DNA from: Persicimonas caeni | GTDB taxonomy: Bacteria; Myxococcota_A; Bradymonadia; Bradymonadales; Bradymonadaceae | Reading direction: 5' to 3' | Length of the DNA stretch: 64,000 nt | Assembly: GCF_006517175.1 (NCBI RefSeq) | Contig: NZ_CP041186.1 | Coordinates: forward strand, 3,375,074 to 3,439,073 | In this document: piece by piece, positions 1 through 64,000 of the stretch | Layout of the letters: every line of letters starts with the position of its first letter | How positions within the stretch are numbered: position 1 is the first letter of the stretch | The notes under the pieces: generated by a model | Told to the model about the DNA's origin: nothing | What the model saw: only the letters and a program-made list of their open reading frames with translations | Database searches by the model: none | Translations under genes and position numbers: made by a program

Positions 1-353
1 GTGTCCGGCTGGCGCACCCCGGCCACAAACGAGGCGAGGACGAACTTCTCGGCCCACGACTGCGCCGAGAACCCGTAGCGCTGCGCGGTTTCGTCGACAA
101 AGGCGCGGGTCTCTTCGTCGTCCGGCACACCACTCGCCCGAACGCGCTCGGTGAGCAGGCTGACGAGCTTGGGCCCGGCGGAGCCGGCGGAACCAAAGGG
201 CTCGGCTTCGGCGCCGAGCGCCCCCAGCATCAGCCGCTCGTGGCACGGCTCGCTCTTGGGCGACAGGATATAGAACGCGCTGGCCGGCGGCGGCGCCAAC
301 CATCCGAGGGCCAACGTGCACAACACCACGAGAAGTCGACTGCGAGACATCAT
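1..353 (-). CDS. Secreted protein of unknown function, partial (3' end beyond the window)
   Basis: The reverse strand reads open from an ATG at 353 to the window edge, about 117 codons with no stop. It begins with a clear Sec signal peptide (MMSRSRLLVV..., a hydrophobic run, then PPASA-F) and the mature part starts FYILSPKSEPCHERL. I recognise no domain. The start overlaps the stop of the upstream gene by ATGA, so the two are probably translationally coupled and co-transcribed. Because the upstream partner looks like an envelope protein, this is likely an exported partner of it. Function is unknown. Confidence 0.7.
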   Translation of the reverse strand, partial: MMSRSRLLVVLCTLALGWLAPPPASAFYILSPKSEPCHERLMLGALGAEAEPFGSAGSAGPKLVSLLTERVRASGVPDDEETRAFVDETAQRYGFSAQSWAEKFVLASFVAGVRQPD

Positions 354-982
354 CGCACACTCCACTCGAAGCCGAGACGCGTCATGAACGAGACGAGCAC
401 CAAGGGGATGCCGTCGGTCACCGGCACGGTCAGATCGAGCCCCACCGGCGTCAGCTCGAAGGCCGCCTGCTCGCCGATCGCCCAGCGGATCGAGACGGGC
501 CGAATGTCGAGAAACCACCCCGACGTCCCCGCCTCGTCGAGGTCGGTATCTTCGAGCAGCACCGACACGCCGGCGATGGCGCTGGTGCGGGCGTGACCCA
601 GCACGTACAGCCCCTCCACGCCCACCCCGGCGTTGAGCAACGTCAGCGTGTCTGTCTCCTGGGTGAAATCCCAGTTGTGGTCGAGTTCGACCAGCGAGAA
701 AACCCCTAAGTTTTCGAAGCGATAGCCGCCCAGAAGGCCGACGTTGATGCGCGGGCTGAAGACCTCGCGCCGGGTGTCATAGAAGCTTCCGCCCAGCTCG
801 ACTTGCGCCCAGGGCGCGTGAGGGCGCAGCACCGGGACCAGACGCTGGATCTTTTCGCGCTTCTCTTTGACGACCTCTTCCTCTTCTTCGTCGCCTGCGC
901 TCGCGCGCGTGACCACGAGAAGCTGGGCGAAGACAGCCGCAAAAATCGTGAGAGATATGAAGGTGGGACTACATCGCCGCAT
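350..982 (-). CDS. Hypothetical exported protein, possible outer-membrane barrel
   Basis: 210 residues. The N-terminus is a signal peptide (about residues 1-29, ending ASA before GDEEEEE), followed by an acidic-to-basic stretch and then alternating hydrophobic/polar segments rich in aromatic and Gly residues, which look like beta strands. The chain ends in a strand-like FEWSVR. This suggests a small outer-membrane or periplasmic beta-rich protein, but no family is recognised. It is the first gene of a two-gene minus-strand unit: its TGA overlaps the ATG of the next gene by four bases. Confidence 0.65.
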   Translation of the reverse strand: MRRCSPTFISLTIFAAVFAQLLVVTRASAGDEEEEEVVKEKREKIQRLVPVLRPHAPWAQVELGGSFYDTRREVFSPRINVGLLGGYRFENLGVFSLVELDHNWDFTQETDTLTLLNAGVGVEGLYVLGHARTSAIAGVSVLLEDTDLDEAGTSGWFLDIRPVSIRWAIGEQAAFELTPVGLDLTVPVTDGIPLVLVSFMTRLGFEWSVR

Positions 983-1113
983 AGCCTGCCAGACTGATGG
1001 TACTCCGACACCCCAAACGTAGGTGCCCGGCGGCGGGCAACAATAGAGAGAGTCGTAGCTTCAGGTGCTGTGACAGGCTTCGAGGTCGGGACGTGTGGTC
1101 GAGCTTGGAGTGC

Positions 1114-1500
1114 TCAGGCTTGGTCGAGGATCTGGCGGATTTGGTCGAGGCGCGCGGGCTTGACGAGGTGATGGTCGAAGCCGGCCTCGACAGCCTTTTG
1201 ACGGTCCGAGGCCTGTCCGTAGCCGGTCAGCGCGACGAGAGTGGTGTGATCTCCCAAACTGTGACTTCGCAGTTGGCGGGCGACTTCGTAGCCATCCATG
1301 CCCGGCAGGCCGATGTCCAAAAAGATAACCTCGGGCTCGAAGTCGAGCGCCTCTTCGAGGCCGGCCTCGCCGTGATGCGCCACCCTTACCTGACACCCCT
1401 GTAGATCGAGCAGCGCAGCTAAGGCGTCGGCGATGTCGACGTTGTCGTCAACCACCAATACCCGCAGCCCGTTGCTTCCATCTGCTCCTAACTCTGCCAT
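1114..1500 (-). CDS. Single-domain response regulator (CheY-like receiver)
   Basis: 128 residues when started at the ATG at 1500, which has a strong ribosome binding site (TGAGGAG nine bases upstream); an earlier in-frame start at 1605 lacks this. The whole protein is a receiver domain: acidic pair D18-D19, phosphoacceptor D62 in FLDIGLPGMDG, T92 in ALTGYG and K114 in LVKPA. The ALTGYGQASDR and LVKPA signature is typical of receivers fused to hybrid histidine kinases, so this is probably a stand-alone phosphorelay module. No output domain and no kinase lies next to it. It is divergent from the NTPase gene. Confidence 0.88.
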   Translation of the reverse strand: MAELGADGSNGLRVLVVDDNVDIADALAALLDLQGCQVRVAHHGEAGLEEALDFEPEVIFLDIGLPGMDGYEVARQLRSHSLGDHTTLVALTGYGQASDRQKAVEAGFDHHLVKPARLDQIRQILDQA

Positions 1501-1900
1501 TTGGTCGAACTCCTCAGTCAGCCGCGACGATCTGTGTGAGCTTGAGCACATCCATTCATTCGGCAACACCTCCGTCACGGTCCTCAATTGCGGAGAGATT
1601 GCCATCCATTCTTACTGCACTGGTAATATCGTCACCGTTGTCGGGTGACTCCAGCGCTCACGCGCAATCGGTGCGTACCATCATCCCTTCAAACAACAAG
1701 CGGTGCGGCGGTCCTAGCAGAAACTCGGCCGCTCGCCAACTCGGATTGTCCCAGATAGCAGAGTCGGTTATAGTCACCACAAATCCTCATACAGCTTTGG
1801 AGGGGATAACACCCAAAGCTTGTCTGGAGCGCATGCTTCTTGGATTTGTCGTGATGGCATTGAATGGATGTGTCGTAAAGATGTTGCCCACAAGGTGATC
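1501..1900. other. Divergent intergenic region, 400 bp
   Basis: This gap separates the start codons of the minus-strand response regulator and the plus-strand NTPase gene. It must hold both promoters but I see no convincing operator or hairpin. Open frames run through it on both strands, but they lack ribosome binding sites at their ends and match nothing I recognise. Confidence 0.5.
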
Positions 1901-3934
1901 ATGGAGACGGAAAAGTGGGCCCACCTACTCGAGCGCGCCGGTACCGACACATTTGTCGGACGCCAGCGTGAACGCCACAGCTTCGAGCGTTTTTTGCGCG
2001 ACGAGGACTGCCACCTGCTGCACGTCACCGGGCCTGCCGGAATAGGCAAGACCGCGCTGTTGCACGAGTTCTGCCGATACGCGCGCGAACACGGGTGGAA
2101 GATTCTGTGGCTCGACGCCGCTGCCATCGAGACCGTAGCCTCGAAGCTCGAAGAGGGGCTGGCCCCCGCGCTCCAGGCGGCAGAGGACGAAGACTTACTG
2201 ATCGCCGTCGACGAGTTCGACCACTGGCAAGCTCTGCACCGATGGATGCGCCAAGACTTGCTGCGGCGCCTCCCCTCCTCGGTGCACATGGTCACGGCCG
2301 CCCGCTCCCCGCTGGACGACGCTTGGTTGACGGCTCCCGGGTGGGAGAAGATCGTCGACTCGTTTACGCTCTCCGAGCTCAGCGATCGCGAGAGTCTCGA
2401 GCTGCTCGAGGTGCGGGGCGTTGGTGAACAACAGCGTGCTGCGGTCGCCCAATTTGCCCAAGGCCATCCCCTGGCGCTGACCGTGGCCGCCGACGTGGTC
2501 AGCCGTCACCCCGACCGAGAGTTCAGCTGCGAGGCGGCCGTCGATGATCTGCGACTCTTGCTTCGCCGTCTGTTGAGCGAGGCCCCTTCGCGGGCCCACC
2601 GCCAGGCGATGAAGCTGGCCAGCTTGGTCCGTCGGACCACCGAGCCACTGCTCGCCGACGTCCTCGATGTCGACGACGCCTCCGAGTTGTTGCGCTGGCT
2701 GGCCGAGCGGCCCTTTTTCTCCCACGACGAGCGCGGATTTTCCCCCCACGACTCCATCCGCCGGTTGCTCAACGACGAGATGCGACTGTTCGAAGAGCGT
2801 CAGCGCGAGCGGATGCTGCGCCGCGCCATGAGTTACTTTTTCGACCAAGCGGAGTCGTCCTCCGGTGAGGCTTACGAGCAGGCGATCATCGATCTGGGCT
2901 ATTTGTTACGCGACGACATCTTCAACGAATGGGCTCCCGTCGAGGCGATGCGCTACTACACCGACACGCCCACGGAGGCCGAATTCGACCAGTGCGTGCA
3001 GACCGTGTGTCGCTTCGAGGGCGAAGAGGCGGCCAAACTCGCCCGGCACTGGCAACAAGAGCAATCCGAGGGGCTTGTCGCCGTGCGCGATGCCGAAGAA
3101 GCGTGCGTAGGCTTTTGTCACTTTCTCGATTTCGATCGCATGGGCCCAGATGCCTCCCGGATCGACCCGGCGATCGCCATTGTCGAGGACTATTTGGACG
3201 AAGCGCCCCTTCGCGAAGGCGAGACGGCCCGAATCTGCCGGTTCTGGATGGCGACCGACACCTATCAAGACTGGAGCGGTGCACAGACGCGTATGTTCGT
3301 GCATATCTTCCACCGCATCGCGGCCAGCGCCGGAGTCGCGGTCGGACTCACCGTTCATGCCCACCCCAAAAAGTGGGTCACCCGCCCCGAGAACCGCTTG
3401 GAGCCTCTGGGCCAGTTCGAGCTCGACGAGACCCCCTTTGTGGTGTTCGCCCAGGACTGGCGAAAAATCGACCGCACCGACTGGCTGCGTGACATGGTCT
3501 ACGGACTGATGGGCGCGCCGCCCCGGCAAGAGAATACGCCCACGCCCACCTTGCTATCCCGCGAGAACTTCAAGACCGCGGTCAAGCAAGCGCTCAAGCA
3601 CTTTCATCGTGGCGACCGACTCAAGTGCAACCCGATGCTCGAAACGCCGTTGGTCCTCGCCCACTGTGATGATGCTTCACGCCCCGAGAACCTCGTCGAG
3701 ACACTGCGCGAGCTTCTCGAAGAGGCGTGCCACTCGCTGGGCGAGACCGGCGGCGACAAACGCCACGTCGAAGTCCTCGATCGCACCTACCTGCAGAGCA
3801 ACCCCAAAAAGCAGAAGGCCATCGCCGAAGAACTCGGGATGGCCTACAGCACGCTTCGCTACCACCTGGGCCAGGCGGTCGACCGCGTCGTCGATCACCT
3901 ATGGACAGCCGAACAGGAACTCATCGACGTCTAA
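1901..3934 (+). CDS. P-loop NTPase (STAND/AAA-type) with C-terminal helix-turn-helix
   Basis: 677 residues from the ATG at 1901, which has AAGGTG five bases upstream; the frame is open further upstream but without a binding site. Residues 18-22 (FVGRQ) start the ATPase module, Walker A is GPAGIGKT (44-51), and a Walker B-like LLIAVDEFD follows. The following winged-helix region resembles regulatory STAND ATPases (FTLSELSDRESLELL...GHPLALTVA). The middle is alpha-helical and unassigned. The last ~50 residues contain a helix-turn-helix (QKAIAEELGMAYSTLRYHL) like sigma region 4 or LuxR-type DNA-binding ends. It is probably a transcription regulator that senses a ligand through its helical part; the target is unknown. 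Confidence 0.8.
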   Translation: METEKWAHLLERAGTDTFVGRQRERHSFERFLRDEDCHLLHVTGPAGIGKTALLHEFCRYAREHGWKILWLDAAAIETVASKLEEGLAPALQAAEDEDLLIAVDEFDHWQALHRWMRQDLLRRLPSSVHMVTAARSPLDDAWLTAPGWEKIVDSFTLSELSDRESLELLEVRGVGEQQRAAVAQFAQGHPLALTVAADVVSRHPDREFSCEAAVDDLRLLLRRLLSEAPSRAHRQAMKLASLVRRTTEPLLADVLDVDDASELLRWLAERPFFSHDERGFSPHDSIRRLLNDEMRLFEERQRERMLRRAMSYFFDQAESSSGEAYEQAIIDLGYLLRDDIFNEWAPVEAMRYYTDTPTEAEFDQCVQTVCRFEGEEAAKLARHWQQEQSEGLVAVRDAEEACVGFCHFLDFDRMGPDASRIDPAIAIVEDYLDEAPLREGETARICRFWMATDTYQDWSGAQTRMFVHIFHRIAASAGVAVGLTVHAHPKKWVTRPENRLEPLGQFELDETPFVVFAQDWRKIDRTDWLRDMVYGLMGAPPRQENTPTPTLLSRENFKTAVKQALKHFHRGDRLKCNPMLETPLVLAHCDDASRPENLVETLRELLEEACHSLGETGGDKRHVEVLDRTYLQSNPKKQKAIAEELGMAYSTLRYHLGQAVDRVVDHLWTAEQELIDV

Positions 3935-3941
3935 CCCTCCC

Positions 3942-4832
3942 TCACCCTTCCTCACCTTTCTCCACATACTCCCGCAAAAACTCCGGGATCGACGAGCGGT
4001 GAAACCCGTTGAACGCCTCGGACGCGTCGTGCTCGGGAATCGGAAAATTGCCCGGGTACAGCGGCGCGCCACCGTCGACGGCCAGGGTCTGGCCGGTGAT
4101 GAACGCCGCCGCGGGCGACAACAAAAAGCAGACCGCCGCGCTGACCTCGGCCTCGGTGCCGAGGCGCTTCATGAGCACGTTTTCGCGCAACGAGGGAATC
4201 GTCGCTTTGACGTAGTCGGGGTAGGTATCCATGCCCGACGACGCGATCCAACCGGGCGCCACCGCGTTGACGCGCACCCCGGTCGCCGCCCACTCGACGG
4301 CCGCCGTCTTGGTGAAGTTCATCATGCCGGCGCGCGCCGCGCCCGAATGCCCCATACCGGGCATCCCCTTCCACATGTCGGCCACGATGTTGACGATGGC
4401 CCCGCCGCCCTCTTTCATCGACTGGTCGAACACCTCGCGCGCCATCAAAAACCCGCCAGTCAGGTTGGTCCCCACCACGGCGTCCCAACCCTTCTTAGAG
4501 ATGCCCACCAGCGGCGCGGCGAATTGCCCGCCGGCGTTGTTCACCAGAATATCGATGCGCCCGCGCGCCTCGACCACACTGGCGATGACTTCCTTGACGC
4601 GCTCCTCCTCACGGATGTCACACGTCTCCCAGCTTGCCTCGCCGCCGTCCTCTTCGATCTCGGCGGCCACGTTTTCGAGCTTCTCCTGGGTGCGGCCCAC
4701 CAACACCACGTGCGCCCCCAGATGGGCGAGCTCGTGCGAAATACAGCGGCCAATGCCGCTGCCCCCGCCGGTCACGATGGCGGTCTTGCCGGCAAAGATG
4801 TCGTCGCGAAGAATCGATCGGTAATCGGACAT
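3942..4832 (-). CDS. SDR oxidoreductase, peroxisomal trans-2-enoyl-CoA reductase (PECR)-like
   Basis: 296 residues with a Rossmann fold: cofactor loop TGGGSGIG (21-28) and NNAGGQF (98-104). In place of the usual YxxxK active site it has GHSGAARAGMMNFTK (161-175), which closely follows the HSGAARAG signature of PECR-type enzymes, as do GWDAVVGTNLTG and FLLSPAAAFITGQ. Family knowledge therefore points to NADPH-dependent reduction of enoyl-CoA or dienoyl-CoA in fatty-acid metabolism; the substrate is inference. Met replaces the Tyr I recall in this segment of human PECR. It converges on the NTPase gene with only seven bases between stops. Confidence 0.85.
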   Translation of the reverse strand: MSDYRSILRDDIFAGKTAIVTGGGSGIGRCISHELAHLGAHVVLVGRTQEKLENVAAEIEEDGGEASWETCDIREEERVKEVIASVVEARGRIDILVNNAGGQFAAPLVGISKKGWDAVVGTNLTGGFLMAREVFDQSMKEGGGAIVNIVADMWKGMPGMGHSGAARAGMMNFTKTAAVEWAATGVRVNAVAPGWIASSGMDTYPDYVKATIPSLRENVLMKRLGTEAEVSAAVCFLLSPAAAFITGQTLAVDGGAPLYPGNFPIPEHDASEAFNGFHRSSIPEFLREYVEKGEEG

Positions 4833-4955
4833 GTCAGCGTCTCATCTCGGTAGGTTAGTGTTCGCTGACATACTGTCGTTCCTCTGGTGAGTTTGTCAAA
4901 AAGGATCGAACCGCGAAGGGCGCGAAGCGCGCGTCTTTGGTGGTTCGATCCTTGG

Positions 4956-6482
4956 CTATGCCGGCGCAACCTCCTCTCCCCGGCGCATCTGGTCGTGGAT
5001 TTCGGTCAGTTTCGCCCCCATCGTGCCGCAAGCGGCCAAGACTCGGCCATCTTTGAGGTAGCGGGCGATGAATTTGCCCTCGCCGATATCGCCCTCGATG
5101 TTGATCTCGTCCCAGTCGTGGGCGTAGCCGACGTATTTGACCGAGGTGTCGAACTGGCGCGTCCAGAAGAAGGGGACCTCGTCGTACTCTTTGTGTTCGC
5201 CTGCCATGTTGAGCGCGGCGATCTTGCCGTGCTGCTCGGCCAGGCGCCAGTGCTCGATGCGAATCGATTCGCCGGTCTTCGGGTGGGGGAAGCGGGCGAT
5301 GTCGCCGGCGGCCCACAGGCCGTCGGCGGCCTTCATGGTCGCGTCGACGGTGACGCTGGCGTCGTCGTTGAGCGCGATGCCCGACAGGTAGCTCGTGCGC
5401 GGGCGCACGCCGACGCCCATCACCACCAAGTCGGCCTCGAGTTCGGTGCCGTCGTCGAGGACGACCACGCGCGAGCCATCGCGCTCCTCGATGCGCTCGA
5501 CGCCGCGCTCCAGGTAGAACTCGACGCCGTTGTCGCGGTGCATGTTCAGAAAGTACTCGCCGACCCGCTCGCCCAAGACCCGCTCGAAGGGGATGCGGTC
5601 GATGGAGGCGACCGACACGTCGATGTCGCGACTCGTGAGCGAGGCGGCGACCTCCATGCCGATAAAGCTCGACCCGATCACGACCGCCTTTCGGGCGTCT
5701 TCGGCCGCCGCGATGATCGCGTCGGCGTCGGCCACGTTGCGAAGCAGCATCACCTGGTCGAGCTCGGTGCCGGGGATGTCCAGCGTTCGGGGTGTGCCGC
5801 CGGTCGCCAACAACAACGCGTCGTAAGTGCGCGTCTCGCCATCGTCGAAGATGATCTTCTTGTCGCCCACCTCCACGCGCTCGACGGCACGTCCGCACTC
5901 CAGATCGATGTCGAACGCCTTGTAGAACGACTTTTCGCGAAGCGGCAGCCAGTCGGGCTCGGCGTCGCCGGCCAAGTAAGCCTTCGATAGGTTCGGCCGG
6001 TCGTAGGGTGGGTCGTCCTCATAAGTGATCATCGCGAGCTTGCCGGTGTAGCCCGCGCGCCGAAGCGTCTCGGCGGCGAAACTTCCGGCCGCGCCGGCGC
6101 CCAAAATCAGAAACTCGCGCTCGTCTCCCTCGGCGGCGCCCCCGAAGTCGGGCTGGCGGTGCTCTTCGGCGCCGTCGGGCACCGTGACGACCACCTCATC
6201 GCCCTCGATATTCACCTCGAATTTGTTCAGACAGTCACGCCCGGGCGGCTCGATATGCTCGCCGTCGGTCACGTTGTAGACGGCATGGTGCCACGGGCAG
6301 ATCACCGTGTTGCCACTGAGCACCCCATTGGCCAGGGGTGCGCCGTAGTGCACGCAATGCGCGCCCACGGCGTGATAATCACCGTCGATGCGGGTGAGCA
6401 GCACGTCCGTGTCACCGACTTCGACCTGCTTCATCTCGCCGTCTTGAAGATCGTCGACTTTCGCTACGGTTTTGGTGGGCAT
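4956..6482 (-). CDS. Rieske ferredoxin / AIF-type NAD(P)H-dependent flavoprotein reductase
   Basis: 508 residues from the ATG at 6482; the longer frame upstream is rejected because the Rieske domain begins here. Residues 1-105 form a Rieske 2Fe-2S domain with C43-x-H45 and C62-PW-H65. The FAD motif GAGAAG (128-133), an NAD(P)-binding GSSFIGMEVA near 270 and the second FAD motif GDIARFP follow, then an AIF-like C-terminal dimerisation domain. Proteins of this layout (AIFL/AIFM3-like) pass electrons from NAD(P)H through FAD to the Rieske cluster. No oxygenase partner is adjacent, so the acceptor is unknown. Confidence 0.88.
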   Translation of the reverse strand: MPTKTVAKVDDLQDGEMKQVEVGDTDVLLTRIDGDYHAVGAHCVHYGAPLANGVLSGNTVICPWHHAVYNVTDGEHIEPPGRDCLNKFEVNIEGDEVVVTVPDGAEEHRQPDFGGAAEGDEREFLILGAGAAGSFAAETLRRAGYTGKLAMITYEDDPPYDRPNLSKAYLAGDAEPDWLPLREKSFYKAFDIDLECGRAVERVEVGDKKIIFDDGETRTYDALLLATGGTPRTLDIPGTELDQVMLLRNVADADAIIAAAEDARKAVVIGSSFIGMEVAASLTSRDIDVSVASIDRIPFERVLGERVGEYFLNMHRDNGVEFYLERGVERIEERDGSRVVVLDDGTELEADLVVMGVGVRPRTSYLSGIALNDDASVTVDATMKAADGLWAAGDIARFPHPKTGESIRIEHWRLAEQHGKIAALNMAGEHKEYDEVPFFWTRQFDTSVKYVGYAHDWDEINIEGDIGEGKFIARYLKDGRVLAACGTMGAKLTEIHDQMRRGEEVAPA

Positions 6483-6711
6483 AGGGGTCTTGGGGCTTGG
6501 AGTCTTGGGGTCTGGAGGTTGGGAAGAAGCTAGAACCGAGAGGGTGGGTGTAAAGACGCGCACGATTTTCCGGCGATAGACGCAAATTTTTCCGAACAAA
6601 TGTTTCGAAAAAAACGCTTGATCTCGCTCGCTCCTCACTTTACAACACTTGCCGAGATGAAATTGAAATCGGTTTTCAATTTCACACAAACTGTTCGATA
6701 CCTGACTGACC
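6483..6711. promoter_or_regulatory. Divergent promoter region of the metal-uptake operon
   Basis: The left part (6483-6530) is a G/T-rich stretch made of repeated words such as CTTGGGG, GTCTTGGGG and GTCTGGAGG. The right part (6570-6710) is strikingly AT-rich against its surroundings and contains the 6658-6684 palindrome, as expected for a regulated promoter in front of the porin gene. A TTTACA at 6639-6644 could serve as a -35 element, but the matching -10 is weak. Confidence 0.55.
6658..6684. promoter_or_regulatory. Perfect 11+11 bp palindrome, candidate metalloregulator (Fur-like) operator
   Basis: TGAAATTGAAA, a five-base spacer (TCGGT), then TTTCAATTTCA; both arms are exact reverse complements. 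The site lies 28 bases before the porin ATG in an AT-rich region. Its A/T-rich hexamer-like dyad and its position before a porin/imelysin/di-heme oxidoreductase operon suggest a Fur-type or similar iron- or copper-responsive repressor site. The binding protein is inference; the palindrome is seen directly. Confidence 0.6.
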
Positions 6712-8052
6712 ATGCGAAGCGTCTGCACCATTTCGAATCTCTTGCTGCCTCTGTTTGCAGGGGCAGTTCTCACGCTGGCACCCGCGCGAGGCGTGGCATC
6801 TGAAAACGCCGAAGAAGAGCACGCGGTTGTCACCGAGGGCCCCTGGAAGCTCGAGCTCGAGGGCTACGGCGAGCTGCAATTCTCGTGGCTCGACTTCGGG
6901 CCGAACCAGAACCGCGAGGGAGGCTCGCGGGACGACTCGCGGCTGGTCTTCGAGCAGACCCGCTTCGTGCTCGAGCTCGAAGGCGAGATGCCCTACGAGA
7001 TCGAATTCGGCGCTGAAATCGAGTTCGAGCACGGCGGTACCGGCGCAGCGCTCGAGCTCGAGTACGAGGAATTCGGCGAGTACGAGCAAGAGGTCGAGAA
7101 GGGCGGCGAGGTCGTCGTCGAGGAGCTCTACCTGGCCAAATCCTTCGCCGACGACGCCTTCTGGGTGCGCGCGGGGCGGTTTTATGTGGCCATGGGGCTG
7201 CTGTCCGAGCTGTACGAGCCGACCGAATACCTGGCCGCCGGCCGCCCCGAGTCCGAACAAACGGTGATTCCGGGTGTGTGGGATGAGCTGGGTCTGGAGG
7301 TCGGCAGCCAGTTGGGCCCCGTCGAACTCACCGCGCAGGTGGTCAACGGGCTCGATTCGACCGGGTTCAGCTCGCAGTTTTGGGTCGCCTCGGGCCACCA
7401 AAGACGCTTCGAGTTGGTGCGCGCGACCGACTTGGCGGGCATCGGACGCGTCGACGTGACGCCGCTCGACGGCGTGATGTTCGGCGTGTCGGTCTACTAC
7501 GGCGGCACTTCGCGCAACCGGCCCAAGCCCGACTTCGCCGAGCAGTGCCCCGACGGCGACCTCCAGCGTGAGGTGGCCCCGTGCGGCTACGTCAGCGCCC
7601 CGCTGTTGCTGGTCGATGCCCACGCCGCCATCGAGCGCGGACCGGTGCGCGCCCGTGCCATGGCCCTTTGGGGGAAGCTCGAGAAGGCCGACGTCATCTC
7701 CGAGAAGAACCGTAACCTGTCGAATAACCTCGAAGTGCTTCGCACCCCGGTCGCCGAGCAGGCGTTCGCCAGCTGGGCCGAACTCGGCGTCGACGTCGCC
7801 GATTTCACCGCCTTGAACCCGCGTCACCGCATCGAGCCGTACGTGCGCTACGAGTACTACGACACGATGTTCGACACGCGAGAGGACCTCTTCGACAACC
7901 CCAGATTCGAAAAAACTCTGTACGCCGCAGGGATCGGTTACGCCCTCGACGAGGCTGTGACCGCCAAGCTCGACTGGACCCACCGCTCGTTCGGCTCCGA
8001 CCGACTCAACAGCGAGAACCGGGTCCGTCTTGGACTGGGCTTCGTTTACTGA
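6712..8052 (+). CDS. Outer-membrane porin-like beta-barrel protein
   Basis: 446 residues with a signal peptide (cleavage near GVAS). The mature chain is built of amphipathic strands rich in Glu, Tyr, Trp and Gly, for example LELEGYGELQFSWLDFG, and ends ...VRLGLGFVY with the terminal aromatic residue typical of outer-membrane barrels. The fold suggests a phosphate-selective or LbtU-like porin of 16 or so strands. A strongly acidic section near residues 95-130 may face the pore and favour cations. It is first in a plus-strand set with an imelysin and a di-heme oxidoreductase, so a role in metal passage is inferred. Confidence 0.8.
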   Translation: MRSVCTISNLLLPLFAGAVLTLAPARGVASENAEEEHAVVTEGPWKLELEGYGELQFSWLDFGPNQNREGGSRDDSRLVFEQTRFVLELEGEMPYEIEFGAEIEFEHGGTGAALELEYEEFGEYEQEVEKGGEVVVEELYLAKSFADDAFWVRAGRFYVAMGLLSELYEPTEYLAAGRPESEQTVIPGVWDELGLEVGSQLGPVELTAQVVNGLDSTGFSSQFWVASGHQRRFELVRATDLAGIGRVDVTPLDGVMFGVSVYYGGTSRNRPKPDFAEQCPDGDLQREVAPCGYVSAPLLLVDAHAAIERGPVRARAMALWGKLEKADVISEKNRNLSNNLEVLRTPVAEQAFASWAELGVDVADFTALNPRHRIEPYVRYEYYDTMFDTREDLFDNPRFEKTLYAAGIGYALDEAVTAKLDWTHRSFGSDRLNSENRVRLGLGFVY

Positions 8053-8098
8053 AGCCCGTTGAATGAAATCACGTGTACCAAACCTGATGGAGCATCAA

Positions 8099-9205
8099 AT
8101 GCAGTTGTCTAACCGGGCTATTCGCAACCTCCTGACCGCCCTCGCGATTCTCCTCGCCGTCGGCGCCGCTGCCTGCGGTGACGATGGTGGAGAAACCGTC
8201 GAGTCGACGAGCTTCGACGACGAGCAGATCGTCGTCGACTACGCCGACCAGGTTGTCATCCCGACCTACGAACTCCTCGACACCCGCGCCGGCGAGCTGC
8301 AGACCGCCGTCGACGCGTTGGCCGGCGATCCCACTGACGCCAACCTCGAAGCCGCCCGCGACGCTTGGGTCTCGACCCGCGAGCCGTGGGAGCAGAGCGA
8401 AGCGTCGCTGTTCGGCCCCGTCGACTCCAACGGTTACGACCCCGCGCTCGACTCGTGGCCGGTCAACCGCAGCGACCTCGAGCAAGTGCTCGCTGGCGAC
8501 GACACCATCGACCAGGCCTACGTCGAAGGACTCGACGCGAGCCTCAAGGGATTCCACACCATCGAATTCCTGCTGTTCGGCGACGGCGGCACCAAGACGG
8601 CAGCCGACCTTAGCGACCGCGAGCTCGACTACCTGACGGCGACCACCGCCGACCTGAAGCGCACCACCGGCCTGCTGGCCACCAGCTGGACCGACGGCGT
8701 CGACGGCCAGTCCGCTTACCGCGAAGTCTTCACGACCGCCGGCGCCGACGGCAACCAGGCGTATCCGTCGCTCTCCGCCGCCGGCCAGGAGATCACCACC
8801 GGCATGATCACCATCCTCGACGAGGTCGCCAACGGTAAGATTGCCGACCCGTTCGACAACCGCGACACCACGCTCGTCGAGAGCCAGTTCAGCTACAACT
8901 CGCTGACCGACTTCAAAAACAACATCATCGGTGTGCAGAACGCCTACCTGGGCAAAGCCGACGCCGCGGGCACCTCCGGCAAAGGTCTGACCGCGTTCGT
9001 CGCCGCTCAGGACGCCGACCTCGACGCGCGCGTCAAGGCGGAGATCCAGGCCGCCATCGACGCCCTCGATGCGGTGCCCGAGCCGTTCCGTGACGCCATC
9101 ACCGACGACGCCGGCCGCGCCAAGATCGAAGAGGCCATCACCGCCATCTCCACGGTGCAGGCGACCGTCGAACAGGACGTCCAGCCGTTGGTGACCGGCC
9201 AGTAA
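8099..9205 (+). CDS. Imelysin-family lipoprotein (iron-regulated, EfeO/ICMP-like)
   Basis: 368 residues from the ATG at 8099, which has GGAG seven bases upstream and gives a compact lipoprotein leader with Cys26 (GAAACGDD); two earlier in-frame ATGs would lengthen the leader needlessly. The imelysin signature GFHTIE lies in LKGFHTIEFLLFGDGG, and the duplicated helical-bundle pattern fits peptidase family M75. Such proteins are iron-regulated surface or periplasmic metal-binding proteins and are not proven peptidases. Placed 46 bases after the porin stop, it is almost certainly in the same operon. Confidence 0.9.
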   Translation: MQLSNRAIRNLLTALAILLAVGAAACGDDGGETVESTSFDDEQIVVDYADQVVIPTYELLDTRAGELQTAVDALAGDPTDANLEAARDAWVSTREPWEQSEASLFGPVDSNGYDPALDSWPVNRSDLEQVLAGDDTIDQAYVEGLDASLKGFHTIEFLLFGDGGTKTAADLSDRELDYLTATTADLKRTTGLLATSWTDGVDGQSAYREVFTTAGADGNQAYPSLSAAGQEITTGMITILDEVANGKIADPFDNRDTTLVESQFSYNSLTDFKNNIIGVQNAYLGKADAAGTSGKGLTAFVAAQDADLDARVKAEIQAAIDALDAVPEPFRDAITDDAGRAKIEEAITAISTVQATVEQDVQPLVTGQ

Positions 9206-9255
9206 ACCGTATCGGAGCGGGGGCATCTCGCCTTCGACGCTATGCCCTCGCTCCT

Positions 9256-9289
9256 ATGCCCTCGAAACAGGGATGCCCTCGAAACAGGG
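9256..9289 (+). repeat. 17-bp perfect tandem duplication
   Basis: ATGCCCTCGAAACAGGG occurs twice head to tail (9256-9272 and 9273-9289), and its first nine bases occur once more at 9242-9250. It lies between the imelysin and di-heme genes, just upstream of the latter's start, so it may affect spacing or translation there. Confidence 0.8.
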
Positions 9290-9299
9290 AGCATGACGA

Positions 9300-10673
9300 A
9301 TGAAACGCTTGTCTAAAACCCTCGCGCTCGTCTCCTTCGCCGGCCTCGCGACCACCGTGTCCCTGGCCGGCTGCGGTGATCAAAACTCGGATGCCGGCAA
9401 AACCGACGACGCGGCCCGAATGTCCGGCGGGGGCACCACTGTCTTCGATCAGTCCTCGCACGCGTTCACCCTGCCGGCGCCCGGCCTGACCGCCGAGGAA
9501 GATGAGCTGCATCTCGAGGGCGACGCGGCCTTCGAGGCTCAATTCGTCACCGCTCCTGCCGAGGTCAATCCCGGCCTGGGCCCGGTGTTCAACAACAACA
9601 GCTGCAACTCCTGCCATATCCGAAACGGACGCGGCATGCCTCGGCTGAGCGCCGGCGCGCTGCGCTCGCAGTTGTTGATCCGGGTGAGCCTGGCCGACGG
9701 CGAGGTCGACCCGACCGCCGGCAACGCCCCGGTGCCGGGGCTCGGTTTCCAGATCCAAGACCACGCCGTCTACGGCGAGGAGCCCGACGCCTACACCAGC
9801 CTCGAATGGGAAGAAATCCCCGGCGAGTACGCCGACGGCACCCCCTACAGCCTGCGCAAGCCGGTGGTCAGCGTCGAGCTTCCCGACGGCAGCTCGCTGC
9901 CCGACAATGTGCTGACCTCGCTTCGCCAGCCGCCTCCCATCTTTGGTCTGGGCCTGCTCGAGGAAGTCCCCGAGGAGACCCTTCTGGCGCTGGCCGACCC
10001 CGACGACGCCGACGGTGACGGCATCTCGGGGCGCCCCAACTACGTTTGGAGCGTCCGCGAGCAACAAGCAGTGATCGGCCGATTTGGCCTCAAAGCCAAC
10101 CAGCCCGACCTCGAGCAGCAGAGCGCAGCGGCTTACCACGACGATATGGGTGTGACGAACCCGGTCTTCCCCGGCGAAAATGGCACCACCGAAATCGACC
10201 AGAACACCCTCGACGCGTCGACGTTCTACTCGCAGTCACTAGGTGTGCCGGCCAGACGCCGGATCGACGACCCGCTGGTCCTGCAGGGCGAGAAACTCTT
10301 CGAGCAGGTCGGCTGCGCCGATTGCCACACGCCTACGCTCGAGACGGGCGACAGTGATATCGAAGTACTGGCGAACCAGACCTTCCACGCCTACACCGAT
10401 CTGCTACTGCACGACATGGGCGAAGGGTTGGCCGACAAGCGCCCCGACTTCGAAGCCGACGGCTACGAGTGGCGCACGCCGCCGCTGTGGGGCGTGGGGT
10501 TGACCCAGACGGTGCTCCCCGGCTCGGGCTACCTGCACGACGGTCGTGCACGCACGCTCGAGGAGGCGATCTTGTGGCACGGCGGCGAGGCCGAGGCCGC
10601 TCGAAATCAGTTCCGTGACGAACTCGACGCCTCGGAGCGCGAGGCGCTGGTCGCCTTCCTCCAGTCCCTGTGA
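9300..10673 (+). CDS. Di-heme oxidoreductase (DUF1111 / DHOR family) lipoprotein
   Basis: 457 residues with a lipoprotein leader (LAGCGDQ). There are two c-type heme sites: CNSCH in NNNSCNSCHIRNGRG near residue 100 and CADCH in GCADCHTPTLETG near residue 345. The EVPEETLLALADPDDADGDGISGRPN segment is typical of the DHOR family, once annotated as thiol oxidoreductase. Family members sit with imelysin genes in Fur-controlled operons of other proteobacteria, which matches the arrangement here. It probably carries out redox chemistry on iron or copper at the cell surface; that is inference. Confidence 0.9.
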   Translation: MKRLSKTLALVSFAGLATTVSLAGCGDQNSDAGKTDDAARMSGGGTTVFDQSSHAFTLPAPGLTAEEDELHLEGDAAFEAQFVTAPAEVNPGLGPVFNNNSCNSCHIRNGRGMPRLSAGALRSQLLIRVSLADGEVDPTAGNAPVPGLGFQIQDHAVYGEEPDAYTSLEWEEIPGEYADGTPYSLRKPVVSVELPDGSSLPDNVLTSLRQPPPIFGLGLLEEVPEETLLALADPDDADGDGISGRPNYVWSVREQQAVIGRFGLKANQPDLEQQSAAAYHDDMGVTNPVFPGENGTTEIDQNTLDASTFYSQSLGVPARRRIDDPLVLQGEKLFEQVGCADCHTPTLETGDSDIEVLANQTFHAYTDLLLHDMGEGLADKRPDFEADGYEWRTPPLWGVGLTQTVLPGSGYLHDGRARTLEEAILWHGGEAEAARNQFRDELDASEREALVAFLQSL

Positions 10674-10687
10674 CCAGCTCGTGATGA

Positions 10688-11182
10688 TCAGCTGATCGTG
10701 AGCACGCACGATCCTTGGAACTCGCCCTTGCGAAGCGCATCGAGCGCTTCGTTCGCCTCGCTCAAGTCGAACGTGGTGACCTCGGTGCGAATCGGCACCT
10801 TCGGGGCGAGTTCCAAAAACTCCACGCCGTCCTTGCGCTCCAAGTTGGCCACCGAGCGCACCACCCGCTCTCCCCACAAGATGTCATACGGAAACGCCGG
10901 GATCTCGCTCATGTGGATGCCCGCTCCCACGACGATGCCACCCTTTCTGACCGCCCGAAGCGAGACGGGCACAAGCTCGCCGACGGGGGCGAACAAGATC
11001 GCCGCGTCGAGCTCTTCAGGCGGCGTTTCATCGGCTCCCCCGGCCCACACTGCGCCCAATCGGCGCGCGAAGGCTTGTCCTTCCTCGTCTCCCGGGCGCG
11101 TAAAGGCGTAGACCTCTTTGCCTTCATAGAGCGCAACCTGGGTGAGGATATGAGCGGCCGAGCCGACTCCAACCATAACCAT
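10688..11182 (-). pseudogene. Truncated zinc-type alcohol dehydrogenase (C-terminal half only)
   Basis: From the ATG at 11182 the frame encodes only the nucleotide-binding and C-terminal part of an MDR alcohol dehydrogenase: VGVGSAAHILTQVALYEG, then AFTRPGDEEGQAFARRLGA, GGIVVGAGIHMSEIPAFPY and a normal C-terminal end. The catalytic N-terminal domain, with its zinc-binding Cys/His residues and about 170 residues long, is missing. Upstream the frame continues without homology and runs into the divergent lipoprotein gene. The GxGxxA loop reads GVGSAA. This looks like a deletion remnant, not a functional short enzyme, although its remaining half is well preserved, so the loss may be recent. Confidence 0.75.
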
Positions 11183-11254
11183 CTTCCCCAATGTTCTTAA
11201 ATTGAGTTTGCCTGTGAAGCTTTTCGCACAGCACGCACGAAAGGGGAGATTCTT

Positions 11255-11884
11255 ATGCAAAATCAAACAGCTAAGACATGGACACACCGCCTCGCCGGGT
11301 TGCTCGCGGCTCTGGGATTGGCATTCGGCGCCGCGGCTTGCGACAGCCCGGAAGAGGAGTACGAAGAGACCCACATGGAGACCACCGAGGCTGACGAGCA
11401 AGTCGGCATGCCGGTGGGCGAAGAACCGACCGAAGAGGAGGAGTTCGGCCTGGGGGAAGACCAAGAAGAGCAGCAAATGGGCCAGATGGACCAACAGCAG
11501 ATGGGCCAGATGGAAGGAGAGCAGCCTATCCCGCAGCTCGAGGCGAGCGACATCACCGACGAACAACTGGCGACCTACGCCGAGTTGAAGCTGCGCATCG
11601 AGCAGCAACGCGAGGAACAGCGTGGCCAGATCGGTGGCGGTCCGCCCGACGAGCTACCCGAACTGTCGCCCGAAGAGACCTCGATGATCCAGAACGCCGG
11701 CATGGAGACAGACCGCTTTCTGGCGATTCAGATGATGCTCGGCGAGGACCAACAGCTCCAGCAACGCTACCAGCAGGTCTTGCAAAAGATTCATGACCAG
11801 CCGGCCGATATGGAGCAGCAAGACATGCAGCAACAAGAAGAACAGGGGCAGCCGGCGACGCCTGACCAAGGTGAGAGTTACTGA
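11255..11884 (+). CDS. Glu/Gln-rich lipoprotein, possible DUF4168-like domain
   Basis: 209 residues with a lipoprotein leader (GAAACDSPEE) and a good ribosome binding site (AGGGGAG). Residues ~35-95 are acidic and contain repeated MGQM/QQQMGQM words. The region from SDITDEQLATYAELKLRIEQ to RFLAIQMMLGEDQQLQQRYQQVLQ resembles the short helical DUF4168 pattern of secreted proteins. The tail is again Gln-rich. It is very likely anchored in the envelope; the function is unknown. It is divergent from the truncated dehydrogenase. Confidence 0.7.
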   Translation: MQNQTAKTWTHRLAGLLAALGLAFGAAACDSPEEEYEETHMETTEADEQVGMPVGEEPTEEEEFGLGEDQEEQQMGQMDQQQMGQMEGEQPIPQLEASDITDEQLATYAELKLRIEQQREEQRGQIGGGPPDELPELSPEETSMIQNAGMETDRFLAIQMMLGEDQQLQQRYQQVLQKIHDQPADMEQQDMQQQEEQGQPATPDQGESY

Positions 11885-11968
11885 GTGAGGTGACAGCGAC
11901 TGAGACGTCGTGAGCTGAAAACCCACCAACAACAACGACGCGAGGGCATCCCTGGCGGTGCTACACGA

Positions 11969-14923
11969 CTAGTTCAGCACCGTCTTGGGGGTGTCCTCGT
12001 CGTCGATCGCCCACTTTTGCTCGGCGCGCATCATTTTCTCGATGTCGGCCGCGGGCACAGGCTTGCTGAAGTAGTAACCCTGGCCGTAAGGGCAGCCGAG
12101 GTCCTTCAAGAATTTCCACTGCTCGATCGTCTCGATTCCCTCGGCCAACGAGTGCATGCGGAAGTTGCGAGCCAGTTGGATGACCGTGGTCACGATGTTG
12201 GCGTCGCGGTCGTTCTTGGGCACGCCGCGCACAAAGGAGCGGTCGATCTTGAGGGTGCGCACCGGCATATGCTTGAGACGCTCGAGCGACGAGTAGCCGG
12301 TGCCAAAATCGTCGATCGAAATCTTCAAACCCCGTGCGCGCATCTCCTCCATGATCTGGGAGATATGCGACGGATCCATCATCGTGGCGCTCTCGGTGAT
12401 CTCGAATTCGACGAGATCCGGCGACAGGTCGTGACGCTCGATGGCGTCGGTGATCTTGTCGAGCGTGTCGTCTCGCCAGAGTTGCCGCGCCGACAGGTTG
12501 ATCGCCGAGTACAACGACATCCCCTTGTCTTCCCACTCGCGAAGCTGACGACAGACCTCGTCGATGACCCAGTCGCCAATGGGCACGATCAGCCCGGTCT
12601 CCTCGGCCACCGGGATGAAGACGCCTGGCGAAACCAGCCCCTTCTCGGGGGACTTCCACCGGATCAACGCCTCGACGCCGATCAGACTGCCGTCGCGCAG
12701 GTCGATGATCGGCTGGTAATAGACCAAAAATTCTTTGCGCTCGAGCGCGCGGTGCAGCCGCGTATTGAGCGACAGCAGTTGCTGCTGGCGTTGGGCGAGC
12801 TCACCTGCGTAGAAGCAGTAGCCGCTTCTGCCCATCTCTTTGGACCGGTTCATCGCCCGGTGGGCGTGCTTGACCAGCGTGTCGGCGTCGTCGGCGTCAT
12901 TCGGATAGAGGCTAATGCCGATGCTGACGGTCACATACGACTCTTGGCCCAGTAGCGTCACCGGCGCCTTCATCGCTTCGAGCAGCTCGTCGGCGCGTTT
13001 TCCTGCGGCTGCGCTCTGCTCCGACTCACTGGCCCCCGCCTCGGCGATGTCGGGCACATAGATCAAATACTCGTCGGCGTTGGGGCGAGCGAGCAGCGCG
13101 TCCTCTCCGAAGATCTTTCGCAGCCGCTCGGCGACCTCGACAATAAGCTCGTCGCCTGCCTCGTGACCCAAGATGTCGTTGACCAGATGAAAGCGGTCGA
13201 CGTCGACGTACAACAGCGCCGCAGTGGTGCACTCTCCCTTCTCTTGGCATGCATCCAACCTTTCTTGGAGCTCCTCGAGGAAGTGCGTACGGTTGGGAAG
13301 TCCGGTCATCGTGTCGTAATAGGCGACATATTCCAGACGCTCTTCGGCACGCTTTCGCTCGGTGATATCGACCAATACACCGGCCACGCCCACAGGCTCG
13401 CCGTCCTCGTCGCGCTGGATGTGCCCGCGGTCTTCGAACCACAACTTTTGGCGCCCGTCGGCGTGCCACAGGCGGTACTCGATGACGTACTCGTCGCGAT
13501 CTTCGAGTTGGGCGAAGACCTCCCTTTCGATCCGCTGGCGATCCGAAGGCTCCATCTGCTTCCACCACAGCTTCGGATCGGCGATGCACTGCTCGGAGGT
13601 AAAGCCGAGCAGCCCCTCGACCGCCGGGCTCACGTAGCGGATTTTGAAGTCCGGGTAGGAGACCAGATACATGATGTCTGGCACCGTCTCGACGAGCTGA
13701 CGGAAGCGCTGCTCGGATTCTTTGACGTCGTCGAGCAACTGCTGGCGCTGCAGGGCCACGCCGATCTGGCGCGCGATCGCTTCGGCGAGCGGCACGTGGC
13801 GATCTTCGAAAGCGCCCGTGCGCTCGAAGATGCCCAGGCTAAGTACTCCGACGCAATCTCCTGCGACCATCACCGGGCATGAAAGCCCACTTCCGACTCC
13901 CGCCTTGGCAAGGCCCAGGTTCGGCGCGTCGACCTCGGCGTAGTCCGACACGATGATGGGAGATTCGGACTCGAAGACCCTGCCGGCCAAGCCGCGAGTG
14001 ACCTCGAAAGGCTCGGTCAACCCTGGAATGTCATCGGGTGAAGCTCCCACGGCCCAGCGATAGGAGACCATGCCGTCTTCGTCGCGAAGGGCCACTCCGC
14101 CAATATCGGCGCCGGTCACCATCAAGGCGGCGCTGACCGCCTTTTGACCCAGCTTGTCGATATTCATCTCCTGAGACAGGCTCTCGATGACCTCTCCCAG
14201 ACCTTCGACATGCTCGCGGGCCTCTTCGACCGCGCGCAAATCCTGGTAGTCGCCGACATACGCGATGACTTCCCCGCGCTCGTTTTGAATGGGGGCCACG
14301 CTCAAGCGCACCGGCATGGAGCTGCCGTCTTTGGTACGGCGAAGTACTTCGCCGCTCCACAGCCCGCTGCGCTTGGCCTCTTGGAGCACATAAACCGGTT
14401 GGAGTTCCTGAGGCTGTCCAGCCACCGCCAAAAACTCGGTGGTCTGACCACAAACCTCCTCCATCGCGTAGCCAAAGAGCTCGGTAAACGCCTGATTGAC
14501 TTGAAGAATGCGATCATCGAGGTCGACGATGATCACCCCGTTGGCCACCGTCTCGACGATCCCTTCGAGCTGGCGCTCTTGATCTTCGAGACGTGACTGC
14601 CAACTTTCGAGCGAGGAGTGGTGCTTGCGCACCAAAAAGAAGAGCACCACTGCGGTGATCAGCACAAAGCCAGTCTCGGGCAACACGTCCCACACCAGCG
14701 ACTGTGGCGAGTCGCTGACCAACTCGTCAATCGCCACCTGCGAACCCGCAATCCACACGATGCCGCTGACGGCGTAGCCGAAAACAAGTGTGACGCTAGA
14801 AACTCCCCCAGGTTTCGTTTGATTGTGACCGTTTTGTGGTGCGGTCATTCTCAATGCCGGAGCTCGAGACTTCTTCTTTCTATGCTCTTTTTCAACAGTA
14901 TAGACGATCTCACGTGAGTGCAC
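11969..14923 (-). CDS. Membrane-anchored PAS-GAF-PAS-GGDEF-EAL protein, probable c-di-GMP phosphodiesterase
   Basis: 984 residues from a GTG at 14923; an ATG at 14848 is an equally possible start. Two transmembrane segments near 40-65 and 80-97 lead into PAS (~120-235), GAF (~245-395), PAS (~405-530), GGDEF (~545-705) and EAL (~715-970) domains. The GGDEF signature reads RPNADEYLIYV, so the cyclase site is degenerate. The EAL domain keeps VEALIRW, the DDFGTGYSSL loop and EGIET, so it is probably an active c-di-GMP phosphodiesterase with a regulatory GGDEF. The sensing domains suggest control by small ligands or redox state. Confidence 0.9.
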   Translation of the reverse strand: MHSREIVYTVEKEHRKKKSRAPALRMTAPQNGHNQTKPGGVSSVTLVFGYAVSGIVWIAGSQVAIDELVSDSPQSLVWDVLPETGFVLITAVVLFFLVRKHHSSLESWQSRLEDQERQLEGIVETVANGVIIVDLDDRILQVNQAFTELFGYAMEEVCGQTTEFLAVAGQPQELQPVYVLQEAKRSGLWSGEVLRRTKDGSSMPVRLSVAPIQNERGEVIAYVGDYQDLRAVEEAREHVEGLGEVIESLSQEMNIDKLGQKAVSAALMVTGADIGGVALRDEDGMVSYRWAVGASPDDIPGLTEPFEVTRGLAGRVFESESPIIVSDYAEVDAPNLGLAKAGVGSGLSCPVMVAGDCVGVLSLGIFERTGAFEDRHVPLAEAIARQIGVALQRQQLLDDVKESEQRFRQLVETVPDIMYLVSYPDFKIRYVSPAVEGLLGFTSEQCIADPKLWWKQMEPSDRQRIEREVFAQLEDRDEYVIEYRLWHADGRQKLWFEDRGHIQRDEDGEPVGVAGVLVDITERKRAEERLEYVAYYDTMTGLPNRTHFLEELQERLDACQEKGECTTAALLYVDVDRFHLVNDILGHEAGDELIVEVAERLRKIFGEDALLARPNADEYLIYVPDIAEAGASESEQSAAAGKRADELLEAMKAPVTLLGQESYVTVSIGISLYPNDADDADTLVKHAHRAMNRSKEMGRSGYCFYAGELAQRQQQLLSLNTRLHRALERKEFLVYYQPIIDLRDGSLIGVEALIRWKSPEKGLVSPGVFIPVAEETGLIVPIGDWVIDEVCRQLREWEDKGMSLYSAINLSARQLWRDDTLDKITDAIERHDLSPDLVEFEITESATMMDPSHISQIMEEMRARGLKISIDDFGTGYSSLERLKHMPVRTLKIDRSFVRGVPKNDRDANIVTTVIQLARNFRMHSLAEGIETIEQWKFLKDLGCPYGQGYYFSKPVPAADIEKMMRAEQKWAIDDEDTPKTVLN

Positions 14924-15152
14924 GCCCGTAAAGCATCCTGTTATTTAAGTTCAACATCTTGTTCTCTAGTAACAACAACCCCCGGCTCGCTGCTTCTCGG
15001 GAAACGTTGCACTCTCTCACGTGGTTAAGAATGTGCGTGATCTAATAGTACTGATTAGTGTGGTACTAGACGAGTAAAATTTCAACATAATTGAAGAATT
15101 TTAGTTAAACTGGAATGATTTGGCCGATCCGCCGACCCCTCGAGAACTCGAA
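14924..15152. promoter_or_regulatory. AT-rich divergent promoter region
   Basis: It lies between the GGDEF/EAL gene and the methyltransferase gene. It is AT-rich from 14940 to 15120 and holds nested dyads, CTAAT...ATTAG (15042-15058) and TAGTAC...GTACTA, which could be an operator. No regulator is identified. Confidence 0.4.
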
Positions 15153-15929
15153 ATGACTGAACAAGCCAAGACAACCCGCGACGTCCTCGGAGACGAAGAA
15201 CTCACGATCTTACAGCACGAGCGAGGCTATCGTTTCGGCCTCGACGCGCTTTTATTGGCCACGGACCTGCCCGAAATGGGTGCCGCGCCCACGATCGTGG
15301 AGCTGGGCGCCGCCCAGGGTATCGTCTCCCTGTGCGTAGCGCGTCAATGGGAGGAGGCCCGCGTGGTCGCCGTGGAGAGGCAAGATTCGCTCTTCGGACT
15401 TTTGGAGCAAAATATCGCTCTAAACAATTTGTCCGAGAGGGTCGATGCGGTACATGGCGATGTGCGTGATTTTCGCGACCTGTTCGACGCGCACTCGGCC
15501 GACCTGGTGGTGTGCAACCCGCCGTATTTTCGCCAGGGGGAGCGCCGCCCGAGCAGCCACGCCCAGCGCGCAGCGGCGCGTCACGAACTACATGGCGAGC
15601 TCGCCGACTTTGTCGACGCGGCCCGGTATGTGTTGGGCCAGCGCGGTCGTCTCAAGGTCATCTTGCCGCCGATTCGCCTGGCCGACCTGATGCACGCCGC
15701 CGAGGGCACCGATTTGACCTTCGAGTCGATGCGCTTTTTCCACTCGCGAGAGGACACCGACGCCTACTTGGTCGAATCGGTGCTTCGCCGCGGAGGCGCC
15801 CCCGATCTCAAGGTGCGCCCGCCACTTTACATCTACCAAAACGCCCACGACTATACCGAAGAGGTCCAACGGCGCATCGAACAGGCGCCGCGGCCTCAAT
15901 CACGCACTCGCGACGATGCGACCCCATGA
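15153..15929 (+). CDS. SAM-dependent methyltransferase, TrmN6-like (tRNA adenine-N6)
   Basis: 258 residues from the ATG at 15153; a TTG at 15120 in the same frame is an alternative. Near the N-terminus GYRFGLDALLLA is the typical start of TrmN6/HemK-like enzymes. Motif I is IVELGAAQGIVSL (48-60) and the amino-methyltransferase motif NPPYF is at 122-126. The length and motifs fit tRNA1(Val) adenine-37 N6 methyltransferase, although rRNA or protein targets cannot be excluded. Its stop overlaps the next gene's ATG by four bases. Confidence 0.82.
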   Translation: MTEQAKTTRDVLGDEELTILQHERGYRFGLDALLLATDLPEMGAAPTIVELGAAQGIVSLCVARQWEEARVVAVERQDSLFGLLEQNIALNNLSERVDAVHGDVRDFRDLFDAHSADLVVCNPPYFRQGERRPSSHAQRAAARHELHGELADFVDAARYVLGQRGRLKVILPPIRLADLMHAAEGTDLTFESMRFFHSREDTDAYLVESVLRRGGAPDLKVRPPLYIYQNAHDYTEEVQRRIEQAPRPQSRTRDDATP

Positions 15930-16357
15930 ACACTCGCCTCCACACCTTGCTAGGCTGCCTGTGCTCGGTCTTCTTGGGACTGACGACGGCATGCTCGACC
16001 CCCGGCCCCCCCGTCGATCCGCTCGAAGAGGCGTTCTCGGAGAGCAAAGAGGCGGTCTTGGCTGGTGTCGAAGAGGGATTCGAAGAGTCGGAGAGCGTCG
16101 ACGAGTATGTGGTCACCGCCCGCCTCAACCCGTGTCGATGTGAAGCGCCGGCCCACGAAATCTACATTCATGGCCGGTGGACGCGCGTCTTTTTGGAGGG
16201 TGATAAGAAAACGCTCACTGCGGTCGACAAACATCTCGGCGATGATTCGCTGACCTTGGCGACCGTCGAGCTTCGAGGCGCGCTATCGGGCGATGAGGCG
16301 ACCTCGAATGGCGTCGAATTTCCCGCCTTCGAGATCCGCCAAATCGAGAAAGAATAG
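15926..16357 (+). CDS. Small lipoprotein of unknown function
   Basis: 143 residues, starting inside the methyltransferase stop codon (ATGA overlap). The leader ends LTTACSTPG, a lipoprotein-type site. The mature part carries CRCEAPAHEIYIHGRWTRVFLEG, a beta-rich pattern; a CxC motif is the only notable feature. Coupled translation with the methyltransferase suggests co-expression and not necessarily a shared function. Confidence 0.75.
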   Translation: MNTRLHTLLGCLCSVFLGLTTACSTPGPPVDPLEEAFSESKEAVLAGVEEGFEESESVDEYVVTARLNPCRCEAPAHEIYIHGRWTRVFLEGDKKTLTAVDKHLGDDSLTLATVELRGALSGDEATSNGVEFPAFEIRQIEKE

Positions 16358-16371
16358 AAGGACGTCGAGCA

Positions 16372-17370
16372 TTATTTGGGCCGCAGCGGCGCCCGATCGT
16401 CTTCGACGTCGACCCCGTAGCGGCGTGCCAAGCCCTCACCTTCGGCGTCGATCATGCGAGCGCGCACAAGCTCGTCCATCGGCGCTCTGTAGCGCTCGAG
16501 CTGTAAGACGAGTTCCGCCAAATCGTCGATGTGGTGACCGAGGTCGCGCTCGATGAACTCGATGACGGTGGGAGCATTGTGCATCGCCGCCGGCGCGCTG
16601 TTCATGAAGTTGTTCAGGAATCGCAACGCCCGTCGAAGGGTCCAGTCGCCGCGCTTTTTGACGGGCTTGCCGCGGTTGGGAAGCAGGGTGTCGACCTGGA
16701 GCTTTTGCAGCCGCTCCAAGCTGATCAGGTAGGCTTGGACTTCCTCCATGTGCGCGGGAAGGCCGCTTGCCGAAAAGTCGCCGCCGAAAAGGGTGTGTTT
16801 TTGGGCATCATATAGGGCGACGTGGCCCGCAGCCGGCCCGGGAGTGGCCATCACTTCGAGCCGAAACGAGCCCGCCGCTACCACATGGCCGCTGCGCACA
16901 GGAATGAACCGAAGGTTCGAGGGCATGGGCGGATAATACGCCGACAAATAAGCGTCGACGGACTCCAGATCCTCCTCGTTGTAGCTCTCCTCTTGGGCGA
17001 CGACGCGCTCGGCGAGCGAGCGAATCTCGGCGCGCCGAGCCTCGAGATGTGCCTCGAAATCGGACGGCTCGCCCATGTCGGGGCTGAAGACAAAGTGGTC
17101 GACGTTGGGAAGATTGGCCGCCGCGCCCAACACCTCGACGTTCCAACTGGTGTAGACAATGCGCTCGAGGTCGGCGATCTCCACGTCGAGCTCGCGCAGC
17201 GCGCGGCACAGCTCATCGAACTGCGACGGATGGCCGGCATTGACCAGAGCCGGCGCCTCACCGTGCAGCAGGTAGACGTTGGTCGGCTCGCTCGCCAGCG
17301 ACGGCAAGCCCTGCGGCTTACTCAGCTCGATCCGCGAAATGTGTTCCGTCACTCGCTCTGTGCGGGCCAA
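16372..17370 (-). CDS. Metallo-beta-lactamase-fold protein lacking the metal-binding residues
   Basis: 332 residues from a TTG at 17370 with AGGA upstream. The fold order is that of MBL hydrolases with a C-terminal helical extension (GloB/RNase Z-like, LACTB2-like), but the metal sites are altered. The expected THxHxDH stretch reads YTSWNVEVLGAAA, the second ligand region reads ATPGPAAGHVALYD, and the last His region reads LPNRGKP. Only FGGDFSAS keeps its Asp. The start region LVNAGHPSQ replaces LIDTG. It is therefore probably a pseudo-enzyme or a protein with another function, kept intact as an open frame. Confidence 0.75.
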   Translation of the reverse strand: MARTERVTEHISRIELSKPQGLPSLASEPTNVYLLHGEAPALVNAGHPSQFDELCRALRELDVEIADLERIVYTSWNVEVLGAAANLPNVDHFVFSPDMGEPSDFEAHLEARRAEIRSLAERVVAQEESYNEEDLESVDAYLSAYYPPMPSNLRFIPVRSGHVVAAGSFRLEVMATPGPAAGHVALYDAQKHTLFGGDFSASGLPAHMEEVQAYLISLERLQKLQVDTLLPNRGKPVKKRGDWTLRRALRFLNNFMNSAPAAMHNAPTVIEFIERDLGHHIDDLAELVLQLERYRAPMDELVRARMIDAEGEGLARRYGVDVEDDRAPLRPK

Positions 17371-17386
17371 CTCGATTCCTCGATCT

Positions 17387-18217
17387 CTATCCTTGATAAG
17401 TAAACCGCAGCTCGTAATCGCACAGATAGAAGACGTCGCCCTCTTCGATGCGCTTCGACTCGATGCGGTTGCCGCGGAACTCGATGCCGTTCGTCGAGTC
17501 GAGATCTTTGATGTAGTAGTTGCCGTTGCGATGGATGATCGCGCAGTGCTTGCGCGAGATATTACCGTCGCGAATGGTCAGATCCGTGTGCTGGCTGCCG
17601 CGACCGATGACGAATTTGTCCGAGTCGATCACGTAACGGTTGTTGTTGAAGATCATATACAGCGGGGCCTGTTGGGCCTGCTGCTGACCAAAACCGCTGC
17701 CGCGCGGGCTCTGGTGGGTCGGGCGCTGCTGTTGCCCGTAATTTTGCTGGCCGGGGCGCGGCGGGGGAGGCGGAGGACCGCCTGGACCACGCTGCTGGGG
17801 CTGCTGGGGCTGCTGGGGCGGCCCAGACGGCCCGCCGAAGCCCTGGTTTTGCTGGCCGTTGCCGCCGCGCACCGCCGGCACCCGCTGGAAGGTGCGATGG
17901 TCCATCCCGGAGCCACCTTGAGGTCCGCCCATATTCTGCTGGGGCGCACTCTGGTGTTGATTGCTCTGATATTGAGGCCCGCCGCGACCGTTGTTGGGCT
18001 GTCCTTGGCCCCAACCGCTCGAGCTGCGCTGCTGGCCACCGTTGGGCCCAGCACCTTCACCCGGCGAGTAGTCGCGACTGCGCGCATAGAGGCGCATCGA
18101 CTCGTTGATCAGGTAGTCCATCGAGCAGCCCAGCTCTTGGGTCATCTGCTCGAAGAGCTCCCAAAGGTAGTCGCGGCAATAAAAGCTACGAAGCGTCTTT
18201 CGATTCTGGTCGGTCAT
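17387..18217 (-). CDS. FHA-domain protein with N-terminal ribbon-helix-helix-like segment
   Basis: 276 residues from the ATG at 18217, which has GGGGAAAG six bases upstream; this site rules out the ATG at 18235, which contains it. Residues 1-50 (RSFYCRDYLWELFEQM...MDYLINESMRLYARSR) resemble a ribbon-helix-helix or similar small helical domain. Residues ~55-185 are a Gly/Pro/Gln-rich linker. The C-terminal FHA domain holds FVIGRGSQHTDLTI, ISRKHCAI and DLDSTNGIEFRG, the phosphothreonine-binding core. It likely links Ser/Thr kinase signalling to DNA or a partner. No kinase is nearby. Confidence 0.88.
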   Translation of the reverse strand: MTDQNRKTLRSFYCRDYLWELFEQMTQELGCSMDYLINESMRLYARSRDYSPGEGAGPNGGQQRSSSGWGQGQPNNGRGGPQYQSNQHQSAPQQNMGGPQGGSGMDHRTFQRVPAVRGGNGQQNQGFGGPSGPPQQPQQPQQRGPGGPPPPPPRPGQQNYGQQQRPTHQSPRGSGFGQQQAQQAPLYMIFNNNRYVIDSDKFVIGRGSQHTDLTIRDGNISRKHCAIIHRNGNYYIKDLDSTNGIEFRGNRIESKRIEEGDVFYLCDYELRFTYQG

Positions 18218-18506
18218 CGAGAACTTTCCCCTCATGACTTGGGGAACACAGCGCTCTGCGGTCCCGTGCGCGGAGCGACTTCGGCGTCATCTTGGCTTCT
18301 GCCAACGATTGGGCACGTTAGCATATTGTATGGAAAAGTGTCCAGAATTGGGTTGTCGGTTCTCGTGGCATGTCGACGAGTTGTCCTCACATTCGAGTTC
18401 GTCGCTGACGACTCCGGTTGCAAATGTTCCCGGTTCTTGGTTTTTGGTTCTTGGCTTCGCCTGTCACCTGTTGCAGCTCCCAGACCACTAGGCCTCCGAT
18501 CACGCC
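18218..18506. other. Divergent intergenic region with G/T-rich tract
   Basis: The gap contains a G/T-rich word repeat at about 18426-18464 (GGTTCTTGG, then TTTTTGGTTCTTGG), similar to the tracts at 6483 and 31468. No terminator or clear operator is seen, and no gene. Confidence 0.45.
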
Positions 18507-19244
18507 ATGCCAAAGAAACGCCTCGACATCCTGATGACCGAACGCGAGATGGCCCGCTCGCGCAGCAAAGCCAAAGCGATGATCATGACCGGCAAGGTCT
18601 TCGTCGACGGCGAGCGCGTCGACAAGGCGGGCACACAGGTCGACGTCGGCGCCGACATCGAGTTTCGCGGCGACGTCAATCCCTACGTGTCACGCGGAGG
18701 GCTGAAGCTGCAGAGCGCGCTCGACGCCTTTGGCTACGACCCGGCCGGCAAGGTCGTCATCGACGTGGGCGCCTCGACCGGCGGCTTCACCGACTGCGTG
18801 CTCCAAAAAGGGGCCAAGAAGGTCTACGCGGTCGACGTCGGCTACGGCCAGCTGGCCTGGAAGCTACGCCAAGACGAGCGCGTCGAGGTCATCGAGCGGA
18901 CCAATATCCGGCACATGGAAGAGGATCGCCTGCCCGAAAAGTGCGACCTGGCGGTCATCGACTGCTCGTTCATCTCACTGGAGCTCGTCCTCCCCAACAC
19001 GCTCACGTTCCTGAAGGACGACGCCGACGTCATCGCGCTCATCAAGCCTCAGTTCGAGGTCGGCAAAGACAATGTCGGCAAAGGCGGGGTGGTGCGCGAC
19101 GAAGAGGTGCGCCAGCAGGCCATCGACGCCATCATCGCGTACGCCGGCACGTTGGGCATGACGTGCGTCGAGTCCGTCGACTCCGAGGTCCACGGCCCGG
19201 CGGGCAACGTCGAGCATCTGGTGTGGTTGAGGCGGGGCAATTAA
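18507..19244 (+). CDS. tlyA: TlyA-family rRNA 2'-O-methyltransferase
   Basis: 245 residues. An S4 RNA-binding domain is at 1-60 (RLDILMTEREMARSRSKAKAMI), then an FtsJ/RrmJ-type methyltransferase with SAM motif IDVGASTGGFTD and catalytic-like K/D/K/E residues in VSRGGLKL, VIDCSF, ALIKPQFEV and VDSEVHGPAGN. TlyA methylates 16S and 23S rRNA riboses and sets capreomycin sensitivity in mycobacteria. Length and order match the family. The gene stands alone, with a strong hairpin region downstream. Confidence 0.93.
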   Translation: MPKKRLDILMTEREMARSRSKAKAMIMTGKVFVDGERVDKAGTQVDVGADIEFRGDVNPYVSRGGLKLQSALDAFGYDPAGKVVIDVGASTGGFTDCVLQKGAKKVYAVDVGYGQLAWKLRQDERVEVIERTNIRHMEEDRLPEKCDLAVIDCSFISLELVLPNTLTFLKDDADVIALIKPQFEVGKDNVGKGGVVRDEEVRQQAIDAIIAYAGTLGMTCVESVDSEVHGPAGNVEHLVWLRRGN

Positions 19245-19288
19245 AATTGCCTCACAGAAGAGGTGGCCTTGCAGAAGTTGCTTCGCCA

Positions 19289-19417
19289 GCTATTAGGGGC
19301 GCTGAACTACGCGCAGAACTACAATTTGAGTGTTCCCACATGCACCACAAAAGCCGCATTCACACGACCCTCAAATTGTAGTTTGCGAGGGCGTTGTTTG
19401 CCCTCGCCTCTAATAGC
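19289..19417. repeat. Nested inverted-repeat element
   Basis: Outer arms GCTATTAGGGGCG (19289-19301) and CGCCTCTAATAGC (19405-19417) pair with one mismatch. Inner arms AACTACAATTTGAG (19317-19330) and CTCAAATTGTAGTT (19370-19383) pair perfectly. The 129-bp unit lies between the convergent tlyA and L,D-transpeptidase genes. It could be a MITE-like element, a folded RNA or an elaborate bidirectional terminator. Confidence 0.75.
19385..19407. terminator. Hairpin, probable bidirectional terminator
   Basis: GCGAGGGC, loop GTTGTTT, GCCCTCGC: a perfect eight-base-pair GC-rich stem between convergent genes. There is no clear U tract, so termination strength is uncertain. It lies inside the larger nested repeat. 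Confidence 0.6.
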
Positions 19418-19437
19418 ACTCCAGAAACCCAGGCGCC

Positions 19438-21927
19438 TCACCCTTCTTCCTTGAACTTGTCGTAGTCGTAAATGTCGGCCAAGAAGTTCGCCCGGCCCTG
19501 ATCATCGACGCGCACGGTCACATAGTCGATGTGCACCGGGATTTGCTTGTCCAAGAAGATGGGCTCGTAGGTGCCCTCGGAGAGAATGCGACGCACGTTG
19601 TACTCGTCGAGTTTGCCGTCTTGCTCGAGCAGGTACTCGGCAAAAGTCAGCGGCTCGTGCATGCGCATGCAGCCGTGGCTGAACGCGCGGATGTCGCGGC
19701 TGAACAGCGCTTTGTGCGGCGTGTCGTGCAGGTAGACGTCGTGCAGGTTCGGGAAGATCACTTTGACCTTGCCCAGTGCGTTATCGTCGCCCTGCTTCAT
19801 GCGCACGTACTCCCACTTTTTGCCCGGGAACATCACCTCGTAGTTGTTCGCCTCGTACCAGCCCGGGATGGCGTCGGGATTCGTCGAGTTGACGTTGACC
19901 TGGCCGGTGGCCGGATCGATGTAGGGGAACTTGGCAGCCAAACTCGACGGCGCGGCTTCACCGGCGGTGTCGGCCGACCCGGCGTCGGGCGCGCCACCAC
20001 CGACGAGTTGCCTGAGCGCGGCGACGTCGAAGACGAGCCGGCCGTCGCCATTCTTCGACCAGAAAGACTCTGCCGAGCGTGTCGGCTTGGCCGGTGCGGC
20101 TTCGACCGCACCACTCTGCTCACGAAGTTTGGCGATGGCGTCGGCACCGACCATCTCGGTGGCCTGCTCCTGCTGCGCCTCGGCGCTCGGTGTAGTTCCG
20201 ACCGTGCCGGTCAGCGTCGCCTCTTCTGACTTCTCTTCGCCTGCCTGCTCGGACGGTTTCTTGGTCGGCACGCCGAGCAAGCGCTTGATCTTGGCCTTGT
20301 AGCCCGCCTCGACCGAGGCGCGCACCTCCGGCAAGATCTCCTCGTCGCGGATGCGCTCGGTCACGTTCCAGTACGGGTTGTAGATCACCCGGTCGATATA
20401 CGCGCTCAGCGTCGGTGTGCGGTTCGGATGCTTTTTGAACGACTCGTCCTTGTTCTTCCGGGCCGCTTCGCGCTTCTCTTTGGGCGCCAGGTCGTTGTTT
20501 CCGACCACGATGCGGAAGCGAAGCTTGCGCTCCTGCTCCTTCCAGACCTCAGCGTGGAAGTCGGGGATATTGACGTAGACGTACATCGGGTCGTCGTGGC
20601 GGATATCCGACTCGCGCCAGCGCTGCATATTCAGCGCGATCTGCTCCATGCGCCGCTTGGCCGGGATATTCACGCTCGCCCAGAACATGTGGTGCGGCTT
20701 GCCGGTGACCTGCATCTGGTGGGTCTCCTGGTACGCCTCGACCGCCTTTTCGAGCTTGTCGTCGTACTTGTTGTCGATGGCCGCGTCGGCCGGATAAAAA
20801 CCCTCGACCTGCAGGCGTTTCTTGAGCTTCGCGACCACCTCGTGCTCGCGCCCCGGGCGAAGGCCGCGGGTCACCGGCACCTTCTCCCAGCCGCCGGCCT
20901 CGGCGATCTCTTTGTAGCGCACGTACTCCTTCTGGAGCCCGGCGTACTGCGGCTGCGCCGGCTTGAGGCTGGCCAACGCGGTGTTCACGTCGCCGGTGAG
21001 CGCCTTCTCGAGATCCTGCTCGATGAGCTTGTGCAAGATCTCGGCTTCTTTCTTCTCGGCGATGTCGCGGGTCATCTTGGCCGCTGTACGCCAGGCGACG
21101 CGCGCGTGCCAGGTCGCCTCGGCTTTGTCGGGCCGCCGCCCCTCGATATTCGGGTTGGTCCACCGGTCGAAGTTTTTGGGGTGGACGAAGATCTCGTGGA
21201 TGCGGAAATGCTTCATCTGGCGCGCATACCGCGCCAGGTTCTGCATCAACAAATGCTCGACCTTGGCCTCGAGCGCGGCGATCTCGGTGCTGACCGTCTC
21301 ATAGTTGGCCAGCCGCTCTTTCATACGCTGCCCACTGTCGGAGTCGAGCACCGTCTGGGTCAGCTTGGCGTGATTGTCATCGGTGAGTTCGAAGGTCGAC
21401 ACCGGCTGTTGGGTCAGCCAGGCGATCGCCGCATCTTTCTCGGCGTCGCTCGTCTCGAAGGTCTCGAGCTTCTCGAAGCGCGCGTTCGCCTTCTCGAGCG
21501 ACTCCAGACCGGAGCCAATCTCGGCCAGCGTATAGTCGTCAGCGTCGAGCGCGTGGTCTTCGACCGCCTCGAGGGTCTTCCACACCGCCTGGCCGCGATC
21601 GGTCAACCCGGTGCGCTCGACCAACGCGAACTGGTAGTCGATGCCCTGATAGACCCTGTTGACCAAAACGTCGTAGGGCGGCTCGTCTCGCTGGAGCTTC
21701 GACTCGGCCTGGGCTGCGGCTTTTTGCAGTCGCTCCTGGAAGTTCTTCTTGCCCGCCGGCGCCACCGCCATCTCGCGCAACGTCCCCTCGACGCTCTTCG
21801 ACCATTGGTCGACGTACGGCGAGGCCTTTTCTTGGGAGATATTCGGCTCGCCACAGGCGACGAGCGTGCCGACCGCCAGGGTGGCGGCAAGCGCAGCGAA
21901 ATTTCTTTTATCCAACGGTCGGATCAT
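19438..21927 (-). CDS. L,D-transpeptidase (YkuD/YcbB type) lipoprotein
   Basis: 829 residues from the ATG at 21927; this start gives a lipoprotein leader (LVACGEP). The long N-terminal part is helical, a peptidoglycan-binding domain lies at ~375-430 (REHEVVAKLKKRLQVEGFYP...AVEAYQETHQM), and the C-terminal YkuD domain has HDTPHKALFS and FSHGCMRM, including the catalytic Cys. Between, ~540-690 holds an Ala/Glu-rich insertion (about 130 residues) that splits the catalytic domain, as in YcbB. It forms 3-3 or lipoprotein-peptidoglycan crosslinks in the periplasm. It is large for the family. Confidence 0.9.
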   Translation of the reverse strand: MIRPLDKRNFAALAATLAVGTLVACGEPNISQEKASPYVDQWSKSVEGTLREMAVAPAGKKNFQERLQKAAAQAESKLQRDEPPYDVLVNRVYQGIDYQFALVERTGLTDRGQAVWKTLEAVEDHALDADDYTLAEIGSGLESLEKANARFEKLETFETSDAEKDAAIAWLTQQPVSTFELTDDNHAKLTQTVLDSDSGQRMKERLANYETVSTEIAALEAKVEHLLMQNLARYARQMKHFRIHEIFVHPKNFDRWTNPNIEGRRPDKAEATWHARVAWRTAAKMTRDIAEKKEAEILHKLIEQDLEKALTGDVNTALASLKPAQPQYAGLQKEYVRYKEIAEAGGWEKVPVTRGLRPGREHEVVAKLKKRLQVEGFYPADAAIDNKYDDKLEKAVEAYQETHQMQVTGKPHHMFWASVNIPAKRRMEQIALNMQRWRESDIRHDDPMYVYVNIPDFHAEVWKEQERKLRFRIVVGNNDLAPKEKREAARKNKDESFKKHPNRTPTLSAYIDRVIYNPYWNVTERIRDEEILPEVRASVEAGYKAKIKRLLGVPTKKPSEQAGEEKSEEATLTGTVGTTPSAEAQQEQATEMVGADAIAKLREQSGAVEAAPAKPTRSAESFWSKNGDGRLVFDVAALRQLVGGGAPDAGSADTAGEAAPSSLAAKFPYIDPATGQVNVNSTNPDAIPGWYEANNYEVMFPGKKWEYVRMKQGDDNALGKVKVIFPNLHDVYLHDTPHKALFSRDIRAFSHGCMRMHEPLTFAEYLLEQDGKLDEYNVRRILSEGTYEPIFLDKQIPVHIDYVTVRVDDQGRANFLADIYDYDKFKEEG

Positions 21928-22082
21928 ATGCTGAGTGGTGCGGCAGTGTTTGTCCCCGAATCGCGCTCTGATCGAGCAAGCGACAGTGTCGGACAAAGAA
22001 GCTACGCGATCAACAAAATCGGCGTCATAATGTGTCTCTACGTAGCTACAACTCTACCCACAACCCAAACATTTCAAGAAGC

Positions 22083-23126
22083 TTAGCGAACACGCTTCCA
22101 ATTCGCCTTGGGAAGCGTCTTGGAGATGGGAGGCCGCGCGTTTCCGAGCACGTAGATCGCCCGACGGTTCTTCTCGTTTTTGGTCTCGTCGGGCGTGTTC
22201 ACTGCCAAGACGGACTCGCCGAAGCCCTGGTAGTAGATCGGGATGTCGAGACCCTTCTTCTCGAACCACTTGGCGATCGCGCGCGCTCGGGCGGTGCTCA
22301 GCTTGTAGTTGTCCGACTTCGAACCGACTGTGTCGGTGTAGCCGGCGATATAAAGCTGCATTTGCAGGCCTTTGTCGCGGTGTTTTTTCATCGCCTCGCG
22401 AATATTCGCCAGCGTATCCTCGAGCTTAGGCTCCTCCGAGTTGTCCCAACTCGCCTTGCCGAAGTTGAAGATCACCTCTTTGTGCGGAATCTCGACCCAG
22501 AACGGCTCGAGCAACACACTTCGCCAGAAGCCATCGACGTCGTAGGCCTTGAGGCGAATGCCGCCGACATCTTCTTTGGCGGGCCACTTGACCATGAAGG
22601 TGCCTTTCTTGCCGCCCAAGCTTTGGGTGCCTTCGTAGAGTTTGTTGCCGTTGGAGTCGAAGATCTCGGTCTCGACGCGGTCCATGGGGCGGTTGGCGCG
22701 GACCGGAATCTCGCCTTTGCCGATGCGCGCCTTGTTGGGATCGACCGACAACTCGAGCTCGGCGACCAGCGTTGCCTCGATGTCGAGGCTGGTTTTGACG
22801 GTCTCCCCGGCGCTGCCCTTGGCTTCGATGGTCACCTCGTACTTGTGGGTGCCGGCAGGCTGTTTGATGGGAAACTCTTTGGTCGCGCCGGCGCTCAACG
22901 AGCCGATCTGCTTGGTGAACGACTTGCCGTCGGAGCGCTTGAAGGTCACCGTACCGCTCGAGATGTTCCCGGTGGCCTGCAGCACCAAGCTCGGGTAGCC
23001 TTGGCCTACCTGAACCTTCTTATTGACCTTGTACTGAAAGCCGGCCTGAGCGAAGGCAGACGCAGACAAAACCAGCACGGTGAAAAAGGCGACTGTTGCA
23101 GCCAAGAGTGGCTTCGAGCGATGCAT
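22083..23126 (-). CDS. Exported OmpA C-terminal-like (peptidoglycan-associated) protein
   Basis: 347 residues from the ATG at 23126 with GGAG eight bases before it. The signal peptide ends SAFAQA. The N-terminal two thirds are beta-rich with tandem Ig-like segments (SSGTVTFKRSDGKSFTKQ, KYEVTIEAKGSAGETV). The C-terminal part (~215-330) has an OmpA-like core: MQLYIAGYTDTVGS, NYKLSTARARAIAKWF and NRRAIYVLG. It probably binds peptidoglycan in the periplasm. It is next to an L,D-transpeptidase on the same strand, which supports a cell-wall role; the two are 155 bases apart. Confidence 0.82.
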   Translation of the reverse strand: MHRSKPLLAATVAFFTVLVLSASAFAQAGFQYKVNKKVQVGQGYPSLVLQATGNISSGTVTFKRSDGKSFTKQIGSLSAGATKEFPIKQPAGTHKYEVTIEAKGSAGETVKTSLDIEATLVAELELSVDPNKARIGKGEIPVRANRPMDRVETEIFDSNGNKLYEGTQSLGGKKGTFMVKWPAKEDVGGIRLKAYDVDGFWRSVLLEPFWVEIPHKEVIFNFGKASWDNSEEPKLEDTLANIREAMKKHRDKGLQMQLYIAGYTDTVGSKSDNYKLSTARARAIAKWFEKKGLDIPIYYQGFGESVLAVNTPDETKNEKNRRAIYVLGNARPPISKTLPKANWKRVR

Positions 23127-23224
23127 AGTGGGCTCCAGAGGATCTTTGTCTTGTCCTGGCTCGGTACTTATACAACGAATTGAGCGCAAGATCATTCAAG
23201 TCGTCACAAACAGAGACAAACGCC

Positions 23225-24130
23225 ATGTCCGCAAGTTCCGTCACTGACGCCGCTACGATCATCATCCTGCGTGAGGCCGCCAGGGGCTTCGAGGTCTTTA
23301 TGGTGCGGCGTCACTCCAAGAGTCAGTTCATGGCGAATCGGTATGTCTACCCGGGTGGCAAGCTCGACGCGGCCGACAGCACCGAGGTGGCCGCGAGGCA
23401 TGTCGAGGGACTGACACCGAAACAAGCGCGCGAGCGGCTGGCCGAAGAGGTCGACCCGTCGACGGCGCTGGGGCTTTTCTTGGCGGGCATCCGTGAGACC
23501 TTCGAGGAGGCAGGCATCTTATTGGCGCGGCGCGCCGGTGAAGACGACCTCATCGACCTGACCAGCGACGAGGAGGTCGCCGAGAGGTTTCGCGTGTACC
23601 GCAAGCAGCTCATGGAGGGGGACATCTCGTTGAGCGAGGTCGCCGAGCGCGAGAGTCTGGTGTTCCCGCTCGACCGGCTGGGCTATTTCGCCCACTGGAT
23701 CACGCCCTACGTCGAGCCGCGGCGGTTCGACGCGCGCTTCTTTGTGGCGATCGCCCCCGACAGCCAGCGGCCGTTGCATGACAAGCGCGAGACGACGGCG
23801 TCGGCGTGGATCCGCCCCGCCGACGCCGTCGCACAGAACCAGGCCGGCGAGTTTATGCTCGCCCCGCCCACACTGCGCACGCTGCAGCAGCTGGCCGAAT
23901 TCGAGTCGGCCGAGGCCGCCTTCGAGTGGGCGCTCGACCACGACCCGCCGACGATCCTGCCGCATATGGAGCAGCGCGACGAGCACATCTGGCTCTTCTT
24001 GCCGGGCGACGACGAGTTTCCGGCCGACGATGCAGAGTATGCGATGGCCGAGCCAGTAGACGACGGGGTGACGCGGATGGTCGCCGAGAATGTGGGCCTG
24101 TGGCGGGTAGTGCCCCAAAACCACCCCTAA
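23225..24130 (+). CDS. NUDIX hydrolase, NUDT19-like (large insertion in the Nudix box)
   Basis: 301 residues from the ATG at 23225. The Nudix box is split: YVYPGGKLDAAD near residue 40 and, about 45 residues later, AGIRETFEEAGILLA, which together give the catalytic Glu cluster. This arrangement, and the tail that begins with HWITPYVEPRRFDARFFVA, is that of the NUDT19 (RP2p) group, hydrolysing CoA or other diphosphate-linked compounds. The substrate is inferred. The gene is divergent from the OmpA-like gene and is followed immediately by the first REP palindrome. Confidence 0.85.
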   Translation: MSASSVTDAATIIILREAARGFEVFMVRRHSKSQFMANRYVYPGGKLDAADSTEVAARHVEGLTPKQARERLAEEVDPSTALGLFLAGIRETFEEAGILLARRAGEDDLIDLTSDEEVAERFRVYRKQLMEGDISLSEVAERESLVFPLDRLGYFAHWITPYVEPRRFDARFFVAIAPDSQRPLHDKRETTASAWIRPADAVAQNQAGEFMLAPPTLRTLQQLAEFESAEAAFEWALDHDPPTILPHMEQRDEHIWLFLPGDDEFPADDAEYAMAEPVDDGVTRMVAENVGLWRVVPQNHP

Positions 24131-24151
24131 CACGGTGTCAGACACCGTGTT
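24129..24151 (+). repeat. REP palindrome copy 1 (overlaps the NUDIX stop codon)
   Basis: A perfect 23-bp dyad with 11-base arms around a central A (core ACACGGTGTCAGACACC). It begins at the TAA of the NUDIX gene. The next ~36 bases, running into TTTGAGCACGATCTC, are shared with copy 4. Confidence 0.85.
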
Positions 24152-24244
24152 GTCCAAGTTTCATGCGCATTTGAGCACGATCTCATCTCTCAGCACGGCC
24201 TTCGTAAGATGATGTCGGAACACCGCGCTTTCCGGTCCACCTCT

Positions 24245-24267
24245 AACACGGTGTCAGACACCATGTT
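24245..24267 (+). repeat. REP palindrome copy 2
   Basis: Same 23-bp unit as copy 1 with one change (G to A) in the right arm; centre base A on the plus strand. Confidence 0.85.
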
Positions 24268-24277
24268 CTGTGCCCCT

Positions 24278-24300
24278 AACACGGTGTCAGACACCATGTT
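24278..24300 (+). repeat. REP palindrome copy 3
   Basis: Identical to copy 2 and 33 bp after it (start to start). This is the same 33-bp spacing as the pair inside the luxE-like gene. Confidence 0.85.
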
Positions 24301-24354
24301 CGGCCAAAAAATGACGATACGTGGCACCGTTGCCACCTGACGCGTCCTCCAGAG

Positions 24355-24810
24355 TCACGCCTCCAATGCCCGCTGCTCGTCAGCCGCGAAGACGGCGGCA
24401 CTGATCGACAAACTAAAGAGCAGCGTGAACCAGAGAATCGAAGCGATTCCCATCCACCCACCTCCGCTGTTTATCCCGACGACGGCAAAACTGGCTGTAA
24501 AATAGATAGTGTTGTCGACCGCAGAGAGCCTCCAGAGCTTGGCCTTAGAGACTGACGCCTCTCGCCCTAGCGCGCGCCGAACGTACTGCAGCAGCAGCCA
24601 GAAGCCGAAGAGGGTGACCGAGATGAAGCCGAGTGAGATGACCAGGTGGACGAGCTCGGTCGCGCCGCGGCCGGCGACCAAGCTGCTCACGACTCCCATC
24701 GTGACTGCCCCAGCTATCCAGAGCCCGTAAAGCGCCGGCAGAGTTCCCAAGACGCCCACGATGGCAAAGAAGATGGCGATTGGTCGATCATTGAACTTGA
24801 ATTCCGTCAT
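24355..24810 (-). CDS. Small integral membrane protein
   Basis: 151 residues from the ATG at 24810, chosen for its near-perfect ribosome binding site (GGAGGT). Four hydrophobic segments lie at about residues 12-32, 50-72, 95-115 and 118-140. No family is recognised. The gene sits inside the REP-rich stretch, with copies 2-3 just beyond its 3' end and copy 4 upstream. Confidence 0.65.
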   Translation of the reverse strand: MTEFKFNDRPIAIFFAIVGVLGTLPALYGLWIAGAVTMGVVSSLVAGRGATELVHLVISLGFISVTLFGFWLLLQYVRRALGREASVSKAKLWRLSAVDNTIYFTASFAVVGINSGGGWMGIASILWFTLLFSLSISAAVFAADEQRALEA

Positions 24811-25221
24811 GGGTGACCTCCTCGAGCAGTAGCGCAGCCACTTGCCGCGCCGTCGCCCACTACGAAAGAGCAAGTCTTGCGCCAGCACTGATCGCCTCGT
24901 GCATAGACGCTGAGAGGGGGGAGAGTGGGGAAGTGTCAACCAAGTTGACGGTTAGGTGTCCAGCGGGTGGGCAAATTGCTGAGAACTGGGTGTAAGGGAA
25001 CGGATGTGGAAACAGAAATCCCCCCCCGATCTCGCCCCACCCCCAACACGGTGTCAGACACCATGTTGTCCAGCTCTCATGCGCCTTTGAGCGCGATCTC
25101 GCGAACCCGATCAGCCTGCTGCCCCACAAGAAAAATCACCTAATCACGCAACGATTCGGGCAATTCTGCCGAAAACCGTATTGAGGGCTGTCGATGAACC
25201 TTCACCCACGGAGACTGGCAG
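24811..25221. other. Intergenic region upstream of the transposase
   Basis: It holds REP copy 4 and, at 25146-25186, a 41-bp segment that reappears near 40612 (ACGCAACGATT...TGCCGAAAACCGTA). No gene is supported; short open frames here lack binding sites and homology. Confidence 0.55.
25045..25067 (+). repeat. REP palindrome copy 4 (nearest upstream of the transposase)
   Basis: Same unit as copies 2-3, centre base A. The flank up to about 25103 matches the flank of copy 1, so the mobile unit is longer than the palindrome alone. Confidence 0.85.
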
Positions 25222-26199
25222 ATGGGACACCCGCTCAGGCAGCAAGAGAAAGACGCGATCTACGAGATTGTGAACCGCACCCAGCACCAATTCCACGGGC
25301 TCTCGCCCGACGCCGACGAGGTCGTCAACAAGATCATCCTGGGGCTTCTGGCCAAATATGCCTGGATCTACGGGGTCGAGATCTTTGCGTTTTGCTTCAT
25401 GTCCAACCACTTCCACATCCTGGCGCGCTGTAAATCGCTGCAACTTCACCTGTTCATGCGCGACTTCCAGAGCCAGCTCGCCCGCAAAATGAACGCGCTT
25501 CGCGGCCGCACAGGCACCTTCTGGGAGCGCCGTTACACCGCCACCAAGGTGCTCGACGACGACGCGATGATCGATCGGCTTCGCTATACCTTGTGTAATC
25601 CCTGTGAGTCGGACCTGGTGAGCCATCCGAAGAAATGGCCGGGGCTGTGCTCCTGGCAGATCCACGACAACGGTGAGCCACTGGTGGGCGAGGTGGTCGA
25701 CCGTGAGACGTACTGGCGCGAGAAGCGAAAGAAGAAGAACGAGGACAAGACCGAGGCAGAACTCATCGAGATGGCCACGGTGCGCTACCCGCTGGAGCTG
25801 GCCAAGCTGCCGAAGTGGGAGGACATGGACGACGAGGCCTACCACCAGAAGATGCGAGAAGAGTGCCACAAGCACGCCGGCGAGCTGGCCAAGAAGCGCT
25901 GTCGACCGTGCCTGGGAAGAAAGAAGGTGCTCGCTCAAAAGTGGTCGAGCCGCCCCAGAAACCCGAAGAAGGCGCCGCGCCCGCTGTGCCACGGCGGTGA
26001 CCTCCAGCAGCGCGAGGAGTATCGCCAGCAGCGCTGGGACGTGACCGACGACTACCGAAAAGCAGTCGGAAAGTGGCGCAAAGGCAAGACCCCGGTCAAC
26101 CGCATCGAATTCCCCGAAGGCACGATCCCGCCCGGCCATCAGTTTTGCTACGGTCGCAAAGGTGAGTTCAACATGACCGTGCCGCAACTGCGGTCCTGA
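25222..26199 (+). CDS. REP-associated tyrosine transposase (RAYT, Y1/HUH family)
   Basis: 325 residues with GGAG nine bases before the ATG. The HUH nuclease motif is NHFHIL (in CFMSNHFHILARC, near residue 65); the following helix carries FMRDFQSQLARKMN, and GTFWERRY and RLRYTLCNPCESDLV are family landmarks. Unusually, the nucleophile position needs checking, since the expected Tyr of the Y1 helix is not obvious in the segment after the HUH motif. A ~170-residue Lys/Arg-rich C-terminal tail extends the usual RAYT length. Surrounded by seven REP-like palindromes, it is the likely agent of their spread. Confidence 0.85.
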   Translation: MGHPLRQQEKDAIYEIVNRTQHQFHGLSPDADEVVNKIILGLLAKYAWIYGVEIFAFCFMSNHFHILARCKSLQLHLFMRDFQSQLARKMNALRGRTGTFWERRYTATKVLDDDAMIDRLRYTLCNPCESDLVSHPKKWPGLCSWQIHDNGEPLVGEVVDRETYWREKRKKKNEDKTEAELIEMATVRYPLELAKLPKWEDMDDEAYHQKMREECHKHAGELAKKRCRPCLGRKKVLAQKWSSRPRNPKKAPRPLCHGGDLQQREEYRQQRWDVTDDYRKAVGKWRKGKTPVNRIEFPEGTIPPGHQFCYGRKGEFNMTVPQLRS

Positions 26200-26491
26200 G
26201 ACGACGTCTCGTCGTCCATCCCAGAAGTCATAGCCATCGTACCCCGCCTGCTCTCGAAACACGTGTCGTGAAGCTGCCGAAGTATGCTCACAACCTCGCG
26301 CTCCACCACAGATTTCTGCTCAGGAGCCGGTCGACCGCCGTTCGACTCGAGCCCAGCGTCTATCGAGGCGAAGGTCGTCGTCAAACTGACGAATTTAGGG
26401 ACGTCAACGACGGCCAAACCCCGCTGAGAGCCGCACCAGAACTACCTCACATGGTGTCTGACACCATCTCGCCCATCATTTTTCAGGGGGG
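26200..26491. other. Intergenic region between transposase and luxC-like genes
   Basis: Apart from REP copy 5 it shows nothing recognisable. The transposase and the minus-strand luxC-like gene converge here; no clear terminator apart from the palindrome itself. Confidence 0.5.
26451..26467 (-). repeat. REP palindrome copy 5 (core only, opposite orientation)
   Basis: ATGGTGTCTGACACCAT, a 17-bp perfect core with centre T on the plus strand, i.e. reversed relative to copies 1-4. The outer arms do not match the 23-bp unit. It lies at the 3' side of the transposase and could act as a terminator for both flanking genes. Confidence 0.75.
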
Positions 26492-27616
26492 TCAGCACGT
26501 CACGATGCGCAACCATCCGAGAACATTCGGCTGCCCGTCGTGCAACCAGCCGGCAGGCGGCGCCTGCAGCTCGCCTGGCCGACATATGCGGGTGACACCA
26601 AGCTGGGCCAACGCTTCGGCCCACTCGTCGCGTACCGTCGCCGGTGCGGCGAGTGCGGCGCCCTGCAGTTGCCCGCGCGGTACAACTACGGCCTGCGGCA
26701 GCTCCGCGAGCGACTCGACGCGATGTAAGGTGACCACGTTCGCGGCCACGCGCTCGCCGTTGAACGGCCCGTCCACACGCTGCGCCCAACCGATTGAATC
26801 GCCCCAAATCTCCGAGGTGAACTCGGCGACGCCCCTAGCTTGCACCCGTGCCGCCAACTCTCCGGCCCCAAACCCACCTGCGCCCAGGCGCTTCTCTTCG
26901 GCGGTAATCGCGTCGCCCAACAACTCTCCGAACACTTCTAGGCGCTCCTCGGAGCCGCAAAACATCACTCCGCGCGCTGAAAAACAGCCCGTCTGGTTCC
27001 ACATGAGCGCGTCTGTGGCAACCGCTGCCGCGGTCTCACCCAACTCGACCTCTGAGCCGTCGACAACGACCGCAAAGCTGACCCGATGCCCGTAGCCAAT
27101 AACCCGCGCGCCGCGTACCTGACGGCGCACCTCAGCGACGGTTTGGTCGCTGCCGCTCACAACAACAACCTCGGCAGCTCTCCACTCATCGTCGGACACC
27201 AACAGCCGCAGTGGCGCGACGTCATCGGGCCAGATACTGGCCACGTGCTCGGCGAAGTGCCGACCGCGGCTCGACGGGCGAATGCCCTGCGGCACGCCCA
27301 AACTCGCACCAAATAAGACAGGCGTCAGTCCTGCGCCCGGCAGCGCCGGCCATATATGCACGATGTTCGCGGGCCGCTCTAGCTTGAGTCGTCTTCCAGC
27401 CGCATCCTCGACAAAATCGTCGAGCGCAGCGACCCCGCCAAATCCTGCCAGCTCGGCTCGAATGGCCGCCTCGAGCGCATCGACGTCCCACGTCTGGCGA
27501 TGTAGCTCGAACCCGGCGCGCACCATCGGTTCGGGCCACCCGTCGGCTACCACCGCTTCGACCGTCCGGTCGAATTCACCGAAGAGTCTGTCGATGAACT
27601 GTCGGAGATCATTCAT
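26492..27616 (-). CDS. luxC: LuxC-like acyl-CoA/acyl-protein reductase
   Basis: 374 residues from the ATG at 27616, which overlaps the upstream luxE-like stop by eight bases, so translation is coupled. The aldehyde-dehydrogenase-like fold includes LPGAGLTPVLFGASLGVP, WNQTGCFSARG with the likely catalytic Cys, and WGDSIGWAQRVDGP. In luminous bacteria LuxC, with LuxE, reduces fatty acids to long-chain aldehydes using NADPH. Here there are no luxA/luxB genes, so the aldehyde serves something else. The C-terminus is shorter and looser than in Vibrio LuxC. The symbol denotes family, not bioluminescence. Confidence 0.8.
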   Translation of the reverse strand: MNDLRQFIDRLFGEFDRTVEAVVADGWPEPMVRAGFELHRQTWDVDALEAAIRAELAGFGGVAALDDFVEDAAGRRLKLERPANIVHIWPALPGAGLTPVLFGASLGVPQGIRPSSRGRHFAEHVASIWPDDVAPLRLLVSDDEWRAAEVVVVSGSDQTVAEVRRQVRGARVIGYGHRVSFAVVVDGSEVELGETAAAVATDALMWNQTGCFSARGVMFCGSEERLEVFGELLGDAITAEEKRLGAGGFGAGELAARVQARGVAEFTSEIWGDSIGWAQRVDGPFNGERVAANVVTLHRVESLAELPQAVVVPRGQLQGAALAAPATVRDEWAEALAQLGVTRICRPGELQAPPAGWLHDGQPNVLGWLRIVTC

Positions 27617-28766
27617 TCGCAGAAACGATTTCTTCAATGGTGAGGCTGCAGCCTCGAAGCTGAGCCTGCGGGGCGCGGCCGTGCAACAGAAAGCCGCCGC
27701 CTTCGACGAGTACGCCTAGATCGCTCGTCTGCACGACGATGACGCTCTCCGTATTGGCGAGGTCGTACCAGCGAATCAGGCCCTCGGTACGTGGCTCTTC
27801 AATGGGCTCGAAGCTCAGCGGGTCGACGATCTCGACACGCGCCCATGGGGGGGTTTGGAGCACGCCAACACGGTGTCTGACACCATGATTTGCGCCTCCA
27901 ACACGGTGTCTGACACCGTGTTGCAGATTTTTGAAAAGGTCGTCGGAGTAAGCTTGGCTCGACAATTCCGTCATGCTGTACTCGCTCACACAGCGCACTT
28001 GCGGAACGCCCAGGCGCGTCTCGAACATCTCGTAGAGCTCGTCGCGCGAAATCTCGCGCGTCTTCCCCTTGAATCCGCCCGTCTCCATGACGCGCGAACC
28101 ATCCGCGAGCTGCCACGCCTTGTCGGTCGCGTCGAAAAACTCGGCGAACCCGAACGCCGTGCCCAACAACATCGTCACCACGCCGTCTCGTTCGGCCTCG
28201 TCGAGCGCCTCGACCAGCGCATCGAACGCCATCTCCAAGCTGCCGTCGTCCGTTTTGTGCACGAAATAGCCGCTCTGGGCGTCGCCGAACCGCTCCAGAA
28301 GCTCGTCGAGCATGAATGACAAACTGCTGTCGGGCAGATCCGAGCCCGACGGCGCCACTACGAGCATCCGAATCTCGTCGGCATCGGGCACACAAAACCG
28401 CTCGAACGGCCCGAACAGGGACGCCTTGTAGACCTCCAGCGTCCCAAAATGATGCTCGCCACGCTCACCCAGGGTTGTCCCGCTGGTGCGAAATGTGCGC
28501 ACCGGCTCGTCGGCCGTCGTCAGCCTGACGTGCTTGAAGACGTCGGTCGGCACCGCCGGGATATCCCGGTAGCTTCGAATTGAACCCGGCTCGACACCAC
28601 GCTTTTCGCAAAAGCTTCGGTACGGGATATTGCCTTCGAATTGAGTTCGGAAAATCTCCCGGGCGAGCTGCGTAAACGTCTCGTCGGACCACTCGAGCGG
28701 ACCATCGATGGGGTTCCAAACATCAATGGCGTCGATGATTTGGTATTTTGCTTCGTTGTGGCTCAT
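27609..28766 (-). CDS. luxE: LuxE-like acyl-protein synthetase with in-frame REP insertion
   Basis: 385 residues. Family landmarks are RTSGTTLGERGEHHFG near residue 95, VCSEYSMTELSSQAY near 270, WARVEIVDPLSFEPI, and RAPQAQLRGCSLTIEE near the end. LuxE activates fatty acids with ATP and passes the acyl group to an enzyme Cys and on to LuxC. Between SSQAYSDD and PPWARVEI the protein carries LQHGVRHRVGGANHGVRHRVGV: this is the translation of two REP palindromes 33 bp apart, read in frame, in what is normally a short loop. The gene overlaps luxC. Confidence 0.8.
   Translation of the reverse strand: MSHNEAKYQIIDAIDVWNPIDGPLEWSDETFTQLAREIFRTQFEGNIPYRSFCEKRGVEPGSIRSYRDIPAVPTDVFKHVRLTTADEPVRTFRTSGTTLGERGEHHFGTLEVYKASLFGPFERFCVPDADEIRMLVVAPSGSDLPDSSLSFMLDELLERFGDAQSGYFVHKTDDGSLEMAFDALVEALDEAERDGVVTMLLGTAFGFAEFFDATDKAWQLADGSRVMETGGFKGKTREISRDELYEMFETRLGVPQVRCVSEYSMTELSSQAYSDDLFKNLQHGVRHRVGGANHGVRHRVGVLQTPPWARVEIVDPLSFEPIEEPRTEGLIRWYDLANTESVIVVQTSDLGVLVEGGGFLLHGRAPQAQLRGCSLTIEEIVSANE
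27867..27922 (-). repeat. REP palindrome copies 6 and 7 inside the luxE-like gene
   Basis: Copies at 27867-27889 and 27900-27922, 33 bp apart, both with centre T on the plus strand. Copy 7 is a perfect 23-bp dyad. Both lie in frame in the coding sequence, and each gives the peptide HGVRHRV. Confidence 0.85.
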
Positions 28767-28781
28767 AAGATTGATTCAAGT

Positions 28782-28796
28782 GTCTCGGCCCGAGAC
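28782..28796. terminator. Short dyad between rlmD and the luxE-like gene
   Basis: GTCTCGGCCCGAGAC, seven-base arms around one C, in the 47-bp gap. It is a possible weak terminator or operator; no U tract is clear. Confidence 0.35.
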
Positions 28797-28813
28797 GCCA
28801 TGACTTGCGACGT

Positions 28814-30334
28814 CTAGGCTTTCTCCAAGAGGGCCACGTTCTCCACGTGATACGTGTGCGGGAACATGTCGACCGGCTGGATCGTCTCGATCGTGTAACC
28901 AAACTCGCACAGCTCGGCCAGGTCGCGGGCGAGCGCCTTCGGATTGCACGACACGTAGACGAGCCGCGGCGCGTCGATCTGCTTGAGTTGCTCGCGCGCC
29001 TCAGGCAACAAACCCGCGCGCGGCGGATCTACCACCACGATATCAACGGCTCCCGCGGCCTTCTTGAAATCGTCCTGGCTCAACACGTCACCGACGTCGC
29101 CGGCAAAGAAGGTCACGTTGTCGATGCCGTTTTGCCCGGCGTTTTGCCGCGCGTTGTCGACCGCGTCCGGCTGCAGCTCGATGCCCACCACATGCTTGGC
29201 GTACGGGGCCATGCACAGCCCGATGGTTCCGGTGCCACAGTACAGATCGAGCACTCGCGCCTTGCCGCGCTCAGCATCTCGCAGTCCCGTCTTCTCGAGG
29301 ACCTGTGCATAGAGCACCTCGGCCTGCAGCGTGTTCGGCTGGAAGAAGGCGCGCGGGTGAATCTCGAATGACAGCACCTGGTCATCCGGCAAATGCATCT
29401 GCTCGACGAGCACGGGGCTTCCGTACAGGTGATGCTCGATGAAGCGCGTCGGCTCGCCGCGCACGGCGCGGTGCTGCGTCCAGTACAGCGAGCTGACCGA
29501 CTCTCCCATCTGCTCGCACGCAAAGACGACGAAGCCGCAAAACATCTGGGCGATATCTGCAGCGGCCATCTCTTTTCCGTCGCATAACGCCGTCTCGTCG
29601 TGGGTCGTCGTCAGCTCGATCATACGCTCGCCGGTTCGCTTTCCCTCGCGAATGGTCAGCGTGCGCAAAAAGCCCTCGTCCTTGTTGCCCTGATACGGCG
29701 CGAGGCCGCGTTCGATGGCCCACTGTCGAACCTTGGGCAGAAACTCGGAGACGAATTCCGACTGCAGATAGCACTCGTCGAGGTTCAAGACCTCGTAGCG
29801 ATAGCCCTTCGGATACAGCCCCAGCGCGAACTCGCGGTCGGCGGTGTCCCCGAAGCTAAACTCCATCTTGTTTCGGTAGTACCACGGCTCGTCTTGGCCG
29901 ATGATGGGCATGACGTGGCCGGGGTCGACACCGCGCCCCTGCATCAACCCCTTGATGATGCGCTCTTTGTTGGCCAATTGGTGGCGGTACGACATCAACT
30001 GCAAGGTGCAACCGCCGCACCCCTCCCCGCGAACCTCACGTCGGCCGAAATGCTTGCAGCGCGGCTCGATGCGCATCGGCGACGGCTCCAGAATCTCGTC
30101 GATCCGCGCGGTGATCGTGCGCTTTTTACGCCGTTCGACCGACACACGCACCCGGTCGCCGGGCACGGCCTTGCGCACCTGCATGGTGTAGTCCTTCGAC
30201 TCCTCTTGAGGGCCGACGACACACGGAAACGCAGCCGTGCCGAGCCCTTTGAGCGACAGACCGTCGATCTCGAGTTCGAAGGTCTCGCCGTGGCGCGGGC
30301 TATGGGGCAAATGGGGGCGTTGCTGAGTCATCAT
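28814..30334 (-). CDS. rlmD: 23S rRNA (uracil-1939-C5)-methyltransferase, RlmD/RumA type
   Basis: 506 residues. An N-terminal TRAM domain (~18-75) precedes the iron-sulfur cysteines in CKHFGRREVRGEGCGGC. The methyltransferase domain has DLYCGTGTIGL, VVDPPRAGL and the catalytic VSCNPKALARDL. It matches the RlmD/RumA group that makes m5U in 23S rRNA; assignment to U1939 or a paralogous site is inference. The ATG directly follows the recF stop codon without a gap, suggesting co-transcription and coupling. Confidence 0.9.
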   Translation of the reverse strand: MMTQQRPHLPHSPRHGETFELEIDGLSLKGLGTAAFPCVVGPQEESKDYTMQVRKAVPGDRVRVSVERRKKRTITARIDEILEPSPMRIEPRCKHFGRREVRGEGCGGCTLQLMSYRHQLANKERIIKGLMQGRGVDPGHVMPIIGQDEPWYYRNKMEFSFGDTADREFALGLYPKGYRYEVLNLDECYLQSEFVSEFLPKVRQWAIERGLAPYQGNKDEGFLRTLTIREGKRTGERMIELTTTHDETALCDGKEMAAADIAQMFCGFVVFACEQMGESVSSLYWTQHRAVRGEPTRFIEHHLYGSPVLVEQMHLPDDQVLSFEIHPRAFFQPNTLQAEVLYAQVLEKTGLRDAERGKARVLDLYCGTGTIGLCMAPYAKHVVGIELQPDAVDNARQNAGQNGIDNVTFFAGDVGDVLSQDDFKKAAGAVDIVVVDPPRAGLLPEAREQLKQIDAPRLVYVSCNPKALARDLAELCEFGYTIETIQPVDMFPHTYHVENVALLEKA

Positions 30335-31462
30335 TTAATCCGTGATCGCCTCGATTTCTCCACTACTTACGCGATACGTCTGCACATCCTCGTCCAACAA
30401 GATGTAGTCGCGGTGAGTGGTCGTAATGAACACCTGTCCTTCCATGCGGCTTCGCAAGAAGTCAAAGAGAAAGCGGTTGCGCTCGCGGTCGAGCTCGCTG
30501 GAGACGTCGTCCAGCAGCAAAATCGGCGCGAAGTGATAGCGCTCCTCGAGGTGGGTGATCTCGGCAATCTTCATGGCGAGCACGAAGGCTCGGTGCTGGC
30601 CCTGGCTGGCGTAGGTCTTGACGTCGCGGCCGTTGAGGGTCGTCTTCAAATCGTCGCGGTGCGGGCCGATGAGCGTGTAGCCGCGCATGCGCTCGTCTCG
30701 CCGGGTGCGCTCGAGTCCCTCCTGCAACACCCGTTCGATGGCCAGGCGACTGTCGAGGTCGGCTTCGGTCAGGTCATCCCGGTCCGACCACTTCATGTGG
30801 TAGTGGATATCCGCTTCGAACGCTTCGTCGAAAATCGCTCGAAAGGTGCGCTGCATGATGGGTCGAAAGTGGCTCAAGAACTTGAGCCTACGCTCGATGA
30901 TCCGAGCACCGTACTGGATGAGCTGCTCGTCGTAGACATTCAGCAGCGACTGGTCGGGCGAGTGGTCCTTGAGTAGCGCATTTCGCTGCCCGAGCACGTC
31001 CTCGTAGTGCTGCGTTTCGGTCGCAAACGCCGGCAGCGCGTTGAAGATCGCCCGGTCGATGAACCGGCGCCGCTCCGAGGGCGACCCCTTCAGAATAGCG
31101 ATGTCTTCGGGGCCGAACATCACCACGTTGACCGTGCCGAAAAAGTCCGACAGCTGGCGCACCGGATTGTCGTTCAAAAAGATCTTTTTGCCCCGGCCGC
31201 TCACCTCCAGGCGCACGATACGCTCGGAGCCGCCGCGGTCGACCCTCGCCTCGAGCGTGGCGCCATCTTCGCCAAAACGGATGAGGTCGGCGTTGGTCTG
31301 CGGCCGAAAGCTCTTCACCGCGCTCAACAGATACACCGCTTCGAGGAGGTTCGTTTTCCCCTGGCCGTTTTCGCCGGCTAGGATGTTGAACCGCGGGTGA
31401 GGCTCGAGCTCGACATGCTCGAGGTTGCGGAAGTCTTGGAGTCTGAGGGCTTCTAACAGCAT
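30335..31462 (-). CDS. recF: DNA replication/repair ATPase RecF
   Basis: 375 residues from the ATG at 31462, the usual RecF length; an upstream extension is rejected. N-terminal LEALRLQDFRNLEHVEL, Walker A GENGQGKTNLL, SMC-like signature YASQGQHRAFVLAMK and Walker B LLLDDVSSELD are all present. RecF helps load RecA at gaps through RecOR. It follows dnaN on the same strand, as in many bacterial origin regions. No clear binding site precedes the ATG, and the leader is a C-rich (G-rich on the plus strand) tract. Confidence 0.95.
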   Translation of the reverse strand: MLLEALRLQDFRNLEHVELEPHPRFNILAGENGQGKTNLLEAVYLLSAVKSFRPQTNADLIRFGEDGATLEARVDRGGSERIVRLEVSGRGKKIFLNDNPVRQLSDFFGTVNVVMFGPEDIAILKGSPSERRRFIDRAIFNALPAFATETQHYEDVLGQRNALLKDHSPDQSLLNVYDEQLIQYGARIIERRLKFLSHFRPIMQRTFRAIFDEAFEADIHYHMKWSDRDDLTEADLDSRLAIERVLQEGLERTRRDERMRGYTLIGPHRDDLKTTLNGRDVKTYASQGQHRAFVLAMKIAEITHLEERYHFAPILLLDDVSSELDRERNRFLFDFLRSRMEGQVFITTTHRDYILLDEDVQTYRVSSGEIEAITD

Positions 31463-31467
31463 TTGGT

Positions 31468-31630
31468 GGGGATTTAGGGGGCTGGGGGTTTGGGGGTTTA
31501 GGCCGCGGATGCGCTGATGCGCCATCCAGAAGAGGTCTTCAGATACGCGTAAGCGGCCACGATCATTCCGATCGGACCGCTTCGCTATCTCTTTTATCCA
31601 AGACCCCTAAACCCCCAGACCCCAAACCCC
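31468..31630. repeat. G-run/C-run inverted pair between recF and dnaN
   Basis: Plus-strand G runs at 31468-31502 (TTTAGGGGGCTGGGGGTTTG) face C runs at 31602-31630 (ACCCCTAAACCCCCAGACCC). The arms pair imperfectly over about 28 bases around a ~100-base spacer. The G runs also have G-quadruplex potential. This lies in the dnaN-recF spacer, upstream of the recF start. Confidence 0.65.
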
Positions 31631-31643
31631 TGCAGTTCAAAGG

Positions 31644-32768
31644 TCACAGACGCATCGGCATGACAACGAACAACACGTCGTCGTTATTCGGGTCGCGCAC
31701 CAGCGTGGGCGACAGCGTGTCGATGATCTCGATGGAGACTTGCTCACTGTCGAGCACGTTGAGCACGTCGATCAGGTAGCGGTAGTTGTAGCCCGCTTTG
31801 ACCGGCTGGCCGGCGTAGTCGGCCGGGATGGTCTTTCGGCCCTCACCGCTGTCGGGGTCGCTGGCGTACAGCTCGAGGCCACCCTCGCCCAGAGCCAAAC
31901 GCACGTTGTGCGTCTTGGGGCTGGCGAAGAGGCTCACGAATTTGAGCGACTGGGTGAACATGTCCTTGCTGACGAACGCCTTCTGGTCGCTCTCTTTGGG
32001 CAGCACCTGGGTGAAGTCGGGGAAGGTGCCCTCGATGAGGCGCACCGACATCGACATCGGCCCCGATTTGAAGACCACGCTGTTCTCGACCAGGCCGAAG
32101 CTCAGCTCGGCGCCCTTGGGGTCGATGATACGCTTGAGCTCGGAGAGACCTTTGCGCGGAATGATGATGCCGTCGCGAAGCGCCTGCGGGGTGTTGTCGC
32201 CGGGGGTGAATTCCTCGGGGCTGGTCTCGATCTTCGACAGGCGGTGACCGTCGGTCGACACCATCAACAACGTGTCCTCGGTGGTGACGCGGAAGAAAGC
32301 GCCCGTCAGGTTGGCGCGAGCGTCGTCGGTCGACACGCTGAACAACGTCTTGTCGATCATGTCCAGCAGCACGTCGGTGCCAATGGGGTACAGGTCGACT
32401 TCGCTGGTGTCCAAGATCTGAGGGAAGTCGTCGGGGTGCGTGCCGACGATGCGGCAGGCGACGTTGCCCGACTGCAGGTTCGCCCAGTAATTCTCCTCGG
32501 TCTCGAGCTCGAGACTGTCATCCTCGAGGTTCTTGACGATGTCGAACAGGCTCTTGGCCTGAAGCGTCACACTGCCTTCCTCGAGCACTTCACACTCGCA
32601 GGACGTCGAGATGGAGGTATCCAGGTCGGTGGCGTGGAGCGTCAGTCGGTCGCCTTTGGCTTCGAGCAACGCGTTCGACAGGATGGCGAGCGTGCTGCGT
32701 TGGCTGACGACGCCCTGTAGCTTGTAAAGCTCCTCGGTCAGCGCCTGAGGGGAAATACGAATTTTCAT
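31644..32768 (-). CDS. dnaN: DNA polymerase III sliding clamp (beta subunit)
   Basis: 374 residues from the ATG at 32768 (GGAG ten bases upstream); the longer frame to 32855 is unneeded. It begins MKIRISPQALTEELYKLQGVVSQRSTL, and shows the three-domain clamp pattern with FRVTTEDTLLMVSTDGHRLS, SVRLIEGTFPDF and a C-terminal VVMPMRL. It forms a ring dimer that tethers polymerase to DNA. dnaA, which usually precedes dnaN, is not found; the upstream DNA holds DnaA boxes. Confidence 0.96.
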   Translation of the reverse strand: MKIRISPQALTEELYKLQGVVSQRSTLAILSNALLEAKGDRLTLHATDLDTSISTSCECEVLEEGSVTLQAKSLFDIVKNLEDDSLELETEENYWANLQSGNVACRIVGTHPDDFPQILDTSEVDLYPIGTDVLLDMIDKTLFSVSTDDARANLTGAFFRVTTEDTLLMVSTDGHRLSKIETSPEEFTPGDNTPQALRDGIIIPRKGLSELKRIIDPKGAELSFGLVENSVVFKSGPMSMSVRLIEGTFPDFTQVLPKESDQKAFVSKDMFTQSLKFVSLFASPKTHNVRLALGEGGLELYASDPDSGEGRKTIPADYAGQPVKAGYNYRYLIDVLNVLDSEQVSIEIIDTLSPTLVRDPNNDDVLFVVMPMRL

Positions 32769-32869
32769 GCGAACCACTCCACTTGTTCTGCAGTCTCTTG
32801 AACTTCTGCAGTCTGTTGACCCCGTTAATCCAACATAGCTTGGCTTCGAGTGCAAGCGAAGATGAAACG

Positions 32870-33130
32870 TGACAAATCCACGACGCGCTACGGCGTTGTT
32901 TTTATAACTCAGGTTCCCTTCGTTTCTTTATTACAGTCGTATTAGTAGGGGCTGTGGAAATGTGGAAAACCCCCGTAAGTGACTGAGATCCCTCGGTCGA
33001 AACGATCACAGATCGGTGTGTGCTACAATGTGGGACAAATGTGATCAAACCCCGCGCTCTTTTTCCCCAGTCGTGATCACAGAGTTTTCCCCCACAGGAT
33101 CACAGGGTTTTGCACAGGGTTTTCCACAGG
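32870..33130. other. Probable chromosomal replication origin (oriC)
   Basis: Matches to the DnaA box TTWTNCACA: 32961-32969 (minus strand), 33108-33116 (TTTTGCACA) and 33120-33128 (TTTTCCACA). A one-mismatch box is at 32953-32961. GATCACA/TGTGATC words recur at about 33004, 33040, 33074 and 33098. An AT-rich segment (32895-32948) could be the unwinding element. The position next to dnaN and recF supports an origin; it is not proven. Confidence 0.7.
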
Positions 33131-33244
33131 CTACGAAGGGTTAGAATGGGCAAGGAAGAGGTAAATACGGGGAGAAATGGGGTGAAATGGGCGATCGGGG
33201 GAGAGGTTTTGTTGGGTTTTGGAATCCCTTGCTTGTTGGTAGGG

Positions 33245-33410
33245 CCCCTCCGTCGGCTCAGCTACGCTTCGCCGACACCTCCCCTTGCGCTGGAAAACAC
33301 GCGGGGAGGGGGAGTGCAGGAAAGGAAAGTGTTTCAACATGCGATCCTCCTCCCCTGGCCGCAGTACAGGCCTTGGGGAGGTGCCTCGCGTAGTCCGCGA
33401 GGCGGAGGGG
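33245..33410. repeat. Palindromic intergenic repeat (CCCCTCCG...CACCTCCCC family), copy A
   Basis: Left arm 33245-33284 starts CCCCTCCGTCGGC and ends CACCTCCCC; right arm 33375-33410 is its imperfect reverse complement (GGGGAGGTGCC to GGCGGAGGGG). Each arm also folds on itself (GTCGGC/GCCGAC, GCCTCGCG/CGCGAGGC). Related copies lie near 57979 and 60486. Confidence 0.7.
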
Positions 33411-33432
33411 ACTCCCCGGAAAGCAAGGGCGC

Positions 33433-34035
33433 TCAGTCCTTGTCACGCCCCGACACAAACGCCCGCGCCAACTGAATGGCATACGACGTATCCATCGGAA
33501 TACCGCCGGTCGTCTGCTTGACCAGGGCCAGAATCAGGTAGGTGCCGAAGAAGAGCCACGCGGCCGTCTTGGTGTCGACGAAGTTGGGGACGAAGCCGCG
33601 GTCCTTCCAGTGGTCGATGGCCGAGGCGATCGCTTTGAGCGCGCGCTCTTGATAGGGAAGGTAGGTCTCGCGGATATCCTCTTGGTCGAGCTCGGAGAGG
33701 ACCAAAAAGATCATCTTGGCGAAATCCTCGTGCTTCTCGAGCAGGTGCACATAGTACTTGAAGCACTCGGTGATCGCCTTGACCGGATTGTCGCGGTGGC
33801 TGTCGAGGGCTTCTTCCAGGCCGTTGACCAGTCGGTCGGAGGTCAGCTGGACCGCCTCGGTGAACAGGGCGCGCTTGCTACCGAAATAGCGGTAGATGAG
33901 CGCCTCGGTGACCCCGGCTTCCTCGCTGATGCTCTTGGTGGTCGCTCCGTGATAGGTCGAGCGGGCGAAGACACGGATGGCGCTTCGCAAGATCTGCTTC
34001 TTACGTTCTTTGGCCGGCAGTCGTTTGGTCGACAC
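33433..34035 (-). CDS. TetR/AcrR family transcriptional regulator
   Basis: 200 residues from the GTG at 34035, with AGGAG seven bases upstream; this site is better than the upstream starts. The N-terminal HTH is typical: AIRVFARSTYHGATTKSISEEAGVTEALIYRYFGSKRALF. The C-terminal ligand-binding domain is helical, with FFGTYLILALVKQ near its end. The GTGAGT...ACTCAC dyad at 34071-34086 upstream is a likely operator for self-repression. The effector is unknown. Confidence 0.88.
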   Translation of the reverse strand: MSTKRLPAKERKKQILRSAIRVFARSTYHGATTKSISEEAGVTEALIYRYFGSKRALFTEAVQLTSDRLVNGLEEALDSHRDNPVKAITECFKYYVHLLEKHEDFAKMIFLVLSELDQEDIRETYLPYQERALKAIASAIDHWKDRGFVPNFVDTKTAAWLFFGTYLILALVKQTTGGIPMDTSYAIQLARAFVSGRDKD

Positions 34036-34070
34036 GGTCTGGCTCCTGGCAGGTGCACGTCGGAAACTAC

Positions 34071-34086
34071 GTGAGTATTCACTCAC
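34071..34086. promoter_or_regulatory. Inverted repeat, candidate TetR operator
   Basis: GTGAGTATTCACTCAC, six-base arms with a four-base spacer, 36 bases upstream of the GTG of the minus-strand regulator and about 100 bases before the divergent one. Confidence 0.5.
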
Positions 34087-34188
34087 ATAGGTCGCGATCG
34101 CCGTCAAGGGTCTTGTGGCGTTGCAATCACCCCACTCCGCGCGTACCCTGCACCCAAAATTGCGCTTCCCTTTATTGCAGTAGCAATC

Positions 34189-34833
34189 ATGAGCACGAGT
34201 GACTCAGACGGAAAACTCAGCAAGCGTGAACAGCGCCGTGAGGACCGCCGCGACGAGATCAAACAGGCGGCTATCAAGGTGTTCTCCGAGCATGGCTATC
34301 ACGCAGCCAAAGTCTCCCAGATTGTCAAAGAAGTCGGGGTGGCTCAGGGGACCTTCTACCTCTATTTCGAGGGGAAAGAGCAGATCTTCGGCGAGATTCT
34401 CGAGGACTTCTTGGAGCTGGTCGTCAGCACGATCGCCGCCTGGGAGCCCTCGGATCTGGACACGCGCGAGGCGCTGGGGAGCGACCTGAAGCGCGTCGGA
34501 CTGTTGTTGACCGACGTGCTCATGGAAAACCGCGAGATGACGGGTATCTTTTTTCGCGAGTCCCAGGCGGTCAATCAGGAACTCCAGACGCTCATTCGCG
34601 AGTTCTACGAGACGTTGCTCGCGATGCTGACCAGCTTCAACCGGATCCTGCACGAGCGCGGGCTCATCGCAAAGATGAACTTCCGGGTGCTCAGCAGCAT
34701 GACCATTGGGATGGTCGAGCGGGTCATCAAAGAATACGTGGTCCACGGCCAGCTCGAGGACGTACCGGCCGAAGAGGTCGTCGACAATCTTGTCGTCTAC
34801 TATCTGTCGGGGACGACCCGAGATATCGAGTGA
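34189..34833 (+). CDS. TetR/AcrR family transcriptional regulator
   Basis: 214 residues. The HTH is AIKVFSEHGYHAAKVSQIVKEVGVAQGTFYLYFEGKEQIF, preceded by a charged arm. The C-terminal half is helical, with a FFRESQAVNQELQ segment like regulators of membrane or fatty-acid genes. A dyad ATTGC...GCAAT (34174-34187) ends two bases before the ATG and may be an operator; no Shine-Dalgarno sequence is visible, so translation could be leader-poor. It is divergent from another TetR gene and followed by cutA 30 bases later. Confidence 0.88.
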   Translation: MSTSDSDGKLSKREQRREDRRDEIKQAAIKVFSEHGYHAAKVSQIVKEVGVAQGTFYLYFEGKEQIFGEILEDFLELVVSTIAAWEPSDLDTREALGSDLKRVGLLLTDVLMENREMTGIFFRESQAVNQELQTLIREFYETLLAMLTSFNRILHERGLIAKMNFRVLSSMTIGMVERVIKEYVVHGQLEDVPAEEVVDNLVVYYLSGTTRDIE

Positions 34834-34863
34834 GCAATACCTTCCAAAACAGCAGGACCCACC

Positions 34864-35172
34864 ATGCTACGTGTCGTGTTGTGCAACTGCAGTCCTAATG
34901 AATCGAAAGAGCTGGCGCGAACGCTCATCGAGGAGCGGCTGGCAGCCTGCGTCAATATCCTGCCGTCGATCACCAGCTGCTACGTCTGGCAGAACGAGCT
35001 GTGTGAAGAAGAGGAGCACACGCTGCTCATCAAGACGACTGACAAGCGATATCACGCCATGAAGGAGCGCCTCGAAGAGCTGCACTCCTATGACGTGCCC
35101 GAGATCATCGCGCTGAACACCGACGATGTACTCGACTCTTACGCTCGCTGGGCACATGAACAAACGAGCTGA
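34864..35172 (+). CDS. cutA: Divalent cation tolerance protein CutA
   Basis: 102 residues, the normal CutA size. Landmarks are LARTLIEERLAACVNILPSI, SCYVWQNELCEEEEHTLLIKT and YDVPEIIALN. CutA is a small trimeric protein linked with copper and divalent cation tolerance; its molecular role is still unclear. Its end overlaps the next gene's ATG by 17 bases, so the two are co-translated. Confidence 0.93.
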   Translation: MLRVVLCNCSPNESKELARTLIEERLAACVNILPSITSCYVWQNELCEEEEHTLLIKTTDKRYHAMKERLEELHSYDVPEIIALNTDDVLDSYARWAHEQTS

Positions 35173-37828
35173 GCATTCTGTGGTCGAAACAACTCCAGCG
35201 GCCGATATCGACTACCATTACACGGTGCGCGTCGGGGCGAGCGACTGGCCCCAGGCACGCGTGGGCGGCAAGGCCGACGGGCTGCACAGGCTCGTGCGCC
35301 ACGGGTTTACGGTGCCGCGCGCCTTCTGCATTCTGACCGACGCCTTCGAGCGGGTGGTCGCCCGCTGCGTCAAACACGCGAGCAGCTTGGACGAGTTGCG
35401 CGCGCAGATCTTGGAGGCGCCGCTTCCTGACGGGCTATTCGACGAAATCTCGGCACGCATGGACGCCATCGGCGCCCCACTGTGGGCGGTGCGCTCCTCG
35501 GCGCTCGAAGAAGACACTTTGGCGCACAGCTTCGCCGGTCAACAGGCCACGGTGCTCGAGGTCGAGACGCCCGAAGAGGTCGTTCAGGCCGTACGCCATG
35601 TGTGGGCCAGCCTCTACGACGTCCAAGGCCTGTTGTACCGAAACCAGCTCAAGGTCGACCTGGAGCCCCGCCCCATGGCGGTCGTCGTCCAGCGCATGGT
35701 TTCGCCGAGTGCCGCCGGGGTGATGTTCACCCAAAATCCGGTGACTGCCGATCCGACTCGGCTGGTCATCAACGCCGCCAGCGGGCTGGGCACCACCGTG
35801 GTTGGCGGTGGGGCGGCAGACACTTACTACCTCGAGAAAAAGACCGGCTACGTCGAGCGTCATGAAGTCGGCTCACACGGGGCCGACTCGCATGGGGCCG
35901 AAGAAGGTGGCGTGCTCGACTCAGCTCAGCTCGACGAACTCGCCGCCTGCGCGCGCCGGCTCGACGAGCTCTTCGACCATCCGCAGGACGTCGAATGGGC
36001 GTACGCGCCCCAGTCGCGCGCCGAGGCCGAAAGTGGCATTCGTGGCAAGCTCTTCTTGCTGCAGGCGCGCCCCATCACCCAATTCGGCGAGGCCCAACAG
36101 CCGTCGGTGTGGACCAACGTCAACGTCGGAGAGGCGCTTCCGGGGGTGGCCACGCCGCTGACCTGGAGCATCATCCGCAACTTCAGCCGCCGCGGCTTCG
36201 AGCAGGCCTTCGGCTCGCTGGGATTGACGGTGCCCGAGGACTACGAGCTGGTGGGCTCGTTTCGCGGCCGGGTGTACCTGAACTTGTCGCAGTTCATGAG
36301 CGTGGCCAGCGCCATTCCGATTTTAAGCCCGGACACGCTCTTCGAGATGGCCGGCGGCGGCGGGGTCGACCTGGTGCGCGGCATCTACGAGAGCAAAAGC
36401 CCGGTGAAGTTTCTGGCCAAACTGCCGGTCACCGCGGTGCGGGTCGTCGCCTCGCAGCTGTCGATGCCCGTGCTCGCTCCGATGTGGGGCAAGTACTTCG
36501 AGGTGCGCCGAGACGCCTTTTTCCAGCGCGACTTGAGCAGGCTCAATCACCTGGAGTTTTCGCGTCAGCTCGACGGGGTCGACAGTCTCTTCGACCGCAC
36601 CGGGCTAGTCATGTTGGCGTGCAGCTCGAACTTCTTGATGAGCTACGTCGTCATGCGCGAGCTCTTGAAGCTTTGGGGCGGACCCAAAGCGGCCAAGAGT
36701 GAAAAGGAGCTGGTGAGCGCGCTCGAGGTCGACAGCGCCGCCCCCGGCCTCGACCTGCTCAACCTGGGTCGGCTGGCGCGCCGCTCGCGCAGGCTTCGCC
36801 GGGTCATCAGCAATACGCCGCCGGCCGACGTGCTCACCGAACTCGAAAGCCTTCGTGGCCACGACGACGTCGACGTCTTCATGGATGAGCTCGACCGGTT
36901 CCGCCGCCGCCACGGCCACCGTGCCCCGCGCGAGGCCGAGCTGGCCACGCCGCGCTGGCGAGAGGACACCCACTTTTTGTTCGAGGTGGTCCGCAGCTAT
37001 ATCCGCGCGCCGCACCTGCCGACCGAGCGCGAGTTGCAGCGAGAGCGCGAGCGCACCCGCAAGCTCGCCGACCAACTCGTGGGCCGCACCTTTCCGGTCG
37101 GCCTCGAGTCGGTCTTTCGCGCGCTGCTCGAGTTTACCCGCTCCAACGTCAAGCTGCGCGAGTTCATGCGCGCCCGAGTGGTCGACAGCCTCGACATGTA
37201 CCGGCGCTACTTTTTGGAGTGCGGCCGACGCCTGGTGCTCCAAGACGCGCTGCGCCAGCCCGAAGACGTCTTCTACCTGCGCTACGACGAGCTGCGCGAC
37301 TGGCTCGCCGACGTCAGCACCGCCGACGACTTCGCCACCCGCGTGCTGGTGCGCCGCGCGCTGCACGACTCGCTGGCCGAGCTGGCCGACCCACCGAGCA
37401 CGTTCGTGCTCGAGGGAAGCGAGATCGTTGACGAAGACGAGTACCGCAAGCGTCGCGCACCCGAATCGAGCCGGTCGGACAACAGTCTGCACCGCGTCGA
37501 CGAGCTGCACGGTTTGCCCGGAAGCGCCGGCAAAGTGACCGGACGCGCCCGCGTCATCACCGACCCGAACGACGACGCCTCCATCGAGCCGGGCGAAATC
37601 TTGGTCGCCCCCTACACCGACGTGGGCTGGACGCCGCTCTTCTTGACCGCCTCGGGCGTCGTCATGGGCCTGGGCGGCCCCCTGAGCCACTCGTGCATCG
37701 TCGCCAGAGAGTACGGCATCCCCACCGTGGTCAACGCCCACGGCGCGGTCGACACCATCAATACCGGTGATCTGATCACCGTCGATGGAGATCGGGGCGT
37801 GGTCTACATTCGCGAGCGATCGTTCTGA
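35156..37828 (+). CDS. PEP synthase / rifampicin phosphotransferase-like enzyme
   Basis: 890 residues from the ATG at 35156, overlapping cutA. The N-terminal ATP-grasp domain (~25-330) carries GGKADGLHRLVRHGFTVP, AVRSSALEEDTLAHSFAGQ and QRMVSPSAAGVMFTQNPVT. A large helical middle follows. The C-terminal swivelling domain has GGPLSHSCIVAREYGIP, with the phosphorylated His at ~845. The PEP/pyruvate barrel of true PEP synthase is missing, and the order ATP-grasp/middle/His domain resembles rifampicin phosphotransferase; the substrate is unknown. Its last bases run into a terminator. Confidence 0.82.
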   Translation: MNKRAEHSVVETTPAADIDYHYTVRVGASDWPQARVGGKADGLHRLVRHGFTVPRAFCILTDAFERVVARCVKHASSLDELRAQILEAPLPDGLFDEISARMDAIGAPLWAVRSSALEEDTLAHSFAGQQATVLEVETPEEVVQAVRHVWASLYDVQGLLYRNQLKVDLEPRPMAVVVQRMVSPSAAGVMFTQNPVTADPTRLVINAASGLGTTVVGGGAADTYYLEKKTGYVERHEVGSHGADSHGAEEGGVLDSAQLDELAACARRLDELFDHPQDVEWAYAPQSRAEAESGIRGKLFLLQARPITQFGEAQQPSVWTNVNVGEALPGVATPLTWSIIRNFSRRGFEQAFGSLGLTVPEDYELVGSFRGRVYLNLSQFMSVASAIPILSPDTLFEMAGGGGVDLVRGIYESKSPVKFLAKLPVTAVRVVASQLSMPVLAPMWGKYFEVRRDAFFQRDLSRLNHLEFSRQLDGVDSLFDRTGLVMLACSSNFLMSYVVMRELLKLWGGPKAAKSEKELVSALEVDSAAPGLDLLNLGRLARRSRRLRRVISNTPPADVLTELESLRGHDDVDVFMDELDRFRRRHGHRAPREAELATPRWREDTHFLFEVVRSYIRAPHLPTERELQRERERTRKLADQLVGRTFPVGLESVFRALLEFTRSNVKLREFMRARVVDSLDMYRRYFLECGRRLVLQDALRQPEDVFYLRYDELRDWLADVSTADDFATRVLVRRALHDSLAELADPPSTFVLEGSEIVDEDEYRKRRAPESSRSDNSLHRVDELHGLPGSAGKVTGRARVITDPNDDASIEPGEILVAPYTDVGWTPLFLTASGVVMGLGGPLSHSCIVAREYGIPTVVNAHGAVDTINTGDLITVDGDRGVVYIRERSF

Positions 37829-37841
37829 TGCGGGGGTTCAT

Positions 37842-37896
37842 CCCAGGGCAAGCCCTGGGGCTGCACCGACGCTGGCTCCGCAGGGGCCAAGGCCCC
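37842..37896. terminator. Two GC-rich hairpins between convergent genes
   Basis: CCCAGGGC-AA-GCCCTGGG (37842-37859) and GGGGCC-AA-GGCCCC (37883-37896) lie between the PEP-synthase-like gene and the nucleotidase. They form a probable bidirectional terminator without U tracts; the paired design suggests a dispersed repeat. Confidence 0.6.
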
Positions 37897-37909
37897 GCTC
37901 CGCAACGGC

Positions 37910-40441
37910 TTAGAACGACTGCACCGTCTCGTCCCACAGATAATTCAAGCCCACCGTCAGCTCGGTGTTCGAGCCGAACTCGCCGACTTCGTCGGTGCGG
38001 TACAGGAATGCCTGGAAGGTGGTGGTGAAGAAGAGCTGGTCGATCACGGCGAAGTAGAGCCGGTTGGTGTTGCGTAGCTCCTGGATATTGCTGGCGCCGA
38101 TGTCGTTGTAGAAGTACTCGAGCTCGCTCTCGAATTGAATCGGCTTGCCGAGCAGGTCGATGAGGTCGGTGCGGTTGAAGGTGTAGCCGGCGTTCAGACC
38201 GTAGGTCGTCTCGCCGTCGGGCTGGTTGATGTCGCGGCGGGCGTTGGCGCCGAGCTTGATCTCGAGCGGCTCGAAGAGCTGGAATTTGGCGCCGCCGATG
38301 CCGGTCAGCTCGACTTTGTGCCAGTCGCGCTCCTTGGGCTTGCTGAACTCACTTTCGAGCTGCATTTCGGCGAAGGGCATCGGCACGTACCACTCGCCGC
38401 CGGCGTTGGCGCGGAAGCCGGCGTACTGGTAGGTGCTGCGCAATCGGATCAGGTCTTTGGTCTCTTCGAAGTCGTCGGCCAGGGGGCCGTTGGGGTCGGG
38501 GGCCACGCGCGCCTGGGCGTACTGGACAAGCAGGCGATTCTCCCAGCCGTGGTTGCGGCTGTTCGCCTTGACCTCGCCGTTCCCCTCCAAGTTGATCTGG
38601 GTGGTCGAGTTCACGTTGAGCTGCGACTGGTCGTACGACGGCTCGCCGTCGGCGCCCACCGGATTGTCGACGCTGACCTTATTGAAAGAGGCGTTGATGG
38701 CGCCGGTGTAGGTCCACAAAAACTTGCGATACAGGTCCGGAAAGCTCGCTTCTGGGTCGAGCTGATCGACCGTCTCAGCGTCGTCGGGAAGGTCGGCGGT
38801 GCGCACCACTTCGGCGACCAGGGTGCCGATCGTGGGCGGCTCATCGGACCAGGCCGGATCGAACACACGCAGGTCCTCGATCTTATCCTGCGGCAGGATG
38901 TCGTCGCCGCCCGTCGCCAAAAAGGCGTGGGTGGCCACCCGATACGAGCGCCCGGTCTGGATGGGCCGGCCGTTGACCAGCACCTTGTCTCCCTTTTTCG
39001 TCAAACCCGCCGCGACCAGCGGCCCGTCGAGCCTCTTGCCGAGCTCGGCGAGCAGACTGCCGGGCACCTCCACGGTGACCAACTTGTTGTTGTAGGGCAC
39101 GAAGGTGAAGATATCCGCCAGCGACAGCTCCTTTTCGATGGGGAAGACATCCGTCTGCACGAAGGTCTGTTCGTTGACCAGGGCGACTTCGGCGTCGGTT
39201 GAAAAGCGCATGACGTTGAGGATGAACGTCTTCAAGTCCTCGTCACTAAAGGGGTGGACGAGTGCGAGCCTCGGGTTGATGGGCTTGCTCCAGTCCTCGC
39301 AGTAGAGCCCGGCGAGGTCGCGAAGCATCTTCGCAGTTTGCGCGTCGGGCTCGAGGGGCGCGGTTTGCCGGGTGCGCGAGTCGATGCTCACCGCGCGCCA
39401 GGGCTCGTCCTCGGCCGCGCGCTCGAGGTTCAGATCGACGGTCACCGCCGAGGTGTGGGCGGTGTTGGCGCCTACGATGTAGGTGCCGGTCACCGGTGCG
39501 ACCACGTGGCCGTTGGTGGCGGTGTCTTCGGGGTTTTTGGGACTGTGCATCAACCTATTGGTGAAGAGCACGTCGATGCCTCGCACCGTCGAGGCGAGTT
39601 CGATGGCGTCGTCTTTCGAGGCGTCACCGGTCATGTGGTACAGCACCACGACCATGTCGACGCCGGCTTGCTGCTCGAGCTTCTCGATGACCTTCGGCAG
39701 CACCTCCTTGGGATCGGCGAAGTCGAGGCCGGCGGCGCGTTCCTTGGCAATGGACTTGGTCACGTCGGGGTCGATGGCGGTGACGACGCCCAGCTTCAAC
39801 CCGTCGCGTTCGACGACCTGCCAGGGCTTGCGATTCGGCCCGGTGCCCACCGCCTCGCAGATAGCCTCGGCGCCGCCCTCCTCGTTACACATGATATTGG
39901 CCGCCTGCAGGGGCAGCTTGGGGGGCGTGGCGCCCTCGATGAAGTTGAGCAGCTGCGCGCGCTCCATGCCGAGTTCGGCGTCGCCCAGCGCGTGGGCGGT
40001 GTACGGGATTTGGTCGAGCGTGGCCGCGAAGTCGACCGCGCCCTCGGCGCTTGTCAGCAAGTAGCGGGCGAGCGCGCCGGGAAAGGTCGAGTCGCCCAGG
40101 TTCAGCGCGATCGGTTTCTCGGCGGTCGTCTTCGCCTCGGTTACGAGTCGGTTGTAGAGCGCGGCCTGGCGCGCGTAATGCAACCCCTTGTCATCAACCG
40201 GCGCCTCGCGCCGGCAGTCGATATCGACCAGGCGACCGTCGAGGTTGCCGAGCAGGAAAAACGACAGGGTGCGGGTGGTGTCGGCCGGTTCGACCGACTC
40301 GGTCGACGGCGTGGCGACGGCCGGCGGTTGCTCGGCCGTCTCTTCGGACGCGGCGGGGTCGGGGGCGTCCGAGGGAGCAGCCTGGGCGAAGGCGGACGGC
40401 GCATATAAAAAGGCGAGCAAGCAAACCACGACGAGACGCAT
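37910..40441 (-). CDS. 5'-nucleotidase-family protein fused to an outer-membrane beta-barrel
   Basis: 843 residues from the ATG at 40441 (AGGTG upstream, signal peptide ending AFAQA). Residues ~55-370 follow the calcineurin-like phosphoesterase order of UshA but with altered metal motifs: FLLGNLDGR replaces the DxH region and AHALGDAEL the GNHE. Residues ~370-560 form the 5_nucleotid_C domain (FTFVPYNNKLVTVEVPG, YRVATHAFLATGGDDI). The last ~250 residues are amphipathic strands, ending DETVQSF with a terminal Phe, as in beta-barrels. The fusion would tether the nucleotidase to the outer membrane; activity is uncertain. Confidence 0.82.
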   Translation of the reverse strand: MRLVVVCLLAFLYAPSAFAQAAPSDAPDPAASEETAEQPPAVATPSTESVEPADTTRTLSFFLLGNLDGRLVDIDCRREAPVDDKGLHYARQAALYNRLVTEAKTTAEKPIALNLGDSTFPGALARYLLTSAEGAVDFAATLDQIPYTAHALGDAELGMERAQLLNFIEGATPPKLPLQAANIMCNEEGGAEAICEAVGTGPNRKPWQVVERDGLKLGVVTAIDPDVTKSIAKERAAGLDFADPKEVLPKVIEKLEQQAGVDMVVVLYHMTGDASKDDAIELASTVRGIDVLFTNRLMHSPKNPEDTATNGHVVAPVTGTYIVGANTAHTSAVTVDLNLERAAEDEPWRAVSIDSRTRQTAPLEPDAQTAKMLRDLAGLYCEDWSKPINPRLALVHPFSDEDLKTFILNVMRFSTDAEVALVNEQTFVQTDVFPIEKELSLADIFTFVPYNNKLVTVEVPGSLLAELGKRLDGPLVAAGLTKKGDKVLVNGRPIQTGRSYRVATHAFLATGGDDILPQDKIEDLRVFDPAWSDEPPTIGTLVAEVVRTADLPDDAETVDQLDPEASFPDLYRKFLWTYTGAINASFNKVSVDNPVGADGEPSYDQSQLNVNSTTQINLEGNGEVKANSRNHGWENRLLVQYAQARVAPDPNGPLADDFEETKDLIRLRSTYQYAGFRANAGGEWYVPMPFAEMQLESEFSKPKERDWHKVELTGIGGAKFQLFEPLEIKLGANARRDINQPDGETTYGLNAGYTFNRTDLIDLLGKPIQFESELEYFYNDIGASNIQELRNTNRLYFAVIDQLFFTTTFQAFLYRTDEVGEFGSNTELTVGLNYLWDETVQSF

Positions 40442-40611
40442 AAAACACCTGAACTGCATTCATTTCTCGGCACACGAATCCAAGTCGACTCAAAGATTCA
40501 TGCTCGATCGGCAAAGTCAACTGCAGCCCGCCTGAGTCCTCCATCACCTTTTCAGCGGAACAGAAAAGATCGCCCCTTGCGGGTCGCCACGGCCCGATCT
40601 TGGCAAAAAGT

Positions 40612-40649
40612 ACGCAACGATTTTCAATTTTTGCCGAAAACCGTAATGA
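40612..40649. repeat. Second copy of the sequence upstream of the RAYT gene
   Basis: ACGCAACGATT, then CAATT, then TGCCGAAAACCGTAATGAGG closely repeats 25146-25186. It may be the trace of a lost transposon end, since no transposase is nearby. Confidence 0.6.
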
Positions 40650-40757
40650 GGGGTGGATGTATCGTGGCCACGAGTTTCCCCACAAATTTGAAACGGGCGG
40701 GTGGGTCGTTGTTAGTCTTGGCTCACACGCTGGTGGCTGAGCCGGTTGGGCTCAGAA

Positions 40758-40919
40758 GGTTCTGTTCGACAACTCACTCCCGTCGCCGAAGGCGGTTGAT
40801 TCGTGCATCTTCGGCGCCGTCTGTCCTCGACGATGCTCCGCATCGCCTGCGTCAGACGGCATCCGAATCTGCACCGAATCCCCTCGCCTCGGCTCGGTCC
40901 GGAGTTGTCGAGCAGAACC
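40758..40919. repeat. Hairpin element 1 (~160 bp)
   Basis: Terminal arms GGTTCTGTTCGACAACTC (40758-40775) and GAGTTGTCGAGCAGAACC (40902-40919) pair with one mismatch. Inner arms GCCGTCTG/CAGACGGC and further paired segments lead to a tip of CGATGCTCCGCATCG. The tip region matches an element near 63868. Confidence 0.75.
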
Positions 40920-41409
40920 TGATCTGCGGCGGAACGGTTTCCCGATCCGCAAAACAGAGCTTTCGTAGCGAGCGTATCTTCGATGGGATGTCGGCCTGTA
41001 CATCTTCGACGCGCTCGGCGGAGGCCGAGCCGGCAGCTTCGTCTTTGTGCAGTGGCGGGGTTGTCGGATTTGCCCGGTGCGGGCTTGTTGATACGTCGAT
41101 GTTTACGATGTGGCGTGAAGATGGGCCTGTGCCATGGGAGTGCCGCAGCGGCGTCGATGTAGCTAGTAAGGTCGTGGCGTCGGGGTGGGCATGCGCTCAG
41201 CGTATGACCTATCCGAGGTGGCTTCAAAACGGGGCGGGCCTAGCCCGTTGACCTGTCGACATCACAAGAAAAACCGAAACGCCCATGCCGGCGAATTCTG
41301 TCGGCAGACGCACCGGTGCGCTTTTTGGACGGCATTATGCGCCAAAAATGTTTTAACTATGGTGCCGCTCTCGCAAGTATCGTCGCTTGCAGAACAGAGA
41401 CGCCGCCGC

Positions 41410-41655
41410 GCTCGGAAAGTTCGCTGCTGTGCGGCCGGGAACGCCGCCGCGCTCGGAAAGATTGCTGCTGTGCGGCCGGGAACGCCGCCGCGCTCGGAAA
41501 GATTGCTGCTGTGCGGCCGGGAACGCCGCCGCGCTCGGAAAGATTGCTGCTGTGCGGCCGGGAACGCCGCCGCGCTTGGAAAGATTGCTGCTGTGCGGCC
41601 GGGAACGCCGCCGCGCTCGGAAAGATTGCTACTGTGCGGCCGGGAACGTCGCCGC
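41410..41655 (-). repeat. Tandem array 1: six 41-bp units
   Basis: Units start at 41410, 41451, 41492, 41533, 41574 and 41615, each beginning GCTCGGAAAG (GCTTGGAAAG in the fifth), then ATTGCTGCTGTGCGGCCGGG and AACGCCGCCGC. Differences are few (TTCG in unit 1, ACTG in unit 6, GTC in the last). The 41-bp period excludes a coding repeat. Its reverse complement resembles array 2. Confidence 0.9.
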
Positions 41656-41688
41656 GCCGAGCAATCGACCAATATCTGTTTTATGGAG

Positions 41689-42018
41689 GGTGCTCTCGCC
41701 CAGAAATCGGCCTCTTCTGTCTGTAAAGAGGCGTCCCGGCTCGGCAATCGGCCGCTTCCTGTCTGCAAAGAGGCGTCCCGGCTCGGCAATCGGCCGCTTC
41801 CTGTCTGCAAAGAGGCGTCCCGGCTCGGCAATCGGCCTTTCCGGATTTCCAGAAGGCGTCCCGGCTCGGCAATCGGCCTTTCCGGATTTCCGGAAGGCGT
41901 CCCGGCTCGGCAATCGGCCTTTCCGGATTTCCGGAAGGCGTCCCGGCTCGGCAATCGGCCTTTCCGGATTTCCGGAAGGCGTCCCGGCTCGGCAATCGGC
42001 CTTTCCGGATTTCCGGAA
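41689..42018 (+). repeat. Tandem array 2: eight 41-42-bp units
   Basis: After a degenerate unit (41689-41729), units start at 41730, 41772, 41814, 41855, 41896, 41937 and 41978. Each has GGCGTCCCGGCTCGGCAATC then GGCC; the first three end GCTTCCTGTCTGCAAAGA (42 bp) and the rest TTTCCGGATTTCCGGAA (41 bp; unit 41814 has CAGAA). CCTTTCCGG...CCGGAAGG in the latter type is a hairpin. The array ends 150 bases before the next gene. Confidence 0.9.
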
Positions 42019-42168
42019 GGCGTGCTGCCCACGCGCACCGCCTTTGTCGTGACAGACAATTTCAGTTCCGCTATCGTGGGGCAACGTTTCGACAATCAAG
42101 TTGGGAAAGGCGCGTCATTGGTGGCGCGCACTCGTTTACCGAAACAGATGTATGTATGGAGGGGCATC

Positions 42169-42942
42169 ATGTCGGATTTGAGCAAGCAAATGAGCAATCG
42201 TATCGCCTGGGCACGCTACGTCCTCGCATCGGCGCGGGTTCACGGCGCGGCCATCGCGAGCCAGCTGATCCAAGAGTATGCCGAGTTCGCCGAAAACGGT
42301 GATGCGCATGACGCCGCGGCGATGGATACCACGCTCCACTTGTTGACGCGGCGACTCGAAAAGAAGACGGACCAGATGGAAGGCGCCGAGTTGGCCGTGT
42401 CGGCCGAGTTGGCCGACGATAATTCGGTGCGGGAGGCGCGCGACGGGTTTTTGGAGACCGGTCGCAGCCAGTACTACGAAGCGCGCGATTTGGTTCACCG
42501 TGCATTCGGCGAGCAGGCGGTCGATAGCTACGCACTGGCTGCGACGCCGCCCACGACCGCCGATGGGTTGGCCGCGGCGCTCAAGAACACGATCAACCTG
42601 ATGGAGGCGCAGCCCCAAACGGGTCGAGACTCCTTCGGCAACAGCTATGAGACATCGGCAGTCGTCGCCGCGCTGCGCCCCACGGCCGATTCTCTGGGCG
42701 GTGTGCTCGAGGAGGTCGATACTGAGATCCGCGAGGTGGACGAAGCCCGCGCGCATCGTGACAAAATCGTCGCCGAATGGCTGCACATCTTTCGCGGCAC
42801 TGCCGCTGCACTAAGCGCGCTGTACGACCTCGCCGGCCGCCACGACTTGGCCGAACGCATCCGCCCAACGCTCGCACGCGCCGAAGGGGAGACCGAGCCG
42901 CCCTCGGAGCCGGTCGGTGATGAGGAGCCGGTCGGAGCTTGA
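42169..42942 (+). CDS. Hypothetical protein, helical
   Basis: 257 residues from the ATG at 42169 with GGAGGGG upstream; the long open frame upstream covers the tandem arrays and is not part of it. The chain is alpha-helical, acidic and lacks a signal peptide: it starts MSDLSKQMSNRIAWARYVL and ends in an acidic ETEPPSEPVGDEEPVGA tail. No domain is recognised. A strong terminator follows. Confidence 0.75.
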   Translation: MSDLSKQMSNRIAWARYVLASARVHGAAIASQLIQEYAEFAENGDAHDAAAMDTTLHLLTRRLEKKTDQMEGAELAVSAELADDNSVREARDGFLETGRSQYYEARDLVHRAFGEQAVDSYALAATPPTTADGLAAALKNTINLMEAQPQTGRDSFGNSYETSAVVAALRPTADSLGGVLEEVDTEIREVDEARAHRDKIVAEWLHIFRGTAAALSALYDLAGRHDLAERIRPTLARAEGETEPPSEPVGDEEPVGA

Positions 42943-42972
42943 GCCCCACCCTCTCTCCTCTCTTCGTTTGAT

Positions 42973-43003
42973 GGAAAGCCCCGGCCGGTGGCCGGGGCTT
43001 TCC
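42973..43003 (+). terminator. Strong rho-independent-type terminator
   Basis: GGAAAGCCCCGGCC, loop GGT, then the exact complement: a perfect 14-bp stem 30 bases after the hypothetical gene's stop. AATTCTCGTTATTTG follows, with no solid U tract. Confidence 0.85.
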
Positions 43004-43126
43004 AATTCTCGTTATTTGCAATTCTCGTTAAAAGAGACCTGCCCACGTGTCGATGCACGGGAGTGTTGATACTCATAAGCGACATATTTTTATTGTTTGA
43101 TGCTCCCGGGCCAGGTCTTTTCCATC

Positions 43127-44162
43127 ATGTCAGTACAAGCTCGTCCCCGCCGCAGCCTCGTGCGCGCGTTGATGTTCGCCATGCTCGGGTTCGGCCTCAT
43201 CGTCGGCCTAGGTATGCCGTTCTTCTCGTACCTGGTGCTAGAGTCCGAAAAGGCGTTTTCTCCGAGCTTCATCGGGTTGTCGGTGCTGGCCGGCCTGCAG
43301 GTGGGGAGCGCGAACTTCATCTTGTTTCGGATGGTCATCTCGCGTCAGACCCGCCGGATGGCCAAAGAGATCGACGAGGTCATCGAGCGGCTCGGCGAGG
43401 TGGACGAGGCCCGTCGCGAGCTTCTCGAGGATAGCTCGCCGTTCGAAGTCACCACGAGCGACGATCTGGGGCGTATCGCCCGGGGATGCAACGCGCTCTA
43501 CGCCGCCACCGTCGATCGGCTGCGCACCGAATGGGCTCGCCAGGACGCGTTGAGTGAGCTGGGCGACACCACCAACCTCGACGAGCTGAGCCGGCGGTTG
43601 TTGTCGACCCTCGAGCGGGTTAGCGAGGCGGGTCGGCACCCGTCGACTCGGTGAGGAGTTCTCGCGCTCGCTTCGCCACGGGGTGCCCCTGTCGACAATC
43701 CTGCTCGACGTCGATCACTTCAAGAGCTTTAACGATACCTACGGCCACGACATGGGTGACGAGGTGCTGCGCGTGGTCGCCGCCGAACTCAACCGAAACG
43801 TGCGCTCCAGCGAGGTTGCCTGTCGCTACGGCGGCGAGGAGTTCTTGATCGTCGCCCCCGGCACCGGCCTCGAGGACGCTTGCGTGGTCGCCGAGCGGCT
43901 GCGCCGGCGTATCGAAACGACCGAGGTGCGCATGGGCAACCAGGTGGTCAGCGTGACGGCCAGCTTTGGCGTCGCTTCGTGGCCGGTCACCCACACCGGC
44001 AGCCCCGAATCTTTGATTTCGGCCAGTGACGAGGCGCTGTATCACGCCAAAGAGGTCGGGCGAAACCGCGTCTGCTTCCACCACCCGTCGGGCGTCGACA
44101 TCTACCACGGCAGTGAAGACCACTCGACGCTCGAAGAGATCTCGAGTCGGGCGTCGAGCTGA
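43127..44162 (+). pseudogene. Diguanylate cyclase disrupted by a small deletion
   Basis: Two transmembrane segments (FAMLGFGLIVGLGMPFFSY, GLSVLAGLQVGSANFILF) and a HAMP-like coil are in one frame, ending at a stop at 43654. The GGDEF domain continues in the next frame: GTRRLGEEFSRSLRHG, LLDVDHFKSFNDTYGHDMGD and CRYGGEEFLIVAP. Between LERVSEA and GTRRLGEEF the normal DxLTG motif is absent; about 14 bases are missing near 43631. The GGEEF site itself is intact. It could be a lesion in this strain or an assembly error, but no homopolymer is involved. Confidence 0.8.
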
Positions 44163-44253
44163 CCTCTGAGAGGAGAAGATCTAGCAATTGGTTTACTCGT
44201 GCTAAGTTTGACGTGAAACCAAGAATTGGCTGTGATGTCTTCCCTCAGAGGTC
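44161..44253 (+). promoter_or_regulatory. Structured leader of the Lon-family gene, can pair with its ribosome binding site
   Basis: GACCTCTGAG (44161-44170) is the exact reverse complement of CTCAGAGGTC (44244-44253), which contains the Shine-Dalgarno AGAGGT of the gene that starts at 44256. Inside, GCAATTGGTTT (44184-44194) pairs with AAACC...AATTGGC (44216-44230) with a small bulge. This could be a translational switch, such as temperature or ligand control, or an attenuator. Confidence 0.65.
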
Positions 44254-44255
44254 CT

Positions 44256-46721
44256 ATGAACTCCTTCGAATCCCTGCCGCCCCAAGCGCTCCGTTGGCAA
44301 TGCGACGCCGACGCCTTCGACTTCGACACCAGCGATCAGCTCGACGCACTCGAGGATATCATTGGCCAAGAGCGTGCCGTCGAGGCCATCGAGTTCGGCA
44401 TCGGCATCGAGGGGTCGGGCTACAACCTCTTTGCGCTGGGGCCGATGGGCACCGGCAAGCACGAGATCGTGCGCCACTTTCTCAAGCAGACCGCCCATCA
44501 AAAGCCGAGCCCGCCGGATCTGTGCTACGTGCAGAACTTCGAGAAGGAGCGCCAGCCGTGCAAGCTTCTGATGCCCGCCGGGCGCGGGATGGAGTTGTCC
44601 GAGGACATGGAGAACCTCATCGAGGACCTCAAGGGCGCGATCCCGGCGGCCTTCGAGAGCGAGGACTACCAGTCTCGCCACAACGCGATTAACCAGGAGT
44701 TTCGCCAGAAGCAGCAAGAGGCGCTCACCCAACTCGAAGAGGTCGCCGAGTCGCGCGATATCCAGTTGCTGCGCACGCCCGAGGGTATCGGGTTTGCGCC
44801 GGTAGTCGACGGCGAGGTCATTCCGCCCGACCAGAGCGACCAGCTCACCGAAGAGCAGCGCGAGCGCGCCGAAGAGGCGGTCGAAGAGCTCGAGGAGATG
44901 TTTCGCAAAGAGCTGCAGAGCGCGCCCAGATGGGAGCGCGAGCGCCGCGAGAAGCTCAAGGAGTTGCGCGAGGAGGTCGCCAAGACGGTCGTCGAAGCCC
45001 CCATCGGCGAGCTTTGCGACAAGTATGCCGAGCTCGACGAGGTCGTCGACTACCTGGGCGACGTCAAAGAGGACATCGTCGACCACGCCGAGTATTTCGT
45101 GCTCGCCAAGCGCGCCGAGCATGCGCGTATGGTCAGCTTGGCGCCCGACGGCGAGGCGGGCGCGCTTGGCGCCGCGCCGGAGCAGTCGCAGGGTGAAGAC
45201 GAGTCCGCCCAGGCCAAGAAGATTTCGTTTCGCCGCTACATGGTCAATGTGCTCGTCGACAACTCGCAGGTCGACGGCGCGCCGGTGATCTACGAAGACG
45301 ATCCCACCCTCGATCGGCTGCTCGGCCAGATCGAGCACCTCGCGCAGTACGGCGCGCTGGTCACCGACTTCAACTTGATCCAGCCCGGCGCGTTGCACCG
45401 CGCCAACGGCGGCTACCTCATCATCGACGCGCGCAAGCTTTTGATGAACCCGCTGAGCTACGAGCAGCTCAAGCGCGCGCTGTTCAGCGAGCAGATCCAC
45501 ATCGAGTCGGCCAAGCAGGTCATGGGCATGGCGCGCACCGTCACCCTCGATCCCGAGCCGATCGACCTGAGCGTCAAGGTCATCCTGCTGGGCGAGCGCG
45601 AGCTGTATTACAAGCTCGACCAGATGGACCACGAGTTCGGCGAGCTGTTCAAGGTTGCTGCCGACTTCAACGAGGCGATGCCGCGCGAGGGCAACCTGCA
45701 GAGTTATGCCAAGCTCGTCGCGGCCTTCTCACGCGAGAACGATTGCGCGCCGCTCGACCCGCCGGCCATGGCGCAGGTGCTCGAGCGCGCTGCCCGGCTC
45801 GCCGGGGATCGCGACAAGCTGTCGACCCACAGCGAGAGCATCCGTGACCTGGTGCGCGAGGCCAATTACTGGGCGGAGCAAAACGGCCACGAGGTGATCG
45901 GCTGCGACGACGTCCAGCAGGCGATCGACGCGCAGGAGCGTCGCGCCGGTCGAGTCAAAGAACGCCTCGAAGAGCAGATCGAGCGCGAGACCCTGCTCAT
46001 CGACACCGAGGGCAGCGTCGTCGGGCAGGTCAACGGCTTGTCGGTGCTCTCCATCGGCCGGTTCGCCTTCGGGCGCCCCCATCGCATCACCGCCAGCGCG
46101 CGGTTGGGCAAAGGGGAGCTCGTCGACATCGAGCGCGAGTCCGAGTTGGGCGGTCCCATCCACTCCAAGGGCGTGCTCATCCTGGGTGGATTCTTGGGGA
46201 GTCGGTTTGGCAAAAAGATGCCGCTGTCTCTGACCGCCAGCCTCGTCTTCGAGCAGACCTACGGGGGCATCGACGGCGACAGCGCTTCACTCGCCGAGAC
46301 GTGCGCGCTGCTGTCCGAGCTGTCCGACGCGCCCCTTCGCCAGGACCTGGCGCTCACCGGCTCGATCAATCAGCAGGGCCGTGTGCAGGCCATCGGTGGG
46401 GTCAACGAGAAGATCGAGGGCTTCTTCGACATCTGCAAACAGCGCGGGCTGACCGGCGATCAGGGGGCGATCATCCCTGCGTCGAACGTCAAGCACCTGA
46501 TGCTGCGCGAGGAGGTCGTTAACGCGGTCTCCGAAGGCCAATTTCATATCTACGCGGTGCGCAGCGTCGACGAGGCGATGCAGCTCTTGACCGGCGTCGA
46601 GGCCGGCGAGCGCGACGACGAAGGCGACTACCCCCAAGAAACGATCAACGCACGCGTCGCTCGAACCCTCGAGGGATTCGCACGCCGCGTGCGCCGTTTT
46701 CATCGTCCGGATGAAGACTGA
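44256..46721 (+). CDS. Lon-family ATP-dependent protease (LonB/YcbZ-like)
   Basis: 821 residues from the ATG at 44256, chosen because AGAGGT lies just before it. Residues 1-60 are the N-terminal part; Walker A is GPMGTGKHE. A long coiled insertion (~95-320) splits the ATPase, as in YcbZ-type Lon proteins. The second half has GGYLIIDARKLLMNP. The proteolytic domain (~570-780) includes the catalytic Ser of GGIDGDSASLAE and Lys of GGVNEKIEGFF. It degrades damaged or specific proteins in the cytoplasm; substrates are unknown. Confidence 0.92.
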   Translation: MNSFESLPPQALRWQCDADAFDFDTSDQLDALEDIIGQERAVEAIEFGIGIEGSGYNLFALGPMGTGKHEIVRHFLKQTAHQKPSPPDLCYVQNFEKERQPCKLLMPAGRGMELSEDMENLIEDLKGAIPAAFESEDYQSRHNAINQEFRQKQQEALTQLEEVAESRDIQLLRTPEGIGFAPVVDGEVIPPDQSDQLTEEQRERAEEAVEELEEMFRKELQSAPRWERERREKLKELREEVAKTVVEAPIGELCDKYAELDEVVDYLGDVKEDIVDHAEYFVLAKRAEHARMVSLAPDGEAGALGAAPEQSQGEDESAQAKKISFRRYMVNVLVDNSQVDGAPVIYEDDPTLDRLLGQIEHLAQYGALVTDFNLIQPGALHRANGGYLIIDARKLLMNPLSYEQLKRALFSEQIHIESAKQVMGMARTVTLDPEPIDLSVKVILLGERELYYKLDQMDHEFGELFKVAADFNEAMPREGNLQSYAKLVAAFSRENDCAPLDPPAMAQVLERAARLAGDRDKLSTHSESIRDLVREANYWAEQNGHEVIGCDDVQQAIDAQERRAGRVKERLEEQIERETLLIDTEGSVVGQVNGLSVLSIGRFAFGRPHRITASARLGKGELVDIERESELGGPIHSKGVLILGGFLGSRFGKKMPLSLTASLVFEQTYGGIDGDSASLAETCALLSELSDAPLRQDLALTGSINQQGRVQAIGGVNEKIEGFFDICKQRGLTGDQGAIIPASNVKHLMLREEVVNAVSEGQFHIYAVRSVDEAMQLLTGVEAGERDDEGDYPQETINARVARTLEGFARRVRRFHRPDED

Positions 46722-46730
46722 TCGTGAGCG

Positions 46731-47285
46731 TCAGACGACCCGCACGGTGCTAGCCTGCGGGCCTTTGTCGCCCATCTCCTCGGCGAACATCACGTTCACG
46801 CCGATCTCGAGCTCTTCGAAGTCCTGGTTCACCACCGCGTTTTGGTGAAAATAGATCTCGCGGCCGTCGGGCGACTCCAAAAAGCCGTAGCCGTCCTCGG
46901 GGAACAGTTTGGCGATCACGCCACGAGGCGGCTCGGTGCGTCCTTCGACCTTGCGCGACTCGCGAAGCTTGCCGGCGTAGGTCTTCAGCCGACGCTCGGC
47001 GGTGTTGAACGCGTCGCGAATGGCCACGTAGACATCGTCGTGGTCGTTGAGCTCGGGCTTGGGATCGTGGGAGACCACGATCTCGTTGCCCGGCACGGTG
47101 ATGTCGATGTGCACCTCATAATGATGGGTGTTGTACTGACTCTTGTGCGGTGCTTCGATGGAGACTCGGCAAGAGGTGATGTCCTTGAAGTAGCGCTCCA
47201 ACCGATCGACACGCTCGCGAACGCGCTGCTCGATAGCCGGAGACGAGTCGATATTATGAAAGGCGAGCTCCAAAGGAATTTTCAT
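46731..47285 (-). CDS. Ribosome hibernation factor (HPF/RaiA) fused to a cold-shock domain
   Basis: 184 residues from the ATG at 47285 (AGGTG upstream). Residues 1-105 are the S30AE/HPF fold (LELAFHNIDSSPAIEQRV, YEVHIDITVPGNEIVVSHDP, YVAIRDAFNTAERRLKTY). Residues ~120-184 are a cold-shock domain: GVIAKLFPEDGYGFLESPDGREIYFHQN, with the RNP1 KLFPEDGYGFL variant. HPF halts ribosomes in stationary phase; the CSD may add RNA binding. The usual HPF C-terminal dimerisation domain is absent. Confidence 0.9.
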   Translation of the reverse strand: MKIPLELAFHNIDSSPAIEQRVRERVDRLERYFKDITSCRVSIEAPHKSQYNTHHYEVHIDITVPGNEIVVSHDPKPELNDHDDVYVAIRDAFNTAERRLKTYAGKLRESRKVEGRTEPPRGVIAKLFPEDGYGFLESPDGREIYFHQNAVVNQDFEELEIGVNVMFAEEMGDKGPQASTVRVV

Positions 47286-47462
47286 GTGTTTCACCTACGT
47301 GGTTTGGGATTCTATCTGCGTTAGCACCAGCCACAACAATGACTAGTCACGCAGAAACGGACTGCAAAAACAGGGCCACCTCGTCGACGGCCCTGCCAAA
47401 CGCGCGGGCGTCTCACTAACAAGCGTAAACACGCACCCACCCCCGTTTACCGCTCCTCGGGT

Positions 47463-47507
47463 ATCGCAAATCCTGCGCGGAGATGTGGTGTGCGCAAAAT
47501 TTGCGAT
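47463..47507. terminator. Hairpin downstream of the sugar dehydrogenase
   Basis: ATCGCAAAT (47463-47471) and ATTTGCGAT (47499-47507) with an inner TGCGC/GCGCA stem. It directly follows the minus-strand stop at 47510. No U tract is evident. Confidence 0.55.
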
Positions 47508-47509
47508 GA

Positions 47510-48727
47510 TCATGTTCCCACGTAGACGATGCGGTAGACGGTCCCGCTGGCGTCGTCGGAGACGAGCATCGAGCCGTCGTCCATCAGCTCGACGTCGACC
47601 GGGCGGCCCCAAGACGACTCGCCCTGCAGCCAGCCGGTGGCGAAAGGCTCGTAGCTCGTGGCGTTGCCCTCGTCGTCGAGGCGCACCATCATGACGCGGT
47701 AGCCGATCTTCGAGCTTCGGTTCCACGAGCCGTGCTCGGCGATGAAGATCTGGTTCTTGTACTCGGCGGGGAACATGTCGCCGGTATAAAAGCGCATGCC
47801 CAGCGCGGCCACGTGGGGGCCAAGCTTCTGGGCGGGGGCGACGAACTCGTCGCAGCTCGCCTCGTCGCCATACTCCGGGTCGGGGATGTCACCGCCGTGA
47901 CAAAACGGGTAGCCGAAATGCTGCCCCTTCTCGGTCACGTGGTTGAGCTCGTCGGGCGGGCGGTTGTCGCCCATCATGTCGCGCCCGTTGTCGGTGAACC
48001 ACAGGTCGTTCGTCTGCGGGTGCCAGTCGAAGCCGACCGTGTTGCGCACGCCCTTGGCGACGAGCTCCAGGTTCGACCCGTCGGGGTCCATGCGCTGGAT
48101 ATTGGCGTACTTCGAGTAGTCGGGCTTGCAGATATTGCAGGGAGCGCCCACCGGCACGTACAGCTTCCCGTCGGGCCCGAACTTGATGAACTTCCAGCCG
48201 TGCGAGCCATCGGTGGGAAACGCATCGGAGACGAGCTCGGGCTCGGGCGGGTCGTCCAGGTTCTGCTCGATGTCCTTGAAGCGCCAAACCTTCGAGATTT
48301 CAGCGACATAAAGATCCCCTTCGTGCAGCGCGACCCCGTTGGGGCTGCGCATCCCCTCGGCGATCACCTTCACCTCGTCGGCCCGGTAGTCGTTGTCCTT
48401 GTCGATCACCGCGTAGACTTTGTCGCCGCTCCGGTTTCCCACGAAGAGCGTCCCGTTGGGCGACAGCTCCAGCGAGCGCGCGTTGGGCACGTCGGGGGCG
48501 TACATCCGGATCTGGAAGCCTTCGGGGAGCTCGATCTGAGCGAGCTTGGGGAACTCGTCGAGGTCGGGGTTTTTGGGGGGCGGGGTGTTGTCGTTGTTTT
48601 CGTTGTTGTCGGCCTGGGCGTTGTTGGTTTGCGCTTCGCCATTGTCGGCGGGTTGTTGGTCGTTGGGCGTCTCGCAGGCGGTGAGGGTGAGTGCGGCGAT
48701 GAGCGCGATTCTGCACTTTGTGTTCAT
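47510..48727 (-). CDS. PQQ-dependent sugar (glucose/sorbosone) dehydrogenase-like lipoprotein
   Basis: 405 residues. The leader ends LTACETP, then an Asn/Gln/Asp-rich linker (~20-52). The rest is a six-bladed propeller of the GSDH type: IELPEGFQIRMYAPDVPNAR, LFVGNRSGDKVYAVID, RNTVGFDWHPQTNDLWFTDNGRD and AEHGSWNRS. Relatives oxidise sugars with PQQ or act as lectin-like binders. It is envelope-anchored; the cofactor is inferred from the family. Confidence 0.87.
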   Translation of the reverse strand: MNTKCRIALIAALTLTACETPNDQQPADNGEAQTNNAQADNNENNDNTPPPKNPDLDEFPKLAQIELPEGFQIRMYAPDVPNARSLELSPNGTLFVGNRSGDKVYAVIDKDNDYRADEVKVIAEGMRSPNGVALHEGDLYVAEISKVWRFKDIEQNLDDPPEPELVSDAFPTDGSHGWKFIKFGPDGKLYVPVGAPCNICKPDYSKYANIQRMDPDGSNLELVAKGVRNTVGFDWHPQTNDLWFTDNGRDMMGDNRPPDELNHVTEKGQHFGYPFCHGGDIPDPEYGDEASCDEFVAPAQKLGPHVAALGMRFYTGDMFPAEYKNQIFIAEHGSWNRSSKIGYRVMMVRLDDEGNATSYEPFATGWLQGESSWGRPVDVELMDDGSMLVSDDASGTVYRIVYVGT

Positions 48728-48761
48728 TGGGGTGTCCTTGATTCTGGTTCAATTTCGAAAC

Positions 48762-50294
48762 TCACTCCAACCCGTACTCCCGAATCTTGCGCAATAACGT
48801 GTTGCGCCCGATCCCGAGCACCCGCGCACAAGCCGACCGGTTGCCGTCGTACTCGCCGAGCAACCAAGCGATGTAGCGCGCCTCGAGCTCGGCGAGCGAC
48901 GGCTCGTCGACGAATCGATCCGGCGGGGCGTCCGTTTGACTGCCGAGCGCCCGGATCTTGCGGGTTCGGCCCTGCTGGGGGAGCGGCAGCGTCGACGGTG
49001 AGATCTCGCCGTCCGAGAAGATGACCGCTGACTCCAGGCAATTCTCGAGTTCGCGCACGTTGCCGGGCCATCCGTAGCCGAGAAGCATGGCCATCGCCTC
49101 TTCTGTGATGCGGTCGACCCGGCGTCCGTGACGCTTGGCGGCAGCCTCGACGAAGTGGTCGACGAGCTGCATAAGGTCTTGGCGGCCGCGCTGTCGCAAC
49201 GGGGGCATCTCGATCTGGACGACGCGAAGCCGGTAATAGAGGTCCTCACGAAAGTGCCCTTCTTCAACCGAGGCCTCGAGATCGCGGTTGGTCGCCGCCA
49301 GGATGCGGATGTCGGCGCGCAGCAAGTCGTTGCCACCCACGCGGCGAAAGGTCTTCTCTTGCAACAGGTTGAGCAGTTTGGCCTGTAGCACCGGCGACAG
49401 GTCGCCGATTTCGTCCAAGAAGAGCGTGCCGCCGTCGGCGAGCTCGACGCGGCCGCGTTTGGTGGCGTCGGCGCCGGTGTAGGCGCCCTTCTCGTGGCCG
49501 AAGAGCTCGTTTTCGATCAGCGTTTCGGGGAGCGTGGTGCAGTCGACCGCCACGAAGGGGCCGTCGCGCCGGGGCGAATTGTAGTGGAGCGCGCGGGCGA
49601 TGAGGCTCTTTCCGGTGCCCGACTCGCCGCGCAGGAGCACTGTCGCGTCGGTGGGGGCCACGCGCTGCACGTCGCGCAGCACGCCGCGCATCGCCGGGCC
49701 CTGGCCGACGATGCGGTTGAAGCTCTCGCCGAGCACAAGCTGCGGCGCCTCGTCGGCGAGCTCCTCGCTCCCCTCGACGAGCGTCGACGCCCAGCCGAGC
49801 TCGTGGCGAAGGGTGGTCTGCTCGATGAGCGCGGCGGCCTGTTCGGCGACGTCGGCCAGTGTGGCGGCGTCGGCCTCGCTAAAACGGCCGCGCTTGCTGT
49901 TCAAAAGCTGCACCACGCCGATGAGCCGCCGGCGCGCGTCCCACAGCGGCGCGGCGAGCATGCTCTCGGTCTGGTAGCCGGTGCGCTGGTCGATCGCTTC
50001 CCAGAAACGCGCATCGTGGCGCGCCGAGGGCAGATTGACGACCTCTCCGGTCGAGGCGACGTGGCCGGCGACGCCCTCGCTAAGTGGCACGCGAAGCTCG
50101 TCGATCTCGGGCAGGTGCGCCGCCACGCTGACCAGCTCGCCGTGACCTTCGTCGAGCAGATAAATCGTGCCGCGATCGGCCTCGAGCAGCTTCACCACGA
50201 GGTCGACGATGCGCTCGACGAGCTGCGCGGCGCTGATCTCCTGGGTGATGAGTTCGCCCAGCGAAAGGAGCAGTAGATGTCGGTTATCGGCCAT
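48762..50294 (-). CDS. Sigma-54-dependent transcriptional activator with GAF domain
   Basis: 510 residues with TAGGAGA before the ATG. An N-terminal GAF domain (~1-170) precedes the AAA+ domain (~195-430): Walker A GESGTGKS, the sigma-54 contact loop EKGAYTGA (usual GAFTGA with Tyr) and Walker [14 protein letters not shown] Fis-type HTH ends the protein ([24 protein letters not shown]). It activates sigma-54 promoters on sensing a GAF ligand. Targets are not evident. Confidence 0.93.
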
Positions 50295-50300
50295 GGTCTC

Positions 50301-51159
50301 CTACCGTACACGAGCAGCTTTGGACGGTCGACCGCAGCCCACCTCGACTTCGAGGCCGTCGCGGGCGTTGTCGACCTGCACCTTTCCGCCGGCGAACTGG
50401 CGCGCGTGGGCGAGCATCTGAGCGAGCATCAGGTCGTCGTGGGTCGGGTCGTGGTGGGTCAAAAAGAGACGCGCGACCCCGGCGTCGGCGGCGACCGACA
50501 CGGCGTCTTCAGGAGTCGAGTGGCCGAAGCCTCGCCTGCTGGGGTACTCGGCGTTGGTGTACTGCGCGTCCATCACGAGCACGTCGGCCTCGGCGGCGAA
50601 CTCGACGAGGCGCTCGCGGCACCCCTGTCGAATCTCGACGTCGCCGGTGAAGACGAGCGAGCCATCTTCGTGGTCGAGGCGGTAGGCGGTGTTCGACGAC
50701 GGGTGGTCGAGGTCGAGCCACGAGATGCGCCAGGTTGCGATACGTCGCGCTCCCCTCCTGGGGCAACTCCCGAAACGACAGCGCGCAGGGCAGCGCGTCC
50801 AGGCCGACCGGAAAGCTCGGCTGGGTCATTTGGGTGTCGAGCACCTCCTCGAAACCCGTGTCGTCGTGGCGCGCCGCCCACATCTCGAGGCGCGTGTCGG
50901 GCCGGTAGACGGGCGAGAAGAACGGGAAGCCTTGCATGTGGTCCCAATGAAAATGCGTCTGAAGCACGAGGGCGTCGACCGCCACCGCGCTCAACTCGCG
51001 TCCCAACGCAGCCATCCCCGACCCGCAGTCGATGATGATCCGCCCTTCGGTGGCCTCATCGACCACCTCCAAGCAGGTCGTCGCCCCACCGTGCTCCAAA
51101 TAACGCTCGCCCGACACCGGAATGCTGCCGCGTGTGCCCCAGAATCGTACTCTCAGCAT
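50301..51159 (-). pseudogene. Metallo-beta-lactamase-fold hydrolase, frameshifted
   Basis: From the ATG at 51159 (AGGAGG upstream) the frame gives LRVRFWGTRGSIPVSG, THFHWDHMQGFPFF and SFRELPQE; the domain continues only in another frame: WRISWLDLDHPSSNTAYRL, SLVFTGDVEIR, DAQYTNAEYPSRRGFGHS and LFLTHHDPTHDD. All metal ligands are present once the frames are joined. Losing one C from the run at 50752-50755 restores it, so it is a 1-base homopolymer change, real or a sequencing error. It belongs to the cAMP-phosphodiesterase/PhnP-like MBL group. Confidence 0.8.
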
Positions 51160-51457
51160 CATCTCCTCCTGCCGTTTCTTTTCGTGAGAACTTCTGTGCA
51201 TACCATTGAGCAAGCTCGATGCCAGTCGGACAAGAAGGCGCTGTAGACGGTTCCCGGTGGGTATCGACCGCTCCAGCAGGCGCCCGCAGGTGTTCCATTA
51301 TGGATCACTTGCACGACGTCTGTTCGATTTTGGAACACCGAAAACAAGCAACTCTACGAGCGGGCTTTGGCATCTATTGAACAAGCCAAATCCGTTTGCT
51401 ACACACCGACTCGACGGCGGTACCACAACCTCAAATCATCGCGGCGGAGACATTGTT
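51160..51457. other. Divergent intergenic region upstream of glpX
   Basis: It separates the frameshifted hydrolase and glpX. An open frame crosses it, but the glpX homology begins at 51458. No operator is recognised. Confidence 0.5.
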
Positions 51458-52507
<1,050 letters not shown>

Positions 52508-52514
52508 AACGGCA

Positions 52515-52595
52515 TTTTTCACCACGGAGACACGGGGAGAGGCGTCAAAAATTAAATCTGTAGTTCTCCGTGCTCCCCGTGCTCCCAGTGGTAAA
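52515..52595. repeat. ACGGAG-type inverted repeat, copy 1
   Basis: Left arm TTTTCACCACGGAGACACGG (from 52515), right arm ending GCTCCCAGTGGTAAA (to 52595), with TTCTCCGTGCTCCCCGTG between; imperfect complements. It is upstream of the SDR gene. A second copy follows that gene. Confidence 0.75.
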
Positions 52596-52614
52596 TTTCT
52601 TGTTTGGAGTTGCT

Positions 52615-53376
<762 letters not shown>

Positions 53377-53386
53377 AGGGGCATAT

Positions 53387-53465
53387 TTGCCGCGGGGGCC
53401 ACGGGGAACACGGAGAAAAGCGCAGTATCTGTTTTCCCCGTGTTCACCGTGCCCTCCGTGGTGAA
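53387..53465. repeat. ACGGAG-type inverted repeat, copy 2
   Basis: Left arm 53387-53418 (GCCACGGGGAACACGGAG), right arm 53432-53465 (ending CCCTCCGTGGTGAA) form an imperfect hairpin downstream of the SDR gene; it is similar to the copy at 52515. Confidence 0.75.
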
Positions 53466-53560
53466 CCCTCCCTCGAACCTCGTTGACAGGGATCCGCCAG
53501 AGGTTATTGTCAAACGTGTGCACCTTTGTGCCACGTTCCTGTCAGCCCGAGGCCCTGCTC

Positions 53561-54307
53561 ATGTCAAATCGTGTCATCGACTTCAAACGCGACGAATGGC
53601 ACACCCGCGAGAAGCTCTCTGAGCTGCTCGGGATCAGCGTGCGTACGCTCTATCGGCGCATTGATGACGGGGAGATCGAGGTCAAAGAGACCCCGGAGGG
53701 CAAGCGTTATCGCGTGGCGCCGCAGCGTCCGGAGGGGCGAGAAGAAGAAGTTGCCACGGCTGCCACGGCTGTGCCAGATGGCAAAATTGACACCGATGAC
53801 AAACCTGTCACCGGTGTGGCAAATGAGCTCGTGGCGTTGATTCGCGAGCAGCTCGACCAGGTGAGTGAGCTTCGCCAGAACCGCGGTCGCCTGGAGGCCG
53901 AGCTCGACGCATCGCAGAATGACGTCACCCGGGCAGTCACCTACGTGACGGACCTCGAAGAGGAGCTCGACCGCCTCGACGAGGAGCGGGCGGAGCTGCG
54001 CGAAGCGCTGCAAGAGGAGCGTGGGCGCAGGCTCGAGCTCGAAGAGAAATACGACCAGCTTCGCTCGGAGCTCCAGATTGTGACCGGCGCGCGGGCCAAA
54101 TATCATCTGGAGCGCGGGCGCCGGGAGCAAGCCGAGCAGAAATGCGAGGAGCTTCGCGGCGAGCTCACCCACCTGCACCGCGAGCTCGAGAAGCTCAGCC
54201 ACAAGCTCGACGACGAGCAGCAGCGCCGCCTCAAGCTGGCGCTGGGAAGCTTGTCGCTCGAAATCCGCAAGGGTTCGGACGACAACGGCTCGGACGACGA
54301 GGGGTAA
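53561..54307 (+). CDS. MerR/excisionase-like HTH protein with long coiled coil
   Basis: 248 residues from the ATG at 53561. The N-terminus carries an HTH (WHTREKLSELLGISVRTLYRRIDDGEIEVKE), like MerR/excisionase domains. A linker follows, then a continuous coiled coil (~90-235; LEEELDRLDEERAELREALQ). The basic/acidic end is DDNGSDDEG. It may bind DNA and form a filament or scaffold; the role is unknown. Confidence 0.8.
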   Translation: MSNRVIDFKRDEWHTREKLSELLGISVRTLYRRIDDGEIEVKETPEGKRYRVAPQRPEGREEEVATAATAVPDGKIDTDDKPVTGVANELVALIREQLDQVSELRQNRGRLEAELDASQNDVTRAVTYVTDLEEELDRLDEERAELREALQEERGRRLELEEKYDQLRSELQIVTGARAKYHLERGRREQAEQKCEELRGELTHLHRELEKLSHKLDDEQQRRLKLALGSLSLEIRKGSDDNGSDDEG

Positions 54308-54337
54308 TCGCCCCTCGGGTCGCCCGAGCAACCTCCA

Positions 54338-56197
54338 TCACATCTCCGACAACGTCTTGAGGGGACTCGCGCCGTAGTGGCGCTGCAGGTGCTCGGCGAG
54401 CGCCTCGGCGTCGCTCTTGGTCAGGTGCTGCGGCTCGGTCAGGAAGACCGCGAGCCACAGGTCGGTGGCCGTGTGCGGCTTGTCGAGCATGGTGCTTCGG
54501 GCGCGGCTGAGGTGCGTGTCGAGGTCGACGGTGCGCTGCTGACGGGCGATGGCCACGAGGCCTTCGACCAGGCGCGCGTCGATCTTGTCCCACAACTGGT
54601 CGTCCACGTCGGACAATTCGAGGGGGTCTTTTTTGACGCCGTAGCGCGGGAACGCGCGGTGGGTTTCGTCTTGGACGACCTCGACGTGCTCCAGCGCGGT
54701 CGAAATACCGTTGTCGCCCTCGACGAAGAGCACCGCCTCACAGCGGCGCTCGTAGGTGGCCACCTTGTACTCGAAGGTGTCGATGACGTCCTTTTCGACC
54801 GTCTTTGGCGTGCGCTGGAGCCTCGCGGCGAGTTGCTTCTTCTTGGTGATACCGGCCTCGACCGCATCGATGGCGTCTTGAAGGCGCGTCTCGGCGGTAT
54901 CGAGCTTCGTCTCGAGGTCACCGTCGGTCGCCTTCGCCGCGTCGTGGCGCTCCGACAACTCTTCGTGTCGCTCCTGGGCGTTGTCGAGCTTTTGCTGCTC
55001 GGCCTGCAGCTCGTCTTCGCGTTTGTCGACGGTGTCTTTCTGGGCGGCGATGGCCGCGTCGGAAGCCTGCTCGGCCTGCAGACGGGCGAGCTGCTCTTCG
55101 GCCTCGGTCAGGCGCTGCTGGGCCATCTGCACGTTCGACTCGAGCATTTGGACGAGCTGCTCGACGTTGTAGAGCTCCTGGGCGAGCGGCTGGACGACCT
55201 GGGTGCGATGGTATTCGAGATCTTCTTTGCGCTCGTCGTACTTCGCCTGGCGACGATCGACCCGCTCACGCGCCTCGCGTAGGTCGACGCGAATCTCGTC
55301 GAGCCGCTGCTCGAGAGTGGCGTAGGTGGGGTTGTCGACCACGACGGTGCCGGCGACATACTCCTGCTGGGCCACATCTTGCGACACGCGGGTGGTGTCA
55401 CAGTCGCTGCGCCGAAGCTCGGCGTCGAGCTTCAAGTCGGCGCCGGCCTTCGAGTCGGCTCGACGGGTATTCGACAGCTTGGCGAGCTCGGCTCCAAAGC
55501 CGCGTTCGATCGCATCGATGCGCGTCTTCGACCCCTCGAAGTCCCAGTGGACTTGGAACAGCGCATCGTCGCGAAGCGCGTCGGCCAGCCGCCCGGCCTG
55601 CGTGCGCGCCACGGCGTGCTCGCGGATATGATCGGCGCCCAAAAAGAGCACGAGCGCGGCGCCCTTCTGGCCCTTCTTCTCGTGCACCCGCGCCCGCTCG
55701 ACGAGCGCGTCGGCCCACGAGGCGCGCACTCGGTCTTTGCGTCGCTCGAGTGCGGCAGCCCGCTCGGGCTCGACGGCTGCCATCACGTCCAGCGTGTCGA
55801 GCGCCAACCCGTACTCTTCGGCCTCGAGCGCCTCGTCGAGTCGCGCGCGCAGGATGCGATCGATCTTGTCGCGAAGCGCGAGCGACTCGTCGACTCGCCG
55901 CGGGCTGGTTCGGTCGACGTAATCGAGATATTCGACCGCCTTCGGAAAATCTCCCGCGTCGAACGCCGCCCGCGCATCGGCCATCGCTGCGTTGATTGCG
56001 TGCGGGCGCACCCTCGCCACACAATCGGCGGCCTCTTTCGACTCCGGATCGACGCGCTGTGCCAGCTCGCACTGGTCGAGCGCGGCGCGATAGTTGCCCT
56101 GCTGCTCGAGCGTGCTCGCACGGTCGAGCGCCTGGCGATGCGCGCACCCGGAAAGTAGCCCCACGGCGATAATCAAGACGACGACAACTCGCTTCAT
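54338..56197 (-). CDS. Lipoprotein with TPR-like and coiled-coil regions
   Basis: 619 residues with a lipoprotein leader (LLSGCAHR). Residues ~25-190 have TPR-like helices (ALDQCELAQRVDPESKEAADC). A long coiled coil spans ~285-450 (heptad-rich, Glu/Gln/Ala). The C-terminal ~170 residues form a separate globular part (VATYERRCEAVLFVEGDNG). No family is recognised. It is probably an outer-membrane- or periplasm-anchored scaffold. Confidence 0.8.
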   Translation of the reverse strand: MKRVVVVLIIAVGLLSGCAHRQALDRASTLEQQGNYRAALDQCELAQRVDPESKEAADCVARVRPHAINAAMADARAAFDAGDFPKAVEYLDYVDRTSPRRVDESLALRDKIDRILRARLDEALEAEEYGLALDTLDVMAAVEPERAAALERRKDRVRASWADALVERARVHEKKGQKGAALVLFLGADHIREHAVARTQAGRLADALRDDALFQVHWDFEGSKTRIDAIERGFGAELAKLSNTRRADSKAGADLKLDAELRRSDCDTTRVSQDVAQQEYVAGTVVVDNPTYATLEQRLDEIRVDLREARERVDRRQAKYDERKEDLEYHRTQVVQPLAQELYNVEQLVQMLESNVQMAQQRLTEAEEQLARLQAEQASDAAIAAQKDTVDKREDELQAEQQKLDNAQERHEELSERHDAAKATDGDLETKLDTAETRLQDAIDAVEAGITKKKQLAARLQRTPKTVEKDVIDTFEYKVATYERRCEAVLFVEGDNGISTALEHVEVVQDETHRAFPRYGVKKDPLELSDVDDQLWDKIDARLVEGLVAIARQQRTVDLDTHLSRARSTMLDKPHTATDLWLAVFLTEPQHLTKSDAEALAEHLQRHYGASPLKTLSEM

Positions 56198-56492
56198 GCT
56201 TCGACTCTAGGCTCGGTAATCAGGTGGCTTTGTACCATCATTCGTTCGGACGTGTCGGGGCCGGTTTAATTCAGCCAGCTGATTTGCACAATCAAAACAA
56301 CCAGTTGTTTGTGGATGCATCTTGCTCCATTGGGTGGAGTAATGGGCATCGGTTTGGGGTCGGCGACCGCGCTCGAGCAGTGCTCTCGGGGCTGGCATGG
56401 CTTGTGCTATGAGTCGCAGTAGGCCCGCTGGAGGGTCGTCTACAAAGTCTCGATGAATGTTGAATCTCACTGCTGATTGAAAGGAAGCATCC

Positions 56493-57209
56493 ATGTTCGA
56501 CAAGACTGCTCGGAAGACTCGCCTCGCCCTGACCATCGCTCTCTGCGCCGGCGGTTTGCTACTGAGCGCCTGCGGGGATAGCGACGACGACGCCAACAAC
56601 ACCGACGGCGGCGACACGGCCGAAGAGACATTGAGCCTCGAGGTCAACCAGCTCGAAGATGGTTCGGTACCCGACGACGCGCGGCTGGTTCTCGCCTGGG
56701 TCCAGCTCGATGACGACGGGCCCGACCCCGAGCCCCAGGTGGTTTATGACGAAGCGTTCGACGCTTCGGCAACCACCCTCGAGATCTCCACTGACGAGAT
56801 CACCGATCCCGAAGAGGCGCAGCTGCTATGCACGCGTGCTTGCGACGACGAAGCCCAGTGCGGCTGTGAGCCGGATTCGCCCATCCGCGCCGGTCTGGGC
56901 TACGTGGTCATCGCGCGTGACCTCGACGAGAGTGGCAGCATCGAGACGAGCGAACTCTTCGACGATGCCAATATCGTCGGTGTAGGCGATGTGATCGTCG
57001 TGTGGAGCGCCGATTCGGTGGCCGACGCCGACAACACCGAGGTCTTCCAGTCCGACATCTCTCAGGGCCTGCGCCCGCACGACGTCGTCGAGGACCCCGA
57101 CTCGCCGTTTGATCGCCTGATGGAGGCCGACTTCGACACCACCTTCGAACTGGCCGTGTGCCCCTCCGACAGCGACACCTGCGAATTGCCCTTCCCGAAT
57201 CTGACCTGA
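56493..57209 (+). CDS. Lipoprotein of unknown function
   Basis: 238 residues with AAGGAAG upstream. The leader ends LLLSACGDS, then an Asp/Asn/Gly-rich linker. The body is acidic, with Cys residues in LLCTRACDDEAQCGCEPDS, probably disulfides, and an EF-like DLDESGSIETSEL segment that may bind calcium. No family is recognised. Confidence 0.75.
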   Translation: MFDKTARKTRLALTIALCAGGLLLSACGDSDDDANNTDGGDTAEETLSLEVNQLEDGSVPDDARLVLAWVQLDDDGPDPEPQVVYDEAFDASATTLEISTDEITDPEEAQLLCTRACDDEAQCGCEPDSPIRAGLGYVVIARDLDESGSIETSELFDDANIVGVGDVIVVWSADSVADADNTEVFQSDISQGLRPHDVVEDPDSPFDRLMEADFDTTFELAVCPSDSDTCELPFPNLT

Positions 57210-57331
57210 GTGAAGGGCGCCGGGTGTAGACGCCTCGCCGGGTGCTTGAGGGGCATCGAGCCGCATGCTAGAAGGCCGATTTCGCAGATGAATCGATTGA
57301 TGCCCCCTGTTTTCGAGTTGGTGTAGTTCTC

Positions 57332-57925
57332 ATGCATGTCGCAAAGCCTTCAGCACCCGTCGCAGCAGCTCTCGCGTTGACCGTCCTCATGAGCGGAAGC
57401 GGCTGCACCACACTTCTTCCGGCACCGGTCAAGGTCGACGAGACGGAAATTTCGCGCACCCCGCTCGACTCACCGCGGCTGATGACCGAAGAAATCAGCA
57501 GCTACGAGATCTCGGCGTCGACCGAGGCGAATGAAGAGACGCCGAATGAGCGTGAACTCTCCGGTCAAGGCGAAGGCGTGCGCCGCGTCTACCAGCGCTG
57601 CGTACAGCGGGTCGAACTGGAGGTCGACGAGACGTGGCGCCAAGAGTACAGCTCGTTCGGCTATGTGCTCGACGGTACCGGCGCGGTCACTTTTGGCTTC
57701 GTCGGAGCTTTCGGTGTGGCCAGAGGCATCACCGAGTCGGAGCGAAGGACGTCGGATCTGGTGACCGGCGGTGTCTTTCTGGCCGCGGCCGCAGCTTTCG
57801 GCTACTCGATCTACGCCGGGTTGCAGGATTCCGGCACCCTCGAAACCAAGCGTAAGACTCGAAGTACCTGGGTCGACGCGTCTGGTTGTGACAACCCTTC
57901 GCCGTCTGCGTCGGCGGCAGAGTAG
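57332..57925 (+). CDS. Small lipoprotein with C-terminal membrane segment
   Basis: 197 residues. The leader has SGSGCTTLL, a lipoprotein-type Cys. Two hydrophobic segments (~110-130 GTGAVTFGFVGAFGVARG and ~145-165) lie in the second half, and a Cys-containing RVYQRCVQRVELEVDETW is between. No family is recognised. Without a clear ribosome binding site, the start is moderate in certainty. Confidence 0.65.
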   Translation: MHVAKPSAPVAAALALTVLMSGSGCTTLLPAPVKVDETEISRTPLDSPRLMTEEISSYEISASTEANEETPNERELSGQGEGVRRVYQRCVQRVELEVDETWRQEYSSFGYVLDGTGAVTFGFVGAFGVARGITESERRTSDLVTGGVFLAAAAAFGYSIYAGLQDSGTLETKRKTRSTWVDASGCDNPSPSASAAE

Positions 57926-57978
57926 ACCCTGCTCTCTCGACGATTAGCAACCTACTCATAACGCAGCGCTTCTGATTG

Positions 57979-58195
57979 TTGGGGCGGCCCCTCCGCCGAG
58001 CGCGTCGCGGCCTGCGGCGGCTGGCGCTCGGCACCTCCCCTCGGCTAAGGCCGCGGGGAGGTGCCCCTTGGCGATCGGGCAGTGATTCCAACGCGAACCC
58101 CACACATCGCAAACTGGCGAAAGGCTCCTCCCCGGCGCGTCCTGCGCGGGGGAGGTGGCGGCGTGGCGAAGCCATAGCCGCCGGAGGGGCGCCTC
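57979..58195. repeat. Palindromic intergenic repeat family, copy B
   Basis: CCCCTCCGCCGAGCGCG...GCGCTCGGCACCTCCCC, then GGGGAGGTGCCCC, then CTCCTCCCC...GGGGGAGGTGGCGGC with GCCGCCGGAGGGGC. Related to 33245-33410 and 60486-60638. Confidence 0.7.
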
Positions 58196-58231
58196 CAATA
58201 ACCCACACGCCACCCTCCAAACCCATTGACT

Positions 58232-58249
58232 ACTGTACATGCGTGCAGT
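58232..58249. promoter_or_regulatory. Candidate LexA (SOS) box
   Basis: ACTGTACATGCGTGCAGT, a CTG-N10-CAG dyad with extended symmetry, 110 bases before imuA. It fits an SOS-controlled mutasome; LexA specificity in this lineage is unknown. Confidence 0.55.
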
Positions 58250-58358
58250 AATTTAACAGTGAACATACGTTTAGTGCAGGGACGCACGATCGATCGGATC
58301 AACCCGGAAGATCAAGCTTAATGTTGTTTGTTTTTACTGTTTCGCGCCCTCGACCATC

Positions 58359-59009
58359 ATGCCTCGACCCGCCCTCGATCTCGGAAAATTTGGCAACGTG
58401 GTGCGCGCGGCGAGCCTGCTCGACGGGCAGGCTCAGCGTGCCGGTGAGCAGGTCGCCCAGTGGGTGCCCGAGGAGCTCGCCGGGCGCATCGTCGAGCTGT
58501 GCGGCGGTCGGGCGAGCTCGGCGCTGACGATGGCGATGGGTCTGGTCTACCGGGTGCAGCGCCAGGGCGAGCCGGCGGCGTGGGTGTCGGCGGGGGACGC
58601 GACGTTTTTTCCGCCCGACGCCGCGCTGGGCGGGATCGATCTGGAGGCGTTGCCGGTGGTCCGGGTGCGCGACGCCCATCAGGCGGCGCGCGCGGCCGAC
58701 AAGCTCGCTCGGTCGGGGGCGTTCGGGTTGGTCGTGCTCGACCTCGGCGAGGGCGCGTCGGTGCCCACGCCGTTGATGCGCCGGCTGCAGAAGTGGGCCG
58801 AGGCGCACGATACGGCGCTTTTGTGCCTGACCCATCGACCGGCCGAGGCGCCGTCGCTCTCCTCGCTCGTGTCACTTCGCGGGGTCGCCGGGCGTGAGCG
58901 CACCGGCGAGGATCGGTTTTCGTGTCGTATCGAGGTCACGCGCGACAAGCGGCGCGGGGCGGGTTGGAGCTTCGAGGAGGTGTGCTGTGGACCGCCTGGC
59001 CTGCGTTAA
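58359..59009 (+). CDS. imuA: ImuA, RecA-like mutasome protein
   Basis: 216 residues. ELCGGRASSALTMAMGLVYRVQRQG is a degenerate RecA-like Walker region (no GKT), and LGGIDLEALPVVRVRDAHQA is typical of ImuA. It works with ImuB and DnaE2 in error-prone repair. It overlaps imuB by 23 bases. Confidence 0.85.
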   Translation: MPRPALDLGKFGNVVRAASLLDGQAQRAGEQVAQWVPEELAGRIVELCGGRASSALTMAMGLVYRVQRQGEPAAWVSAGDATFFPPDAALGGIDLEALPVVRVRDAHQAARAADKLARSGAFGLVVLDLGEGASVPTPLMRRLQKWAEAHDTALLCLTHRPAEAPSLSSLVSLRGVAGRERTGEDRFSCRIEVTRDKRRGAGWSFEEVCCGPPGLR

Positions 59010-60483
59010 CGTCATCGATCTGCCCCTGCAGCTCCTATTGCGGCGAAACCCGGGCTGGCAAGAGCGCCCGGTGGTCGTCGTCGACCGCGATCAGCCCAAC
59101 GGGCTCGTGCAGTGGACGAACAAATACGCGCGCTGCTCGCGCATCCTGCCGGGGATGCGCTACGCGCAGGCGCTGTCGCTCAAGCACGATCTGCACGCGG
59201 GCACCGTCACCGACGAGGAGATCGCCGAGAGCGTCGACGAGATCGCGCGCCTGCTGCTCGACTATACCCCGGTGGTCGAGGCCGCCCACGGCCAGCCGGG
59301 CATCTTCTGGCTCGGGGCGCGTGGCCTCGACCGCCTGTTTCGCTCCTTCGAGCGTTGGGCGAAGACGGTCGCCGAGGAGTTGCTCGACAAGGAGGGCTTC
59401 TACACGACCGTGGTCGTCGGCTTTAGCCGTTTTGGCACCTGGGCGATCGCGCGGGCCAAGCGCGGCGGCATGCTCGTGCTCGACGAGGCCGACGAGCAAG
59501 ACCGGCTGGTGCGACGCGTGCCGCTCGAGGCGCTGCACGTCGATCCCAACTTCCGGGATCAACTGCGCAAGCTCGGCATCGGGCGCGTGGGCGAGCTCTT
59601 GGAGCTTCCGCCTGAGGGCGTGCGCCGGCGCTTCGGCAAGGAGGCGCTGTTGCTGTACCGGCGCGCCCGCGGCGATCTCGAGATGCCGCTGACGCCCTAC
59701 AAGCCCGAGGACGACCCCGAAGAGCACCTGTCGCTGGGCGCCCCGGAGACGGTGTCGACGAAGCTCGTCTTCTGGATCAAGCGCTACCTGCACCCGCTGT
59801 TGAGCGAGCTCGAGCGACGCCAAGACAAGCTGACGCGCCTGGAGGTCGTCTTCATCTACGAGCGCGCGGGCCACGACAAGTTCGACGTGCGCCCCGCCGA
59901 GCCGACGACCGACGAGGGCCAGATCCTCGATCTGCTGCGCCTTCGCCTCGACGCGCTCGAGCTGCGCGGGGGGGTCGTCGAGATCGACCTGTGCGCCCAC
60001 ACCGCCCAAGCCCAGACCGAGCAGCTCGAGGTGTTCGTCGCCAAGAAAAAGCGCGACCTCGGCGCCGCCAACCGCGCCCTGGCCCGGCTGCGCGCCGAGC
60101 TCGGCGACGAAGCCGTGGTGCGCGCCCGCCTCGCCGACGGCCACCTGCCCGAGGCGAGCTACCGATGGGAGCCCATCGACCGCCTCGACGAGGCGCAGCC
60201 CGACGATATCGAGCTTCGCCCGCTGGTACGCCGCATCCGACGCCGCCCCGAGCCGCTCTCGCACAGCCGCCTCGGCCTCGACCTCGACCGGCAGCGCGAC
60301 CGGCAGCGCGACCGGCAAGACGACTCCATCGAACTCGCCGGCCCCTTCGTCGTCTCCGGCGGCTGGTGGGCCGGCGGGGTCCACCGCGACTACCACTTCG
60401 CCCAGACGCCCGACGGCGAGATCGTGTGGGTCTACTGGGACGAAAAACGACAACGTTGGTATCGCCATGGTGGCTTCGAATAA
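58987..60483 (+). CDS. imuB: ImuB, Y-family polymerase-like mutasome protein
   Basis: 498 residues from the GTG at 58987 (GAGGAGGT upstream), inside imuA. It opens VDRLACVNVIDLPLQLLLRRNP, where Y-family acidic catalytic residues are not conserved, and follows the Y-family order (HhH region NFRDQLRKLGIGRVGELLELP, little finger). A 12-base repeat gives RDRQRDRQRD near residue 435. The tail (VYWDEKRQRWYRHGGFE) is typical. It is a structural hub between ImuA, the clamp and DnaE2. Confidence 0.9.
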   Translation: MDRLACVNVIDLPLQLLLRRNPGWQERPVVVVDRDQPNGLVQWTNKYARCSRILPGMRYAQALSLKHDLHAGTVTDEEIAESVDEIARLLLDYTPVVEAAHGQPGIFWLGARGLDRLFRSFERWAKTVAEELLDKEGFYTTVVVGFSRFGTWAIARAKRGGMLVLDEADEQDRLVRRVPLEALHVDPNFRDQLRKLGIGRVGELLELPPEGVRRRFGKEALLLYRRARGDLEMPLTPYKPEDDPEEHLSLGAPETVSTKLVFWIKRYLHPLLSELERRQDKLTRLEVVFIYERAGHDKFDVRPAEPTTDEGQILDLLRLRLDALELRGGVVEIDLCAHTAQAQTEQLEVFVAKKKRDLGAANRALARLRAELGDEAVVRARLADGHLPEASYRWEPIDRLDEAQPDDIELRPLVRRIRRRPEPLSHSRLGLDLDRQRDRQRDRQDDSIELAGPFVVSGGWWAGGVHRDYHFAQTPDGEIVWVYWDEKRQRWYRHGGFE

Positions 60484-60485
60484 CG

Positions 60486-60638
60486 ACCCCTCCCCGGGCG
60501 GGGAGGTGGCGGCGAAGCGAAGCGGAGCCGTCGGAGGGGGCGTCGCATACCGACTCGTTTTCGCGTTGAGACTGCTCGATTTCTGAGCCCCCCTCCGCCT
60601 CGCAGACAGCGCTCGGCACCTCCCCGCTCGGGGAGGGG
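60486..60638. repeat. Palindromic intergenic repeat family, copy C
   Basis: Starts GACCCCTCCCCGGGCGGGGA and ends CACCTCCCC...GGGGAGGGG; GCCGTCGGAGGGGG in between. Lies between imuB and dnaE2. Confidence 0.65.
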
Positions 60639-60666
60639 TGGCAAAACGCACGCACGCAGAACCCCC

Positions 60667-63794
<3,128 letters not shown>

Positions 63795-63795
<1 letters not shown>

Positions 63796-63955
63796 GAGCT
63801 GGTTTCAATACCTTATTTGGTCCCTGACTTCGTGAAATTGCCGATGCCTGCGTTGAAAATGCTCGACGATAGCCTCCGGCATCGCCTGCGCTTTTCGCTT
63901 TGGCCTCGACAATTTCATTTTGTCAGTGCCTCAAAACGGTTTTGAAACCCACTCT
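63795..63955. repeat. Hairpin element 2 (~160 bp)
   Basis: Arms AGAGCTGGTTTCAATACC and GGTTTTGAAACCCACTCT pair at 15 of 18 positions; inward CTGAC...TGAAATTG.CGA also pairs. The tip, CTCGACGAT...CTCCGGCATCGCC, matches element 1 at 40758-40919. It begins immediately at the dnaE2 stop and may also terminate it. Confidence 0.7.
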
Positions 63956-63960
63956 AAGTA

Positions 63961-64000
63961 CAACGCAAGAACACACCCCAAATCGCAACGCAAGAACACA
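63961..64000. repeat. Start of a direct repeat at the window edge
   Basis: CAACGCAAGAACACA occurs at 63961-63975 and 63986-64000, 25 bp apart; the array may continue beyond the window. Confidence 0.6.

Follow-up and report, generated by a model that had tools for sequence, protein, structure and literature searches.

The window analysed here, a 64,000-nucleotide stretch of the single 8,047,206-base contig (8.05 Mb) of Persicimonas caeni, carries on its minus strand an ORF for a LuxE-like acyl-protein synthetase followed by one for a LuxC-like acyl-CoA reductase, and one copy of a Y1 (HUH) transposase lies just downstream of this pair (Table 1). Inside the intact luxE-like gene, at 27865-27924, there are two palindromes with the core GGTGTCTGACACC, in the same orientation and 33 bp apart. 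Compared over 23 nt (27865-27887 and 27898-27920), the two copies are 96% alike, with a start-to-start spacing of 33 and both cores on the plus strand. The minus-strand ORF is open through both copies and reads ...SSQAYSDDLFKNLQHGVRHRVGGANHGVRHRVGVLQTPPWARVEI..., encoding HGVRHRV twice. The first-pass annotation had claimed both this arrangement, two repeat copies 33 bp apart that keep the frame of an acyl-protein synthetase gene, and the repeated peptide, and the ORF translation bears it out.

Table 1. Coordinates in the window of the genes, transposase element and palindromes discussed in the text
Feature	Position	Strand	Details
Single palindrome core, few bases past the stop of ORF 23180-24130	24134..24146	-	
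Palindrome doublet (33-bp spacing), outside the coding class	24250..24295	-	cores 24250-24262, 24283-24295
Transposase element 5' end: AACAGAAA..., then inverted palindrome	25010..25062	-	core 25050-25062; by-eye comparison of 17 copies
Y1 (HUH) transposase, 325 aa	25222..26199	+	PF01797 E 1.8e-8; motifs SNHFHIL, RYTLCNP
Palindrome core 3' of transposase element	26453..26465	+	core scan, flank comparison of copies
LuxC-like acyl-CoA reductase ORF, adjoins luxE	26492..27637	-	PF05893 E 6.5e-24; start uncertain
LuxE-like acyl-protein synthetase gene, 385 aa	27609..28766	-	Pfam LuxE PF04443, E 2e-10
Palindrome copy 1	27865..27887	+	core 27872-27884
Spacer between copies, part of the 33-bp period	27888..27897	.	
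Palindrome copy 2	27898..27924	+	core 27905-27917

The LuxE-like protein scores 40.5 bits against Pfam PF04443, above the gathering score of 24.9, and its sequence matches the LuxE of 7xc6 (E 9.2e-16). Its score against the NCBIfam long-chain-fatty-acid--protein ligase LuxE model is 46.6, with a cut-off of 550, and judged by this score the protein is not the luminescence equivalog. The assignment of the LuxC-like ORF rests on a Pfam scan covering 26495-27619. The modelled fold of the LuxE-like protein resembles adenylate-forming enzymes (best E 1.6e-10), and the protein keeps every column that is invariant in an alignment of 16 of the 17 family sequences (L016 was left out). The AlphaFold2 model, built with an input of 16 sequences, has a mean pLDDT of 84.8, falling below 50 (very low confidence) at residues 285-297; the repeat-coded residues are 283-301. 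Folding of the doublet is strong both as DNA (z -6.3) and as RNA, for which a hairpin of -38.2 kcal/mol is predicted (z -5.3). A known RNA family behind the palindromes was considered and rejected, as Rfam returned no match across window positions 23000-30000.

The LuxE loop in related genomes

LuxE orthologues were obtained from 17 of the 20 other genomes of the family and from the best 80 of 328 loci in GTDB genomes. The resulting set of 96 other loci, which leaves out one partial match (L018), is not made up entirely of distinct loci, since about 11 of the 80 GTDB loci seem to come from genomes already represented by L003-L017. The peptide HGVRHRV is present in 0 of these 96 loci. Loop length was defined as the aligned segment from SQAY to the W of PPW, which could be anchored in 93 of the 96 loci and ranges from 11 to 39 residues among these homologues. 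It is shorter than here in 92 of them and longer in one (39 residues). The segment comprises 34 residues in P. caeni, 26 in the nearest relative (genome G002), whose LuxE is 71% identical, and 17 in the commonest case, giving a net gain of 8 or 17 residues, respectively. At this level of identity, the compared genomes contain no strain-level empty site. Repeats and spacer included, the doublet codes for 18 residues, counted from its opening H to its closing V. The net gain falls short of this, and the alignment implies that some of the former loop was lost or overwritten.

This homologue alignment had been named beforehand as the check on the first-pass proposal, and it agrees with a peptide that is specific to this genome; the variable length among homologues and the low pLDDT likewise agree with its placement in a loop region. 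The proposed size of the insert, about 22 residues, was an overestimate of the net gain. An ancestral insertion is rejected within the reach of the sampled loci, the relatives having no such peptide and mostly shorter loops. As far as these alignments go, the doublet is real, lineage-specific and in frame, and in the structural model it lengthens a flexible loop. Gene order around the pair is kept in G002 (dnaN-recF-RNA methyltransferase-luxE-luxC), where the transposase is absent from the 10 kb compared, so the transposon either arrived next to luxC-luxE in the P. caeni lineage or disappeared from that of G002.

An adaptive role for the peptide, through altered LuxE activity, contact with LuxC or luxE-luxC expression via an RNA hairpin, would be in line with the strong predicted hairpin and with a gene that is intact and retains all its invariant columns. 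We consider such a role highly improbable, because the modelled loop is disordered and varies widely in length among homologues, and because the palindrome family is also found in unrelated proteins; the doublet, moreover, is carried by a single genome.

The palindrome family and its associated Y1 transposase

The core GGTGTCTGACACC is present in 96 exact copies in the genome, and the reversed control in 0. In the 20 other genomes of the family there are 6 copies of the core, spread over 4 genomes. The window contains 7 cores against 0.17 expected, a number reached in 0 of 100 shuffles; exact counting was confined to these 7 and to the 96 found genome-wide. Chance matching as the origin of the cores is rejected by the shuffles and the reversed control, and the same counts support the earlier claim that the inserted peptide derives from a DNA repeat. 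With up to 3 mismatches of 17 allowed, the matches number 221 on the forward and 219 on the reverse strand (control: 4 and 3), with the proviso that one palindromic site can score on both strands. The consensus of the 96 units is a palindrome around CaACACGGTGTCTGACACCGTGTtgG. Neighbouring cores form 18 pairs at distances below 100 nt. Of these pairs 13 are direct, 7 of the 13 having a spacing of 33 or 34 and differing spacers. An exact footprint was sought in other repeats carrying the palindrome, in which the flanks differ and no clean empty copy was seen. Within the window, a probably spurious minus-strand ORF (23519-24157) begins with MDNTVSDTV inside a palindrome, illustrating that the family can seed false gene calls.

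The transposase is present in 17 copies in the genome, at 70-100% identity and with no stops, all of which keep the HUH and Y..NP motifs. By-eye comparison identified AACAGAAA as the 5' end in 15 of the 17 copies, with a variant in 2. On the 5' side the core is exact in 13 copies and degenerate in 4, whereas on the 3' side, within 420 nt, it is exact in 13, degenerate in 2 and not seen in 2. Overall, 32 of the 96 cores adjoin transposase copies, and the link first drawn between the palindrome and a Y1 transposase stands. At E 0.001, Pfam reports Y1_Tnp as the sole domain (PF01797, above cut-off) and no HTH, and searching by sequence returned no solved structure for the protein. The score against the NCBIfam REP_Tyr_transpos (RAYT) model is 53.7 bits, with a cut-off of 80. 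The RAYT membership previously assigned does not extend to a standard single-copy RAYT with GTAG REPs: as judged from its multicopy state, the absence of a GTAG foot from most units and a score below the NCBIfam cut-off, the enzyme is RAYT-like but not a canonical RAYT. Palindrome ends were also sought around the transposases of relatives, where a core-like motif was detected in 1 of 23 loci, at the locus end. Two further Y1 transposases in the P. caeni genome, at 3892761 and 6775230 (41% identity, one with a stop), have other, ggggaac/gttcccc-like ends.

In-frame palindromes in other genes

Cores were classed as coding by a fixed rule together with a hexamer coding model, for which 158 long ORFs served as the training set. 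The second LuxE core and several likely cases, such as 2720937, 7535430 and 2978418, fall just outside the rule. Under this rule, 19 of the 96 cores are in frame in coding DNA and 77 are not classed as coding, so that the LuxE event is not a one-off. None of the 19 is among the 32 cores adjoining transposases. Away from transposase copies, coding cores make up 19 of 64. The corresponding figure for positions drawn at random from those loci is 2192 of 3000, and the family is hence depleted in genes yet far from absent.

These figures bear on another reading, in which the palindrome serves as a chromosomal or regulatory site and evolves where it stands, the transposon being no more than its carrier. 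A dyad-symmetric, highly conserved core, several in-place coding copies and a depleted but persistent presence in coding DNA are compatible with such a site. The idea nonetheless has very little to recommend it, given that there are only 6 cores in 20 related genomes and that copies form clusters, sit at transposon ends and bring clear length gains to several genes (see below).

Most of the coding cores (17 of 19) read xxVSDTx, two read xGVRHxx (LuxE and 2957971) and none reads TRCxTPC. The palindrome is open in five of the six frames, two of which give VSDT, and 17 of 19 in VSDT corresponds to p about 1e-5 if copies are independent, an assumption that fails for doublets and for D/T/S-rich lipoprotein linkers. 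The LuxE doublet thus uses the rare frame. At 2957971 the core keeps only 5 of 8 arm bases, Pfam gives no match, and the occurrence may be due to chance. Counting the second LuxE core, 12 of 20 coding units carry 7 or 8 arm bases. Four coding pairs are spaced 33, 33, 33 and 72, all multiples of three, as against 5 of 14 pairs elsewhere, a feature that is not independent of the frame bias. For annotators, NTVSDTV and HGVRHRV can serve to flag repeat-derived residues.

Five lipoprotein-like ORFs (L068, L069, L071, L074 and L079) carry the palindrome as DTVSDT in D/T/S-rich linkers, where repeat spread and natural coding cannot be told apart. The search for solved structures gave nothing for the helicase-like ORF that carries cores 4958970 and 4959042, and no homologues were found for the GlpB-like ORF around core 7535430. 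In the FGE-sulfatase/propeller ORF (core 1776806), the matches of relatives cover the other domain only, and the palindrome site lies outside them.

Insertion or overwriting

Comparison with relatives revealed a mixed pattern of gene lengths. DNA polymerase II is longer by 18 residues than in the one family relative, and by 15 columns than E. coli Pol II; the antiporter subunit is longer by 16 than in 6 of 6 relatives, and the PbpC-type protein, whose core 2720937 fails the coding criterion, by 12 to 26 than in 13 of 14, being 4 shorter than in one. The RecD-type protein gives conflicting directions, being 1 to 14 residues longer than in 14 of 16 relatives but 17 shorter than in the nearest one and 4 shorter than in one other. 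The mobA product aligns with that of G002 without gaps from query residue 38 onward, with AAHTVSDTVLVIG over VAQRLTPTVAVIG, and differs by 0 to -3 or +1 from 13 other relatives; L139, whose match starts before a stop codon, was left out, and a value of +27 for L140 is an alignment artefact (8 gap columns in all). The pfkB-type gene shows a net difference of 0 against 9 of 12 relatives (-1, +2 and +4 against the rest), with PDMVSDTMLDADL over PKMVPPEWMQADL. Doublets and one single palindrome hence add residues, whereas the two singles in mobA and the pfkB-type gene add none. Both of the latter have the family's full complement of eight arm bases, which makes chance an unlikely source of these two palindromes.

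On this evidence, we assign a probability of about three in four to the LuxE doublet being a mobile palindrome, the end of a 17-copy Y1 transposon, that arrived in this lineage only. In this scheme, the palindrome would be the end sequence of the Y1 (HUH, IS200-like) transposon and itself probably mobile, and its copies would probably have spread through the action of that transposase on single-stranded hairpins. The doublet would have landed in, and partly replaced, a LuxE loop tolerant of length change, and with the frame kept LuxE would have gained a short flexible peptide, presumably neutral, that selection did not remove. The five open frames of the palindrome would make such survival easier.

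Plain insertion does not predict zero net gain in mobA and the pfkB-type gene. These same-length copies reflect either overwriting or insertion with a compensating deletion; they are the oddest result of the analysis, and the wider set in this genome is more interesting than LuxE itself. A second mechanism has accordingly to be weighed, in which palindromes were not inserted; near-matches would instead have been overwritten or converted by copying of other units (through single-strand annealing, gene conversion or template switching), and length would hardly change, if at all. The gapless mobA alignment, the unchanged pfkB-type length, the full set of arm bases in both and a LuxE net gain smaller than the repeats are all in its favour. 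We nevertheless regard it as unlikely, because polymerase II, the antiporter and PbpC show clear net gains and because both clean cases could combine insertion with a compensating deletion, in a history blurred by nearest relatives that are 54-61% identical. A narrower version, in which single palindromes spread by overwriting DNA of equal length, perhaps as single-stranded hairpins annealed at the replication fork, is similarly doubtful. If overwriting were true, a transposon end sequence could rewrite seven enzyme codons without a frameshift, and the preference for the VSDT frame would be a footprint of selection on survivable rewrites. The two same-length cases make the choice between insertion and overwriting testable for REP-like units.

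Relation to known repeat systems

In-frame REPs in genes, RAYT-type (GTAG) families among them, are already known as a kind of event. The passages on intragenic repeats in PMC3733652 (2013) report that in several species ORFs contain REPs of the GTAG and CGTC families, and that many of these lie in genes for DNA synthesis or repair; they also cite Rickettsia RPEs as in-frame palindromes in functional genes. Like the GTAG/CGTC REPs of those passages, the units described here are short palindromes, occurring alone or as dimers and read in frame within many proteins that are unrelated to one another, with a RecD-type helicase and DNA polymerase II among those concerned with DNA synthesis and repair. 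They differ in their core, GGTGTC(T)GACACC, and in their foot, which is GT[AG]G in 4 of 96 units and CGTC in 10 of 96.

As summarized in the part of PMC6006769 dealing with REP families, these usually have one transposase copy and do not move as a unit. The 17 transposase copies found here, with their high identity and shared ends, depart from the canonical REP/RAYT arrangement. Canonical REPs are mostly extragenic, compared with the split here of 77 cores not classed as coding and 19 coding. The element has parallels with the TIR-flanked Y1 transposases (TIRYTs), for which the relevant section of PMC3733652 describes repeats forming dimers and clusters: it shares with TIRYT/TIRtron elements a RAYT-like HUH transposase, terminal inverted repeats, multiple copies and dispersed units including dimers, some ends being degenerate or missing. 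It differs in that none of the 96 units has GGGGWSAS at the foot, and 3 have it within 41 nt. The portion of PMC6006769 on subclasses places TIRYTs in subclass 2.1, which is described with a C-terminal HTH-type domain where Pfam gives only Y1_Tnp here, and gives multicopy subclass 2.3 a median length of 325 aa, equal to that of the present transposase; this likeness is one of length.

In Pseudomonas fluorescens SBW25, the figures given in the pertinent part of PMC3116915 are 14 of 1,067 16-mers overlapping genes, with inverted doublets. The Pseudomonas REPINs and RAYTs share with the present system a Y1 transposase accompanied by dispersed palindromes and doublets, but coding cores are 19 of 96 here, with the reservation that methods differ, and close pairs are mostly direct (13 of 18).

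Compared by description only, Rickettsia palindromic elements are similar in being palindromes in frame inside intact genes, and differ in belonging to an unrelated organism and in the tie to a transposase seen here. The Rickettsia elements are also longer units. A search of open PubMed Central papers, with subscription papers outside its scope, returned no report of this palindrome family or of TIRYT-type repeats inside genes. The repeat family, its host and the link to a multicopy transposase hence appear to be new, adding a repeat family and a lineage in which several enzymes carry transposon-end peptides and relatives are close enough to compare.

A second repeat family

A second repeat family, GAGGGCAAGATGCCC[AC]CGCACCGA, was observed at 2504726-2504790 (L063), with 60 matches across the loci compared, often in tandem or as inverted pairs. 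At L063 an inverted pair is in frame in the pfkB-type gene already described; the gene exceeds 11 of 12 relatives by 27 residues there, and the remaining one by 17. Around 3992562 (L072), a methyltransferase-like ORF contains tandem units, STPREHRCGGILPSDSVSGTA, read in frame, in which the two repeat families are mixed.

Follow-up and report, generated by a model that had tools for sequence, protein, structure and literature searches.

The two tandem arrays of 41-bp units in the window, i.e., the whole stretch of 64,000 nucleotides of Persicimonas caeni DNA that was analysed, appear to be one example of an arrangement that is widespread in myxobacteria-like bacteria and apparently undescribed. 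No published description of such arrays in this phylum was found in the open-licence literature. The arrangement is characterized by a constant period, dyads above chance, orthologous spacing free of indels, an association with three protein families (A, B, and C), and a place beside a predicted promoter. It suggests a purpose-built protein-binding platform, not junk repeats. The arrays are interpreted here, with moderate confidence, as phased rows of dimer-binding sites, which would act as a regulatory or nucleoprotein platform beside the adjacent gene.

The two arrays and the intergenic gap

The arrays are located in an intergenic gap (40460-42168) with a minus-strand gene for a protein with a 5'-nucleotidase C domain on one side and a family A gene on the other. 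The preliminary description had placed them in a gap of 1.7 kb shortly before a gene, and this was confirmed, the gene start lying 146 bp after array 2. About 737 bp of the gap is a dispersed repeat, which the preliminary description had missed. This copy (40585-41321, plus strand) occupies the array-distal side of the gap and is one of about 25 copies in the genome (75-92% identity). Nested in it is a palindromic insertion of about 167 bp (40757-40923; ends GGTTCTGTTCGACAACTC / GAGTTGTCGAGCAGAACC), which is missing in about half of the copies. Of the copies of the repeat, which include the window copy and L039-L062, about ten have a 41-43 bp array at a distance of 1.5 kb or less, which exceeds the expectation from array density, and arrays of 67-71 bp (GACCCCGGCGGG..CCGCCGGTGAATCAGCCTG) adjoin several copies (L019 at 19106-19374, L040, L045, and L055). 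The other window neighbours scanned were PPDK_N, 5_nucleotid_C, and LonB.

Array 1 (41400-41657) consists of 6.3 units of 41 bp (ACGCCGCCGCGCTCGGAAAGATTGCTGCTGTGCGGCCGGGA) and was detected by Tandem Repeats Finder over exactly this range with 97% matches and a score of 481. Array 2 (41660-42023) is built from units AGGCGTCCCGGCTCGGCAATCGGCCTTTCCGGATTTCCGGA with a 25-bp dyad, and for it the same program reported 7.1 copies of 41 bp at 41729-42023 (96%, score 449). AATCG marks occur in array 2 at 41705, 41746, 41788, 41830, 41871, 41912, 41953, and 41994, with a degenerate mark at 41663, and therefore array 2 comprises eight units and a ninth, degenerate one. The degenerate unit comes first, followed by three variants (one of 41 bp, two of 42 bp) and then by five units of 41 bp. 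In the unit-by-unit reading, the degenerate unit abuts array 1, so that the arrays form one stretch, and the self-similarity at lag 41 is likewise unbroken across 682 bp (41364-42045; locus L128, 16.6 periods). Within each array the units are near-identical over their whole length. The hairpin ascribed to the array 2 units was confirmed as a dyad, both in an early unit (GGCCTCTT...AAGAGGCG) and in the late units (GGCCTTTCCGG...CCGGAAGGCG). The arms differ between early and late units and both are largely paired; by eye, two pairs are changed on both sides. In array 1, a possible 5-7-5 dyad, GCGGC-CGGGAAC-GCCGC, can be read from the sequence and is weak.

The open frames that run through the repeats raised the possibility of a protein-coding function. 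The dicodon model, trained on long frames from 1.66 Mb of the host genome, nevertheless classified the repeats as noncoding, as the preliminary description had proposed, and Pfam gave no match. A search of the arrays against Rfam and a comparison of the array DNA with phages were also without a match.

The two arrays had been described as related in opposite orientation. Alignment in both orientations revealed no significant similarity between array 1 and array 2 (reverse, p 0.08-0.13; forward, late units, p 0.06-0.07, which is no better than the reverse), and this part of the description, alone, fails by the refuting condition set for it. Significant inversion of paired arrays does occur elsewhere, at L077, L155, and L174. 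The arrays do not belong to the common dispersed repeats either, since genome-wide only one locus is related to the window array unit at a significant E-value. This is a second, homologous set of two arrays (L002/L020) at a distance of 63 kb, in which array A resembles array 2 and array B resembles array 1, and the order is the same once that locus is turned round. An origin of the arrays from the dispersed element was rejected, because the two related loci carry the adjacent repeat on opposite sides of their arrays, and because a 41-43 bp array is lacking within 1.5 kb of most copies of the repeat.

Three protein families beside the arrays

The family A gene of the window (42169-42942, plus strand) encodes an acidic (pI 4.7), all-helical protein of 257 aa, for which no Pfam, NCBIfam, or PHROGs family was found. 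Its structural model has a pLDDT of 93 and contains two helices of 60-67 residues. Foldseek gave no match with E < 0.001 in the PDB and none among viral models, the best E-value of the family A profile against PDB sequences was 0.012, and the resemblance to helical sensor domains (VIA-align Z ~9) is within the chance range for long helices. No homologues were detected in phages, plasmids, or viral contigs. The family is present in 11 copies in the 8.05-Mb host genome and in 32 of the 284 Myxococcota genomes sampled, and is thus missing from most; Lujinxingia vulgaris TMQ2 is one relative genome.

Arrays with a period of 41-43 bp are found upstream of many family A genes, with unit sequences mostly unrelated between loci. 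With one fixed self-similarity test, a noncoding lag of 41-43 bp (or its double) was detected upstream of 24 of 70 family A homologues, which share descent, so that the association counts are not fully independent. At the same threshold, it was detected upstream of 9/1146 other genes in the host genome and 1/293 in a second genus. Among the host's own family A copies, 8 of 11 passed the test. At a threshold of 20, the comparison was 7/11 against a slightly too high background of 12/1191 (Fisher p 2e-11). A ninth copy (L151) has its array displaced by 823 bp in the upstream direction, and a copy of the dispersed repeat separates it from the gene. Of the 78 lags tested, 41 or 42 was the one seen in 25 of the 30 upstream regions of family A that were significantly self-similar. 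In a 1.66-Mb sample of the host genome, all coding tandem arrays had periods divisible by three, and the noncoding arrays peaked at 41 bp (13 arrays), followed by 42 (4) and 43 (2). No A, B, or C neighbour was found at 9 of the 15 loci with 41-44 bp arrays in this sample. In 400 kb of a second genus (G013), seven noncoding arrays were counted (L224-L243), and each of them has a period of 19-22 or 42-43 bp, corresponding to about two or four helical turns.

Families B and C were found through the neighbouring loci in the array survey. Family B arrays have units of 42-44 bp, in single or doubled period, and mostly lie downstream of the gene (19/26), while family C has arrays on both sides of the gene. 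In the host, 11 matches of family B are, like the 11 of family A, spread over one chromosome. Several family B proteins match DUF6261 (PF19775), with 33.3 bits for L265 and 32.9 bits for L266 at a Pfam gathering score of 27, and the host's own family B copies also exceed the cut-off, whereas none of the scanned family A proteins matches it. No paper on the function of DUF6261 was found. Family B gave no match in plasmid records, and its structure gave no Foldseek match in the PDB with E < 0.001. Families B and C are related to each other (HHalign 96%), and a common ancestry of these two with family A was undetectable (HHalign probability < 2%). Among the 24 genomes searched for B and C, all 11 A-positive genomes have at least one of the two and none of the 13 A-negative genomes has either. 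No known DNA-binding domain was recognisable in A, B, or C, and the proteins are mostly acidic. The otherwise different A, B, and C proteins (G000) have an acidic, proline-rich C-terminal tail ending in EPVEA, EPVGA, or EPV, possibly a shared tag, and similar tails occur in the proteins L080 and L081, which are encoded beside 20-21 bp arrays.

Spacing, symmetry, and the predicted promoter

Across loci, the period is constant and the unit sequence is not. The orthologous Lujinxingia loci L171 and L172 share a 420-bp array of ten 42-bp units, in which 73 positions are substituted and no indel occurs. The flank on the upstream side, in contrast, has 38 substitutions and 4 indels over 180 aligned columns, or 165 and 8 over 395 columns, and the 137 bp between array and gene contain 2 substitutions. 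In the paired arrays of these loci, the palindromic core matches directly and the flanking GTTGAAAC/GTTTCAA element is reversed. The clearest array is L244, with 13 palindromes (consensus ACGACCGCGGTCGT) spaced by 42, 42, 42, 42, 43, 43, 42, 43, 43, 42, 42, and 42 bp. Its near-identical paralogue, L252, lacks exactly one unit of 42 bp. The idea of a variable-length locus thus holds in part only: these paralogous arrays differ by one unit and orthologues vary in unit number. Dyads exceeded chance when 57 arrays were compared with permutations of their unit columns (mean z 2.0, Wilcoxon p 4e-9). In the stems, the counts of G-T and A-C were 156 and 125 overall, and 86 and 82 for arrays upstream of family A; this strand asymmetry is not strong, and there is therefore no clear sign of RNA pairing.

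A sigma-70 promoter is predicted between array 2 and the family A gene (42049-42077, plus strand; GTGACA-17-TATCGT, with the -35 at 42049 and the -10 at 42072). It begins 3 bp past the end of the lag-41 region, and in an independent consensus scan of 2.7 kb (40400-43100) it was the sole promoter-like site. Provided that this prediction holds, the promoter follows the array, which would then be upstream DNA outside the mRNA. A consensus scan found no plus-strand terminator-like site between 42023 and 42169. Behind the gene lies a terminator-like 15-bp stem (42972-43004, plus strand), and the gene is therefore probably monocistronic. At 16 loci of family A where an array adjoins the gene, the best sigma-70-like sites have their -35 at -14 to +64 bp from the array end, spacers mostly of 17 bp, and in most loci a -35 approximately 145-165 bp before the start codon; these predicted promoters are consensus matches, most of which are not significant singly against shuffles.

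A proposed phased binding platform and its alternatives

The combination of four-turn spacing, dyads, absence of indels, and promoter contact suggests that dimer sites are lined up along one face of the DNA. One dyad-symmetric site per 41-43 bp would correspond to four turns of B-DNA, and a dimeric DNA-binding protein would then occupy the same helix face many times over. At family A loci, including the window, the row of sites would end at the -35 of the promoter predicted for the gene itself. Most probably, a nucleoprotein array next to this promoter would control the expression of the adjacent helical-protein gene, or be coupled to it. Protein binding, the dimeric state of the binder, and the regulatory effect are what we infer from this arrangement. 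The earlier suggestion of a binding array is well supported by dyad units of four turns, a period that is kept across the phylum where the sequence is not, orthologues without indels, and arrays that abut predicted promoters. Since the units differ at every locus, the partner should be locus-specific, or else recognition may depend on spacing and symmetry more than on sequence; a locus-specific partner could possibly include the product of the adjacent gene. The units themselves turn over by gain, loss, and homogenisation of whole units. Several observations speak against the dimer-site platform. The B arrays lie downstream, some of them in convergent gaps, and from there control of the gene's promoter is difficult to envisage. 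The A, B, and C proteins are mostly acidic and lack a recognisable DNA-binding domain, so that they could be no more than putative binders. By these methods, which depend on about 70% similarity or on the self-similarity threshold and make any absence soft, an array is seen at only about one third of the family A homologues. The nine array loci of the 1.66-Mb sample without an A, B, or C neighbour, the promoter predictions that are mostly not significant singly, the kinship of the homologues, and the weak dyad of array 1 also count against it.

A bolder form of the proposal, possible but rather doubtful, is an undescribed phylum-wide system of many loci, in which each locus-specific phased palindrome array and its cognate helical A, B, or C protein, assembling on it directly or via a partner, would form many distinct nucleoprotein complexes per cell. 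Through the arrays, three families of multi-copy proteins with unknown function share a measurable DNA feature, in which the spacing is conserved and the sequence is not. The arrays make the unannotated A, B, and C proteins directly accessible to experiment, and provide a natural example of a DNA element apparently selected for helical phase and symmetry.

The arrays could also be self-contained centromere-like or anchoring sites, at which a large nucleoprotein complex with an A, B, or C protein or another partner would serve chromosome organisation or the upkeep of a formerly mobile element, the proximity to the family A promoter being secondary. We regard this as unlikely. The B arrays are found just downstream of the gene with a locus-specific unit sequence, and sopC is located behind sopB. 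The closest layout known is that of the F-plasmid parS/sopC, whose twelve 43-bp repeats contain 16-bp inverted repeats bound by ParB (PMC6238139). The likeness lies in the tandem units of ~43 bp with an inverted repeat beside a gene, as in the arrays of 41-43 bp with dyads and in L244 with its 13 palindromes at 42-43 bp; F sopC demonstrates that an array with this layout can nucleate a large complex. The parC sites of the ParMRC systems (R1, pB171, pSK41, and pCW3), direct repeats of 10, 11, 17, or 20 bp, also differ in sequence between systems and lie upstream of the operon and of parM (PMC9426499), but the arrays described here have a longer period, dyad units, and no ParM or ParR. In contrast to F sopC, each genome holds many chromosomal arrays with their own unit sequences, before (A) or behind (B) genes of mostly acidic helical proteins, and the spread of 11 A and 11 B matches over one chromosome argues against a centromere-like role. 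So do the absence of ParA, ParM, or ParB among the scanned neighbours of the window arrays, where ParA and ParB were not recognised and the window gene had no ParB match in Pfam or NCBIfam, the mostly acidic character of the A, B, and C proteins, in which no known DNA-binding domain was seen, and the lack of matches for A and B in plasmid records and for A in phage records.

Transcription of the array into a repeat RNA acting together with the adjacent protein, in the manner of the guide arrays of TIGR-Tas or a type III antitoxin RNA, is considered improbable, and such RNA-array readings fit less well than phased binding sites. The array adjoins a conserved gene of ~250 residues, its dyad units could form hairpins, and in TIGR-Tas a tandem array of locus-variable units likewise lies up- or downstream of a single effector gene (PMC12045711). 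However, TIGR arrays carry two variable spacers between conserved repeats, which the near-identical window units exclude. No Nop domain was found beside the window array: Pfam gave no match, and the Foldseek and VIA lists, with no clear fold, are compatible with either its presence or its absence. ToxIN resembles the window in its tandem repeats upstream of a gene; in ToxIN, the promoter is placed before the repeats and a terminator behind them (PMC8860590), whereas here the predicted promoter follows the array and consensus scans found no plus-strand terminator between array and gene. The window gene, all-helical in its model, matched neither a ToxN/AbiQ-like endoribonuclease nor any other toxin in Pfam or NCBIfam. 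The small G-U asymmetry and the lack of an Rfam match also speak against a repeat RNA, and periods near two and four helical turns point to duplex DNA. Finally, the arrays may be neutral minisatellites that large intergenic gaps tolerate and that arise through a bias of replication or recombination towards multiples of the helical repeat. Noncoding arrays of other periods (10, 20-21, 27-34, and 62-69 bp) abound in the host genome, and some of the 41-44 bp arrays stand apart from any A, B, or C gene. This reading is nevertheless quite improbable, given that arrays are enriched across genera at the loci of families A (p 2e-11), B, and C, that side and distance are constant, that orthologous loci have no indels, and that dyads exceed chance.

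Among these other arrays, those of 27-34 and 62-69 bp are built on the hairpin-like repeat CGAGGGCAAGATGCCC..GCACCGA (L074, L078, L025, L069, L072, L113, and others), and many of them lie at gene 3' ends in convergent gaps. Arrays with the 10-bp unit AGGGTNACTA (and its complement) are located between genes at L018, L024, L076, L087, L117, and L123.
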